Shown: piece by piece, positions 1 to 49,004 of the stretch
Numbering within the stretch: position 1 is the first letter of the stretch
Layout of the letters: each line of letters starts with the position of its first letter
Source of the DNA: Candidatus Gastranaerophilales bacterium
Lineage (GTDB): Bacteria > Cyanobacteriota > Vampirovibrionia > Gastranaerophilales > Gastranaerophilaceae
DNA: 49,004 nt
Direction of reading: 5' to 3'
Assembly (NCBI GenBank): GCA_017467305.1
Contig: JAFTSM010000010.1
Span: 1-49,004 of the forward strand
The notes under the pieces: model-generated
What the model was told of the DNA's origin: nothing
Seen by the model: the letters and a program-made list of their open reading frames with translations, nothing else
Databases searched by the model: none
Program-made: the position numbers and the translations under genes

Positions 1-192
1 GATTGCGAGCAGAGGCTGTAGGGCTTGTGATGAACAAGACCGAAGCCATTTATCGCGAGTAACCAAGCAGGATAGTTAAACTTTTTAGCGAAGCAACATC
101 AGAGCAAGCGTCGCTTAGCTTGCTTTAAGCTGAGCTTAGAAGTTATCTATCCGTAGAACTAGGACGCTATTTTTATTTCATTTGATATATAT
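1..192. other. Noncoding edge region, relatively GC-rich and hairpin-forming
   Basis: No credible coding frame is seen. The stretch is less AT-rich than the genes around it and holds inverted repeats: GGATAG near 72 can pair with CTATCC near 147, and GCTTAGCTT near 112 with a degenerate partner near 125. Its first 70 bases resemble 2201-2275 (shared blocks such as GAGCAGAG-CTG and GCC-TTTAT), suggesting a dispersed intergenic repeat family. It could also be part of a structured RNA cut by the window edge, but I do not recognise one. Confidence 0.4.
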
Positions 193-247
193 TCTGGTTT
201 GTCACGCTTACGCTTGCAAAGACATACTCATAACATTATTTATGTAT
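193..247. repeat. Left copy of a 55-nt inverted intergenic repeat
   Basis: This 55-nt stretch is the reverse complement of 48760-48814 with three mismatches. It sits 6 nt beyond the ftsY stop codon, just as the other copy sits 10 nt beyond the stop of the last gene. Both copies have the same orientation relative to their upstream gene, so the element may act at the 3' end of transcripts or simply tend to insert there. Confidence 0.85.
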
Positions 248-253
248 AGAATG

Positions 254-1240
254 TTATTTTTGCTCAAACAAAGCATCTAAAAAGTCATTAGGGTTAAAAA
301 GTTTTAAATCTTCTAATTTTTCGCCAACACCGATAAGCTTAACTGGTAATTGAAATTCTTTTGCTATTGCTATAATTATTCCACCTTTTGCACTTCCATC
401 CAGTTTTGTAAGTGCAACAGATGTTAGGTTTACTGCTTCAGAAAACAATTTTGCTTGTGATAAACCATTTTGACCAGTATTTGCATCAAGTACAAGCATA
501 CTTTCTTTTAAACAATTTGGTGCTAATTTATCAATAACAGATTTTACTTTGTTTAATTCTTCCATTAAGTTGCGTTTGTTTTGGAGTCTACCAGCTGTAT
601 CAATTAAAAGCACATTGTATTTTTCTGCTTGTGCTTTTTTTATTGCATCATAGACTACTGCTGCAGAGTCTATTCCGTCTTTACGAACAATGTCAACTTG
701 CGCACGTTGAGCCCAAATGTCTAATTGTTCTTCAGCAGCTGCTCTAAAAGTATCACCAGCAGCTAGTAGAACTTTTTTACCAGATAATCTGAAATTATTT
801 GCTAATTTTGCAATTAGTGTAGTTTTTCCAGCACCATTAACACCAGTAATAAAGTAAATATTTAATGTATTTTCATCATAATTTAATTCAGAAGAACCAG
901 CAGTCTTAATGATTGCCTCAAACTCTTCTTTAAGAAATTGTTTGATTTGAGATGGTTTAACCTTAGTTTGTTTTCTAAGTTTGTCAGTGATAGAAGAAGC
1001 TAGACCTACACCCAAATCAGCTTTAATTAGAAGGTCTTCCATATCATCTAGGATGAAATCATCAAATTCTTCTTCTTCCACTACACTAGCAACAACGTTA
1101 TCAATTAAATTTGTTGTTGTGTTTGAAATAGTCTTCTTTAATCCTTCAAAAGAAAAATTCCAAAATGACTTGGAGCTTTCTTGTTTTTGCTCAACAGTTT
1201 CATTATTGGAATTTTCATTTTTTTTGAAAAAACTAAACAT
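254..1240 (-). CDS. ftsY: Signal recognition particle receptor FtsY
   Basis: SRP receptor GTPase that docks SRP-ribosome complexes at the inner membrane for co-translational insertion of membrane proteins. The 328-residue protein has a short acidic N-terminal A region (about 1-55) and a complete NG domain. Visible GTPase motifs are the P-loop GVNGAGKT (133-140), DTFRAAA (163-169), DTAGR (214-218) and TKLDGSAKGG (278-287). The short A region implies membrane contact through an amphipathic helix rather than a membrane segment. The ATG has an AGGA ribosome site. The gene follows nusB by 15 nt, so the two are probably co-transcribed. Confidence 0.97.
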   Translation of the reverse strand: MFSFFKKNENSNNETVEQKQESSKSFWNFSFEGLKKTISNTTTNLIDNVVASVVEEEEFDDFILDDMEDLLIKADLGVGLASSITDKLRKQTKVKPSQIKQFLKEEFEAIIKTAGSSELNYDENTLNIYFITGVNGAGKTTLIAKLANNFRLSGKKVLLAAGDTFRAAAEEQLDIWAQRAQVDIVRKDGIDSAAVVYDAIKKAQAEKYNVLLIDTAGRLQNKRNLMEELNKVKSVIDKLAPNCLKESMLVLDANTGQNGLSQAKLFSEAVNLTSVALTKLDGSAKGGIIIAIAKEFQLPVKLIGVGEKLEDLKLFNPNDFLDALFEQK

Positions 1241-1255
1241 TTTGTTGTCCTAAAG

Positions 1256-1909
1256 TTATTTTAGATTATTTTCAATAACCACTTTGCCTAAAATACCGTT
1301 AACAAATGATGCAGAGTCATCTGTAGAGTATTTTTTAGCAAGTTCAACAGCTTCATCAATAACAACTTTTAAAGGAGCTTCTTTGATGTAAACAAGTTCA
1401 GAAATTGCAATTCTTAGTATGTCTTTATCCATTTTAACTAAACGATTGATATCCCAACCAAAAGCGAATTTTTTAATTTGCTCATCAATTTCAGCTTTAT
1501 TTTCTTTAAATGTGTTTGCGATTTTTACAATATATTCTTTAACGTCAGCATTTTCTTCTAATGCAGCCATTTCTGCAATTTCTAGAGCTAACATTGTTTT
1601 TTCTGCGATGTTCAATAATTCATCTAATTTACCTTGCATATCAGAAGTCATTGGTAATGGAACTGGAATATCAGAAACTTCTAAAGGTCTTTCAAGGTTA
1701 GTTGGGTGATTAGCTTCGTATTCTGTGATAAAATCTTTCATTCCAAGAATAGTTTTAGCAGCTGATTTTAATTCATCCATAGAGTTGTTAGTAAGAGTTC
1801 TAACAGATTTAAGGATAATATCTTGGAAGTCCCATTTATTTGCAGTAATTGTATCTAATTGAGAAAATAATATTAAAGCTAATTCTCTGGCAGCACGTCT
1901 TGCTTGCAT
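1256..1909 (-). CDS. nusB: Transcription antitermination factor NusB
   Basis: NusB binds boxA RNA with S10/NusE and supports rRNA antitermination. The all-helical fold is recognisable: an N-terminal RRAARELALILFSQLD helix and a C-terminal region with DKDILRIAISELVYI, PLKVVIDEAVELAKKYS and FVNGILGKV. At 217 residues it is longer than the usual 130-160; the extra length is a central helical insertion. The start is placed at ATG 1909 because AGAAGGA lies just upstream. A longer reading frame to 2098 would run antisense through the tRNA-Gln gene and adds a non-homologous hydrophobic tail, so I reject it. Likely first gene of a nusB-ftsY operon. Confidence 0.93.
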   Translation of the reverse strand: MQARRAARELALILFSQLDTITANKWDFQDIILKSVRTLTNNSMDELKSAAKTILGMKDFITEYEANHPTNLERPLEVSDIPVPLPMTSDMQGKLDELLNIAEKTMLALEIAEMAALEENADVKEYIVKIANTFKENKAEIDEQIKKFAFGWDINRLVKMDKDILRIAISELVYIKEAPLKVVIDEAVELAKKYSTDDSASFVNGILGKVVIENNLK

Positions 1910-2053
1910 ATTTAATTTCCTTCTATTTTGTCGTGTATGAATATAATTAAGGCATAAAAATAAATAAAAGTATATAAAATATTTCAAAAATTTTGCTTGA
2001 CTTTTAGTTATGCTCTTAATAATATATAAGAGTCGAAAGACAGACAGCCTTGA

Positions 2054-2126
2054 TGGGGCGTCGCCAAGTGGTAAGGCACCTGGTTTTGGTCCAGGCATCT
2101 CGGAGGTTCGAATCCTTCCGCCCCAG
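2054..2126 (+). tRNA. tRNA-Gln (anticodon TTG)
   Basis: Full cloverleaf: acceptor TGGGGCG (2054-2060) pairs with CGCCCCA (2119-2125), the anticodon arm CCTGG/CCAGG encloses loop TTTTGGT with TTG at the anticodon, and the T arm GGAGG/CCTTC encloses TTCGAAT. The discriminator is G. CCA is not encoded. A strong terminator follows directly. No other tRNA is clustered with it. Confidence 0.95.
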
Positions 2127-2297
2127 AATAATAAAAGACCTACTTTTGTAGGTCTTTTTTATTATTCTAAGTTTGGGATGGAAACTATAAATGAGAATCG
2201 TGCGAGTGAGCAGAGACTGAAGTGACGGAGATGGTGAATCTTCGACACGAAATGCCGTTTATTGTAAACGAGCAAGACACTTCCGCCTTAGAATAAT
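2116..2297. repeat. Degenerate duplication of the tRNA-Gln 3' end enclosing about 165 bp
   Basis: TTCCGCCCCAGAATAAT at 2116-2132 (tRNA 3' end plus flank) recurs as TTCCGCCTTAGAATAAT at 2281-2297, 15 of 17 identical. The second copy is also followed by a decayed version of the terminator (AAGAGACC ... GTCTTTTTT, 2299-2323). The layout resembles the attachment-site duplication left by an element that uses a tRNA 3' end. No integrase is encoded between the copies; 2172-2280 holds no gene and resembles the repeat at 1-70. Confidence 0.5.
2125..2168 (+). terminator. Rho-independent terminator of tRNA-Gln
   Basis: AAAAGACCTAC (2133-2143), loop TTTT, then GTAGGTCTTTT with a run of six T. The stem can extend outward because AGAATAAT (2125-2132) pairs with ATTATTCT (2161-2168), so the hairpin reaches into the last bases of the tRNA. 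Confidence 0.85.
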
Positions 2298-2367
2298 TTA
2301 AGAGACCCATTGATGTCTTTTTTATTGCATATGATATAATAATTCTCAGTTTCAATAAAGGATAATT

Positions 2368-2829
2368 ATGATAAAAGTTTTATTTGTTTGTTTAGGCAAT
2401 ATTTGTCGTTCACCTATGGCACATATGGTGTTTCAAAATATGGTGAAGGAAAAAGGGCTTGAAAGTGAATTTGAAATAGATTCTGCTGGTACAGAAGCTT
2501 ATAACGAGATGTGCCATGCTGGTATTCATCGAGGGACTAAAGAAATTTTAAATAGAAAAGGGGTCCCTTTTCAAGAACATTATTCTCGTCGAATTAAAAA
2601 ATCTGACTATGAATATTATGATTATATTATCGCCATGGATGAAGAGAATATTTATGATATTCAAGCTCTTATTGGCAAAGATAAAGATAATAAAATAAAA
2701 AGACTTTTGGATTACACTAACAATCCACGTAATATCAGAGACCCTTGGTATACTGGTAACTTTGATGAAACTTATGATGATGTGATGGAAGGTTGTGAAG
2801 CGTTCTTTAGTTATCTAAATTTATCTTAA
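2368..2829 (+). CDS. Low-molecular-weight protein-tyrosine phosphatase
   Basis: Cytoplasmic cysteine phosphatase removing phosphate from protein tyrosine. In bacteria these enzymes often oppose a BY-kinase that controls polysaccharide export, but none is in this window. The signature loop VCLGNICRSP puts the nucleophile at Cys8 and the phosphate-binding arginine at Arg14. The general acid is Asp125 in DPWY. The length of 153 residues is normal for the family. The start has AAAGGA 6-8 nt upstream. It is a single-gene unit behind the tRNA-Gln region. Its physiological target cannot be read from the context. Confidence 0.93.
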   Translation: MIKVLFVCLGNICRSPMAHMVFQNMVKEKGLESEFEIDSAGTEAYNEMCHAGIHRGTKEILNRKGVPFQEHYSRRIKKSDYEYYDYIIAMDEENIYDIQALIGKDKDNKIKRLLDYTNNPRNIRDPWYTGNFDETYDDVMEGCEAFFSYLNLS

Positions 2830-2925
2830 AATTATTGATATTTTACGGTTTTTTGTGCAATAATTTTTTCGAGAATATAAGGGGTTTCTTATAGAACATA
2901 GTCGAAATTGGAAGAAGGTACGTGT

Positions 2926-3897
2926 ATGAGAATTGGTATTTTAGGTTATGGCAATTTAGGTAGAGGCGTTGAATATTCTATTAAACAAAATCCAGATATG
3001 GAATTAGTTGCAGTATTCACGAGAAGAAATCCTGCTGATTTAAAAATAAACTCAAACGCAAAAGTTGTTGCTATAGAAGAAATTGAACAATGGCAAGATA
3101 AAATTGATGTTTTAATCCTTTGTGGTGGTAGTGCAACAGATTTACCTGTGCAAACTCCTAAATATGCAAAAATGTTTAATGTTATAGATAGCTATGATAA
3201 CCATAAACAAATTCCTACTCATTTTGAAAATGTAGATGAAGCTGCAAAAGAAGGCAATAAATTGGCTTTAATTTCTGCTGGTTGGGATCCGGGTTTATTT
3301 TCTTTAAATAGATTATATGCAAATGCTATTTTGCCTGAAGGAAAGGATTATACATTCTGGGGCAAAGGTATTAGTCAAGGTCATAGTGATGCTATAAGAA
3401 GAATAGAAGGCGTTAAAAATGCTAAACAATATACTATTCCAGTAGAAGAAGCGCTTCAATCTGTAAGAAATTCTGAAAATCCAACTTTCACAGCAAGACA
3501 AATGCACACAAGAGAATGTTTTGTTGTTGTGGATGAAGGTGCAGATAAAGCAAGGATTGAACAAGAAATAAAAACAATGCCAAACTACTTTGAACCTTAT
3601 GATACAACTGTTTATTTTATTACAGAGGAAGAATTAAATGAAAAACACGGTGGAATTCCTCATGGTGGTTTTGTTATAAGAACTGGTAAAACTGCCGGTG
3701 ATAAAAACCACGTTATTGAGTATTCTTTAAAACTTGATTCTAATCCAGAATTTACATCAAGTGTTCTTGTTTCATATGCAAGAGCTATTTATAGACTTTC
3801 AAAAGAAGGTCAAACTGGCTGTAAAACTGTTTTTGATATTGCACCAAAATATATAATTTCAAAATCTGATGAAGAACTTAGAAAAACTATGTTATAG
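2926..3897 (+). CDS. ddh: meso-Diaminopimelate D-dehydrogenase
   Basis: NADPH-dependent enzyme (EC 1.4.1.16) that aminates L-2-amino-6-oxopimelate (tetrahydrodipicolinate) to meso-diaminopimelate in one step, supplying lysine and the peptidoglycan crosslinking residue. The 323-residue product begins with a Rossmann motif (MRIGILGYGNLGRG) and keeps family stretches such as SAGWDPGLFSLNRLYANAI, GKGISQGHSDAIRRIEGV and PHGGFV. ATG 2926 is preferred because GAAGAAGG lies at the right spacing; a TTG six codons earlier lies upstream of that site. A strong terminator follows, so it appears to be transcribed alone. This is the shortcut route to DAP instead of the succinylase or acetylase routes. Confidence 0.93.
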   Translation: MRIGILGYGNLGRGVEYSIKQNPDMELVAVFTRRNPADLKINSNAKVVAIEEIEQWQDKIDVLILCGGSATDLPVQTPKYAKMFNVIDSYDNHKQIPTHFENVDEAAKEGNKLALISAGWDPGLFSLNRLYANAILPEGKDYTFWGKGISQGHSDAIRRIEGVKNAKQYTIPVEEALQSVRNSENPTFTARQMHTRECFVVVDEGADKARIEQEIKTMPNYFEPYDTTVYFITEEELNEKHGGIPHGGFVIRTGKTAGDKNHVIEYSLKLDSNPEFTSSVLVSYARAIYRLSKEGQTGCKTVFDIAPKYIISKSDEELRKTML

Positions 3898-3913
3898 ATT
3901 TTTGAATAAATAC

Positions 3914-3949
3914 AAAAAGACAGAAAATTTAAGTTTTCTGTCTTTTTTT
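3914..3949 (+). terminator. Terminator after ddh
   Basis: Stem AAAGACAGAAAA (3916-3927) with TTTTCTGTCTTT (3934-3945), short AT loop, then a T run. It starts 17 nt after the ddh stop. Confidence 0.9.
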
Positions 3950-4027
3950 GTTAAAAAATATTAAAGAGAATTCTATAATAAGCAATTTTTATTATTCATA
4001 CTTCTATCTAAAGTAGAAGGTATAGTA

Positions 4028-6085
4028 ATGAAAATTTTTCATAATCACAATAGCAATAAATTTTCAATGAAGGCAAAGTTATCATCGACTACTGCCTCTA
4101 CAACTGCATCAACTACAGCATCTACGACAGCTTCAACAACAGCATCAACTCAAGGTTTAGATGATAATCATTTATTTTTGCCTTTTACTACATTTATAGC
4201 CTCTAATAATTTAATAAATCAATCTTATGAAAATTTATATACTCAAGTTACACCTCAAAATTCTGCTCTTCCTAAAATAAAAGATGTTGATAATAAAAGT
4301 ATTGTTGAACAAAAAAATGAAGATTGTATTGAAAAATTTTCTGAAAAAATAGATAAAATAAAAGATGATAATCCAAGTAAATTGATTTCTTCTTTAGATG
4401 AGATTCCAAGATACAAAAAAAATCTTTTCAAATCAATTTTTGGTGCATTGAGTATTTTTTCATTTGTTGCTCTTTCTAAAAAGAAAAAATCTTTGAGTAA
4501 ATTTAATCATAAAGATTTAAAATTTTTATTAAAAAAAGGCTGTAAAAAGAAAGACAATTTATTTTCTAGTTTTCCTTCTCCACCGCCATTAGTTCCACCT
4601 CAATCGAATACGTTATTCCAAAATACATCTAATGATTTGCCAGATATTTTTGATGTAAATACTGGTAATAGACCTATTAGAAGGATGTTAAATGGAATCA
4701 ATAGAGGTGTTATTAACTATCCTAGAAGTCTTGATGTGCTGCGATTACTAAATCTTTTGTCGTTTGGTATTTTGTTTTTAAATCTTGAGGAAAAGGTAAA
4801 AGTAAAGTATGAAGAAAAAATTCTATCAAAATTTAATTTGGCAAAAAATAATTCAATAGAAACATATTCACAAAATTATATTAAAGAATGTGAAAAAATA
4901 GGTATTCCTAAAGACTTAAGACCAACTATTGAAATACAAGTTGAAGATAAAATAATAAAGATAAATAAAGATGGTTCTTTTGTCGAAAATAAAACAAATA
5001 GTGAAACAAAATTTTCAAAAGGAGATAAGGGCTTTTATGACTCTGTCGCTCATATTATTAAAATAAATGGTGATAATGAAGATAATGATATAAATGAAAC
5101 CATTAGCCACGAATTACATCATGCACAAGAATGTATATTGAGAAATAGTATTCCACAACAAGAAAAAGATGCTCTTTTAAAAGAAGTTTTGTTAGATAGA
5201 ATACAAACTGGTGATAATATCGTCGTTATTGCTGATAAAAATTATGAATCAAACAATGCTCTTAAATTTTCATCGCCGATTATGTCTCAAAAAATGAAGA
5301 GTGATTATTTCTCTTTTGCTAAAAAACATTTATTTAAAGAAAATGATTCTTTATTAAATAATTTGAGTGAATATTACAATTTAAAATATTGTAGAAAAAA
5401 AGCTTCATTAACTGATAAAGAGAAAAAAGATTTAGCAAATATAGAAAAACAGATAACAGAACCATTAGTTGATTTAACCCAAATTGCTAAAAAATATAAT
5501 GAAAAAGATTTAAAAAAATTATTAGCGTACGCTATTTGTTTGGAAACAAGGTATCAATATTATAAAACTCCAGAACTGCAAGCATTGAACGATAAAATGC
5601 CAGTTTCTACTTCTTCTGATGAAGATGAAATTAAAAAATCAATAAGTGCTAATATAGATGCTTCTGAAGGTATTCTGATTTTTTCTTCTGCAAAAGAAAA
5701 ATATGATAATTCATCAGTCTTATACAAAATGTTCCATAGGAATCCTCAAAAAAGTGTTTTAGCTAAAGGATATGAATTTAGTAAAGAAGAAGTTGAGGCG
5801 AGGATATCATCGTGGAAACATTTATTGCAAAATTTGGACGATAATACAAATAAATATTTTGAAGTAATTAATACGAATAACAAAAAGACTGAAAAAGAAA
5901 AACAGTCAGCGATAAAAATATTAAATAGGGCTAAAAAAAATAAAACTAAATATTATCAAACTCAGATTAAAAGAGAAGAAAAAGAATATGCTAAATTCAA
6001 ATCTTATTTGGAATTTAGAAATTCTCCGTGTTTGCGTACATATTTAAACTATATGCAAAAGTCAATTGTTGCAGGACTCTTATAA
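4028..6085 (+). CDS. Unknown large protein with HExxH motif and STTA repeats
   Basis: I do not recognise the family. The 685-residue protein starts with a basic segment, then five perfect TTAS tetrapeptides (about residues 20-41) written with varied codons. Two hydrophobic stretches follow: about 136-150, next to a KKKK cluster, and about 236-252. Between them is a Pro-rich patch (SPPPLVPP, 184-191). Residues 361-365 are HELHH within ISHELHHAQE, a zinc-metallopeptidase-type HExxH. The C-terminal half is charged and helical (for example 560-650). A role as a membrane-associated metalloprotease is possible but rests on that motif alone. The ATG has AGAAGG upstream. The frameshifted gene behind it may belong to the same unit. 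Confidence 0.6.
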   Translation: MKIFHNHNSNKFSMKAKLSSTTASTTASTTASTTASTTASTQGLDDNHLFLPFTTFIASNNLINQSYENLYTQVTPQNSALPKIKDVDNKSIVEQKNEDCIEKFSEKIDKIKDDNPSKLISSLDEIPRYKKNLFKSIFGALSIFSFVALSKKKKSLSKFNHKDLKFLLKKGCKKKDNLFSSFPSPPPLVPPQSNTLFQNTSNDLPDIFDVNTGNRPIRRMLNGINRGVINYPRSLDVLRLLNLLSFGILFLNLEEKVKVKYEEKILSKFNLAKNNSIETYSQNYIKECEKIGIPKDLRPTIEIQVEDKIIKINKDGSFVENKTNSETKFSKGDKGFYDSVAHIIKINGDNEDNDINETISHELHHAQECILRNSIPQQEKDALLKEVLLDRIQTGDNIVVIADKNYESNNALKFSSPIMSQKMKSDYFSFAKKHLFKENDSLLNNLSEYYNLKYCRKKASLTDKEKKDLANIEKQITEPLVDLTQIAKKYNEKDLKKLLAYAICLETRYQYYKTPELQALNDKMPVSTSSDEDEIKKSISANIDASEGILIFSSAKEKYDNSSVLYKMFHRNPQKSVLAKGYEFSKEEVEARISSWKHLLQNLDDNTNKYFEVINTNNKKTEKEKQSAIKILNRAKKNKTKYYQTQIKREEKEYAKFKSYLEFRNSPCLRTYLNYMQKSIVAGLL

Positions 6086-6140
6086 ATTAAATTAGTGATT
6101 ATCATTAAATAAATATTGTAATAAGTAAAGGAATAAGTGA

Positions 6141-7187
6141 ATGAAAATTAATGGAATTTCAGCTAAGGTTAACATCCCTAAAAAATTGATTTAGAATTAC
6201 CGAAAATTGATAAGGAAAAAGTTGTAAATGTTGGGAAAAAGGCGTTAACTGGTTTAAGCTGTTTAGCAGCAGTTGGTTATTATTTAGTAGCTAATTCAAT
6301 ACAAAATAAACCAAGTGAAGAAGATACAACACCTATAGATAAATCTGATAAAACTGATAAGCCAGATGATTCAGATAAGTCAGATGATATAGATAAGCCA
6401 GATGCTCCTTCTTCTGGTGATATTTCTGGACCAGATGGTGATTTTGGTGGTCATGGTCGTGACAAAATCAACCCTGGTTATGACGGAAAAACAAAGGTGT
6501 TGTTAGCGTTAACAACAGATGGTCGATGTGTAGAAATATATCAGTTATCAGATGGGCGTTTGATTTCTCCTGCAGATTATCATTTTCCAGGGGGGGAAAA
6601 GCCTTAATGAACTCGCATATGACCCTAAAAATCCATATGGATTTAGTGGATGTGCGATATCAAGCGTGAATACGTCATATTCTAGACATATTGAGACGGA
6701 TTTCTCATCTTCTGAAAGTGATACTTATCGTGATGTGTTATATAAAAAATATCAAATGAAGGTTACTGAAGCATTAGGAACTTTAGAGGGTGCTGAAGAA
6801 ATTTTTGAAAAAATAAATAAACCAGAAAATAAAGATATTTACGATGCTTTGTATACTCCAGATAAATATAATAATTCTGGGGTTATACAAGTAGTTACAG
6901 ACCTTACTCCAGAAGGTTCTTTGTTAAATTTACTTTGTCGTAATTTGATGTATTCATATAGAACACTCGATGGTTATTTTGCTTCTATAGAATCATCACC
7001 ATTATCAGAAATGATAATTTCTAGAATGACTGATAAGCTTGAAAAAATTGCAGCAAAAGATTCAAATCATTCTTGTTCTCAAGTTCAGAAAGAAGAAGTA
7101 GATGAAACAGAAGAATATGAAGAATACATAAGTAGAGAAGAATTATATAGAGAACAAGAACAACAAAGACAGTATGTTTTTGCGTAG
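6141..7187 (+). pseudogene. Frameshifted unknown gene (two homopolymer indels)
   Basis: Three frames join into one protein of about 348 residues. From ATG 6141 the frame runs MKINGISAKVNIPKK and then stops at 6192. Restoring one A in the A6 run 6180-6185 leads into a frame that is open to about 6600. Removing one G from the G7 run 6590-6596 leads into the last frame, which ends at 7187. The reconstructed product has a possible membrane segment (ALTGLSCLAAVGYYLVA), an Asp/Lys/Pro-rich linker (KPDDSDKSDD), a Gly-rich piece and a charged C-terminus rich in Glu/Gln. Function is unknown. The cause may be sequencing error, gene decay or phase variation. Confidence 0.7.
6590..6596. repeat. G7 homopolymer inside the frameshifted gene
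   Basis: Seven consecutive G are exceptional in this AT-rich sequence. Six G would join the upstream reading frame to the downstream one, so the tract sits exactly at the second frameshift. Confidence 0.8.
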
Positions 7188-7265
7188 GAGTTTATAAGTT
7201 AACTTCTGATTATAAACAATTATCAATGAAAGAAAGAAACAAGAATTTATAATATATATGCAAGA

Positions 7266-8699
7266 TTAATTGATGTTTGTTGCTATTTCTTCTTCAATTA
7301 TATCTTTAATTTTGAAAATTTGTTCAAGTGTTTTCTTTTGTGTATCAAAGAACATTGGTGTTTTATTTGTCTCTTTATCGTTGAAGAAGGTTTGTGCATG
7401 GTGTAACATCAATGCGTAAGAACGTGCATTTGATGAAGCTTTTGCTATAACGTTGTCATCTTTATCTAGTAACTCTACGTGTTTGTTAAAGTCATCGATT
7501 GTAATTTTTATTTTTTGTTGATTTTTACCAACAATAACTATGTTGTTAGAACGTTCTTTTTCATATTGTGCAACAGAAATATCAATAGGGATTTTACCAT
7601 TTACTTCGCCGAGTATAGTTACTTTGTCCTCAGCCTCACCATCTTTAAGTGGTCTGTATTTCCCTCTTTCCATTTTTGGTATGTGTGGTAGAGGTTTTTC
7701 TCTATGTGGATTATACTTTTTGCTTAAATGACAAGGATATTCTTCAGCAGTTACTGCATCGATATCAGTTAACTCTAAGCCCATTAAGTTTAATAAGTTA
7801 GAAGCGTGTACTTGTAAATCAAGCAGAACGCCGCCACCCTTTTCTTTAGACCATAGCCATTGTCTGTCTAGAATATCATCTGCACCTTGTTCTGTAAAGT
7901 TACATTGGATAGATGCAATTTCATCTTCTTTAAAGAAAGGAATGGCTGTATCAATAGATTTTGTGAATTTATTGCCATCGCTATTATCAAAATCAATATT
8001 AACAGATTCTTTGTAAGGCATTGGAACGCCCATTAATCTTAAGCCTGCAATTTGACCAAAATAGAAATAGTCACCAAAATAAAGTGGTGTTTTTGATTTT
8101 TTTACTGTTTTTTCTAATTCTTTTAATTCTTCTCTGTTTATACACATAGGTTTTTCTACGTATATACCATCTAACGTTCCTCTTTCAGAGAGTTCTTTTA
8201 CTTGCTTTGCGTGGAATATATTCGGTGAAAATATTATTGCAGAGCCATCTTTTACATCTTCATAATCTTGTACTGTTGTGTAACCTTTAGGAGGAACATC
8301 TCCATTAGAAAATTTAGGGTCAAAAACTTGGATGTTTTCTCTGTCGCCAAAATAAGAATCTAAAACATCATCAATGTGGAAGAAGTTAGAAAAAATTGAG
8401 CCAGCACCAACAATGTTTGTTTTTTTATCAGCAAAACAATTTGCAAAACTACTTGGGATTGCATCAAATTTATCTTTTTCATTAAATTTATATAGTGGTG
8501 ATTTGCTTTGTTTTTTTAGTGCGGATATCGTGCTTTGAGTGCTTTTCCCTGTGAATGAGGGAAAAACACTTATAGCTGAATTATAATTTGGCAATTCGTA
8601 GTTTGTCTTTATTTGTGGTGAAAGAGAGTTTTTTTGTTTTGGCTTACTCTCTATACTTACAATACTAGGATTGATAAATATAGAATTTATAATTTTCAT
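7266..8699 (-). CDS. Gfo/Idh/MocA-family oxidoreductase with N-terminal extension
   Basis: NAD(P)-dependent sugar or cyclitol dehydrogenase-like protein of 477 residues. The Rossmann strand NIVGAGSIFSNFF is at about 95-107 and the family motif EKP at 182-184 (YVEKPM); the lysine of EKP is the usual catalytic residue. WSKEKGGGVLLDLQVHASNL matches the C-terminal alpha/beta domain, where GG.LLD.G.H is typical. The first 70 residues are not part of the enzyme fold and include PSFTGK at 47-52, the short motif shared with several neighbours. The substrate cannot be predicted. It lies 23 nt downstream of malQ on the same strand, so co-transcription is likely. Confidence 0.75.
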   Translation of the reverse strand: MKIINSIFINPSIVSIESKPKQKNSLSPQIKTNYELPNYNSAISVFPSFTGKSTQSTISALKKQSKSPLYKFNEKDKFDAIPSSFANCFADKKTNIVGAGSIFSNFFHIDDVLDSYFGDRENIQVFDPKFSNGDVPPKGYTTVQDYEDVKDGSAIIFSPNIFHAKQVKELSERGTLDGIYVEKPMCINREELKELEKTVKKSKTPLYFGDYFYFGQIAGLRLMGVPMPYKESVNIDFDNSDGNKFTKSIDTAIPFFKEDEIASIQCNFTEQGADDILDRQWLWSKEKGGGVLLDLQVHASNLLNLMGLELTDIDAVTAEEYPCHLSKKYNPHREKPLPHIPKMERGKYRPLKDGEAEDKVTILGEVNGKIPIDISVAQYEKERSNNIVIVGKNQQKIKITIDDFNKHVELLDKDDNVIAKASSNARSYALMLHHAQTFFNDKETNKTPMFFDTQKKTLEQIFKIKDIIEEEIATNIN

Positions 8700-8722
8700 T
8701 TTTTGTACTTTCTTGTTAGTTA

Positions 8723-10621
8723 TTATTCTTTTAATATGTCTGCGTATTTATCTAATTTTGCAAGAAGTTCCATATTGTCTTTTGAAACTTTACCACCTTT
8801 GTGTCTTATTGCTCTTGCTAATATTTCTGGTAAGTTAAAACCATTGCCTTCTCTAAGATTTTTCTCATATTCGCTTTCTATATCATCAGACATTCTAAGC
8901 GTCCAACAATCTTCTGTTTCACCAGGTTTGTTGTATGTTTTCCCTATGCCAAAGAAATCAGTAAAGAATACTTGAACTCTTTTTGCTGGACTAGTAAATA
9001 ATTCAACGAAAGAAGCAAGCATAAACTCTTTTTTGTCTTTTCCTATTTTTTCTTCGTATTCGTCAAAATCATCATCTTCGGTACAAGTATCCATAGCAAG
9101 TTTGTGTGCTTTTTCTTCAAGTTTTGCTTTGTCTAGTTCACTGGTTTTGCTAGCATCAAATTTGCCTTGAGTATATTCAATAAATGAAGGGTTGTCGTGT
9201 GAACCTAACATTATAATTTTCTCTGGTGCTGTGTATCTTCCTCTGTAATCGAATTGAGTTACTGCAATACCAGAAAGTTTAAGGTTTTCCATAACTCTTG
9301 CTACAGGTGGTGTAACTTCGCCTAAATCTTCACAGATAATATCATCTTTAGTTAAGCCATATTTTTCTGCGGCAGGAATAACTATCTTTGTAAGGATAGC
9401 AGCATATTCTTCATCAGTAGATTTTGCGTATTTACCTAGCATTTTATGATTTGGTGAAGAGTATAATCTTCCAGAGTTTTCAGGTGTCATTTTATCTTCT
9501 TTTGTAGAATATACAAAAGGGTCTATTAATCCGATAATGTGGTCAATTCTTGCACCACCAGAAGAAGATTGGAACATTTTTTCGTAGCGTTTTTGCATTA
9601 ATTTGCCACCAGCACCTAAAGAGCCATCTTCGTTAAATATTGTATTTGGGTCAATAACTGCAAAACCCCATCTTTGACCATCTGCTGAAAAATAGTCTGG
9701 AGGGCAACCTAATGCTATATCTTTTAAGAAGATATCTTGATTTTGCCATTCTTCAACAGGAGTGAACGCAATAGGAGAGTCACCTAATATTCTAATACCA
9801 GATTTTTCATTAGTTGCTTTTGCTGCTTCAATTTCTCTTTCTGCTAGCATTTGTTTAAAGTAATAGAAATCAATTTCTGTTGCATTAGTTTCTCTTAATT
9901 GATTTAATCGTTCAGATGTTTTTGCTTCTTGTTTTTCAGTTTTTGCATTGTATAGATTTCTATCAACTTTTGGCCAAACTTTCCAATCATCTGTTTTGTG
10001 TGTTTTTGATAAAATTTCGAATAATGCTTGTGGTTCAAGTTCTTCAGCATTTTCTGTTTTGTATGTATCAAACTCTGTTGCTAATTGTGCAATAGCACTA
10101 TTATCTTCTTTATGTCTTAAAAAATTAGAGTAAGCTACTCTTAATGCTTTATCGTAATTTTCAACAATATAGTTGAAGTCAACTTTGTTATCACCTTTGT
10201 TTGGTCTATTTTCTACAATTAAATTAAGCATTGCTAATGGTAAAATATTTCCATATTCTTCCATAGAAAGTTTTTCTAATGGAATCATATAAATGTTTTT
10301 ACCAGCTGTAAGAGGAGAATATGGAGAAGGATTCCAACTTCTTCTGTAGTTATCTGGTTCTTGTTGGATTTTTGAAAATCCGTGTTTTGAAAGTAGTGGT
10401 ATAAAATTTGTTCTTGCGTTTTCAGAAAGTAATGAACCAATACCAGTATTTTCAATTGGTTTTGATGGTGTTGTTGAATTGTGAACAATTATTCCTAATT
10501 CTTTATCTAAGACTTTTAAACCTTGCTTAACTGTTTTTGTGTATTCCTGTTTTTCAGATTCTTTTAATTTTCTTGCAAAAGCTGGAGCTGTTGTTTTTCT
10601 AGAAATACTGCCAATTTTCAT
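8723..10621 (-). CDS. malQ: 4-alpha-glucanotransferase (amylomaltase, GH77)
   Basis: Transfers alpha-1,4-glucan segments between malto-oligosaccharides; in the cytoplasm it works with alpha-glucan phosphorylase. GH77 landmarks are present: LGDSPIAF, GCPPDYFSADGQRWG, ARIDHIIGL with the nucleophile at about Asp360, CEDLGEVTPPV with the acid/base at about Glu431, and GSHDNPSF with the transition-state Asp at about 476. At 632 residues it is longer than the usual 500 and has extra N-terminal sequence containing the APAF segment (12-15) related to the local F-x-G motif. The start has AAAGGA upstream. It heads the minus-strand pair with the Idh-like gene. Confidence 0.9.
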   Translation of the reverse strand: MKIGSISRKTTAPAFARKLKESEKQEYTKTVKQGLKVLDKELGIIVHNSTTPSKPIENTGIGSLLSENARTNFIPLLSKHGFSKIQQEPDNYRRSWNPSPYSPLTAGKNIYMIPLEKLSMEEYGNILPLAMLNLIVENRPNKGDNKVDFNYIVENYDKALRVAYSNFLRHKEDNSAIAQLATEFDTYKTENAEELEPQALFEILSKTHKTDDWKVWPKVDRNLYNAKTEKQEAKTSERLNQLRETNATEIDFYYFKQMLAEREIEAAKATNEKSGIRILGDSPIAFTPVEEWQNQDIFLKDIALGCPPDYFSADGQRWGFAVIDPNTIFNEDGSLGAGGKLMQKRYEKMFQSSSGGARIDHIIGLIDPFVYSTKEDKMTPENSGRLYSSPNHKMLGKYAKSTDEEYAAILTKIVIPAAEKYGLTKDDIICEDLGEVTPPVARVMENLKLSGIAVTQFDYRGRYTAPEKIIMLGSHDNPSFIEYTQGKFDASKTSELDKAKLEEKAHKLAMDTCTEDDDFDEYEEKIGKDKKEFMLASFVELFTSPAKRVQVFFTDFFGIGKTYNKPGETEDCWTLRMSDDIESEYEKNLREGNGFNLPEILARAIRHKGGKVSKDNMELLAKLDKYADILKE

Positions 10622-10762
10622 ATTTAGTCCTTTTTAATTACACTTATCTATGTACTTACAAATATGAACAATAATAATTTTGTTACTTTTTAAGATTACT
10701 GTAACAATTCGTAAGTAAAAATTACAAGATTTTATAGAAAACTATTCTTGAACAATATTTAA

Positions 10763-10918
10763 AAATATGGTAAGAAAACTTGTTCTTATAAAACAAGTGG
10801 AAACACAACAACAAGTTATGATAAATCAGGTCGTAAAACTGGCTCATTCAGAAAGAATTCCAATGGCACAATAACCGAATACGATAAATACGGCAGAAAA
10901 GTCGGTACGTATAGATAA
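10763..10918 (+). pseudogene. Remnant of a YD/MORN-like repeat protein
   Basis: An open frame without a start codon ends at TAA 10916-10918. It encodes two to three copies of a YDK-x-GRK-x-G-x-x-R unit (SYDKSGRKTGSFRK, then EYDKYGRKVGTYR). Only this tail remains in the 353-base gap between malQ and the MORN-like gene, so it looks like the 3' end of a decayed repeat-protein gene. The rest of the gap (10622-10762) contains the malQ leader and nothing else I can identify. Confidence 0.5.
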
Positions 10919-10974
10919 TTAAACTTGCAAAAAAAATAATGTTTGTTTTTATAATACGTATATAAGGGAAATTT

Positions 10975-11670
10975 ATGCGTATCAATTCTATTAATTTATA
11001 TAAAATAAACACAAAACAAGCTACATTTGGTTCAACCAAAAGTGGTTTAGAACAACCAGAAAAAGAAGCAAAACAACAAATGTCCACAGATGAAGCTTTT
11101 GCTATTGTATCAAACAGAAAACCTCTTGTAATATGGAGTTTTGATACTGGAAAAATTGTTGAACGTGAATTTTTTGACGGAACTTATGAAGAATATTCTG
11201 GTAGATGCGTTTTAGAACGTCGAACTTTTGAAGATGGCAGAGAAGAACGCTTTTATAAAAAGAATAAAAAAAGCTTTGAATCTTTTGACGACGGTTCTTG
11301 GAAAAGTTACTATCCAAATGGAAATATGTATGCTCAAGAAGAAGTTGACGGCACTTTTACACAGTATGCTGAAGACGGTAGTGTAACTTATATAAGATAT
11401 CCGGATAATTCAGAAGTTGAATATTTATATGATTTAGGATTGGTTTTTGAATGTGATGAAGCTGGCTGTAAATATACATACATGAAAAATAACAAATTGG
11501 CTGCAGAGTTGCCTATTGAAGGAAATAAAAAAATCTACTACACAAATGGTCAATTAAAATATGAGTTTTTAGAAAATGGTGAAGTTTTAAAATACAGTTG
11601 TGACGGTGTTGAACAAACATCTCAAAATATTGATGATAAAGATACAATCGATTTAATTTTTGATAATTGA
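10975..11670 (+). CDS. MORN-like repeat protein with N-terminal F-G motif
   Basis: A 231-residue protein built from short beta-hairpin repeats. YYPNGNMYAQEE and YYTNGQLKYEF match the MORN_2/YwqK-type repeat, and related units (FFDGTYEEY, FEDGREERFY, DDGSWKSYY, VDGTFTQY) fill residues 60-200. The N-terminus, MRINSINLYK followed by ATFGS at 16-20, carries the short motif shared by other proteins here. There is no signal peptide or membrane segment. MORN_2 proteins occur as antitoxin-like or surface-associated proteins; the role here is unknown. AAGGGAAATTT upstream supplies the ribosome site. The remnant just upstream may be a decayed relative. Confidence 0.65.
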   Translation: MRINSINLYKINTKQATFGSTKSGLEQPEKEAKQQMSTDEAFAIVSNRKPLVIWSFDTGKIVEREFFDGTYEEYSGRCVLERRTFEDGREERFYKKNKKSFESFDDGSWKSYYPNGNMYAQEEVDGTFTQYAEDGSVTYIRYPDNSEVEYLYDLGLVFECDEAGCKYTYMKNNKLAAELPIEGNKKIYYTNGQLKYEFLENGEVLKYSCDGVEQTSQNIDDKDTIDLIFDN

Positions 11671-11728
11671 TAAACGGTAACCAAATATTATTTTTTACAA
11701 AATATATAAAAGTTTCAGTAATGATGTC

Positions 11729-11749
11729 ATTCCGAACTTGTTTCGGAAT
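11729..11749. repeat. Short palindromic intergenic repeat
   Basis: ATTCCGAA and TTCGGAAT flank a 5-base loop inside TCATTCCGAACTTGTTTCGG. This sequence type is a common dispersed REP-like palindrome in many bacterial genomes. It lies in the 275-base gap between the MORN-like gene and the DUF2207 gene, which holds no gene. Confidence 0.6.
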
Positions 11750-11911
11750 CTAAGGTCTAATAAATTTATCTATTTATGATTACTCAATAAAAAAAATCCT
11801 TATAGATTTCTCTATTAAGGAATATGTGTTGGATAATTACATAATCTAGATTATTTCTTCAAGTGGTTTTTCGTATGGCTTTATAATACAAAAAATATAG
11901 CCCAGTTGTCT

Positions 11912-11938
11912 ATTAGCCATGTGGCTAATGATTTTTTT
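11912..11938 (+). terminator. Possible terminator between convergent genes
   Basis: ATTAGCC, loop ATGT, GGCTAAT followed by a run of seven T at 11932-11938. The T run places it on the plus strand, about 240 nt after the MORN-like gene. It also lies just beyond the end of the convergent DUF2207 gene, for which the opposite side is less T-rich. Confidence 0.6.
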
Positions 11939-11945
11939 GTTGAGG

Positions 11946-13778
11946 TTACCAAGCACCTCCGCCACCGCCTCCGAAGCCGCCACCAGAGAAGCCGCCGCCA
12001 CCTCTCATCGCACTTGATGAAACATCTATACCACCATTTTCTGTAGAAGGTACAGAAGCTGCTTCTATTGAACCCATAAGTCTGGCAAATTTTCTGTGAC
12101 TGAAATGACCATTATACCAGCTAGGTGGTTCTAGCATTAAACCTTCAAATTTTTTAATCCATTCTTCTGAAATACCAAGTACATATGCAAAAGGAAGAAC
12201 GTCATAACAATAAGAAGGATTTTCTTGTACTAATTTCCTAAGTCTATTTTTTTCTGCAACTTCTAAAAACTTTTTGAACCCTAAAATCTCACCTAAGCAT
12301 TTATTGCCACCTCTTGAACGTTTTGGCATATTTATTAAACAAATAGTAGAAATAATTATACAGATAAAGCAAGTAATAGTAAGTGCAAGATGTTCTTGTG
12401 GGCTTCTTAGAATTTTAATTGCATTAATCATTGGTGATAAGATAAACCCAGTTGACCAAATTACATATATTATTCTAAAAACTATGTTTGCATTTTCAAC
12501 TTTTGAATATGCATAACTACCAAATGCTAGGAATATAAATGGAAGTATAATAATATCTGGATTTCTTTCAATAAAATCAAATGAATAACCACCTAATACG
12601 AACAAAAGAGTAATAATTATTCCTATCATACAAAGAGTTATAATTGTTATTTTTTCCCAACTGGTTGCATTTTTTTCGAATATGGAAAATTTAATTCTAT
12701 CTAGTTTTTCTTTTAATTTTTTACAATCCTCGTAGAAAGTTGTTGAACGTTCCAAATCTTCTTTTAAAACGTAATTATAACCGCCAAAGAGAGCATCCAT
12801 TAAACCACGCTCAATTGTGTTAGTGCCGTCATATTCTTTTATTTTATGTAAGGAATATGAGTGTGGAGTTGAGTCATCAATTCTAATATAGCCTTTACTT
12901 GCAAGGTAAATTATTAATGACACAATTGCTTTATTACAAGCAGAACCTTTGTATTCAACAGATATTTCAGCACTATTTTTTCTTTCTGGTGGATAAAAAT
13001 TAACTACTGGGATTACTTGGTCATCTTTCCCGTATTGTAGCCAAATAAAGAATACAATTAATGTTAAAAGTATTATTATTCCAATGGGACCAATATCAGT
13101 TTTTTTTTCTACACTAAAATAATTTTGTGGTAATTCAACTCTAATTGTAACGGCTTCATAGGGTTTTAAAGGTCTTTTTATATTGCCTTCAATGGTTTTA
13201 CCGTTAGAAAATACTTCTGCTTCACCCTTGTTAAATCCAACTGTACCGTATGAACCAACAGAAAGCCCTATTTTGTTAGTTTCAAAAGAGTATGGCATAT
13301 TTATATAGAAGCTAGATTTTTCAATTGTAGTATCCCATTCTATGCCAATAATATTAAAATAAAATTCGTCATATATATTAGAACTATCGTCATTAATTGG
13401 CGTGTAAGTGTATTTTATAACGTATTTTACATCACCATTAACGTAGTGTTCTGGTGAGCCAATTTTAATATTTAAGTAGTTATTTTGGTTTTGTAGTGTA
13501 TATTGATGATTTACAGAAACATTATCAATATCCGCATAACTTGTGTAAGTAGTGTCATCAGCTCTAACTACTTGATTTTTAAATGGGATTTTTCTATATA
13601 TACCGTGCGAAGGAGAAGTAAAAAATACATCAATAGTTTCCGTTATATTGATATTTTTTTGCTCTGTAATATCCATTTCTACATCGTAATTTTTAATGTA
13701 GTAATTTGCCGCTAAAGAAACATTGGCAATTAAAAAATTAATTGCCAATATTACTATAAATAGAATAAATTTTTTCAT
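11946..13778 (-). CDS. DUF2207-family membrane protein
   Basis: A 610-residue predicted membrane protein of the DUF2207 family. It begins with a signal peptide (MKKFILFIVILAINFLIANVSLA), then an exported beta-rich domain (about 25-225) with the family hallmark IDVFF-SPSHGIYRKIPF. Next come a membrane segment (IGPIGIIILLTLIVFFIW), a cytoplasmic part with an HTH-like stretch starting NKAIVSLIIYLASKGYIRI, further hydrophobic segments at about 375-470, and a Gly-rich tail (GGGGFSGGGFGGGGGG). Such tails are usual in this family. Its ATG overlaps the lemA-like stop (TAATG), showing translational coupling; DUF2207 and LemA proteins are frequent partners. Biochemical function is unknown. Confidence 0.85.
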   Translation of the reverse strand: MKKFILFIVILAINFLIANVSLAANYYIKNYDVEMDITEQKNINITETIDVFFTSPSHGIYRKIPFKNQVVRADDTTYTSYADIDNVSVNHQYTLQNQNNYLNIKIGSPEHYVNGDVKYVIKYTYTPINDDSSNIYDEFYFNIIGIEWDTTIEKSSFYINMPYSFETNKIGLSVGSYGTVGFNKGEAEVFSNGKTIEGNIKRPLKPYEAVTIRVELPQNYFSVEKKTDIGPIGIIILLTLIVFFIWLQYGKDDQVIPVVNFYPPERKNSAEISVEYKGSACNKAIVSLIIYLASKGYIRIDDSTPHSYSLHKIKEYDGTNTIERGLMDALFGGYNYVLKEDLERSTTFYEDCKKLKEKLDRIKFSIFEKNATSWEKITIITLCMIGIIITLLFVLGGYSFDFIERNPDIIILPFIFLAFGSYAYSKVENANIVFRIIYVIWSTGFILSPMINAIKILRSPQEHLALTITCFICIIISTICLINMPKRSRGGNKCLGEILGFKKFLEVAEKNRLRKLVQENPSYCYDVLPFAYVLGISEEWIKKFEGLMLEPPSWYNGHFSHRKFARLMGSIEAASVPSTENGGIDVSSSAMRGGGGFSGGGFGGGGGGAW

Positions 13779-14329
13779 TAAAAAGAAACCTTTACGTTTT
13801 CTCTTTCTGCGTCACTAATTTCGTACATTTTTTCTGCTTTGAAGTTGAATATCATAGCAATAATATTTGTAGGGAATAATTCAGTAAAGTTGTTAAACTC
13901 TCTAACAGTACCGTTGTAATATTTTCTAGAGTTTGCAATATCTTCTTCAACTTGAGATAACTCTTCCATTAATCTTAAGAAGTTTTCATTAGCTTTTAAA
14001 TCTGGATAGTTTTCCGCAACTGCGATTAATTTAGCTAAGCCCAAACCTAATTGAGCGTTAACATCCATTTTTTGTTCATTGCTCATACCGCCATAATTTT
14101 GGTTTCTTAACTCGGCAATTTTAGTTAGAGTATTTTGTTCGTGAGTCATATAACCTTTTGCAGTTTCAACAAGGTTTGGAATTAAATCCCAACGTTTTTT
14201 CATATAAACATCCATTGTTGAGAATGCTTCTCTAACATAGTTTCTAAGAATAATACCTTTGTTATAAGCATTAATTAGATAAATAATTACTAAAAGGCTT
14301 AAAACTCCAAATATAATAGATGAAATCAT
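13778..14329 (-). CDS. LemA family protein
   Basis: A 183-residue protein with one N-terminal membrane anchor (MISSIIFGVLSLLVIIYLIN) followed by the long helical LemA domain: NKGIILRNYVREAFSTMDVYMKKRWDLIPNLVE, LAKLIAVAENYPDLKANENF and NSRKYYNGTVREFN are family landmarks. ATG 14329 is chosen because GGAGGA is 7 nt upstream; a TTG five codons earlier overlaps that site. It forms a coupled operon with the DUF2207 gene. LemA proteins are widespread but poorly understood envelope proteins. Confidence 0.92.
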   Translation of the reverse strand: MISSIIFGVLSLLVIIYLINAYNKGIILRNYVREAFSTMDVYMKKRWDLIPNLVETAKGYMTHEQNTLTKIAELRNQNYGGMSNEQKMDVNAQLGLGLAKLIAVAENYPDLKANENFLRLMEELSQVEEDIANSRKYYNGTVREFNNFTELFPTNIIAMIFNFKAEKMYEISDAERENVKVSF

Positions 14330-14431
14330 TGATTTATCCTCCAATAACTAACTTTTACATTCTTATATTTTATTATTTACCCAGTATAGCAATTTTTTTC
14401 ACACTTTAAAATAGAATTTTATTTTTTTTGA

Positions 14432-14437
14432 TATAAA
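14432..14437 (+). promoter_or_regulatory. Possible -10 box of a leaderless gene
   Basis: TATAAA lies 8 nt before the ATG of the C-GCAxxG-C-C gene, and no Shine-Dalgarno sequence is visible. A transcript from this box would begin at or next to the start codon. The -35 region is poor, so support is weak. Confidence 0.35.
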
Positions 14438-14445
14438 ATCCTTGT

Positions 14446-14892
14446 ATGGGTAAATATTCAGAAAAAGCTGTTGAAAATTTTAAATTGGGTTATAACTGTG
14501 CTCAATCAGTTTTTCTTGCTTTTTCATCTGATTTTGGATTTGAAGAAGAGCAAGCTTTAAGGTTATCCTCATCTTTTGGTGGTGGTATGGGTAGACTCAG
14601 AGAAGTTTGTGGCGCTGTGAGTTCTATGTTTGCAATAGCTGGCTTAAAGTATGGATATACTTCCCCAAATGATGATGAATTGAAAGCTAAACATTATGAA
14701 CTTATTCAAAAATTAGCTGAAAAATTCAAAGAAAAATATGGAACTATAATTTGTAGAGAATTATTAGAATTGCCAGAAGGTGTTGATTTTCCAATCCCTT
14801 CTAAAAGAACAGATGAATATTATGCCACAAGACCTTGTGAAGCATTTGTTCGTTATGCTTCTGAAATCATTGAAGAATTGATTTTTGACTAA
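14446..14892 (+). CDS. C-GCAxxG-C-C family redox-type protein
   Basis: A 148-residue protein of the family named for its conserved cysteines. Here the pattern is YNCAQSVF (Cys19), the glycine-rich GGGMGRLREVCGAVSSM with the next cysteine, then IICRELL and RPCEAFV near the end. Family members are proposed to be redox-active or metal/cofactor binding, but no reaction is established. The protein has no signal peptide or membrane segment. It is transcribed divergently from the LemA/DUF2207 pair and converges on ruvB, with 4 nt between the stops. There is no clear ribosome site. Confidence 0.85.
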   Translation: MGKYSEKAVENFKLGYNCAQSVFLAFSSDFGFEEEQALRLSSSFGGGMGRLREVCGAVSSMFAIAGLKYGYTSPNDDELKAKHYELIQKLAEKFKEKYGTIICRELLELPEGVDFPIPSKRTDEYYATRPCEAFVRYASEIIEELIFD

Positions 14893-14896
14893 AGTT

Positions 14897-15958
14897 TTAG
14901 AATAAAGATTGTTGTAAATCAATGTTGTTTATATCAAAACATTTGCAAGCAAAAGGAGTTAGTTTTCTTCCTCTTGGTGTTCTTTGAATAAAACCTTTTT
15001 GAACCAAATATGGTTCATAAACATCTTCTATTGTTTTTACATCTTCACCAAGAGCTGTTGCTAATGTTTCTATACCAACTGGACCACCATTATATTTTTC
15101 TGCAATTATTTGTAATAGAGAACGGTCAGTATTATCTAAACCAAATTTATCTATTTGAAGAATGTCTAACGCTTCATTTGCTGTTTTTTCGTCAATTATT
15201 CCATTAGATTTTACTATTGCAAAATCACGAACACGTTTAACTAGTCTGTTTGCAATTCTAGGTGTTCCTCTTGAACGTCTAGCAATAGCAATAGCACCTT
15301 GTTCTTCAATTTCTATTTCTAAAATTTTTGCTGTTCTTTGAATGACTTTTGTAAGTTCTTCTTCTGTATAAAATTCAAGTCTATGAATAATACCAAAACG
15401 GTCACGCAACGGACTTGATAACGAGCCAGCCTTTGTAGTTGCGCCAACTAAAGTAAACTTTGGAATTGGTATTCTAATTGATTTTAAAGTTTGAGATTTC
15501 CCAGTTGTCATATCTAGGTAAAAATCTTCCATTGCTGGGTAAAGAATTTCTTCTGATATTTTGTTTAGACGGTGAATTTCGTCTATGAATAAAATATCAC
15601 CAGCTTTTAAAGACATTAAAATCCCAATAATATCACGTGGTCGTTCTAAAGAAGGTGCTGATGTGATTTTGATATTAGTATTCATTTCTGTAGCAATAAC
15701 AGAAGCAAGTGTTGTTTTTCCTAACCCTGGTGGGCCGTAGAATAAAACGTGGTCTAATGGTAATTCTCTTTTTTTGGCAGCTTCAATAGAAATTTTTAAA
15801 GTCGATTTTAAAGTACTTTGACCGACGTAGTCATCAAAATGTTTTGGACGGATATTGGATTCAAAAGACATATCATAAGAAGTTTCTTCAGATGTAGTAT
15901 CTTCATTCTTAACTTTGTCAAACTTTATGTTGTTGTCGTCGTCTGATATGATTGCCAA
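14897..15958 (-). CDS. ruvB: Holliday junction branch migration helicase RuvB
   Basis: AAA+ motor that drives branch migration with RuvA during recombination and replication-fork repair. The 353-residue protein has Walker A GPPGLGKT (75-82), Walker B DEIH (126-129), sensor region [18 protein letters not shown] and the C-terminal winged helix ([33 protein letters not shown]). The first 28 residues are acidic and poorly conserved. The start is TTG, supported by GAGGTGG 6-7 nt upstream. No LexA-like palindrome resembling 45066-45083 is visible upstream. ruvA and ruvC are not in the window. Confidence 0.97.
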
Positions 15959-16015
15959 ATTAGTCCACCTCTTAAACTCTTTTTACATCATATCATAATA
16001 TAGAAGAACGGTCTT

Positions 16016-16231
16016 TTATTTTTCTTTTTTTTTCGGAATGAATTTAAGCTCATATCCTAAAATATCAGCAATTATAAGCATTTCTCTATAGGTTATTGTT
16101 TCATTTCTTAGTTTATTTGAAAGATTTTGCATTGAATAAGGTTTATTTAATCGTTTACCTAATGCTTGAGCAAGTTCTGTCAAACTGATGTTTACATCTA
16201 ATAAAACTTTTTTTAATTCATTAATTATCAT
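16016..16231 (-). CDS. Small HTH-like DNA-binding protein
   Basis: A 71-residue, mostly helical protein resembling an XRE-type helix-turn-helix. LTELAQALGKRLNKPYSMQNLSNKL fits helix 2, turn and helix 3, ITYREMLIIADILGYEL fits the following helices, and the C-terminus is basic (KKKEK). It has a GGAG ribosome site 5-6 nt before ATG. It lies upstream of ruvB on the same strand and is divergent from the RiPP-like operon, sharing a 137-base AT-rich promoter gap with it. A role in regulating that operon is a reasonable guess from position only. Confidence 0.65.
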   Translation of the reverse strand: MIINELKKVLLDVNISLTELAQALGKRLNKPYSMQNLSNKLRNETITYREMLIIADILGYELKFIPKKKEK

Positions 16232-16301
16232 ATAAACTCCACGTATTCATTAAAAATGATATTAATGAATTAACAATTAAATAAATTAATTTAGTTCCCA
16301 G

Positions 16302-16330
16302 TTGACATGTAAACGAAATCATGTAATTAT
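16302..16330 (+). promoter_or_regulatory. Putative promoter and operator of the RiPP-like operon
   Basis: TTGACA at 16302-16307 is followed by TAATTA at 16324-16329 (16-nt spacing) or AATTAT one base later. Within the spacer, ACATG (16305-16309) and CATGT (16320-16324) form an interrupted palindrome that a dimeric repressor could use. The start codon of the first operon gene is at 16369. Confidence 0.5.
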
Positions 16331-16368
16331 AAATTAATAAATTGAGCATTATAAATATTGATTAAGTC

Positions 16369-17721
16369 ATGAAACAAAATATGGAAATACGAATTCCTGA
16401 ATATATATCATCATCAAGTTATTTCTTTGAAAAAGAAAATTCTAGGTGCTATGTAATAAATGAGAAAACACACCAAGAACATTTGTTTGAAGGTATTTCT
16501 GCTGACTTATGGAAGATTATTTTAGAAACTTCTAACTATGATTGTATTAATCAATATGCGTTGGAACGAGGTGTTCAGTCTGAACTAAAAGATTTTTTAT
16601 TAAGCTTACAAAAGTTAGGGTTAATAAAAATAAATGAAAAAGAGTTTCCTTATTTTTTAGGTACTGATTCTTTACCCGTTGATAATTGCGAAAAAAATTT
16701 ACAACTATTTTTGAGTGAAAAGTATAAATGGTTGTACCAAAATAATTTTCTGCCCAAATTAGCAATTGAATTGAGCTATAAGTGTAATTTAAACTGCGTA
16801 CATTGCTATAATGATAAAAATATTCCTAATGAATCTATTGATTTTGAAATTGCAAAAAACATAATTGATGATGCTATAAAAATTGGAGTTAGTGAAATTC
16901 AAATAACTAGTGGTGAGTGTACTATTAATTCTAATTTTATAAAGATTGCTAGATATATAAGAGAAAAGAAAATCCCTTTTTCTTTTGTTACAAATGGACA
17001 AGTATTATCAGATAATGATGTTTTATTTGATGAAATTGTTAAACTATATCCACATAGAGTCAGAGTTAGTTTATATAGTATGAATGCTGATATTCATGAT
17101 TCTATTACTGGAGTTAAAGGTTCTCATCAAAAAACAGTTACCGCAATAAAAAAATTAAGAGAAAAAGATATAGTTGTAACTATTAATTACTTTCAAATGA
17201 GTTTAAATAATAATTCATTTGATGATGTATTACGTTTTCAAAATGAAGTTGGAGCTGAAATAGCATACGACTTGTATTTTCTTAATAATAAGTCTAACAA
17301 TAATTCAAGTGTTATGGTAACTAATTCTCAAGTATATGACTTGTATTCTGATTCTTTGTGTCTTTTTTCTGCACAATTGAATCACATAAAGAATAATTTA
17401 GATTTTGATAATCAAATTTGTCAGGCTGGAAAGTACTTACTTTCAATTTCTCCAACACTAGATATTTGTCCTTGTATCTCTTTAAAGTACGTATTAGGTA
17501 ATTTAAAAAATACAACATTATTTAATGTTTGGAATGAAAAGATGAATGAGTTTAGAGAAAAATTCCAAGTAAGAAATTTGAAAGAATGTAATAACTCGGA
17601 TTATTGCGAATATTGTTTTTATTGTCCTGCAATGGGATTTTTAGAAAATGGATTCATGAAAAAATCTGATATTTGTTGTGAACTTGCCAAGATAAGAATG
17701 AATATTTTAAGAAAAGTATAG
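16369..17721 (+). CDS. Radical SAM/SPASM peptide maturase with PqqD-like domain
   Basis: A 450-residue enzyme expected to bind a leader peptide and modify a peptide by radical chemistry. Residues about 15-95 look like a PqqD-type RiPP recognition element (SRCYVINEKTHQEHLFEGIS, then LKDFLLSLQKLGLI). The radical SAM cluster motif is C139-x3-C143-x2-C146, followed by SAM-binding strands (ITSGECT, SFVTNGQ). The C-terminal SPASM/twitch region supplies Cys351, 367, 369, 407, 413, 416, 419, 436 and 437, enough for auxiliary FeS clusters. It is the first gene of a five-gene operon and lies 30 nt before the small peptide gene. The bond it makes (thioether, C-C or other) cannot be told. Confidence 0.88.
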   Translation: MKQNMEIRIPEYISSSSYFFEKENSRCYVINEKTHQEHLFEGISADLWKIILETSNYDCINQYALERGVQSELKDFLLSLQKLGLIKINEKEFPYFLGTDSLPVDNCEKNLQLFLSEKYKWLYQNNFLPKLAIELSYKCNLNCVHCYNDKNIPNESIDFEIAKNIIDDAIKIGVSEIQITSGECTINSNFIKIARYIREKKIPFSFVTNGQVLSDNDVLFDEIVKLYPHRVRVSLYSMNADIHDSITGVKGSHQKTVTAIKKLREKDIVVTINYFQMSLNNNSFDDVLRFQNEVGAEIAYDLYFLNNKSNNNSSVMVTNSQVYDLYSDSLCLFSAQLNHIKNNLDFDNQICQAGKYLLSISPTLDICPCISLKYVLGNLKNTTLFNVWNEKMNEFREKFQVRNLKECNNSDYCEYCFYCPAMGFLENGFMKKSDICCELAKIRMNILRKV

Positions 17722-17751
17722 TAGTTTTCATAGAAATTTAAGGAGAAAAAA

Positions 17752-17889
17752 ATGAACAACAAAAAAAACAAAAAGGAAAAAACGTTAGATATTAAAAAGT
17801 TGAAAATTTCAAAGAGTATTTGTGATAAACGCAAAGTTTATTCTGGTGGTTGTGGATATAATGATTTTAGTTGTACAAATGTTGCCTAA
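17752..17889 (+). CDS. Candidate RiPP precursor peptide, 45 residues
   Basis: Too short for the usual ORF cut-offs, but it has a strong ribosome site (AAGGAG, 17740-17745) six bases before its ATG and fills the gap between two modifying-enzyme genes. The N-terminal half is Lys-rich and contains TLDIKKLKISKSI (11-23), a pattern of alternating hydrophobics like leader segments bound by PqqD-type domains. The C-terminal part, YSGGCGYNDFSCTNVA (30-45), has Cys34 and Cys41, Ser31 and Ser40, Thr42 and a Gly-rich turn, typical of a modified core; a third cysteine is Cys24. No double-Gly or other certain cleavage site is obvious, although GG at 32-33 exists. Its stop is 5 nt before the next ATG, and that gene has no ribosome site, so translation may be coupled. 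Confidence 0.78.
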   Translation: MNNKKNKKEKTLDIKKLKISKSICDKRKVYSGGCGYNDFSCTNVA

Positions 17890-17894
17890 TTTAA

Positions 17895-18809
17895 ATGATT
17901 TACAATGAAAATTATACTCACCCAAAATATAAGAATTGGTATTATTTTTTGAAACATGTTCCTCCTCCATTTTATCCGTTGGTGTTGAAACATCTTTATA
18001 AAGAAAAATTTCATGTTCCTTTAAATTTGTTAGAGCCGCAAAGACTTTCTGAGAAAATATTAAAAAGTTGTCTTGATGATAAAGACATAAAAAAGACCAA
18101 ATTAACAGATAAGTTAAAAGCAAAAGAATATGTTAAAAATGTCATACCTGATTTGAAGTACGCAAAAGTTTATCAAATCGCTGATTCATTCAATGAATTA
18201 GACTTTTCTTTTGCTCCTAATTCATTTGTCATAAAAACAAATCATGCTTGGAAAACACATATTTTGGTTCAAGATAAAAGATTGCTTAAAAGTACTGATT
18301 ATAATGAATTTAAACAATACTATAAAAGTGTTTTATCAATTAATTATGCATATTGGGGAAGTTATGAACTTCAGTACAAAAATATAACGCCTAAAATTTT
18401 TTTGGAAGAATATCTCTGTTTTGAAAATGAGGGATTTATAAAAGAGTATGAAGTATATTGTTTTAAAGGGAAACCTATGTTTATTAATTATCTTATTTCT
18501 CCAAACTATACGCCCGATTTATTTAATTGCCAGTCTGATATAGTAAAATCTCAAATATTTGATACAAATTGGGAACAAGCAAATTTTAAAATACGCTTTA
18601 GCAGTGGACTTTCGACTCCAGATACAAAAAATAAAGAACTGATATTAACTTATGCAGAAAAACTTTCTTATGGATTTGATTTTGTCAGAATTGACATCTT
18701 CGAAATTGGTGATGAGTTATATTTTGGAGAATTTACTTTTTCTCCATACTCTGGATTTATAACTTTTATTCCTGAAAAATTTGATTTGATTTATGGGCAG
18801 AAATATTAA
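17895..18809 (+). CDS. TupA-like ATP-grasp enzyme
   Basis: A 304-residue protein of the ATPgrasp_TupA family, known from teichuronopeptide and polysaccharide loci, where members are thought to form amide bonds with ATP. Matching stretches are TDKLKAKEYV (71-80), FVIKTNHAWK (111-120, ATP-contacting lysine and histidine), YEVYCFKGKP (185-194), FVRID (263-267) and FGEFTFSPYSGF (277-288, metal-binding Glu). In this operon it could ligate an amino acid or sugar acid to the peptide, or close a macrocycle; this is inference. It shows no ribosome site of its own, so it probably depends on translation of the peptide gene. The next gene starts 15 nt after its stop. Confidence 0.82.
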   Translation: MIYNENYTHPKYKNWYYFLKHVPPPFYPLVLKHLYKEKFHVPLNLLEPQRLSEKILKSCLDDKDIKKTKLTDKLKAKEYVKNVIPDLKYAKVYQIADSFNELDFSFAPNSFVIKTNHAWKTHILVQDKRLLKSTDYNEFKQYYKSVLSINYAYWGSYELQYKNITPKIFLEEYLCFENEGFIKEYEVYCFKGKPMFINYLISPNYTPDLFNCQSDIVKSQIFDTNWEQANFKIRFSSGLSTPDTKNKELILTYAEKLSYGFDFVRIDIFEIGDELYFGEFTFSPYSGFITFIPEKFDLIYGQKY

Positions 18810-18824
18810 AAAGAGAGATAATTG

Positions 18825-20597
18825 ATGTTATATAGCATATGTAAAGACGAAAAACCTAAAAGAACAGTTGATAGGATAAGAAAAATTTTAGGTGATATTG
18901 GTATAAATTTACAAGAAATATTACATTTAGAAGAAATCGAATTTGCTCCAGTATCGCTTAGGTTGACATTAAAAAATAGTCCTCTAATAGGAACAAATGG
19001 AAAAGGTACAAATAAAATAAATGCTTTAGCAAGCGGATATGCAGAGTTTATGGAACGTTTACAAAATTCATATCTTTTTCCAGATTTAGAAAGAGAATTT
19101 GACATTGTATCTGATAAAAAAAGAATTGATTGTAGCATAAATTTCAAAAATAAATATCTACAAAACTATTTTGATGATAAATTAATAATTTTTGATAAAT
19201 TATCCAAAAAAGGGAAAAATCCTGATAAATGTTTATTTTCATTTCCTTTCTATAGTGTAAGAGAACGAAATATTTATGGTTTACCATACAACATTATTGA
19301 TAGAGTAAAAGGCACAAATGGAATGGCTGCTGGTAATACGTACGAAGAAGCTCTTGTACAAGGGCTTTCAGAAGTGTCTGAGAGATATGTACTAAAACAA
19401 GTTTTTATAAATCAAATTGCATTGCCAAATATTCCTAGAGATGAGTATTTAAAATATGATAATATTCGGAAAATTATTGAATATTTTGAAATAAATGGAT
19501 ATAAGGTCTATGTTAAAGATGCCTCATTAAATGCCAAAGTACCTGTTGTTTGTACAATAATAGAAGATACGAAAAACAATGTTTTTACCCCTTCTTTTGG
19601 TTCGCACCCTATATTCCCGATAGCTGTGGAGCGAACATTAACTGAATTTGCGCAAGGGTTAACATTATCGAAAATAGGCAATGGGTCTATCAACTATCCT
19701 TGTTACACCAAGGAAAAACTTAAGTATATCGATTATAGCTTATTATATAGAGCTTTGTCTTTACATAAAGTTGCTTTCGAAAAAACAGAAATATTAGAAA
19801 AAATATTTTGGAACAATGAAGTTTCATATGAATTTTCTCCATCTGCTTGGATATCTTCTTTTGATAGTTGGGATAATAAAAAAAATTTAGAATTCTTGGT
19901 TCATAAAATTTTGAATTTTTCAAACGATATATATGTTAGAGATGTTTCTTTTTTAGATTTTCCATCTGTTGATATATTTATTCCTAATGTTACTGATTTA
20001 TTTGAATACAGTGAAAATTTTATTGAAGAAAATAAATTTTTGGATATTTATTGGTCTAAATATTATTTTGAAGTAGATAGGGCTAATTATAATCTTGATA
20101 ATTTATTAAAGTTAGCAGAAATATATACTTTCTCTGATTCTATTTATAGCAAAAATGTTTTTTGTGTTTCATTTGAATATATAGCATTTCTATGTTCTGT
20201 TGTATGTAAAGACTTAAATAAAATTATAAAATATGCAGATATATTAATTTCAGAAAATAGATTTAATCAAAGCTATGATGAAACACAAATACAAATTTTC
20301 AAAATTATAAGAGATTATTGCAATATAAAAAAATCAAAAGTATATGATGATATCTGTATAAAAGGTAAGTTATTAAAAAAATATGAAATTTCTGAAATTG
20401 ATTATGCAATTAGTATAATTAATGAGTTAAATTTTGATATGGTTTTAGAGATAGTTTTAGAAAATAAAAAGATACCAAAAACAAAATATAAGACCTTATT
20501 AAAACGATTGAAACAAAAATATAAAGCTAATCAGCCCAAACAGATGATTTTCCAAAATATTTTTGATTTTGATATACAAGAAAGTTGTTTAATATAA
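18825..20597 (+). CDS. YcaO-domain protein (full-length, E. coli YcaO-like)
   Basis: ATP-dependent YcaO enzymes activate peptide backbone amides to make azolines, thioamides or amidines. This 590-residue protein follows the layout of stand-alone E. coli YcaO (similar length) rather than a fused cyclodehydratase. It has TNGKGTNKINALASGYAEF (57-75) with Glu74, Glu77 and Arg78, TNGMAAGNTYEEALVQGLSE (164-183) with Glu183, Glu186 and Arg187, and SFGSHPIFPIAVERTLTE further on; these are the ATP/Mg-binding motifs. The C-terminal third (about 400-590) is helical and resembles the TPR-like tail of E. coli YcaO. ATG 18825 is used (AGAGAGAT upstream); a TTG precedes it by one codon. No E1-like or TfuA partner is adjacent. 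Its stop overlaps the next start (TAATG). Confidence 0.87.
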   Translation: MLYSICKDEKPKRTVDRIRKILGDIGINLQEILHLEEIEFAPVSLRLTLKNSPLIGTNGKGTNKINALASGYAEFMERLQNSYLFPDLEREFDIVSDKKRIDCSINFKNKYLQNYFDDKLIIFDKLSKKGKNPDKCLFSFPFYSVRERNIYGLPYNIIDRVKGTNGMAAGNTYEEALVQGLSEVSERYVLKQVFINQIALPNIPRDEYLKYDNIRKIIEYFEINGYKVYVKDASLNAKVPVVCTIIEDTKNNVFTPSFGSHPIFPIAVERTLTEFAQGLTLSKIGNGSINYPCYTKEKLKYIDYSLLYRALSLHKVAFEKTEILEKIFWNNEVSYEFSPSAWISSFDSWDNKKNLEFLVHKILNFSNDIYVRDVSFLDFPSVDIFIPNVTDLFEYSENFIEENKFLDIYWSKYYFEVDRANYNLDNLLKLAEIYTFSDSIYSKNVFCVSFEYIAFLCSVVCKDLNKIIKYADILISENRFNQSYDETQIQIFKIIRDYCNIKKSKVYDDICIKGKLLKKYEISEIDYAISIINELNFDMVLEIVLENKKIPKTKYKTLLKRLKQKYKANQPKQMIFQNIFDFDIQESCLI

Positions 20598-21469
20598 TGG
20601 GTAAAAAAATGAGCTATTTCAAACATAAAAAATGTTTTTGGATAAATATTGCAATGGCCCAACATTGTAATTTAAATTGTAAAGGTTGTGCTGTATTCTC
20701 CCCATTGGCAGAAAAGAACGTCCTTTCATTTTCCCAACCAATAAAAGATTTTGAACATATAAAATCTATAAGTAGAGAGATTATTGATTTTAAATTTTCT
20801 TACTTAGGTGGTGAACCATTATTAAATCCTAATTTTTTAGATATTGTGAAGAGAATGCGTGAATTATTTCCAAATAGTTATCAGGATTTTCTTACAAATG
20901 GTTTACTATTGCCAGATAATGATGAAGAATTTTGGAAAACAATTAAAAAGCTTAATTTAAACATTTTCATTTCTAAGTATCCAATTGATATAGATAGAAC
21001 AAACTATGAAAAATTAGCAAAAAAATTTTCTGTAAAAATAAACTACCGTACTATTAATTCAACAAAAATATATAGTTGTAAAACAAGACAAGTCGTAGAT
21101 AATTGTTCTATCAACAACAATTTACCTTGGACAAAAAATGTTTTGGATTTATTAGGAACGCAAAATCATAAGGAAAAGTTTAATAATTGTCCCTATTATG
21201 GCGGACTAATATATTCAAATGGAAATTTATATAGCTGTTGTATTCATGCATATATTCAAAACTTTATAAATTATTTTAAGGTTGATATTCCAATTACATA
21301 TCATGATTATATTTGTGTGCAAAATTTAAAAAATATAGCAGAAATTGATAGTTTTCTACAAACCCCAAAGCCATTGTGTAGATTTTGTAAACAGGTTTAT
21401 ATTTTTTCTGAAAATGAAAAACAAATAGAATGGGATTTTAGTAATAAAAGTATATCTGAATGGACTTAG
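20597..21469 (+). CDS. Second radical SAM enzyme of the RiPP-like operon
   Basis: A 290-residue radical SAM protein. AQHCNLNCKGCAVFSP carries the cluster cysteines C24-x3-C28-x2-C31, followed by YLGGEPLLNPNF (GGEP SAM-binding motif) and DFLTNGLLLP. The C-terminal part has a shorter SPASM-like cysteine set (NNCPYYGGLIYSNGNLYSCC and PLCRFCKQ), suggesting one auxiliary cluster. There is no PqqD-like domain, so it may rely on the first enzyme for leader binding. The ATG overlaps the ycaO stop codon in TAATG; a TTG four codons upstream would extend it slightly. It closes the operon; no terminator is seen before gatA, 94 nt downstream. Confidence 0.83.
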   Translation: MGKKMSYFKHKKCFWINIAMAQHCNLNCKGCAVFSPLAEKNVLSFSQPIKDFEHIKSISREIIDFKFSYLGGEPLLNPNFLDIVKRMRELFPNSYQDFLTNGLLLPDNDEEFWKTIKKLNLNIFISKYPIDIDRTNYEKLAKKFSVKINYRTINSTKIYSCKTRQVVDNCSINNNLPWTKNVLDLLGTQNHKEKFNNCPYYGGLIYSNGNLYSCCIHAYIQNFINYFKVDIPITYHDYICVQNLKNIAEIDSFLQTPKPLCRFCKQVYIFSENEKQIEWDFSNKSISEWT

Positions 21470-21562
21470 AAAATGATAATTCTTCTAATTAAATATATAA
21501 AACATAACAATTAAGTATGTTTAATTTATAATGTTTATAAAAGAGCATGAGAGGTACTTAAA

Positions 21563-23041
21563 TTGGATATTCGTGAATTAATCACAAAGTCTTCATCAGA
21601 ACAAAGAAAGGCTTTATTAAATAAGGAAGTTAGTGCGGTAGAATTAACAGAGGCAGTTTATAAACAAGTTGAAGCTGTTGATGAAAAAATTGGTGCATAC
21701 AATTCTTTAACAAAAGATTTTGCACTAGAAACTGCAAAAAAAGTAGATGAAAAAATTAAAAATGGTGAAGAATTACCAGCATTAGCAGGTATTCCTCTTG
21801 CTTTAAAAGATAATATTAACTTGAAATCTTATCCAACAACTGCATCAAGCAAAATTTTAGCTAATTTTGTTTCTCCATATGATGCAACTGTTACAAAAAA
21901 ATTAAAAGAAAATTTAATACCAATCATTGGTAAAGCAAATATGGATGAATTTGCAATGGGTTCAAGTAATGAGAACTCTGCAACAAAAATCGTAAGAAAC
22001 CCTTGGGATTTAAATAAAGTTCCTGGTGGTAGTTCTGGTGGTAGTGCAGCTGCTGTTGCTGCTGGTGAGGCTACAGTTGCTTTAGGTTCTGATACTGGTG
22101 GTAGTATCCGTTTACCTGGTAGCTATTGTGGTTTAGTTGGTTTAAAACCTACTTATGGTCGTGTTTCAAGATACGGTTTGATTGCATTTGCTTCATCTTT
22201 AGACCAGATTGGACCTATCACAAGAACTGTTGAAGATTCAGCTTTATTATTAAACGCTATTGCAGGTCACGATGAAAAAGATTCAACTTCTTTAAATCAA
22301 GTTGCACCAGACTTCACAAAAGATTTAAGAAACGATTTAAAAGGCCTAAAAATTGGTTATATCAAAGAACTTTGTTCAGAAGGTTTAACTGATGATGTAG
22401 CTGCTGCTCTTCAAAAATCAATTGAAACATATAAAGCATTAGGTGCTGAAATTGTTGAAATTTCAATGCCATTAATTAAATATTCAATTGCTGTTTATTA
22501 TATTGTTGCTACAGCAGAAGCAAGCTCTAACTTAGCACGTTTTGACGGTGTTAAATATGGTTACAGAGCTAAAGATGTTGATACATTATATGATATGTAT
22601 GTTAAAACTCGTGCTCAAGGCTTTGGTGATGAAGTTAAGAGAAGAATAATGTTAGGTACTTATGCTTTAAGTTCTGGTTATTATGATGCTTATTATAAAA
22701 AAGCTCAACAATTAAGAAGACTAGTTAAGAACGATTTTGATAATGCGTTCAAGAAAGTTGATGTATTACTATCACCAACTTGCCCACATACAGCGTTTGA
22801 AATTGGTTCAAAAGTATCTGACCCATTAGCAATGTATTTAACAGATATTGCAACAATTACTGCTAACTTGGCTGGTATTCCTGCAATGAATATTCCAGTG
22901 GGACTTGATAAAGCTGGTATGCCAATTGGTTTACAATTACAAGCTGATTGTTTGAATGAAACAAAATTGTTAAATGTTGCCTATAAGTTGGAAGAAGCTG
23001 TACAATTTAATTATAGTATTCCCTCAATGACGTTGGTGTAA
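21563..23041 (+). CDS. gatA: Glutamyl-tRNA(Gln) amidotransferase subunit A
   Basis: Amidase subunit of GatCAB, which converts Glu-tRNA(Gln) to Gln-tRNA(Gln) (and Asp-tRNA(Asn) in many species), releasing ammonia from glutamine. The amidase-signature triad is in place: Lys82 (LALKDN), Ser157 (PGGSSGGSAAAV) and Ser181 (GSDTGGSIR), with the spacing seen in characterised GatA. The length of 492 residues is normal. The start is TTG with GAGG eight bases upstream. A TATAAT-like box at 21527-21532 could be its promoter, although the -35 is weak. gatB and gatC are not in the window. The stop overlaps the start of the next gene (TAATG). Confidence 0.96.
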   Translation: MDIRELITKSSSEQRKALLNKEVSAVELTEAVYKQVEAVDEKIGAYNSLTKDFALETAKKVDEKIKNGEELPALAGIPLALKDNINLKSYPTTASSKILANFVSPYDATVTKKLKENLIPIIGKANMDEFAMGSSNENSATKIVRNPWDLNKVPGGSSGGSAAAVAAGEATVALGSDTGGSIRLPGSYCGLVGLKPTYGRVSRYGLIAFASSLDQIGPITRTVEDSALLLNAIAGHDEKDSTSLNQVAPDFTKDLRNDLKGLKIGYIKELCSEGLTDDVAAALQKSIETYKALGAEIVEISMPLIKYSIAVYYIVATAEASSNLARFDGVKYGYRAKDVDTLYDMYVKTRAQGFGDEVKRRIMLGTYALSSGYYDAYYKKAQQLRRLVKNDFDNAFKKVDVLLSPTCPHTAFEIGSKVSDPLAMYLTDIATITANLAGIPAMNIPVGLDKAGMPIGLQLQADCLNETKLLNVAYKLEEAVQFNYSIPSMTLV

Positions 23042-23922
23042 TGAAGAAAATATTATTTTTATTAACTACATTAGTTTTGGTGCAAATCACTGGCATGACA
23101 GTATTTGCGAGTAATATAGAAGAAGTATCTGAAGAAAATATGAATAGAGCCATATCAGCATATAAGCATGGTGTGGAACTCGTTCGTGTAAAGGCTTATG
23201 ATAGTGCAATAGAAGCTTTTAATAAGGCACTAACTTATCATCCTAAAATGACAGATGCGTATTTTAATATTGCTTCTATTTATGTTGCACAACAAAAATA
23301 TGATGAAGCTTATGATGTATATGTAAAAATAATTGCTCTTAATCCTTATGATTATGATTCTATATTGCAAGCAGCAAAAATTTCTTATAATCGTCAGAAC
23401 TATGCTTTAGCAATGAAATATCTAAAATATATTCCAGATGATTATCCTAACTATACATTAGTTCAACAAATGTATAGAGATGCACAAGAACAGTTTAATC
23501 AACAAAAGAATACTATTGAACGTTCAAAAATATCAAAAGCAAATGAGAATAAAAAAGTACTGATTGATAAGTTTAATTCTCCAGCTGGTATGGCAGTTGA
23601 CTCTCAAGGCAATATGTTTGTTGCTAGTTATACTGATAATGCAATTGTAAAAGTAGATAAAAATAAAACTAAAACTAATTTTGTAAAAGATTATTTGCTT
23701 GATGGACCAGTTGGTTTAGCTATTGATGCTTACGATAATATTTATGTTGCAAATTTTGAGGCTGATAATATATTGAAAATTACAAAAAGTGGTAATGTTA
23801 GTGTATTTATGGATAATGTTTCTAACCCGTACTTTTTGTATATAAAAGATGATGTTCTTTATATTTCAGAACAAGGCAATGATGTTGTTATAACATACAA
23901 TTTAGCAACAACTAAACAGTAA
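23041..23922 (+). CDS. Exported TPR protein with NHL-like propeller segment
   Basis: A 293-residue exported protein. The signal peptide is MKKILFLLTTLVLVQITG and onwards, with a likely cut after VFA (about residue 24). Three or so TPR units follow (about 35-150, for example AFNKALTYHPKMTDAYFNIAS and YDEAYDVYVKIIALNPYDYD). The C-terminal part holds NHL/SMP30-like beta-propeller blades (GMAVDSQGNMFVASYTDNAI, GLAIDAYDNIYVANFEADNI). Only about three blades are present, fewer than a closed propeller normally needs. It is translationally coupled to gatA, though functionally unrelated to it by sequence. Its last 11 bases overlap the 3' end of the convergent gene. A periplasmic binding or scaffold role is likely. 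Confidence 0.78.
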   Translation: MKKILFLLTTLVLVQITGMTVFASNIEEVSEENMNRAISAYKHGVELVRVKAYDSAIEAFNKALTYHPKMTDAYFNIASIYVAQQKYDEAYDVYVKIIALNPYDYDSILQAAKISYNRQNYALAMKYLKYIPDDYPNYTLVQQMYRDAQEQFNQQKNTIERSKISKANENKKVLIDKFNSPAGMAVDSQGNMFVASYTDNAIVKVDKNKTKTNFVKDYLLDGPVGLAIDAYDNIYVANFEADNILKITKSGNVSVFMDNVSNPYFLYIKDDVLYISEQGNDVVITYNLATTKQ

Positions 23923-25498
23923 ATTTATCTTTGTATGGGTCATGCCAACTTCCGCCTACTTCATATAAGTTTATTTCTTTGCTATTTCTCAAATATTCGT
24001 TAAATGTTTCAAGAATAGGTTCTTCTTTTAACTTATAGAAATTAGGGTTATTTGGATTAAAATCATTTTTATCTGTAGGAAAATCATTTGCGGTTGGTCT
24101 TATAAACAATTTGTCATCTAATCTGTATTTTGGTGCTTTAGATTCAAACGCAATAAGCATTGGTTCACTGTCTGGATTGTTTCCTTTTGATTGTTCTTGT
24201 AAATCTTTTAAGAAAGTTATTACTCCATCAAATGTTTTAGGGTCTTTATCTTTAAAGTAGTGAGATAAATAATATGGAGCTGCAATCGCCATTACAGGTC
24301 TTGTTTCTTCTTCTAAGAATAAATTCATCATTTCTTCAATTGTGTTTTCTGCTTTTGAAGTTATTTCTTCTTTTCCTGTTTCTTCATTAAACTTTTGTGA
24401 GGTTGCATTTTCTCTAAATATTTCTTTGATGTCTTTATTAACATTTTCATTGTCTTTAACAAGGGTTGTACCAAGTGCAGATACATTTCTGTTTTCAGAA
24501 CCTTGTTCTACTAAATACATTTGATTTAATATTCTTATAGTTTCCTTTTTTATATCTTCTGCGGAAAGTTTAATACCTCTTATTTCTATATCGCCTTTTG
24601 TTTCGATGTATTCTCTAACTCTCCAATATAGATTTGAAACACCCAAATCTTTCTTATAGCTAATTCTATTTTGTTCTGCAAATTCTCTTATTGTGTAACC
24701 AAATTGTGGATATAACTCATTTACTGCAGTTATAAAAGCAATGGTCATATCTTCTCTTCGTTTTAGTCTTTTTTCAACAGATTTAACAAGTTTTGGAGAG
24801 AATGGATTTATTCCATAAATTAGCATTTCGCTGTTTTCAAATCTTTGATATTTTTTTGTACTTGGAACTTTATGTGTAAATGTCATTTTCATTGCTGGTA
24901 TAAAGTTTAAGTTTTTAAATTTATCTGGTTCTGCGGCAATAGTTCTTACTGCTTGTTGAACACCCTCTACAGTATCTCTATCAGTTAGTGCAAAAGTAAA
25001 TTTTTTGCCAGTTTTTTCGTGGTATCTGTCAGCAGCTTCTGCAACTTGCTCTAATAGAGTATAAATATCTTTCTTTCCAACAGAAAAAGTTGAAGCACAG
25101 TCTAGGTCAGCACAGTAAATGTAATCACCGTCTTCTATGTCTTTATTGTTAATATCAAAATCTTGTATTTTATAATTTTTAAGTTCTTTTTTGAACTCTT
25201 TTGCAGACATAATTGAAGAAAAATTTTCGGTTGGAATATCTTCGTCAAAAACTTCTTTTATACCCTTTTGTAAACTTAAAACATATTGTGAAGGAATGAC
25301 AAATGGTGGCTTTTCTTCATTTTTCTTTTTAAATATTTTTGATAAAAGACCTCTAAATGCAACTTGTTCTGAATTTGTGCTTTTTTGAGGGGCTGTATGC
25401 ACAAAACTATCAGAATTATTTTTATTGTATGAATTATGTTCGTATTTTGTTTTGTTTTGAACAATAGGTGGATTGTTGAGAGATACACTTATTTGCAT
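23912..25498 (-). CDS. PHP-domain-like protein with lost metal ligands
   Basis: A 528-residue protein that I tentatively place near PHP-domain phosphoesterases. FALTDRDTVEGVQQAV (169-184) lines up with the PHP motif TDHDTVEG, and ADLDCASTFSVG (130-141) lines up with DLHxHSxxSDG. The metal-binding histidines of both motifs are replaced (DLD, DRD), so hydrolase activity is doubtful. The first 65 residues are a low-complexity extension with VAFRG at 46-50, the local F-x-G motif. The rest is charged and helical; near the C-terminus LYEVGGSWHDP could be the third PHP strand. It is followed on the same strand side by a small membrane protein gene upstream (13-nt gap), probably one operon. Confidence 0.55.
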   Translation of the reverse strand: MQISVSLNNPPIVQNKTKYEHNSYNKNNSDSFVHTAPQKSTNSEQVAFRGLLSKIFKKKNEEKPPFVIPSQYVLSLQKGIKEVFDEDIPTENFSSIMSAKEFKKELKNYKIQDFDINNKDIEDGDYIYCADLDCASTFSVGKKDIYTLLEQVAEAADRYHEKTGKKFTFALTDRDTVEGVQQAVRTIAAEPDKFKNLNFIPAMKMTFTHKVPSTKKYQRFENSEMLIYGINPFSPKLVKSVEKRLKRREDMTIAFITAVNELYPQFGYTIREFAEQNRISYKKDLGVSNLYWRVREYIETKGDIEIRGIKLSAEDIKKETIRILNQMYLVEQGSENRNVSALGTTLVKDNENVNKDIKEIFRENATSQKFNEETGKEEITSKAENTIEEMMNLFLEEETRPVMAIAAPYYLSHYFKDKDPKTFDGVITFLKDLQEQSKGNNPDSEPMLIAFESKAPKYRLDDKLFIRPTANDFPTDKNDFNPNNPNFYKLKEEPILETFNEYLRNSKEINLYEVGGSWHDPYKDKFTV

Positions 25499-25511
25499 TT
25501 TTTATCCGTTC

Positions 25512-25787
25512 TTATTCTTTACATTTAAATATAAAGTAAGTAGTGAGTGCACCGAGCATTAAGAGTGCTTTTGGAAGAAAAGAGCCTTCTTTATTATATA
25601 GTTCTTTACTTTGTGCGTAGGTAACATTTTTTCTAAATTCATCTTTTTTCTTTAATTCTTCATCAATAGAGTATGTATAGACTTTTTCTGGGGCTTGAAC
25701 TAAACGAGGATTTTGTTTTTTGCCTATTTTCCATGCTGGAATAGGGTTATCATTTGATGTAAGATGGGAATTTAATATATTAGACAT
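25512..25787 (-). CDS. Small unknown protein with C-terminal membrane segment
   Basis: A 91-residue protein with a polar N-terminus (NDNPIPAWKIGKKQNPRLV), a charged middle (DEELKKKDEFRKN) and one C-terminal hydrophobic helix (FLPKALLMLGALTTYFIF) ending KCKE, as in a tail-anchored protein. The ATG has a strong GGAGG site. It lies 13 nt upstream of the PHP-like gene and is divergent from the GH13-like gene. I do not recognise the family. Confidence 0.65.
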   Translation of the reverse strand: MSNILNSHLTSNDNPIPAWKIGKKQNPRLVQAPEKVYTYSIDEELKKKDEFRKNVTYAQSKELYNKEGSFLPKALLMLGALTTYFIFKCKE

Positions 25788-25980
25788 ATTTCCTCCGCTA
25801 TGTTTTTAATGTATAAAGAAATATATAATTGTTATTATTTTATGTTCGGAATGAAAAAAATTAACAATTTTTAATAAAAACTAAATGTAAAATTTTGTTA
25901 AACCTATGTGTAATAAACGCAAGAAAAACGCTTGAGAAGAATTAATACAATAGAAATTTCTGCATGAGAAGGAGCTAAAA

Positions 25981-28900
25981 GTGAATATTCAAAAAAATAA
26001 CTTAAATGTTCAAAGTCCGTCATTTTCTGGTCATAGAAAAACTTTGGATAAATTTGGCTATGAACAACATAATTTTTATTATTTGTACGATTCTTCTAAG
26101 TACGATTGTGAAGTAGAACTATATAATATTTCGAAGGATAAGAATGGTAATTTTTCAATTGCAGATAAAAAGCAAGGTGCGGTGTTAACATTCCCAATGG
26201 TAGATGGTGGCATTGTAGAAGACCTTACAGAATATGATGAACTTAATTCTGAACATGGCTTTGCGTATAGATTTAAATTGACAGAAAAAAATCCTAAAGA
26301 CCCTAAGAATCCAGAAGAATCTTATGGATTTGATAACGGTACTGTAATCGGTATTTTTGACGGTGACCCAAAAAACAAATTTAATGTTGTTTTGTCTAAT
26401 AGAGCAATGATAAACAAGAATGGTGCTATGCAATTAATAATGCCAGATGAATATTTTCCTGGTGTTTCTCGAATGAAAGATGCAGAAGGTAGATATCAAG
26501 TTGATAGTGCTAAAAGAGAAGAAGCTTCAAAAGCAGTAAGAACTCACGCTAATAAGTTAGGTGGAGAGTTTATTGGTATTACAAGTAGATTACCAGAATT
26601 ACAAAAAGAAGGTGTAAAAAGAATTGTAGGTACTCCATTTACAAGAGACACTATTTCTTCACATTTGTATTGGACAGAAAATGCATATCAAGTTTCTCCT
26701 AGCTTGGGTACAGAAGAAGATTTTAAAGAATTACAAGTTGAATTATTCAAAAATGGTATAAATTGGATTGCTGACGCTGCGTTGGTAAATGAAGGCTTTG
26801 GTGGTATTCACTTATCTGAAGTTTTAAGAAAAGGTGCTGACTCTCCAAGTAAAAATATGTTCAGAAGTTCAGAAAGAATTGCGTTGGGTGTTCTTCCAGA
26901 TAAAGCTCATGAAAAGGGCTTTACAAGAATGAAAATAATTAACTCTCCAGTAAATTTAAATTCTGATGGAACTGGATATGAAACAAACCCAAAATATGAT
27001 ATTAAAAAACCTACTTATATTCAATTCTATGATGAAAGATTAGCTAGTGAAGAGCAAAAAGCATCACAGTCACCAGAAAGATTGGCGACTTATGATAATA
27101 AAAATACAGATAATGTGTATGATATTACTAAACACGATGATGCTGTATATCCATTCCCATTTGAAGTTAGTCCACAAGAATTGATTAGAAATATTAATCA
27201 AGAATTAAAAACAAATGGTCATATTTCTTTATCTAGAAATAATACAGTTTCTGATGTTGAAGCAATGAAGAGATTAACAATGTTCTCTAACTTTAATGTT
27301 GTAACAAAAGAACAAGCTGGTGGTTTAGAGGTTTGGGATGGTAACGTAGATATTGCTAAATTAAACTTCTATAGAGCAAGAAATGACTATTCAAGATTTG
27401 CTGATATTAGACCAGCAGATAGACAAGCAGCAGTTGAAGCTTTCGATAGAGGTGCTTTAGCAGTAAGAGATTATGCTGTTAACTCTGGTAAATATTGGAC
27501 TCAATTAACAGCTGATACTCAATTGCAATACTTATCAGAATATTTAGCAAAAAATAATTCTGGCGACTATATGGCAACAATAAAAGAAGGTGTTGAAAAA
27601 GGTGCATTACCAGAATCAACTTTAGAAGTAGTAGATGATAAAATTGTTGGTAATGTTACATCTGGCAAATATAATTTGTTGAGATTAACACAAGCTGATA
27701 CTCGTTCTGAACTTAATCCAGATTCTTATGGAAATGATTATACTGTATCAGATTATGTGATGAAAAAAGCAATGGATTTACCATTAGAAACATTGCCAGT
27801 TGCAACTAATTTACTTGGGATTTTAACTTCTCCATATTTGGCTAAAAAAGCTAATGTTGCTGAAGAATTGGGTGTGTCTCGTTTTGATTTATCAAAAGCA
27901 GAAAATCCAAATTTACCAGATGAATATCGTGTAACATATGCAAAAATGGATGAGGTATATTCTGAAGTTGCACGTAGAGTTAGTGCCGTTGTAGCAGATA
28001 TTATTAAAGACGATAGTGGTAATTTTGATGAAAATGCAGAAATATCTGATTATGGTAAATATGTAATTTCTGAAATTGCACCAGATTTAACAAAATATAT
28101 TTTGATAAAGGCACTTAGCCCAGATGCAGAAATAAAAATAGATGAAAATGGTACGTTCGATTTTTCATCTGTTGATAGAGACTCTATTACAATGCAATCT
28201 TTTGGTGTTCCATTTGATACAATGACGGCTAAAGAAGAAGCAGAAACTATTGTTGATGCTTTACTTGACGGAATAGAAAATATAACTCCAGATAAATTGT
28301 CTGGTGTTAAAGAAGCTGTAGAAAATCGTTTTGCAAACCGCAGTTTAAATGATTTTAGAGTTGCAGAAATGATTTTAGATAGAACAGAGTCTGGTCTTGG
28401 TTGGAGAATAGACGCAGCGAAAGATATTGCGTCAATTGATGGTATTCGTTCTGGTGTTGATTCCTTTGATGAGACTTGGGATAATGTAATAGATTTTTGG
28501 AAATTATATAATCAATCTATTATTCAAATTAATCCACACGCATATACAACTGCTGAAATTACTGATGTGCCAGATTTATTCACTTGGGAAGAAAAAGGCT
28601 TGACTAAGGAAGAAAGAGAAACATTGCAAGCTAATAGAAAATATAAGAGTGCTGGTGATGCTGAGAGAAAATTCTTGGAAGAAACTGGTATTACTTCTCT
28701 TGCAAATTATAACTATTTCTTCTCATTAATGCCAGATTTATTCTCAAAAAATGCGTTTGAAAATGGAGCAGGAAGCTGGATGTCTGCACAAGAAATGAAT
28801 CATCCTTTAAGAGAAAAACTTACAAAAGGTTGGCAACCAGAAATAATCAACAATCCTGGCTTCTTGTTTAATAGCCCAGCTGATGGTGTGGAAAACTCAT

Positions 28901-30087
28901 ATACATTCTTTGGTAACCATGATAAACCACGTCCAATCCATTGTTTGGCTTTAGATATGGGCTTGTTTAATTCTGATTTTTCTGCTGATAAAAAATCTTC
29001 ATATACTAATAAAACTCATAGAGAAGTAGCTGCGGATGTACTTCAAAAGGATATTAAAGATATTAATTTTGATAGTGTAAATCCAATGGCAATCGCGATG
29101 GGGCAAAGACTAGATGGAGTATTTGAAGAGACAGTTGATGCTGAGTTAAATAAAGAACTTAAAAAATCAGTTGCAATGTTAGCAAGTGGAAATCATAAAG
29201 GTTCTGATTTTGATGCAACAGCGTTTGGTACAAGACCGTTTGATGTTGCAATTGATACTGTTCTTGATGAAACAGAATATAGAACTGGTGAAAAAATTTC
29301 AAATAGAGAAGAAATTAAGGCAAAAGCATTAGAAAAAATTATGGTTCCTGCTTATGGTAGATATAAATCTATGTATAAGTTATTGTTAGCTCTTCCAGGT
29401 AGCCCTACTGATTTTGCTGGAGATAGAGTTGGTAACACTGGTTATGAAACGAAGGCAAAAAACTATCACCAACAAAATAGAAATACTATCCACTGGGAAT
29501 GGCTAGAAGATAGCAAATATTCTTTCATGAAAACCATATATGATGATATAAATGCAATAGCCAACTTGAGAAATAGAACAGAACTTAGTGCTTTGAATGA
29601 CGGGGCTACTATTGCTACTTCAATTCTTGTTCCAACAAAAGACGGTCAAGGCAAAGTTTCAACTACTCATACAAAAGCCCAAGCAATGATACGATATAAT
29701 AAAGATTCTCTTGTTATTTCATTACATGATTTAACAGGTGCTTCAACTTCATTAGATAAAGAAATGAATAGAGCAGAAGGTCTTGAAATATCAGATGATA
29801 AAAAACGTGTATATTTGAGCTTTGAAGATAATTTAGGTGAAGCTGAAGGTGATTTAAAAATAAGACGTGGACTTAAATTTGGTCTAAAAGAAGGAACTAG
29901 ATTAAAAAATGCGTTAGATTTAGATGATCCAAATGCACCATATTATGAAGTGGCTAAAGACTCAAAAGGCTATTATTTACAAAAGAAAGAATCAGTGCCT
30001 TCAGCTGGTGGTTATATTCAACAAACACAATCAATTGTTATTGAACCACGTGATTTAAATACATTATTACTTTGTAAGGTGAAATAA
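25981..30087 (+). CDS. Giant GH13-like alpha-amylase family protein
   Basis: A 1,368-residue protein with a GH13-type (alpha/beta)8 barrel spread over a long sequence. Early barrel features are LQKEGVKRIVGTPFTRD and ELFKNGINWIADAALVNEG. Candidate catalytic residues are Asp811 (WRIDAAKD, nucleophile), Glu859 (TTAEITDVPD, acid/base) and Asp981 (FFGNHDKPRP, transition-state Asp). Long insertions between about 330 and 800 separate the first strands from the catalytic core. There is no signal peptide; the N-terminus carries PSFSGHR (12-18), the motif shared with malQ and others. It uses GTG with GAAGGAG upstream. It probably acts on alpha-glucans with MalQ and the phosphorylase-like protein, but specificity is unknown. 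Confidence 0.72.
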   Translation: MNIQKNNLNVQSPSFSGHRKTLDKFGYEQHNFYYLYDSSKYDCEVELYNISKDKNGNFSIADKKQGAVLTFPMVDGGIVEDLTEYDELNSEHGFAYRFKLTEKNPKDPKNPEESYGFDNGTVIGIFDGDPKNKFNVVLSNRAMINKNGAMQLIMPDEYFPGVSRMKDAEGRYQVDSAKREEASKAVRTHANKLGGEFIGITSRLPELQKEGVKRIVGTPFTRDTISSHLYWTENAYQVSPSLGTEEDFKELQVELFKNGINWIADAALVNEGFGGIHLSEVLRKGADSPSKNMFRSSERIALGVLPDKAHEKGFTRMKIINSPVNLNSDGTGYETNPKYDIKKPTYIQFYDERLASEEQKASQSPERLATYDNKNTDNVYDITKHDDAVYPFPFEVSPQELIRNINQELKTNGHISLSRNNTVSDVEAMKRLTMFSNFNVVTKEQAGGLEVWDGNVDIAKLNFYRARNDYSRFADIRPADRQAAVEAFDRGALAVRDYAVNSGKYWTQLTADTQLQYLSEYLAKNNSGDYMATIKEGVEKGALPESTLEVVDDKIVGNVTSGKYNLLRLTQADTRSELNPDSYGNDYTVSDYVMKKAMDLPLETLPVATNLLGILTSPYLAKKANVAEELGVSRFDLSKAENPNLPDEYRVTYAKMDEVYSEVARRVSAVVADIIKDDSGNFDENAEISDYGKYVISEIAPDLTKYILIKALSPDAEIKIDENGTFDFSSVDRDSITMQSFGVPFDTMTAKEEAETIVDALLDGIENITPDKLSGVKEAVENRFANRSLNDFRVAEMILDRTESGLGWRIDAAKDIASIDGIRSGVDSFDETWDNVIDFWKLYNQSIIQINPHAYTTAEITDVPDLFTWEEKGLTKEERETLQANRKYKSAGDAERKFLEETGITSLANYNYFFSLMPDLFSKNAFENGAGSWMSAQEMNHPLREKLTKGWQPEIINNPGFLFNSPADGVENSYTFFGNHDKPRPIHCLALDMGLFNSDFSADKKSSYTNKTHREVAADVLQKDIKDINFDSVNPMAIAMGQRLDGVFEETVDAELNKELKKSVAMLASGNHKGSDFDATAFGTRPFDVAIDTVLDETEYRTGEKISNREEIKAKALEKIMVPAYGRYKSMYKLLLALPGSPTDFAGDRVGNTGYETKAKNYHQQNRNTIHWEWLEDSKYSFMKTIYDDINAIANLRNRTELSALNDGATIATSILVPTKDGQGKVSTTHTKAQAMIRYNKDSLVISLHDLTGASTSLDKEMNRAEGLEISDDKKRVYLSFEDNLGEAEGDLKIRRGLKFGLKEGTRLKNALDLDDPNAPYYEVAKDSKGYYLQKKESVPSAGGYIQQTQSIVIEPRDLNTLLLCKVK

Positions 30088-30103
30088 TCTAAAGATAAAA
30101 ATT

Positions 30104-30158
30104 AAAAATCCTTTTTCCTAATTATTACTTTGTAGTAAGATAAAGAAAAAGGATTTTT
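30104..30158 (+). terminator. Hairpin between the GH13-like gene and cysS, covering the cysS ribosome site
   Basis: AAAAATCCTTTTTC (30104-30117) is perfectly complementary to GAAAAAGGATTTTT (30145-30158), 14 bp with a 27-nt loop. The right arm ends in five T, as in a terminator. The same arm contains AAGGA, the only plausible ribosome site for cysS, whose ATG is at 30162. Confidence 0.75.
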
Positions 30159-30161
30159 ATT

Positions 30162-31604
30162 ATGAGATTGCAAAATACATTTACAAATTCAGTTGAAGAG
30201 TTTAAACCAATAGATGGTAATAAGGTTAGTATGTACGTATGTGGTCCTACAGTGTATGATTATCCACATTTAGGACACGCAAGATGTTATATTACTTGGG
30301 ATATGTTATATCGTTATCTTAAGTTCTTAGGTTATGACGTTACTTATTGCCGTAATATTACAGACGTAGATGATAAAATCTTGAAAAAAGCGAGAGAAGA
30401 AAATACAACAGCAGAAGTTATCTCAAGAAGATATTATGAGATTTTTGCTGATGCAATGAAAAAGTTAAATGTTTCAAAACCTGATATTGAGCCATTTGCA
30501 ACAAAAACCTTGGGCGAAATGATTTCTATTATAAAAGACCTTATTAAGAATGGTTATGCTTATGAGGTTGATGGTGATGTTTATTTTAGAGTTAAAAAGT
30601 TCAAAGATTATGGTATGTTGAGCAAACAACCTATTGAAGATTTAGTTGCTGGTGCAAGGGTTGAAGCTTCGTCTATAAAAGAAGATGTTTTAGACTTTGC
30701 TTTATGGAAAAAGGATGAAGAATATGGATATCCAAGTCCTTGGAGTAAAGGTCGTCCTGGTTGGCACATTGAGTGTAGTGCAATGTCTAGAAAACATTTA
30801 GGTAAGACTATTGATATCCACGCTGGTGGTGCTGATTTAATATTCCCACATCACGAGAATGAAATTGCACAATCAGAATGTGCTAATGGATGTAAATTTG
30901 TTAACTATTGGTTGCATAATGGATTTGTAACTATCAATAAAGAAAAAATGTCTAAATCATTAAAGAACTTTGTAACTATTGGTAGCTTACTAGAAAGCTA
31001 TGATGCAAATACTTTGAGATTTTTCATTTTGACAAATCATTATAGAATGCCAGTTGAATTTTGTGATACTGCCTTAGACGGTGCAAAAGCTGGTTGGAAG
31101 AGAGTTCAAACAGCTGTTAATGAAGCTATAAGATTTGTTGGTGGAAAAGATAATCTTCCAGATATTATGGATACAGATGAAATTAAATCATTTAAAGAAG
31201 CTATGGATAATGATTTAAATACATCTAAGGCACTTGCTGTTATTTTTGAAGCAACAACTAATGTTAATAAAGCCGTTGCTGAAAAAGATATGCAAAATGC
31301 GAAAAAGTACGTTGCTATTCTTTTAAAATTAACTGATGTTTTAGGCTTTAATATTGAAAAAGAAAAAATGTCAGAAGAAGAACTTCAAGCTAAATTATCA
31401 ACAATTGTAGATGATATGGACTTCTTAACAGAAGAGGATAAGGCTTTAACTGGTTACGCTTTAATGGATAGAATAATAGAATATAGAAATAATGCTCGTA
31501 AAGAGAAGAACTGGGCTATTGCTGATAAAGTAAGAAACTTATTTGATAGTATTTCAATTGTTTTAAAAGATACAAAAGAAGCTACAATCTGGGAAGAAAA
31601 ATAG
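30162..31604 (+). CDS. cysS: Cysteinyl-tRNA synthetase
   Basis: Class I aminoacyl-tRNA synthetase that charges tRNA(Cys). The 480-residue protein has the zinc-ligand cysteine Cys27 (YVCGPTVYD), HIGH motif HLGH (36-39), GWHIECSAMS with a further zinc cysteine, HHENEIAQSE, and KMSKS at 262-266. The C-terminal helical domain is complete. The ribosome site lies inside the hairpin at 30104-30158, so initiation may need the hairpin to open. It is followed by no clear terminator before the small antisense gene. Confidence 0.97.
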   Translation: MRLQNTFTNSVEEFKPIDGNKVSMYVCGPTVYDYPHLGHARCYITWDMLYRYLKFLGYDVTYCRNITDVDDKILKKAREENTTAEVISRRYYEIFADAMKKLNVSKPDIEPFATKTLGEMISIIKDLIKNGYAYEVDGDVYFRVKKFKDYGMLSKQPIEDLVAGARVEASSIKEDVLDFALWKKDEEYGYPSPWSKGRPGWHIECSAMSRKHLGKTIDIHAGGADLIFPHHENEIAQSECANGCKFVNYWLHNGFVTINKEKMSKSLKNFVTIGSLLESYDANTLRFFILTNHYRMPVEFCDTALDGAKAGWKRVQTAVNEAIRFVGGKDNLPDIMDTDEIKSFKEAMDNDLNTSKALAVIFEATTNVNKAVAEKDMQNAKKYVAILLKLTDVLGFNIEKEKMSEEELQAKLSTIVDDMDFLTEEDKALTGYALMDRIIEYRNNARKEKNWAIADKVRNLFDSISIVLKDTKEATIWEEK

Positions 31605-31664
31605 AGGAACTTTTCTAAAAAACTTTTGTCTTTAGATTGTAGGAAGCAAGAGTTATTGGAAGTA

Positions 31665-31706
31665 AACAAGAAAGGACACGACATTGCTGCCGTGTCCTTT
31701 CTTGTT
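31665..31706. terminator. Bidirectional hairpin downstream of cysS
   Basis: AACAAGAAAGGACACG (31665-31680) and CGTGTCCTTTCTTGTT (31691-31706) form a perfect 16-bp stem with a 10-base loop. It sits between the 3' ends of cysS and of the small minus-strand gene and could terminate both; T runs outside the stem are weak. Confidence 0.75.
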
Positions 31707-31716
31707 AAATCTATTT

Positions 31717-31812
31717 TTAGTGAGCGTTACTACGTCTTTCAAACATTGAAGGCAACGCAATCAATAAGAAGTACATTAAAGCTCCGAATAATAGTAAGTA
31801 AAGACCATCCAT
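31717..31812 (-). CDS. 31-residue single-span membrane protein
   Basis: A short gene on the minus strand with a clear ribosome site (AAAGGA, seven bases before ATG) and a hairpin just after its stop. The product is one hydrophobic helix (LYLLLFGALMYFLLIALPSM) followed by a positive tail (FERRSNAH), which predicts the C-terminus inside. The size and shape match small accessory subunits of membrane complexes, but I do not recognise a family and no complex is encoded next to it. Confidence 0.6.
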   Translation of the reverse strand: MDGLYLLLFGALMYFLLIALPSMFERRSNAH

Positions 31813-31901
31813 AACATATTCCTTTATATTAATAACTACACATTAATATAGTTCCCATTATGATATTTTTTTAAACATTGTTTTATAATAAGAAGGTAGA
31901 T

Positions 31902-32231
31902 ATGGAAAAGAGTAAATTAGTTAAATTATTTTCGAATATGTGCTGTAGTAATTGCAGGCATGATTTTGATGAAAATTCTATTTTTGTAAAGCGTCAAGAT
32001 AAGCATTTAATGGTTTTACAGATTATATGTGCTGAATGTGGAAAAAGTTTTGGTTTGGCGTTTTTAGGAACTGGCTCTGTTGATGTTAAAGAAGAAGATA
32101 TGGCATTGGAATTTCAAGATTGTCCATTACCAATATCTTATGATGATGTTTTAGATGCACATCATTTTATAGATAAATTAGAAAAAGACTGGAATAAATA
32201 TATTCCAGATGAATTGAAAAATAATTTTTAA
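31902..32231 (+). CDS. Small zinc-ribbon-like protein
   Basis: A 109-residue protein with two cysteine pairs, C15-x2-C18 (CCSNCRHDF) and C43-x2-C46 (CAECGKSFG), separated by a beta-like stretch, as in a zinc ribbon. The C-terminal part is acidic (ISYDDVLDAHHFIDKLEKDW). ATG 31902 is chosen because AGAAGG lies six bases upstream; the frame could open earlier at a TTG. It is a stand-alone gene before a terminator-like hairpin. Function unknown; nucleic-acid or protein binding is possible. Confidence 0.65.
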   Translation: MEKSKLVKLFSNMCCSNCRHDFDENSIFVKRQDKHLMVLQIICAECGKSFGLAFLGTGSVDVKEEDMALEFQDCPLPISYDDVLDAHHFIDKLEKDWNKYIPDELKNNF

Positions 32232-32235
32232 AAAT

Positions 32236-32273
32236 AAATAAAAGAGGATAAGATAAACTTATTCTCTTTTATT
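32236..32273. terminator. Hairpin between the zinc-ribbon gene and tRNA-Arg
   Basis: AAAGAGGATAAG (32241-32252) pairs with CTTATTCTCTTT (32258-32269) with one G-T pair. A and T runs on both outer sides let it serve the plus-strand gene and the minus-strand tRNA. Confidence 0.7.
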
Positions 32274-32347
32274 TACCCCCGACACGATTCGAACGTGCGA
32301 CGCCCTCCTTAGGACGGAGGCGCTCTATCCAGCTGAGCTACGGAGGC
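32274..32347 (-). tRNA. tRNA-Arg (anticodon CCT)
   Basis: On the minus strand: acceptor GCCTCCG pairs with CGGGGGT, D arm GCTC..GAGC, anticodon stem CCTCC/GGAGG around loop GTCCTAA with CCT as anticodon, and T arm with loop TTCGAAT. CCA is not encoded; the discriminator is A. It reads the AGG codon. Confidence 0.95.
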
Positions 32348-32375
32348 ATATGTCTTATTATAACATTAAACTATG

Positions 32376-32404
32376 AAAAAGAGGAACATAATGTTCCTCT
32401 TTTT
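32376..32404 (-). terminator. Terminator of the unknown minus-strand gene
   Basis: AAAAAGAGGAACA (32376-32388) pairs with TGTTCCTCTTTTT (32392-32404). On the minus strand the stem ends in five T, 24 nt beyond the stop of the gene at 32429. Confidence 0.85.
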
Positions 32405-32428
32405 ATTTTTATATTTATATATCCCAAT

Positions 32429-33199
32429 CTAAGCTACGAATTCTCTTCTGCCTTTTTTCTCATTTGCCTCAACGTCGAATGTATTAATTGCAGAAGTCAT
32501 ATATTTGTTAGTTGAGTCTTCACCATATAGAGAGAATACATTAATTCTATTGTTTGTATCTTCTATATTTTTATTTGAATCTGAATATAATCCTGTTTCT
32601 TCGTTTTTGTCTTTTTCAACTTTTGTACTTTCAGCATCGTTTACTATTCCAGTAATTCTATTGATAAACTCTTTAGCGCCTTCAAGTACTGTTGTATTAG
32701 AAGCAGTAACGCCGATAAATTTTAATGACTGTTCTTCTGCTTCAGCCCAGCTATTACTTAATCTGCCTTCGTCTGTGTTTGAATCTGCTTTTGAATTAAC
32801 TAATTCATCATATTCAGCTTGGGTTTTTGCTATTTTTTCTTCAATATCTTTTTGTAAATTTGCAGCTTTAATTTTGTCATCATCAGATAACTGATTATCT
32901 TCTTTTTTAGTTGTGCTTACGAAGGCATCTGTTTTTGTTTCGTTCTTGCCTTCTTTTTTGTTTTTGGCTTCTTTGATTGCTTCTTGTAAACCGATTCTGT
33001 CAGAAACTTCAACATTGCCTTCTTCATCAGTTTTGCAATAAGTGTTTACACTAATACCTAAGCTCATTGCTTCTGAAATTAAATGGCTGCTTGCATCAGT
33101 TTTGCCTTCTTGTTTGAACATTTCTTCGATATCTTTACCGAAGCCTTTTCCAAATCCGCCTCTTCCGATTGAAAAACTATTAAAGAAATCGTGTCCCAT
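32429..33199 (-). CDS. Unknown acidic coiled-coil protein
   Basis: A 256-residue protein with no family I recognise. It starts with a Gly/Phe-rich segment (GRGGFGKGFGKDI, 12-24), continues with a charged, helix-rich middle in which about 100-150 looks like a coiled coil (KIKAANLQKDIEEKIAKTQA), and ends in a basic KKGRREF tail. There is no signal peptide or membrane segment. ATG 33199 is chosen because AAAGGA is just upstream; an 18-residue upstream extension of the frame lacks such a site. It is flanked by a terminator and is transcribed alone. A cytoplasmic structural or secreted-substrate role cannot be decided. Confidence 0.65.
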   Translation of the reverse strand: MGHDFFNSFSIGRGGFGKGFGKDIEEMFKQEGKTDASSHLISEAMSLGISVNTYCKTDEEGNVEVSDRIGLQEAIKEAKNKKEGKNETKTDAFVSTTKKEDNQLSDDDKIKAANLQKDIEEKIAKTQAEYDELVNSKADSNTDEGRLSNSWAEAEEQSLKFIGVTASNTTVLEGAKEFINRITGIVNDAESTKVEKDKNEETGLYSDSNKNIEDTNNRINVFSLYGEDSTNKYMTSAINTFDVEANEKKGRREFVA

Positions 33200-33406
33200 T
33201 TTTTTGTCCTTTTTTCGTATCTCGTATAAATATAAAAAAAAATGATTATGCAAAATTGCTATACAAAGTATATACTATTTTAGATAAAATTATAAAATTC
33301 AATAAAATCAATACTTTAAGAGTATATATTAGTGTTTACAAAAGTTAACAAAATGTGGATTTGAAAAAAATTGTCGTCCATTTTATTATTATTGTGAGGA
33401 AAATAA

Positions 33407-34753
33407 ATGGCCGAAGAAAAAGATTTAACACAAGGTAATCTTACAAAAACTCTGTTGATGTTTGCACTTCCATACATTGGGGCTAATTTTTTGCAAGCGT
33501 TGTACGGTGCTGCAGATTTAATTATTGTTGGAAAATTTTGTGATAGTGGTGTTGTTTCTGGTGTTGCAATAGGTTCTCAGTTATTACAAACTTTAATATT
33601 TTTTATTACCGGTTTAACCGTGAGTGGTACTGTTTTAATTGGTAAAGCTTTTGGTGCAAAACAGTATGATAATATTTTAAAAATCATAAATACTATGACT
33701 ATCTGTTTTGTTGTTGCCGCAATAGTAATGAGTATTATACTTACATTTTTTGATACTCATTTATTAAATATATTACAAACACCACCCGAAGCCTTAATTT
33801 CCGCAAAAGATTATGTATTTGTATGTTCATTAGGTTTAATATTTGTATTTGGATATAATGCAATAAGTGCTATTTTAAGAGGGTTAGGCAATTCAATTAC
33901 TCCAATGTATTTTGTTGCTATTTCTTGTGTTACAAATATAGTTTTGGATATTTTACTTGTTGGTAAGTATAATATGGGTGCTCAAGGTGCTGCTATTGCA
34001 ACAGTTATTTCTCAAGCTCTTAGTGTTGTAATTGGCTTTATTTATTTAAGAAAGGGTAACTTTATATTTAAACTTACTTTTCGTGGAATAAAATTTGATG
34101 TTGCAACTGCAAAAGAGTTATTTAAAATCGGTATTCCTTTGTCATTGCAAGATACGTTAGTTCCACTATCCTTTTTAGTATTAGTTTCTTTAGCAAATTC
34201 AATGGGGGTAGCTGCTTCTGCTGCTTATGGTTGTGTTGTTAGATTAAATGCCTTTTTGATGTTGCCAGCAGGTTCATTTGCTATGGCATTAACAGCTCTG
34301 ACAGCACAAAGTTTAGGTGCGGGGCAAATGCCTAGAGCAATAAAAGCACTACGTCTTTGTATTTTATTCTCGGTAACATTTGGATTTGTTTTCTTCGTAT
34401 GGCAACAATTATTCCCAAAGAGTGCAATTGCTATATTTACAACTGATGAAGCTGTTATGGAAGCAGGTTCTTTATATTTAAAGACATTTAGCTTTGATTA
34501 TATATTAGTTCCGTTTGTATTTTGTATGAATGGATTTTTCTTCGGTTGTGGTAGAACTATTTTTTCTGCGGCAACAAGTATATTCTCCGCTTTTGCTGTT
34601 AGAGTTCCAGTTGGATTTTTATTATGTACTTTAATTCCTAGTTCTACATTATTTCATTTGGGTATTGCAGCTCCAACAGCCTCTGTTATTACAAGCATAA
34701 TTGCATATATATATTTAGATTATTTGTTGAAGAATAATAAGTTTACTAATTAG
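33407..34753 (+). CDS. MATE-family multidrug efflux transporter
   Basis: A 448-residue inner-membrane protein with about twelve hydrophobic segments in two homologous halves, the MATE layout. Typical sequences are LTKTLLMFALPYIGANFLQALYG-type first helix, GAADLIIVGKF, GNSITPMYFV, NMGAQGAAIATVISQ at the end of the first half and TALTAQSLGAGQMPRA in the second. It should exchange Na+ or H+ for an organic cation or drug-like molecule. The ribosome site is GAGGA. The family also exports natural products, but the gene is 12 kb from the RiPP-like operon and shares no visible regulation with it. Confidence 0.93.
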   Translation: MAEEKDLTQGNLTKTLLMFALPYIGANFLQALYGAADLIIVGKFCDSGVVSGVAIGSQLLQTLIFFITGLTVSGTVLIGKAFGAKQYDNILKIINTMTICFVVAAIVMSIILTFFDTHLLNILQTPPEALISAKDYVFVCSLGLIFVFGYNAISAILRGLGNSITPMYFVAISCVTNIVLDILLVGKYNMGAQGAAIATVISQALSVVIGFIYLRKGNFIFKLTFRGIKFDVATAKELFKIGIPLSLQDTLVPLSFLVLVSLANSMGVAASAAYGCVVRLNAFLMLPAGSFAMALTALTAQSLGAGQMPRAIKALRLCILFSVTFGFVFFVWQQLFPKSAIAIFTTDEAVMEAGSLYLKTFSFDYILVPFVFCMNGFFFGCGRTIFSAATSIFSAFAVRVPVGFLLCTLIPSSTLFHLGIAAPTASVITSIIAYIYLDYLLKNNKFTN

Positions 34754-34824
34754 TCTTAGTTTTTTGCGTAAGAATATATATTATGATATTATTCATGTGG
34801 CGTTATAGGCTACATGGAGTGTTT

Positions 34825-35748
34825 ATGTTTAGAGTTGTAAAAAGTGATAAACGTGTAAAATTTGTTATTTTTAATAAATTAAAAATAAGTTTAAAATACA
34901 ATTTTATTTCATATTTTGCTTCTATTTTTACCCCCCCCTACAGAAAATCTAGTGCAAAAAGGCTAGAGTCGAAGAAATACGACCTAATTGAAGTTTGCAG
35001 AACTTTAAAAATGAAAGAAATTTTCCCTAAAAATATTTTATCTATAGAAGATACTATAAGTTATGTTATTAATAATAAAGCTTCAGTTTCTCGAATTGGT
35101 GACGGTGAAGAATTAGGTGGAAATATACTTGGTAGAGATTGTCATTTCCCAGAATTAAAAGATAAATTAACCAAAATAATGAAAAATGGTTCAAATAAAA
35201 ATTGTTTGGTTTGTGTGAATAACTTCAATGCCGACAAAGAAGATTTGTCATTATACTGGCGAAGACATTTTTTAAATTACTGGACAAATGTAGTTCCACC
35301 TAGTGTACTTCAAACATTAGAATTTGATAATGTAGGTGTTTATGGTGATGCTTATGCTTTTTTATTCTATTTTAATGGTGCAACTTCTGCCGAAATAAAG
35401 AAAAGAAAAAGATATATCGAACAAATTTGGAACAACCGAAAAGTACTTTTTGTTGTAAATAGAGATTCTAAAATTGTAAAAGATAATGAATGTTTTTCTA
35501 ACGTTCTTTTGAAAGATTATATATATGGCCCAGAGTATAATGCTTATGAGAAGTACTATGAAATTTATGAACAAATAAAAAACAATTATGGAACAGATTG
35601 GCTTATCTATATTGAAATGGGGGCAATGGCTACAGTATTAGCTTATGAACTTTCTGTATTGGGTTATCAAGCTTTAGATATGGGACATTTTTATACACGT
35701 ATTTATCACCATATAGATAAAACTCATTTGGATTGTTCAAAAACTTAA
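34825..35748 (+). CDS. SP_1767-type (GT-D fold) glycosyltransferase
   Basis: A glycosyltransferase-like protein of the SP_1767/DUF1792 family, members of which add glucose in the glycosylation of serine-rich adhesins. Family landmarks are SVSRIGDGEELGG, the DLSLYWRRHFLNYW stretch, FVVNRDSKIVK and the C-terminal GAMATVLAYELSVLGYQALDMGHFY. I start it at ATG 34825 because GGAG is five bases upstream; in-frame ATGs at 34783 and 34795 have no ribosome site. A C8 tract lies at 34931-34938, about 36 codons in; losing or gaining one C leads to a stop within about eleven codons. It stands between the MATE gene and glmS. Confidence 0.75.
   Translation: MFRVVKSDKRVKFVIFNKLKISLKYNFISYFASIFTPPYRKSSAKRLESKKYDLIEVCRTLKMKEIFPKNILSIEDTISYVINNKASVSRIGDGEELGGNILGRDCHFPELKDKLTKIMKNGSNKNCLVCVNNFNADKEDLSLYWRRHFLNYWTNVVPPSVLQTLEFDNVGVYGDAYAFLFYFNGATSAEIKKRKRYIEQIWNNRKVLFVVNRDSKIVKDNECFSNVLLKDYIYGPEYNAYEKYYEIYEQIKNNYGTDWLIYIEMGAMATVLAYELSVLGYQALDMGHFYTRIYHHIDKTHLDCSKT
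34931..34938. repeat. C8 homopolymer inside the glycosyltransferase gene
   Basis: Eight consecutive C encode most of the Thr-Pro-Pro in IFTPPYRKS. This is the longest G/C run I see in the window and is rare in such AT-rich DNA. Its position early in a surface-modification gene fits a contingency (phase-variation) tract. Confidence 0.8.
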
Positions 35749-35822
35749 TAATAATTTAATATCATTTATGCTATATGTAATGTATTATATTAAATACAAA
35801 GACTTGATTGAGGAAAAGAGAT

Positions 35823-37670
35823 ATGTGTGGAATTGTAGGTTATGTAGGTCAAAGAGATGTTGTAAGTGTACTACTTAAAGGACTTACTAATTTAGAATAT
35901 AGAGGGTATGACTCTGCTGGGATTGCACTTCAAGATAGTGGTGATATTAAAGTTTATAAATCATTAGGTAAGCTTATTAATCTAAAAAACGAGCTTGAAC
36001 AAAGACGTGCAGAAATAAAGCAACCTATAGCTGGTATTGGTCATATTCGTTGGGCTACACATGGTTCACCATCTTTAGTCAATGCACATCCTCATTCTTG
36101 TACTTGTGGAAAATTAGTTGTTGTTCATAACGGTATTATTGAAAACTATAAAGAATTACGTGAAGAACTTTCAAAAAAAGGTTGTGAGTTCCGTTCTCAA
36201 ACAGATACAGAAACAATTGCGCATTTAGTTGCGGATGAATATTCTAAAACAAAAAATTTAGAATTGGCTGTTAGAAATTCTGTTAAAAAGTTACAAGGTG
36301 CATATGCTGTTTGTGTAATGCACAAAGATGTTCCAAATTTAATTATTGGGGCAAGAAAACACGCACCTATGTTAGTTGGTGTTGGTGAAGGGGAAAATTT
36401 TATTGCTAGTGATACTCCTGCAATTATTGAATATACTAAGCGTACAATTTATTTAGAAGATAATGAGATTGCTGTTGTTACCAAAGATACTGTTAAAGTT
36501 ACTGATATAGAAGGTAACGTAGTAACAAAAAAAGTAGAAACGTTGCCTTGGGAACCAATGGCACTTAGTAAATTAGGTTATAAACATTTTATGTTGAAAG
36601 AAATACATGAACAGCCTGATGTTATTAGAAATGTTCTAAATGGAAAATTGTATGATATAGATGAACCTATAGCATTAAATGAAGTAAAACTAGATAGTGA
36701 AATTCTTAAAAAACTAAATAAAATTGAAATTATAGCGTGTGGTACATCTTTGCACGCTGCTTTGGTTGGTAAGTACATAATTGAGGATTTTGCTGGTATT
36801 TCTGTTGAAGTTGAAGCTTCAAGTGAATACATTTATAGAAAAACAACAACAGATGCTTCTACTTTAGTAATTGGTGTTTCTCAATCTGGTGAAACTGCTG
36901 ATACAATTACCGCAATTAAACAAGCTAAGGCAAAAGGCTCTCATGTATTAATTATTACAAATAGACCAGATTCTAATATGGCGAGACTTGCTGATAGCTT
37001 AATTCCAGTAAATGCAGGGATAGAAGTTAGTGTTGCAGCAACAAAATCTTATATTGCGCAAGTAATATCATTCTATTTATTGGCGATGCATTTAGCAGAG
37101 ATAAAAGGTTCTATAGACAAATCTTATTTGAAAAATTTAAAACATGAATTAATTCAACTGCCAACAAAAATAGAAGAAGTTTTATCAAATACAACAACAA
37201 TTCAAGAGTGTGCGAGGAAATTCTCTTCATATAAGAACTTTATTTATATTGCAAGAGGTGTAAATTTAGCTTCAGCCTTTGAAGGAGCTTTAAAACTAAA
37301 AGAGATTAGTTATATTAATGCAACTGGTTATGCAGCTGGAGAATTAAAACACGGTCCAATAGCAATGTTAGATGAAACAATGCCAGTATTATCAATATTA
37401 ATTCCTGGTGGTATAACTTATGAAAAAGTACTTTCTAATAGTGAAGAAGCAAAAGCAAGAAATGCTAAATTGATTGCACTTACATCTTCAAATGATAAGA
37501 ATATTGATGTACTTTTTGATGTTGTATTAAGAATACCTCAAGTAAGCGAAATTTTATCACCAGCTATTACTTGTGTACCTCTTCAATTATTAGCTTATTA
37601 CATTGCAGAGTTTTTAGGTAAAGACGTAGACCAACCAAGAAACTTAGCGAAATCTGTTACGGTAGAATAA
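35823..37670 (+). CDS. glmS: Glutamine--fructose-6-phosphate aminotransferase
   Basis: Makes glucosamine-6-phosphate from fructose-6-phosphate and glutamine, the first step to UDP-GlcNAc for peptidoglycan and lipid A. The 615-residue protein starts MCGIVGYVG, so the N-terminal nucleophile is Cys2 after Met removal. Class II glutaminase motifs YRGYDSAGIAL, GIGHIRWATHGSPS and VHNGIIENY are followed by two SIS domains (CGTSLHAALVG, SQSGETADT and GELKHGPIAMLD) and the terminal DQPRNLAKSVTVE. ATG 35823 fits a GAGGAAAAG site; the upstream TTG does not. I see no glmS ribozyme-like leader in the short 75-base gap. The stop overlaps the next start. Confidence 0.97.
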   Translation: MCGIVGYVGQRDVVSVLLKGLTNLEYRGYDSAGIALQDSGDIKVYKSLGKLINLKNELEQRRAEIKQPIAGIGHIRWATHGSPSLVNAHPHSCTCGKLVVVHNGIIENYKELREELSKKGCEFRSQTDTETIAHLVADEYSKTKNLELAVRNSVKKLQGAYAVCVMHKDVPNLIIGARKHAPMLVGVGEGENFIASDTPAIIEYTKRTIYLEDNEIAVVTKDTVKVTDIEGNVVTKKVETLPWEPMALSKLGYKHFMLKEIHEQPDVIRNVLNGKLYDIDEPIALNEVKLDSEILKKLNKIEIIACGTSLHAALVGKYIIEDFAGISVEVEASSEYIYRKTTTDASTLVIGVSQSGETADTITAIKQAKAKGSHVLIITNRPDSNMARLADSLIPVNAGIEVSVAATKSYIAQVISFYLLAMHLAEIKGSIDKSYLKNLKHELIQLPTKIEEVLSNTTTIQECARKFSSYKNFIYIARGVNLASAFEGALKLKEISYINATGYAAGELKHGPIAMLDETMPVLSILIPGGITYEKVLSNSEEAKARNAKLIALTSSNDKNIDVLFDVVLRIPQVSEILSPAITCVPLQLLAYYIAEFLGKDVDQPRNLAKSVTVE

Positions 37671-37828
37671 TGATTACAACAAAAACAGTAAAAATTGAAA
37701 TACCAGATGAGCTTTCTAATAGATATATAGATGAGCAATTAAAATCAATGGGATATGATGTTCTTAGGTGGGCTATAACTGGGTATGAAGAAAATAATTA
37801 TATTTTGGATATAGCGATTGTTGAATAA
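37670..37828 (+). CDS. 52-residue protein coupled to glmS
   Basis: A short gene whose ATG shares a base with the glmS stop (TAATG), so it is translated by re-initiation. The product (MITTKTVKIEIPDELSN at the start, GYDVLRWAITGYE in the middle, ILDIAIVE at the end) reads as a compact alpha/beta protein with an early beta strand, a helix and a final strand. A strong terminator follows. I do not recognise it. It might be a small partner of GlmS or an unrelated small DNA- or protein-binding protein. Confidence 0.65.
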   Translation: MITTKTVKIEIPDELSNRYIDEQLKSMGYDVLRWAITGYEENNYILDIAIVE

Positions 37829-37830
37829 GT

Positions 37831-37865
37831 CTAAAAAGAAGAGGCTTTAAGCCTCTTCTTTTTAG
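37831..37865. terminator. Bidirectional terminator between convergent genes
   Basis: CTAAAAAGAAGAGGCTT (37831-37847) is perfectly complementary to AAGCCTCTTCTTTTTAG (37849-37865). It begins 3 nt after the 52-residue gene and covers the stop codon of the convergent membrane-protein gene; it has A and T runs on both sides. Confidence 0.92.
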
Positions 37866-38392
37866 TACATTAAACTTTTGATGAATTTTGCAATAAAGTC
37901 CATATATGTATAACCCAGGTAAGTAATTGCAGAAAGTGATGCAACAAATACGAATGTACCTAGTTTTGCCCATCTTTTTTGTATCTTATGAAATTCTTGA
38001 ATGCCTTTGTATCTTGTATGTTGCCAAGCCCAAGTATTTCCTTTTACACCAAACCAGATAGATAATAATAAGGCAACTGGAGGTATGAAAAATGCTGGTA
38101 TCATCAATAGGGTTATATTTTTGCCGTAGTTAAGCCCCCAAACCCAAGAAAGGAAAAAAGCACCCCAATTAAACTTGTCAGATACAAGTTTAATAATAGG
38201 TTGATTACCTCTACCAGAATTATTTATAATATCTGGTCTTCTTTTTCTTCTTCGTTTTTGCTTAAAAGCTTTGTGTTGTATTTCTGATGGTACTCTTTTC
38301 TTTAATACCTTATCAGTTGGTTGTGTTTGTGTTGGTATTCGTCTCTTTAATACCATTTCTCTAGGTTTTGTAGATGTTAATGTATTTTGCAT
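37862..38392 (-). CDS. Small membrane protein with basic N-terminus
   Basis: A 176-residue protein. The first 60 residues are very basic and contain two similar units (VLKRRIP and VLKKRVP) before KQKRRRKRRPD. The rest resembles DUF2628-type small membrane proteins: FNWGAFFLSWVWGLNYGKN, a hydrophobic helix (LLMIPAFFIPPVALLLSIWF), GVKGNTWAWQHTRYKGIQEF and a last helix (LGTFVFVASLSAITYLGYTY). The basic region is likely cytoplasmic and could bind nucleic acid or phospholipid. It lies 9 nt downstream of serB on the same strand. Function unknown. Confidence 0.7.
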   Translation of the reverse strand: MQNTLTSTKPREMVLKRRIPTQTQPTDKVLKKRVPSEIQHKAFKQKRRRKRRPDIINNSGRGNQPIIKLVSDKFNWGAFFLSWVWGLNYGKNITLLMIPAFFIPPVALLLSIWFGVKGNTWAWQHTRYKGIQEFHKIQKRWAKLGTFVFVASLSAITYLGYTYMDFIAKFIKSLMY

Positions 38393-38400
38393 TTTCCCCC

Positions 38401-39021
38401 TTAAATATAGTTTAAAATATTTGTTAGGTCTTTATCATCGATTATTATATTTGCGTGTTCTTTTAACTTTTGTTTTGCGCAAAAAGCAGCACGTTTTCCG
38501 GCATGTTTGAACATACTGATATCGTTAGCGCCGTCTCCAACTGTTAATGTGTCTTCTACCGTTACATTTAATAAATTTTGTAGTCTTTGTATCATTTTCC
38601 CTTTACTATCAGAAAACATCATTTCTCCACCAACAAGACCTGTCATTTCACCATTTTTAAAATGAAGAATGTTTGCAAATTGTGCGTCATAACCTAATGA
38701 CTGTTGTGCTGGAATAGTTGCTGTTTCATAACCGCCAGAAAAACAAACAACTTTGTATCCCATTTTGTGAAGTTCTTTTATTGTTTCCTTTGCACCATTC
38801 ATGTATGGAAGATTTTTGCATATTTCAATAACTTTTTCTTCTTTTGCACCTTTTAAAAGGGCAACGCGTTGAACAAGACTTTCAAAAAAGTCTATTTTAC
38901 CTTCCATAGCGTCAGTAGTAATTTGTTTCATTAAAGGTTCTATATTATATTCTCTTGCGATAAATTCAAGAGTTTCGCCGTCCATTAATGTTGAATCAAA
39001 ATCAAAAACTGCTAATTTCAT
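38401..39021 (-). CDS. serB: Phosphoserine phosphatase (HAD family)
   Basis: Removes phosphate from O-phosphoserine in the last step of serine synthesis. The 206-residue HAD protein starts with DFDST (Asp7 nucleophile, Asp9 acid/base), then has the SGGYETATIPAQQSLG motif II region, a lysine (SDSKGKMIQRLQ) and GDGANDISMFKHAG for Mg binding. The layout is typical of SerB without the N-terminal ACT domain. I use ATG 39021, where the conserved domain begins; the frame runs 19 codons further upstream without support. The ribosome site is weak (GGGTA). Other HAD phosphatases cannot be excluded, but the sequence is close to SerB. Confidence 0.88.
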   Translation of the reverse strand: MKLAVFDFDSTLMDGETLEFIAREYNIEPLMKQITTDAMEGKIDFFESLVQRVALLKGAKEEKVIEICKNLPYMNGAKETIKELHKMGYKVVCFSGGYETATIPAQQSLGYDAQFANILHFKNGEMTGLVGGEMMFSDSKGKMIQRLQNLLNVTVEDTLTVGDGANDISMFKHAGKRAAFCAKQKLKEHANIIIDDKDLTNILNYI

Positions 39022-39129
39022 ACTAAATACCCAAAATCTATTTGTTGACATTGTATAGGAGAAAACAAGTCTGGGCAAGTATTTTAACTAGTTTATTTCG
39101 TTTCACTTAACAATAATTTTGATAAAAAG

Positions 39130-39158
39130 TTGATTTTTTGTTATCTTGTTGATATAAA
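39130..39158 (+). promoter_or_regulatory. Putative promoter of the phosphorylase-like gene
   Basis: TTGATT (39130-39135), 17-nt spacing, TATAAA (39153-39158). It lies 45 nt upstream of the ATG at 39203, which has a strong AAAGGAG site. The gene also uses more C-ending codons than its neighbours, consistent with high expression. Confidence 0.55.
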
Positions 39159-39202
39159 CTTATTTGATGGTAAATAATGTTCAGAAAATAAAAGGAGAAC
39201 CA

Positions 39203-40894
39203 ATGGGACTACCAAATGTAGCATATTTCTCAATGGAAATTGCAATTGATCAATCTATCGCAACATATTCAGGCGGTTTAGGATTCTTAGCAGGCTCTCA
39301 CATGTTATCAGCAGGCTACCTACAAATGCCAATGGTTGGTGTGACTATGTTTTGGTCATACGGATATTACAATCAAAGAATTGGCGAAGATGGTAATGTA
39401 GAAGTTGCATACATCAGAAAACACTGTGATTTCTTAACAGATATCAATGAAACTGTTGAAGTAGATGTATATGGCGAAAAAGTTAAAGTTAAAGCATATA
39501 AACTAGAACCTGGTATCTTTGATACTTGTCCAGTTTACTATTTAACTACTGATATTGAAGAAAACTCAGAATGGGCTAGATCAATATCTCACAAGTTGTA
39601 TGATGGTAATGAAAAAATCAGAATTGCACAAGAAACAGTTCTTGGTATTGCTGGTATTAGATTACTTCAAAAAATTGGTTACAAATTTGATTGCGTTCAC
39701 TTGAACGAAGGACATGCTCTTCCAGCAGCATTCGAATTGTTAAACCAATACAATGGCGACTTAGCTAAAGTTAGAGAAACAGTTGTATTTACAACTCACA
39801 CACCAGTATCTGCTGGTAACGAAGTTCACTGGGTAGATAATCTATTACAAGGTGGATTCTTTGCTGGTCGTTCAAGAGAAGAAGCTGTTAAATTAGGTGG
39901 AGAACAATTCTCTCTAACAGTTGCAGCTTTAAGAATGTCAAGATTAGCTAACGCTGTATCTCAATTACACGGTTTAGTTTCTAACAAAATGTGGAATTGG
40001 GTTGATGGCAGATGTCCAATCAGAGCTATCACTAACGCAGTAAATCTTCACTACTGGCAAGATGATAGAATGAAAACAAACAACCTTGAAGCTTTATTAG
40101 AAGCTAAAAAGGAAATGAAAAAAGAAGTATTTGAGTATATCGCAAATACAGTTGGTAAGAAACTTGATCCAAACGTATTAACAATTACTTGGGCAAGAAG
40201 ATTTGCTGATTACAAACGTGCTTGGTTAATCTTCATGGATGAAGATAGAATTTTAAAATTGTTGAATGAAAACAAAGTTCAATTAATTTTCGCTGGTAAA
40301 TTCCACCCAGATGATGTAATTGGTAAAGAAATGTTCAACAAAATCTTAAGAAGCTCTTACTCAATGAAAAACGTAGTTGTTCTAACTGGTTATGAACTTG
40401 AATTGAGTGGCAAATTGAAACGTGCTTCTGATATCTGGTTGAATACACCATTAAGACCATTCGAAGCTTCAGGTACTTCAGGTATGTCAGCTAATGCTAA
40501 CGGAGCACTTCACTTATCAACATTTGACGGTTGGACAGTAGAAGGTACATTCCCAGGCATTAATGGTTACACAATCGAATACCCTGGCTTAGATGATAAC
40601 ATTCCATGGGAAGAAAGACATAAACAAGATTATGCTTGTATGATGGATATCATTGAAAATCAAATCATCCCAACTTACTACAACGATAAAGTAAAATGGG
40701 CTACAATGATGAGACAAGCTATTAGAACAGCTGATGCTTACTTCAACTCAGATAGAATGGTTGTAGAATACTACAACAGATTGTATAAACCAATCGCTCA
40801 TGAAGCTGATGAAGGTGGTATCTCTGGACAAGAATACTCTGCTGCTACAAAACCACCAGCAGATGATGCTTGGACTTTCTCAAACATTAAATAG
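39203..40894 (+). CDS. Alpha-glucan phosphorylase-like protein lacking the PLP lysine
   Basis: A 563-residue protein of the GT35 glycogen/alpha-glucan phosphorylase family (short form). It keeps NVAYFSMEIAID with YSGGLGFLAGS, HLNEGHA, TTHTPVSAGNE, ITWARRFADYKRAW and FEASGTSGMSANANGALHLS. In this last motif, where phosphorylases have the pyridoxal-phosphate lysine (GMK), residue 429 is Ser. Without that lysine normal phosphorolysis is not expected, so it may be a different glucan-acting or glucan-binding protein. ATG 39203 follows AAAGGAG; an ATG 13 codons earlier is less likely. A terminator ends the unit. Codon use (many C-ending codons) suggests abundant expression. Confidence 0.8.
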   Translation: MGLPNVAYFSMEIAIDQSIATYSGGLGFLAGSHMLSAGYLQMPMVGVTMFWSYGYYNQRIGEDGNVEVAYIRKHCDFLTDINETVEVDVYGEKVKVKAYKLEPGIFDTCPVYYLTTDIEENSEWARSISHKLYDGNEKIRIAQETVLGIAGIRLLQKIGYKFDCVHLNEGHALPAAFELLNQYNGDLAKVRETVVFTTHTPVSAGNEVHWVDNLLQGGFFAGRSREEAVKLGGEQFSLTVAALRMSRLANAVSQLHGLVSNKMWNWVDGRCPIRAITNAVNLHYWQDDRMKTNNLEALLEAKKEMKKEVFEYIANTVGKKLDPNVLTITWARRFADYKRAWLIFMDEDRILKLLNENKVQLIFAGKFHPDDVIGKEMFNKILRSSYSMKNVVVLTGYELELSGKLKRASDIWLNTPLRPFEASGTSGMSANANGALHLSTFDGWTVEGTFPGINGYTIEYPGLDDNIPWEERHKQDYACMMDIIENQIIPTYYNDKVKWATMMRQAIRTADAYFNSDRMVVEYYNRLYKPIAHEADEGGISGQEYSAATKPPADDAWTFSNIK

Positions 40895-40913
40895 TTAAAA
40901 ATATTTAATATCT

Positions 40914-40945
40914 AAAAGAGAGCTTTGCAAGAAGCTCTCTTTTTA
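40914..40945 (+). terminator. Terminator after the phosphorylase-like gene
   Basis: AAAAGAGAGCTT (40914-40925), loop TGCAAG, AAGCTCTCTTTT (40932-40943) and T run. It begins 20 nt after the stop. Confidence 0.92.
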
Positions 40946-40960
40946 TGTTCTAATGTTCTT

Positions 40961-41491
40961 ATGAAAAATGAATTAAGAAAAATTTCTCTTCAAAAAAGAA
41001 AAGAGCTTGATGTAAAAATATCAAGTGAAAAAGTTTTAAAAAATCTTTTTTCTCTTGATGAATATAAAAAAGCACAAAATATATTAACTTATTTCCCTTT
41101 AAAATATGAAATACAGACTCAATGTTGTTTTTCTAACAATTCAAAAACTTGGTATTTGCCTCGTGTGAATGGTGAGGAACTAGAAGTTTGTAAGTATGAA
41201 ACAAAAAAAATATCAAAAGGGAATTTTAATATTCAAGAACCGACAAATGAAAAAATATTAAATTTAGATTTTCTGGATATGGTTATTATTCCCTGTGTTG
41301 CGGCTGATAAAAATGGTTATAGAATTGGGTATGGAAAAGGCTATTATGATAGATTTTTACCATTGTTGCCAAAAACTTGCAAAAAGGTTTTGTTAGTATA
41401 TTCTGATTTGTTGTTTGAATCTGTCTATCCAGATGAATATGATGTTAAAGTTGATGTTTTGGTAACTGATAAACAAATATTGCGATTTTAA
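40961..41491 (+). CDS. 5-Formyltetrahydrofolate cyclo-ligase
   Basis: ATP-dependent conversion of 5-formyl-THF to 5,10-methenyl-THF in folate one-carbon metabolism. The 176-residue protein has the N-terminal basic helix (KNELRKISLQKRKEL), a middle strand region (ILTYFPLKYEIQT) and the family signature GYRIGYGKGYYDRFL that binds ATP phosphates, with the final VDVLVTDKQ strand. The start is placed at ATG 40961, after the preceding terminator; the frame opens 12 codons earlier inside the hairpin. No clear ribosome site is seen. A small membrane-protein gene follows. Confidence 0.92.
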   Translation: MKNELRKISLQKRKELDVKISSEKVLKNLFSLDEYKKAQNILTYFPLKYEIQTQCCFSNNSKTWYLPRVNGEELEVCKYETKKISKGNFNIQEPTNEKILNLDFLDMVIIPCVAADKNGYRIGYGKGYYDRFLPLLPKTCKKVLLVYSDLLFESVYPDEYDVKVDVLVTDKQILRF

Positions 41492-41571
41492 TGTTAAAAA
41501 GCCCTTAATATATTTGTCTCATACGATTTTTAGAGTAAAATTATATAAGTAGATTATAAATTGGGGATATT

Positions 41572-41676
41572 ATGGAATTTTTTAGAAAGAATAGAAAAAT
41601 AATAATGCTTGTATTGCTTGTATGTATTGTTTTATGGTTCTTTGGTGCTGGAATGTTATTTATGCTATTCCAATAA
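41572..41676 (+). CDS. 34-residue single-span membrane protein
   Basis: A short gene with GGGGAT six to eight bases before its ATG, ending 11 nt before the EnvC-like gene. The product has a basic N-terminus (MEFFRKNRKI) and one hydrophobic helix (IMLVLLVCIVLWFFGAGMLF), predicting the N-terminus inside. I do not recognise it. Position suggests co-transcription with the envelope genes downstream. Confidence 0.6.
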   Translation: MEFFRKNRKIIMLVLLVCIVLWFFGAGMLFMLFQ

Positions 41677-41687
41677 AAGGGTGATCG

Positions 41688-42806
41688 ATGTCGTCTTTTA
41701 GTAATAAAAAGTTAATTTCAGTTTTTCTTGTGTTTATGTTTTTGTGCATGAATACTCCTATTTTCGCTGAAGATGCTTCTCAAGTTGCTGAAAAACGAAG
41801 TGAAATCCAGCAAAAAATCAATTCATTGCAAAGGCTTGAAAGACAAGAAGCAAATAAATTAAGCAGAAATCAGCAAAAGTTAGAAAGTAAAGAGCGTGCT
41901 TTAAAAAAATCTCAAGCACAGTATGCTTCAAAACAAGAAGATATTTCTGATCTTCAAAAAGAACTTAATTTATATTTGTCTCAATACAATAAAAGACAAA
42001 ATGCTTCCGCTGAACGTATTAGAACAATATATAAATCTAAAAACACTTTGATTTTTGATGTTTTAATTTCCACAACAAGTATTAGCCAATTTTTAGATAG
42101 AATTTATTATCAAAATCTTATTATACAATCAGATAAGAAAAAAATGGCTGTATTAAAATCAGAAGCAAGAAAGGTTGCGGTAGTTAAACAAAAGCTTGAA
42201 TATGAACGTAAACAGCTATCAAAAATTATTAAAACAATTGATAGAGAACATTCTTCTATTGAAAAAACAATTCGTCAGAATAAAAAGATGATTGATAGAC
42301 TTCAACGAGATAGAAGAGCGTATGAACGTGCTGAAAATGAATTAAAGAGACAATCAGATAACTTGGCAACAATGATTTCTAAAACAACAAAAGATAGTGG
42401 AGTTGTTGTTTCTGGTGGCTTCTTAATGCCAGTTCAAGGTAGAATATCATCTCCTTTCGGTTGGAGAACCCACCCAGTATTCAAATCAAGAAAATTTCAT
42501 ACTGGTATGGATATTGCTGCTCCGATGGGTACACCAATTAAAGCATCTAACGCTGGTAAAGTAATCTATTCTGGTTGGTATGGTGGATATGGTAGAGTTG
42601 TAATTCTTGACCACGGTTCTTGTACTGGTGCTCCTACAACTACTTTATATGCACATATGTCAAGACAAAAAGTAACAGTCGGACAATCAGTAGTTCGTGG
42701 TCAAACTATTGGTTTGGTTGGTTCAACTGGTTATTCAACTGGACCACATTTACATTTTGAAGTTCGTTTAAATGGTAAACCTCAAAACCCTAGAAATTTT
42801 CTATAA
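41688..42806 (+). CDS. EnvC/NlpD-like M23 peptidase-domain protein
   Basis: A 372-residue exported protein that either cleaves peptidoglycan crosslinks or activates amidases at division. It has a signal peptide (LISVFLVFMFLCMNTPIFA), a long coiled coil (about 30-235) typical of EnvC, and a C-terminal LytM/M23 domain starting SPFGWRTHPVFKSRKFHTGM. The zinc ligands appear intact: His in KFHTGMD with Asp three residues on, and His in GPHLHFEV, plus YAHMS. Because the ligands are kept it may be an active endopeptidase rather than a degenerate activator. It sits 12 nt before the OstA-like gene and probably shares a transcript. Confidence 0.9.
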   Translation: MSSFSNKKLISVFLVFMFLCMNTPIFAEDASQVAEKRSEIQQKINSLQRLERQEANKLSRNQQKLESKERALKKSQAQYASKQEDISDLQKELNLYLSQYNKRQNASAERIRTIYKSKNTLIFDVLISTTSISQFLDRIYYQNLIIQSDKKKMAVLKSEARKVAVVKQKLEYERKQLSKIIKTIDREHSSIEKTIRQNKKMIDRLQRDRRAYERAENELKRQSDNLATMISKTTKDSGVVVSGGFLMPVQGRISSPFGWRTHPVFKSRKFHTGMDIAAPMGTPIKASNAGKVIYSGWYGGYGRVVILDHGSCTGAPTTTLYAHMSRQKVTVGQSVVRGQTIGLVGSTGYSTGPHLHFEVRLNGKPQNPRNFL

Positions 42807-42818
42807 GGAATTTATATA

Positions 42819-45038
42819 GTGAATAAAAAACATTTAATAACATTGTTTATTTTAATATTAGCAACTATGTCTACGTCAAATGCGATAGATTATATTCCAG
42901 AAATGGGTATGGATCCTTATTATTCACTAAATGAATTGACAGAAACAAATGAAGAAGATTTTCCGGTTGCGGAAGATAATATAATAAACCTTTTAAAGAA
43001 AAGGCAAGCTGAACGTGCTCTTGAAAAACAAGAAAGAGCGAAAATAAGGGCTGAAAAAAAAGCTGAGAAAAAGGCTTTAAAAGAGCAAGCTAAGCTAGAA
43101 AAAGAACAGAAAAAACTTCTTGAACAAGAAAATTTGCAAGTGAAAGATGAAAAATCTTCAGATAAAAAAAGAAAAGGTGCTTTTTGGTGGCTAGAAGAAA
43201 CTGAAGAGGATGAAGAGTATCTAACTGAAGAAGAAAGACGCAAAAAGTTAGAAAAAGAATTAATTAAAGAAGAAAAAGAAAAATTAAAAGCACTTGAAGA
43301 AGCAAATAAGGTTGAAGATACTAGAACATTTTGGGAAAAATTAGGTTTTTCAAAAAAAGAAGAAAAAAAACAAAATAAAAATGAAGTAGAAATTGAGCCT
43401 ACTATAGAGCTTTCTGCTGATTATATGGAATATTTCCCAGATAGATATGAGGTTGAGGCTGTAGGTAATGCAAAAGTAGACTTCAAAGCTCAAGGTACTG
43501 TTTTAACAGCCAATAAAATAGTTTTTAATTATGATAGAAATGTTTTAAAAGCAAATCAAGATGTTGTTATTACTTCTAATGGTTCAATAACAGAGGGTGA
43601 TTTTGTAAAAATAGATTTGACTCGTCCAAATGGTTGGATAGAAAACCCGATTACAACTGCAGAAGATATTCTTGTAAAGGCAAAAGAAGGCTATATTTAT
43701 TCTGATAAAATTGAAGAATATGACGGTGTTGCAAAAATATTAAAAGATGATGTTATAAAAGTTGGTGGTAAATCTTTTGCTAACTATATGATGCAATCAA
43801 GCTTAATTTCTTCTGGAAAAGTTAATTTATCAGAAGAAGCAAAAGGATTGTATAAATTAAAGGCGAATAAAATTATTATTGACTCTAAAGATGAACATGA
43901 AGTTATAACAGTGAAAAATGCAGACTTGTATTTAAAAAATCGTAAATTAGCTTCAATTCCGTCAATGAAAATTGTCACAAATAAGCAACATGCAAGTGCA
44001 GAAACTAATTTACCAGAGTTTGGTTCTCAAAACAAGTTAGGTATGCACATAGGTCCTGCTGTATTATTAAATGTGCCTGGTGGTTCTACTTTAAAATTGG
44101 CACCAATATTAACATATGCTGATGATGATTTTGGCATTGGTGGTATTGCAAGATTTAGAAATCAATATAATATGACTGAAGTTGCCTATGGAACATCAAA
44201 AGAAAATTTTTTGATTAGAGGTCAGCATAAAATAGCACCAGGGCTAAAATTAAATTATTCACGTTACACAAACCAAAGTGAGTGGTTTTTAGGGCATAGA
44301 ATGCCTAAGTATTCTACTCAATTGTCATATTCAAGAATGGATAAGAATACAGATTTGGGTCTTCGATTTGAACAAATGTATTCTGCTGGTGTATTTGTTG
44401 ATAGAAAACCAAAACAAGACTTTGGCGATGCAGAAGGCCGTTTTAGTTGGATGACAAGGACAACAAAACCAGTTTATACATATTTAAATGAAGAAGGTAA
44501 TATTGGTTTTAGGGTAAGTTTGGTAGCTCAAACTGTTGCAAGAGTTTACACAACTGGAGATACATTAGGTTTATTGAGGGTTGGTCCTTCTTTGAGAACA
44601 AAAGTTGGTCCTTGGAATCAGACCGTTTCTTTCTTACAAACAGGTAAAGCTGGGGAAACTCCATTTGCATTTGATAGATATAGATATGGTCGTTCAAACT
44701 TAATTTTGCGTGAAAGTATTCAAATCACTAAATATTTAGCTCTTGGTTATTTATGCTCTATTGCAATGAATAAAGATTATCCACATGACAAAACGTTCCA
44801 AGAAAATAGAATTTTTGTAAGTATCGGACCAGAATATGCAAAACTTGCAGTGGGTTTTGATGCTAAGAGAAAAAATACAATGTTTATGATGACTATGCTT
44901 GTTGGTACAAAGGATTCTGATATAGAATTTAAAAAGGCAGAAGTTATTAATCCTCAAAAACTTGGTCAAGAGAAGAAAAAGAACAAAAAGAAGAAAAAAG
45001 ATTATAAAAAATATTTGAAAGATAAAGAAACATTGTAA
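42819..45038 (+). CDS. OstA/LptD-like outer-membrane protein
   Basis: A 739-residue exported protein. It has a signal peptide (HLITLFILILATMSTSNA), a long Lys/Glu-rich coiled coil (about 55-185), an OstA/LptA-like beta-jellyroll domain (about 195-330: VEAVGNAKVDFKAQGTVLTA, DRNVLKANQDVVI) and a C-terminal beta-rich half (about 380-700) with alternating aromatic strands as in a barrel. The tail is Lys-rich (KKKNKKKKKDYKK). It should place a lipid or glycan in the outer membrane, as cyanobacterial OstA/LptD-like proteins do. The start is GTG with AAGGA upstream. The charged coiled coil and basic tail are unusual for LptD. It follows the EnvC-like gene closely. Confidence 0.8.
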   Translation: MNKKHLITLFILILATMSTSNAIDYIPEMGMDPYYSLNELTETNEEDFPVAEDNIINLLKKRQAERALEKQERAKIRAEKKAEKKALKEQAKLEKEQKKLLEQENLQVKDEKSSDKKRKGAFWWLEETEEDEEYLTEEERRKKLEKELIKEEKEKLKALEEANKVEDTRTFWEKLGFSKKEEKKQNKNEVEIEPTIELSADYMEYFPDRYEVEAVGNAKVDFKAQGTVLTANKIVFNYDRNVLKANQDVVITSNGSITEGDFVKIDLTRPNGWIENPITTAEDILVKAKEGYIYSDKIEEYDGVAKILKDDVIKVGGKSFANYMMQSSLISSGKVNLSEEAKGLYKLKANKIIIDSKDEHEVITVKNADLYLKNRKLASIPSMKIVTNKQHASAETNLPEFGSQNKLGMHIGPAVLLNVPGGSTLKLAPILTYADDDFGIGGIARFRNQYNMTEVAYGTSKENFLIRGQHKIAPGLKLNYSRYTNQSEWFLGHRMPKYSTQLSYSRMDKNTDLGLRFEQMYSAGVFVDRKPKQDFGDAEGRFSWMTRTTKPVYTYLNEEGNIGFRVSLVAQTVARVYTTGDTLGLLRVGPSLRTKVGPWNQTVSFLQTGKAGETPFAFDRYRYGRSNLILRESIQITKYLALGYLCSIAMNKDYPHDKTFQENRIFVSIGPEYAKLAVGFDAKRKNTMFMMTMLVGTKDSDIEFKKAEVINPQKLGQEKKKNKKKKKDYKKYLKDKETL

Positions 45039-45056
45039 TAATTATTTATTATGCGC

Positions 45057-45085
45057 TTGACATTTTATAGACATGTGTCTATAAT
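45057..45085 (+). promoter_or_regulatory. Consensus promoter of lexA with internal operator
   Basis: TTGACA (45057-45062), 17-nt spacing, TATAAT (45080-45085): a perfect sigma-70-type promoter. The palindrome TATAGACA-TG-TGTCTATA (45066-45083) lies between and into the -10 box and is the probable LexA operator. The ATG of lexA at 45092 is only 6 nt past the -10 box, so the transcript should be leaderless. Confidence 0.88.
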
Positions 45086-45091
45086 GATAAT

Positions 45092-45667
45092 ATGCTAACA
45101 AATAAACAACAAATATTCTTTGAAAAATTAAAAGAATTATATGGAAAAGAAGTTCTTCCAAGCTTTGATATAATTGCTAAAGACTTTGGTTTTAAACATA
45201 AAAACTCAGTTTGGCAGTATTTTAACAAGCTAAAGGAAGAAGATTTAATACAAGAAAAAAATAATCGTTTCTACATAAATAAAGATTTGTTTGGTGCTGT
45301 ATTATTTTCTTCTTCTGTTAAGGCGGGGTTCGCTTCTGTTGCTGAAGATAGTATCGAAAAAAGAGTTTCTTTGGATGAAAGTTTTCAAATAGATAATCCT
45401 TCGACATTTTTATTCACGGTGTCTGGCGATTCGATGATTGATTTAGGAATTTTTGAAGGTGATAAAGTTGTTGTAAGAAAAACTAATATAGCAAGAGACG
45501 GTGAGATTGTTATTGCATATATTGATGACGGTTACACGTTAAAAACATATAGAAGTAAAAATGGAAAGGTTTGGTTAGAACCTGCAAATTCTAATTATCC
45601 AAACTTATACCCTAAGGAACAATTAATAATTTTTGGTGTTGCTCAAGGTATAGTAAGAAAATTATAA
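45092..45667 (+). CDS. lexA: LexA-family SOS repressor
   Basis: A 191-residue repressor: N-terminal winged helix (FDIIAKDFGFKHKNSVWQYF, 25-44) and C-terminal S24 autoprotease. The predicted cleavage site is Ala78-Gly79 (VKAGFAS), with catalytic Ser114 (SGDSMID) and Lys151 (YTLKTYR), spaced as in LexA. The AGFAS-type site and the adjacent umuC also recall UmuD, so it may serve as both repressor and polymerase partner, or as repressor only. There is no ribosome site; the promoter position implies a leaderless mRNA. It is autoregulated through the palindrome at 45066-45083. A terminator separates it from umuC. Confidence 0.9.
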   Translation: MLTNKQQIFFEKLKELYGKEVLPSFDIIAKDFGFKHKNSVWQYFNKLKEEDLIQEKNNRFYINKDLFGAVLFSSSVKAGFASVAEDSIEKRVSLDESFQIDNPSTFLFTVSGDSMIDLGIFEGDKVVVRKTNIARDGEIVIAYIDDGYTLKTYRSKNGKVWLEPANSNYPNLYPKEQLIIFGVAQGIVRKL

Positions 45668-45702
45668 AGTTATTCAAATATACACAATTTATTCTTCAAG
45701 TG

Positions 45703-45747
45703 GTGGAGTAATTTTATTCCTCCCTATTACTCCACTTCGTTTTTTTA
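45703..45747 (+). terminator. Terminator between lexA and umuC
   Basis: GTGGAGTAA (45703-45711) pairs with TTACTCCAC (45727-45735), followed by TTCG and seven T (45740-45746). It lies 35 nt after lexA and just before the umuC ribosome site, so umuC would be expressed by read-through unless it has its own promoter, which I do not see. Confidence 0.85.
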
Positions 45748-45756
45748 GGAAAAGTC

Positions 45757-46971
45757 ATGAAAGAAAAAATAATTGCATTAGTAGACGGTAATAATTTTTT
45801 TGTAAGTTGTGAAATTTTAATGAATCCTTCGTTAAAAGGCAAGCCAGTTTGCGTTCTTAGTAATAATGATGGCTGTGTGATTTCTCGTTCTTATGAAGCA
45901 AAAAAACTGGGAATTAAAATGGGGCAGCCTTATTTTTTAGCTAAAAAAGATTTCCCAGATGCTATTTATTTAAGTGCCAATTTTGGTGTCTATCATGAAC
46001 TTTCGCAAAGAATGATAGAAAAACTTCAAAACTATTCTGATAAACTTGATGTCTATTCTATTGATGAAGCGTTTTTGGATTTAACTGGATTAGATAAAAT
46101 TTTAAAATTATCTTTTGATGAAATTGCAAAATTAATAAAGAATGATATTGAAAATACGATAGGTGTATCTGTTTCTGTTGGTATAGCAAATTCTAAAACA
46201 TTGACAAAAATAGCAACTCATAAAGCAAAAAGTCAAAATGGAACTTATGTGATTTCTAAAGAAAATATATGTTCAGAATTAAAAAAAATTCCAATAGAGG
46301 AAGTTTGGGGAATAGGTAGAAACATATCTCGTAGTCTTAAATCTTATGGGGTGTTTTCTGCTTTTGATATTTTAAATAAGGATGATAATTTTTATAAAAT
46401 CCACTATGGAAAAAAAGGACTAGAATTAAAATATGAACTTTTAGGTGAGAGTGTTATTCCTCTTACTGGAATTTTTACCAAGCCCAAATCTATACAAAGA
46501 ACAAAGGCTTTTCCTAAATTTTCAAAGGATAAAAAGTATATTTTGGCAGAAATTGAGCTTCATTTGCATAATGTTTGTAGAAAATTGAGAGAATATAATT
46601 TGCAGACAGATTCTATATATGTAATGCTGAGAACAAAAGATTTTAGAGTTTTTGTATTAGAGGAGAAACTCGACTTTTCAACAAATTCAGAATTAATTTT
46701 GACTCCTATTGTGAAAAATTTATTTGATAAAATGTATGATAAAGAAATTATTTATCGTTCTGCTGGGGTTTATGCTTCAAATTTAATTGATACTGAAAAA
46801 ATCCAACTTGAGTTTTTTCAAAATGAGATTAAAAACAAGAAGGAGCAAATTTCTACAATTATTGATAAAATTGATAATAAATATGGAAAAGGTTACCTTG
46901 CAATAGGTCAAATTGGTATTAAATCCATTCAAGAAAAGCATAAGCGAGAAATGAGACATCGAACGTTTTAA
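45757..46971 (+). CDS. umuC: UmuC-type Y-family DNA polymerase
   Basis: Catalytic subunit of an error-prone translesion polymerase (Pol V type). The 404-residue protein has the palm motifs: Asp10 (ALVDGNNFFVSCE) and Asp103-Glu104 (YSIDEAFLDL) for metal binding, NNDGCVISRSYEAKKLG for the fingers, and helix-hairpin-helix region EVWGIGRNISRSLKSYG. The little-finger domain and a C-terminal KKEQISTIIDKIDNKYGKG segment typical of UmuC are present. AGGA lies seven bases before ATG. It follows lexA, whose S24 domain could stand in for UmuD. No separate umuD is in the window. Confidence 0.93.
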   Translation: MKEKIIALVDGNNFFVSCEILMNPSLKGKPVCVLSNNDGCVISRSYEAKKLGIKMGQPYFLAKKDFPDAIYLSANFGVYHELSQRMIEKLQNYSDKLDVYSIDEAFLDLTGLDKILKLSFDEIAKLIKNDIENTIGVSVSVGIANSKTLTKIATHKAKSQNGTYVISKENICSELKKIPIEEVWGIGRNISRSLKSYGVFSAFDILNKDDNFYKIHYGKKGLELKYELLGESVIPLTGIFTKPKSIQRTKAFPKFSKDKKYILAEIELHLHNVCRKLREYNLQTDSIYVMLRTKDFRVFVLEEKLDFSTNSELILTPIVKNLFDKMYDKEIIYRSAGVYASNLIDTEKIQLEFFQNEIKNKKEQISTIIDKIDNKYGKGYLAIGQIGIKSIQEKHKREMRHRTF

Positions 46972-47058
46972 GAATATTTACATTATACTCTTTAACATTG
47001 GAAAGGTTTACATTTATATGTTATAAAGATAATAAGGGTTAGAGGGGATAGGCGTTTG

Positions 47059-47886
47059 GTGAAATCTTTTAGAACTATTTTAACTTTTGCAATTATAACC
47101 TTATTTGTAAATGTTTCATTTGCAGAGGTTATTCGTCTTGAACCTACTGAGAAAAATGAAATCAAACTTTCTGATAAGAAAGATGTTTACAATAAAAACC
47201 TTGTAATTAAGGATAAAAATATTATAGAAGATTTAATCCAAATGCAAAAGGAAGAAGAAGTTAAGGATATTGAACTTCTTTGGCGTACAACTATTGATAA
47301 TAATTCATTGATTAAATTTACAATGAATAAATTAAATACACCAGAATCACAAAGAAGATTACATTCTTCTTTAATGGCAAAAGGGGTTTCTTCTTTAATA
47401 TACGGTGCTAGTTTTATTCCTATGTTTACTGGTTCAAATACAATGTTGCAATCAGCTTCATTTTCAGCAGGGAGGTTAGCTAATAACTATTTAAATAAAG
47501 AGGCAACGGCTGGTCAAAAAGCGCCAATTACGGATACTGAATTAATACAGCTTGCTGGAACTATAGAAGATTTACAAGAAAAAATAATATCTTCTTATTA
47601 TGAATATAAGGGGGCTTTGAATAAATTAAAAGATACTCGTTCTAGAATTATTCTTTATAACAAAAATTATTCAGAAGCGTTAAAAAATAATTCTGTGACT
47701 GAGTTAGTTGTTTCTTCTGCATTGTATGAAGATATGCAGTTGCAAGAATATAAACAAGAACAAGAGGCAAAAAAATATTATCTTTCACTTGAAAGATTAG
47801 CGGGGAAAAAGGCTGTTGATAGTTTGATACTTTCTCAATACGCATTAAAAAATCAGTTAATAAATACGGAGAATATGAAAAAATAA
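47059..47886 (+). CDS. Exported helical protein, first of two tandem paralogues
   Basis: A 275-residue exported protein with signal peptide (RTILTFAIITLFVNVSFA) and mostly long helices: LIQMQKEEEVKDIELLWRTT, then a small Gly/Ser-rich hydrophobic patch (KGVSSLIYGASFIPMFTG), then helical hairpin sequences (TELIQLAGTIEDLQEKIISS and SALYEDMQLQEYKQEQEAKK). The helical hairpins are reminiscent of half of a TolC-like repeat, but it is too short and has no barrel strands. It aligns along its length with the next gene. The start is GTG 47059 or the TTG just before it; AGGGG lies upstream. Function unknown, probably periplasmic. Confidence 0.7.
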   Translation: MKSFRTILTFAIITLFVNVSFAEVIRLEPTEKNEIKLSDKKDVYNKNLVIKDKNIIEDLIQMQKEEEVKDIELLWRTTIDNNSLIKFTMNKLNTPESQRRLHSSLMAKGVSSLIYGASFIPMFTGSNTMLQSASFSAGRLANNYLNKEATAGQKAPITDTELIQLAGTIEDLQEKIISSYYEYKGALNKLKDTRSRIILYNKNYSEALKNNSVTELVVSSALYEDMQLQEYKQEQEAKKYYLSLERLAGKKAVDSLILSQYALKNQLINTENMKK

Positions 47887-48749
47887 TGAGAAAAATAATA
47901 TTTTTATTAATGTTTTTTATGTTTTCTGTTAATGCTTCTTTTTCAATAGAAATAAAAGAACCTAAGAAGCCTTCATATAGACTTGGAGTTACATATGATA
48001 TTGAAAAAGAGTACAAAGTAACTGATATTACTCAAAGGCAGGCAGAAAAAACAGCTTCTTACGAAAAAGAATATATCAAAAATGTAACTTATGCAGATAG
48101 TTCATTGAAAGATTTGTCTAATGAAATTTCAAAGCTTCTTACAATTGAAAAAGAGGAAATGCTTGAGCATATTCAAATTTTATGGGCAGGAACTGCATTG
48201 AGAAGTGAAACCATAAAGTTCGCATTATATAAATTATCAAATCCAGATGCTGATAAGCCAGATGAAGGTATCATAAAAAAAATAATAAGACCGTTATCTA
48301 CTGCCTCATCAATTGCTGGTGCTGGTTTAGGTGATCCTTTCAGTGCTACAGCTGCTTTATTTAGTGGACACTTGTTAAATTCTTTGTCTTATAATGATAA
48401 GGATTTAAACTATAAATATACAAAAGTAACTGATGCAGATATGATTATCCTAATTACAAAAGTGGATAATATGCAGAAGAAGGTTATTGATTTGTATTAT
48501 GACTATATGACTTGTTATAATCTTCTTTCTATGGCAGAAAAGAATATTCAGAAAAGGGAAGAAAGATATAATTTATCAATATATGATAATAAAGAGCAAT
48601 TAATTATTGCAGATGCTTTTTACCGTTCAGCAATGGATAATAAAGCCAAGTTAGAATTAGAATTTTTAGAAAAAAGGGCTGCATTAGAACAACTAGTTGG
48701 CGTAGAAGCATTAACAGAGTTTGAAAAATTATTCACAAAGAAAAATTGA
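47886..48749 (+). CDS. Exported helical protein, second tandem paralogue
   Basis: A 287-residue exported protein with signal peptide (MRKIIFLLMFFMFSVNASFS). It parallels its neighbour: IQILWAGTALRSETIKFALY matches IELLWRTTIDNNSLIKFTMN, ADMIILITKVDNMQKKVIDL matches TELIQLAGTIEDLQEKIISS, and both have a Gly/Ser-rich patch before the helical hairpin (ASSIAGAGLGDPFSATAAL here). Its ATG overlaps the stop of the first gene (TAATG), so the two are made together, perhaps as a hetero-oligomer. Family not recognised. The 55-nt inverted repeat begins 10 nt after its stop. Confidence 0.7.
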   Translation: MRKIIFLLMFFMFSVNASFSIEIKEPKKPSYRLGVTYDIEKEYKVTDITQRQAEKTASYEKEYIKNVTYADSSLKDLSNEISKLLTIEKEEMLEHIQILWAGTALRSETIKFALYKLSNPDADKPDEGIIKKIIRPLSTASSIAGAGLGDPFSATAALFSGHLLNSLSYNDKDLNYKYTKVTDADMIILITKVDNMQKKVIDLYYDYMTCYNLLSMAEKNIQKREERYNLSIYDNKEQLIIADAFYRSAMDNKAKLELEFLEKRAALEQLVGVEALTEFEKLFTKKN

Positions 48750-48759
48750 TTAAATTATC

Positions 48760-48814
48760 ATACATAAATAATGTTATGAGTATGTCTTTACGAGCGTAAG
48801 CGTGGCAAACCAGA
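48760..48814. repeat. Right copy of the 55-nt inverted intergenic repeat
   Basis: Reverse complement of 193-247 with three mismatches. The copy starts 10 nt after the last stop codon, in the same orientation relative to its gene as the left copy relative to ftsY. The GC-richer core AGCGTAAGCGTG stands out from the AT-rich surroundings. Confidence 0.85.
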
Positions 48815-48838
48815 GTATTAATAAATAATAAAAAAGAA

Positions 48839-49001
48839 AAAATAAGTGTGATTTGAATGACTAGAAATAATAATTTAATTTTCTTTAGTGAAGTAAACAT
48901 CACGGCAATTCACTGTTTGAGCGTGAGCGAGTTTGAATTGCTTTTATACTGAACTTAAGAAAATAATTATTATTGAACGGATTGAAAATCACACTTATTT
49001 T
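48839..49001. repeat. 163-nt imperfect palindrome at the window edge
   Basis: AAAATAAGTGTGATTT (from 48839) pairs with AAATCACACTTATTTT (to 49001). Inside, AATAATAATTTAATTTTCTT pairs imperfectly with the AAGAAAATAATTATTATT region, and CAATTCA pairs with TTGAATTG around the loop. No coding frame lies in it. It resembles a MITE or large REP-type palindrome and might continue past the window. Confidence 0.65.
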
Positions 49002-49004
49002 ATA

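Follow-up and report, generated by a model that had tools for sequence, protein, structure and literature searches.

The five genes at positions 16369-21469 of the window (the whole stretch of 49,004 nucleotides that was analysed) most likely make a RiPP of a family centred on TupA-like ATP-grasp enzymes, modified by an RRE-bearing radical SAM/SPASM enzyme (rSAM1), TupA, a YcaO protein and a short radical SAM enzyme (rSAM2); we assign this reading a probability of about 0.7. The product is probably a small, heavily modified peptide. Judged by sequence, the wider pattern looks like TupA plus a peptide with changing extra genes. The family in which TupA sits beside a peptide is apparently large and undescribed, and no paper joining TupA, ATP-grasp and radical SAM was found in the open-access collection searched.

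Operon layout and related loci

All five plus-strand frames lie where a preliminary description of this DNA had placed them (Table 1), with the intergenic gaps of 30, 5 and 15 nt and the TAATG overlap between YcaO and rSAM2 that it had reported. The promoter-like site that it noted upstream is present as well, but such sites are not enriched (48 observed vs 43.7, sd 6.6, in shuffled sequence), and being as common in shuffles the site by itself is no evidence.

Table 1. Positions of the operon genes and upstream features in the window.
Feature	Position	Strand	Description or evidence
Divergent small HTH-like protein, 71 aa	16016-16231	-	HTH_26 E 0.005, below cutoff
Promoter-like TTGACA-N17-AATTAT	16302-16330	+	10/12 positions match
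rSAM1	16369-17721	+	frame; RRE-bearing radical SAM/SPASM enzyme
Precursor peptide, 45 aa	17752-17889	+	ribosome site, packing, related peptides beside related enzymes
TupA-like ATP-grasp enzyme, 304 aa	17895-18809	+	Pfam ATPgrasp_TupA (PF14305) 2.1e-29
YcaO, 590 aa	ATG 18825 to 20597	+	PF02624 1.3e-44; related to E. coli YcaO
rSAM2	ATG 20597 to 21469	+	short radical SAM enzyme, cluster motif CNLNCKGC

The divergent HTH-like gene was absent from that description and is possibly a local regulator. Its family is also found divergently upstream in loci L072 and L099, in the latter at a chromosomal site other than the window's; a different protein takes its place in L080, L089 and L096.

YcaO is present at five rSAM1 loci, window included, and the peptide is kept at all five, in agreement with the expectation that it should persist where the enzymes do. 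The five genes do not behave as a conserved unit: in gene maps drawn with a greedy frame caller rather than a trained gene finder, and in which contig ends limit statements of absence, none of the other four loci (0/4) shares their content or order. The earlier proposal of a multiply modified RiPP-like peptide is well supported, by the RRE-type start of the maturase, by leader class following the enzyme tree, by the variable cores and by the retention of a peptide beside the enzymes; a conserved set of five genes is not supported. Closest to the window operon is L072, which occupies the same place in the chromosome and reads rSAM1-peptide-YcaO-TupA, without rSAM2. A first scan of the genome collection with YcaO alone confirmed no relative, nor did 189 candidate stretches in viral contigs, and no link to defence was found beyond a generic viperin-type radical SAM similarity.

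As had been stated, the five genes include no exporter or protease; no immunity gene was recognised either. Export by a C39 peptidase was considered as a partner function and rejected: the window's own genome (89% complete) has no C39 match, and C39 occurs in 12 of the 42 genomes of the genus, among them 4 of the 20 that bear rSAM1.

Leader peptides and the enzymes beside them

The 45-residue peptide, encoded between enzyme genes, has a KLKIS-type leader and a core near RKVYSGGCGYNDFSCTNVA, the boundary being estimated. It had no NCBIfam match at E up to 1, a single sub-threshold Pfam match and no curated family; the gene is taken as real because of its ribosome site (AAGGAG precedes the ATG), its tight packing and the related peptides beside related enzymes. 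Related peptides carry leaders of either a KLKIS or an acid class, with variable, Cys/Gly-rich cores: at least two Cys are present in 18/18 KLKIS-class peptides, and Cys in 30/32 acid-class cores. In the acid class (32 peptides) the leader block, picked by a pattern that favours likeness, has 48% mean pairwise identity, and the cores are weakly alike (score per residue 0.113 vs 0.052 when shuffled); these figures describe the acid class, the KLKIS class having been compared by alignment alone. Two hallmarks of RiPPs are therefore found, a short gene-encoded precursor beside modifying enzymes and, in the acid class, a conserved leader with a variable core.

Among the matches listed, a leader-class peptide lies near 46 of 55 rSAM1 matches, of the acid class (within 500 nt) in 30 and of the KLKIS class in 16 (15 within 461 nt, one 1 kb off), and none lies near the remaining 9. 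Leader models run over 775 kb gave 33 acid-class matches at E<1e-5, 32 of them within 300 nt of rSAM1 on the same strand, a biased rate, as these loci were mostly chosen for holding rSAM1 and the rest mostly for YcaO; 21 of these matches had served as training rows, and 11 of the remaining 12 are near rSAM1. Covariation between peptide and enzyme, proposed earlier as a check, is seen for leader class, which tracks the rSAM1 tree (47 rows, 44 labelled, leaving out the long branches L083_5 and L019_8b and frames under 300 aa), switching 2 times as against at least 10 in 200 label shuffles.

rSAM1 consists of an RRE (PqqD-like) domain at about residues 1-90, a radical SAM core (CNLNCVHC; Pfam 5.6e-22) and a SPASM domain (1.4e-6), and the cluster cysteines are invariant across 26 aligned family members. 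In its AlphaFold2 model (pLDDT 85.9) the N-terminus forms strands followed by three helices, and a PDB fold search with this model returned SuiB, 5why and SkfB in the top 7 places.

TupA (predicted model, pLDDT 91.4) matches LysX/ArgX most closely in fold, then Ddl, RimK and PsnB. Acid-leader peptides number 97, spread over 23 of the 42 genomes of the genus, and offer many natural variants for working out leader and core rules. At least 56 of them adjoin TupA (median gap 12 nt, genus-wide); among the matches listed, 29 of these 56 are without rSAM1, and 36 of the 97 lie beside neither TupA nor rSAM1. Eleven of those 36, in nine stretches, divide into three that adjoin TupA fragments, two at 1.6-1.9 kb from TupA and six with no TupA near, four of the six having their upstream side ended by a contig end. 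Also among the matches listed, 87 of 150 TupA genes in the genus have no acid leader or rSAM1 within 500 nt, so TupA may have other uses. The tally of TupA matches reaches 62 and 59 in two genomes (G126 and G248), of which 33 and 16 fall within the 150 places covered by the pairing counts, places that include split pieces. In other genera another small-protein family adjoins TupA in 9/9 short-frame members, four of the nine lying outside the training set. That TupA repeatedly stands beside small peptide genes that evolve fast suggests that it modifies peptides, and that this uncultured gut lineage harbours a RiPP family.

Proposed pathway and competing explanations

From the gene content, packing, protein families, predicted folds, co-occurrence and leader co-segregation observed here, we infer every chemical step of the following pathway. 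The N-terminal domain of rSAM1 would bind the KLKIS-type leader, as suggested by its fold and by the way leader class follows the enzyme tree, and SPASM-type radical chemistry would link the sulfur of a core Cys to a carbon at another place in the peptide, as suggested by the nearest maturases and the Cys-rich cores. TupA, with ATP, would make an amide or ester bond, either inside the peptide or linking it to a small partner; its fold and its repeated pairing with small-protein genes point to such a bond. YcaO would act on a backbone amide, a thioamide being the likeliest outcome and an azoline or amidine the other options, and rSAM2 (PF04055, Radical_SAM, 5.4e-8; best PDB relative 7wzv) would add one further radical change. 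Action of the latter two on this peptide is argued from operon membership, both being rare at rSAM1 loci, rSAM2 (family members in L027, L081 and L108) more so than YcaO. Leader removal and export would fall to proteins encoded elsewhere.

TupA-like ATP-grasp proteins have been linked to surface polymers, and the name TupA points to teichuronopeptide. TupA could accordingly ligate the peptide, modified or not, to a cell-surface polysaccharide, making it a surface appendage rather than a free metabolite. Besides this link, suggested by the name, and the lack of an exporter in the operon, glycan genes occur at some loci: family 8 glycosyltransferases in L027 and L031, their homology cluster also in L091, L099, L104 and L119, a polysaccharide pyruvyl transferase close by in L104, and, adjoining rSAM1 in L083, a family 9 glycosyltransferase. 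The window operon itself has no glycosyltransferase, however, few mapped rSAM1 loci have one, and a leader with a variable Cys-rich core is the pattern of a RiPP; we regard glycan decoration as unlikely. A conserved redox cofactor or signal of the PQQ or mycofactocin type, instead of a diversified peptide, is the least probable alternative: rSAM1 does give scores, well under the cutoff in every case, with the mycofactocin, PqqE and heme radical SAM models, but cofactor precursors generally keep their core, whereas the cores here vary strongly and rSAM1 reaches five matches in one genome.

It could also be argued that YcaO is a modifier of ribosomal proteins (a uL16 thioamidase or RimO helper) that stands in the operon by chance. 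Among solved structures E. coli YcaO is its nearest relative (PDB 4q84, 1.6e-39), among NCBIfam models it scores best to the S12/RimO accessory one (207 bits against a cutoff of 700), and 9 of 13 loci taken from the first YcaO survey had no rSAM1 or TupA near. Against this, YcaO is tightly packed in the operon and was found in 17 of the 42 genomes of the genus, as compared with 40 for RimO over its cutoff; its pI is 6.9, and at least 6.9 in 18/19 family members, window included, vs 4.4 for E. coli YcaO according to PMC13063428. We consider a chance placement very improbable.

The RiPP reading might be taken further, at somewhat worse than even odds, to a new class of RiPPs whose defining enzyme is an ATP-grasp protein of the TupA family and which has its own leader types, swapped add-ons and, in the window, a product bearing thioether and thioamide. 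TupA would then be the founding peptide-modifying enzyme of a class found mainly in one gut Gastranaerophilales genus but extending, as related pairs of TupA and a small protein, to other genera, and the swappable add-ons would comprise RRE-SPASM, YcaO thioamidase, short radical SAM, U32-like, GT8, AsnB-like and PurD-like proteins. Some genomes would hold TupA-peptide pairs by the dozen, much like a diversifying surface or conflict repertoire, and the window peptide would bear a thioether, a thioamide and a TupA-made bond.

Comparison with known systems

rSAM1 has the RRE, radical SAM and SPASM composition of sactipeptide and ranthipeptide maturases, resembles SkfB, CteB and SuiB-type RRE-SPASM maturases in predicted overall fold, including the RRE end, and shares with those systems a short Cys-rich peptide beside it. 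Unlike them it is paired with TupA, and it falls below every NCBIfam cutoff among the matches listed (25 of 44). The Cys-rich peptides of both leader classes are compatible with a Cys-to-carbon thioether.

The best fold matches of TupA are LysX/ArgX (TM about 0.38-0.48), which ligate amino acids onto LysW, a small gene-encoded protein; unlike those systems the window operon has no LysW-like carrier. Graspetides (microviridin MdnC, PsnB) also place an ATP-grasp enzyme beside a leader-bearing precursor, and the predicted fold of TupA is compatible with omega-ester or omega-amide closure; the match to PsnB and MdnC is only TM about 0.33-0.41, however, and the window enzyme belongs to the TupA family, unlike those ligases. 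The main text of a graspetide survey (PMC8939145) has no occurrence of TupA, and the survey describes another branch of ATP-grasp enzymes, branch 6, found with SPASM, YcaO and TfuA.

As for YcaO, the SagD-type model of TOMM/LAP systems (TIGR03604) gives 44 bits against a cutoff of 219, and the five genes include neither the E1-like partner and dehydrogenase of those systems nor the TfuA domain of thioamitides. The E. coli YcaO equivalog model (NF040716) gives 207 bits against a cutoff of 700. E. coli YcaO was recently shown to be the uL16 thioamidase, and a small number of group members that are not acidic occur in RiPP-like settings, according to PMC13063428. The window YcaO shares the long C-terminal part of E. 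coli YcaO and keeps the conserved glutamates, including one aligned by eye to E202, which is altered in a variant in PMC13063428; unlike E. coli YcaO it is not acidic, belongs to a diverse family and lies inside a peptide operon. With an RRE-SPASM maturase and an E. coli YcaO relative around one 45-residue peptide, the window operon could serve to test how E. coli-type YcaO proteins reached short peptides.

Gene content of the operon and its relatives

The preliminary description had read five closely packed genes in this operon, and their frames, gaps and overlap were borne out on re-reading the window sequence: the RRE-bearing enzyme rSAM1, a 45-residue putative precursor peptide, a TupA-like protein (TupA), YcaO and a second enzyme, rSAM2. 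Among the NCBIfam matches listed (25 of 44 families for rSAM1), the general YcaO domain model is the only family above its cutoff, equivalog models fall far under theirs for the operon proteins, and the peptide is without a curated family.

The same five-gene order, which had been proposed as a search in other genomes, did not recur at the four other loci that hold both rSAM1 and YcaO. Locus L072 occupies the same chromosomal site as the window, with a ruvB-like gene upstream and a gatA-like gene downstream (named by sequence); its order is rSAM1-peptide-YcaO-TupA, without rSAM2. The order is TupA-rSAM1-peptide-YcaO at L073 and TupA-peptide-rSAM1-X-YcaO at L025, in the window's own genome, while L019 carries a larger gene set with YcaO on the opposite strand. 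YcaO presence requires 3 changes on the rSAM1 tree, compared to a mean of 4.9 and a minimum of 4 in shuffles; genus-wide there are 29 YcaO rows, split pieces included, across 17 of 42 genomes, and on the contigs compared no more than five YcaO genes are found at an rSAM1 locus. Relatives of rSAM2 occur at L027, L081 and L108. Since gene order and content differ among these loci, and YcaO and rSAM2 are patchy, the window operon is a single combination within a modular family.

Extra modules were met once or a few times each: an AsnB-like protein (Table; the usual N-terminus of the asparagine-synthase type is MCGIFG), GT8-cluster proteins at L091 and L104, and, alongside a TupA-peptide pair at L219, a U32-like protein that has look-alikes by eye at L225 and L231.

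Features at the window and at comparison loci (L), genomes (G) and contigs (C)
Locus	Coordinates	Feature
Window, gene 1 (rSAM1)		Radical_SAM + SPASM domains
Window, gene 3		ATPgrasp_TupA
Window, gene 4		YcaO
Window, gene 5 (rSAM2)		short Radical_SAM protein
Window	14446-14892	C_GCAxxG_C_C redox-type protein, upstream of ruvB-like gene
L019	6717-7931 (-)	second rSAM1 copy without CxxxCxxC, N-terminal part kept; adjoins peptide and intact rSAM1
L029	6775-15043	four YcaO genes in 8.3 kb, one strand, one genome; stretch without rSAM1 or TupA
L079	4286-5977 (-)	AsnB-like (asparagine-synthase-like) protein, N-terminus MGGIFG; straight after TupA-peptide-rSAM1
L229	2317-3618, 4445-5752	PurD-like ATP-grasp around two peptides of the acid-leader class, beside TupA (first by Pfam, second by eye)
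G264:C78	18-1583	YcaO; rSAM1 absent among matches listed
G264:C78	5717-6571	TupA
G264:C78	6582-6731	acid leader
G242:C5		YcaO and TupA on one contig, a few kb apart; rSAM1 absent among matches listed
L218	702-1040	G126/G248 leader-class example
L222	4120-4596	G126/G248 leader-class example
L225	681-1001	G126/G248 leader-class example
L056, L063, L066, L070, L071; G319:C83, G074:C13, G086:C19, G160:C7		MSTxxDN... family examples

Leader classes and rSAM1

In the gene maps the small frames near rSAM1 fall into two classes. The first has an acidic leader, NLSIEEINELFxDIIExP, and the usual gene order TupA-peptide-rSAM1; in the second, which includes the window peptide, the leader is basic and of KLKIS type, and the core opens with a GGC-like stretch and carries a further Cys. 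An acid-class peptide lies within 500 nt of 30 of the 55 rSAM1 matches listed, and a KLKIS-class peptide lies near 16 (15 within 461 nt, one at 1 kb); the other 9 are without either class, some of them being pieces at contig ends. Acid-class peptides (n = 32) share a conserved leader and weakly similar cores, with Cys in 30 cores and at least two Cys in 17; all 18 KLKIS-class peptides have at least two. The covariation between peptide and enzymes envisaged in the preliminary description was found at the level of leader class, which changes twice on the 47-row rSAM1 tree (44 labelled) versus at least 10 times in 200 shuffles. The window and L072 enzymes are sisters (support 99). Several KLKIS-class loci have a divergently oriented regulator-like gene upstream; that of the L080/L089/L096 type is MerR-like by eye.

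rSAM1 looks like a RiPP maturase. In its AlphaFold2 model (pLDDT 85.9, pTM 0.87; alignment of 26 relatives) residues 6-82 form strands and three helices ahead of the radical SAM core, which is the RRE pattern. The top Foldseek ranks are SuiB (1-5), followed by 5why, whose title refers to thioether bond formation in sactipeptides, and SkfB, also the best PDB sequence match to the rSAM1 profile (2.6e-23). C139, C143, C146 and five later Cys are invariant in 26 of 26 aligned rows, as are W48 and L80 of the RRE part, and three further Cys are at ≥90%. The motif-less paralogue at L019 is perhaps a leader-binding scaffold or pseudo-enzyme.

rSAM1 was detected in 20 of the genus's 42 genomes (55 matches listed, split pieces included), with up to five per genome and three in the window's own. 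In a phylum sample it occurs in 3 of 244 genomes at E≤1e-60, two of the same genus and one of another genus of the family. Among the best 80 of 510 confirmed relatives in the genome collection, the closest are records titled Candidatus Gastranaerophilales bacterium and one from goat jejunum (L121); a Clostridiales bacterium record (L127) is more distant, and the many records that rank lower than L127 are weak matches.

TupA and its small-protein partners

TupA looks like the deeper partner of the peptide. Genus-wide there are 97 acid-leader peptides in 23 of 42 genomes (E≤1e-3), of which, among the TupA and rSAM1 matches listed, 27 adjoin both genes, 29 TupA only, 5 rSAM1 only and 36 neither. 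Eleven of these 36 were inspected, in nine fetched stretches: TupA fragments adjoin the peptide at L227, L228 and L237, TupA lies 1.6-1.9 kb from the two peptides of L229, and no TupA was seen near six (L222, L223, L224, L234 twice, L236), in four of which a contig end cuts the upstream side. Genomes G126 and G248 have 62 and 59 TupA matches, and no rSAM1 was found in either at E≤1e-20; the leader-class proteins seen there are ~90-160 aa long, with variable cores rich in Cys, Tyr and Trp, and many of the TupA matches adjoin such a protein. Several contigs of these genomes stop inside TupA, which would fit a repeat family. In the order sample the acid leader was confined to the genus, to which all 10 matching genomes belong (286 sampled; E≤1e-5). 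A family of small MSTxxDN... proteins is encoded immediately before TupA, chiefly in other genera; five that were aligned have 71-102 aa and are without Cys. Searching 288 genomes with this family gave 11 places, in 11 genomes, two inside long frames and 9 as short frames, all 9 adjoining TupA, four of them outside the training set (coordinates compared by eye).

Small proteins of at least three types are thus paired with TupA. The TupA model (pLDDT 91.4) resembles LysX/ArgX, Ddl and RimK and, lower, PsnB and MdnC (TM ~0.33-0.48), so that the natural reading, though not proof, is a predicted enzyme that would form an amide or ester on the small protein. Against this reading, for 87 of the 150 TupA genes listed in the genus no acid leader and no rSAM1 lies within 500 nt, and an MST-type protein is present at 5 of 18 TupA loci inspected from the wider family.

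Product and comparison with known systems

Because the cores are variable, several copies occur per genome and tailoring genes are gained and lost, the sequences point to a product that would be a diversified peptide with a role in antagonism, signalling or at the surface; neither an immunity gene nor an exporter was recognised, and these roles are thus left unranked.

No report joining TupA with ATP-grasp and radical SAM was found in the open literature, subscription papers being mostly outside the search, and nothing related appeared for Gastranaerophilales and radical SAM by title and abstract start. TupA is not named in the available passages of the teichuronopeptide/ATP-grasp papers PMC2824669 and PMC4431377, and in those of PMC8939145 YcaO occurs with a different ATP-grasp branch. 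The Bacteroidales clusters of PMC10352776 combine rSAM and YcaO with export genes; ATP-grasp is mentioned 0 times in that paper.

YcaO lies near a homologous gene pair (~166 + 720 aa; nrdG/nrdD look-alikes by sequence) in four loci, adjacent in L020 and L026 and separated from it by one gene in L023 and L028. The G264 and G242 contigs of the Table are possible YcaO-TupA-peptide sets. The window operon has no TfuA, E1-like or dehydrogenase partner. For the window YcaO we favour a thioamide as the predicted product, at roughly even odds, with an azoline or amidine next. Among proteins of solved structure its nearest relative is E. coli YcaO, which, according to the available part of PMC13063428, thioamidates uL16 and has a pI of 4.4, and whose group includes a few non-acidic members that occur in RiPP-like contexts. 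The window YcaO, in contrast, has a pI of 6.9, and the pI is ≥6.9 in 18 of 19 family members, the window's included. It also keeps a glutamate, E186, that aligns by eye to E202 of E. coli YcaO, a residue altered in a variant tested in PMC13063428.
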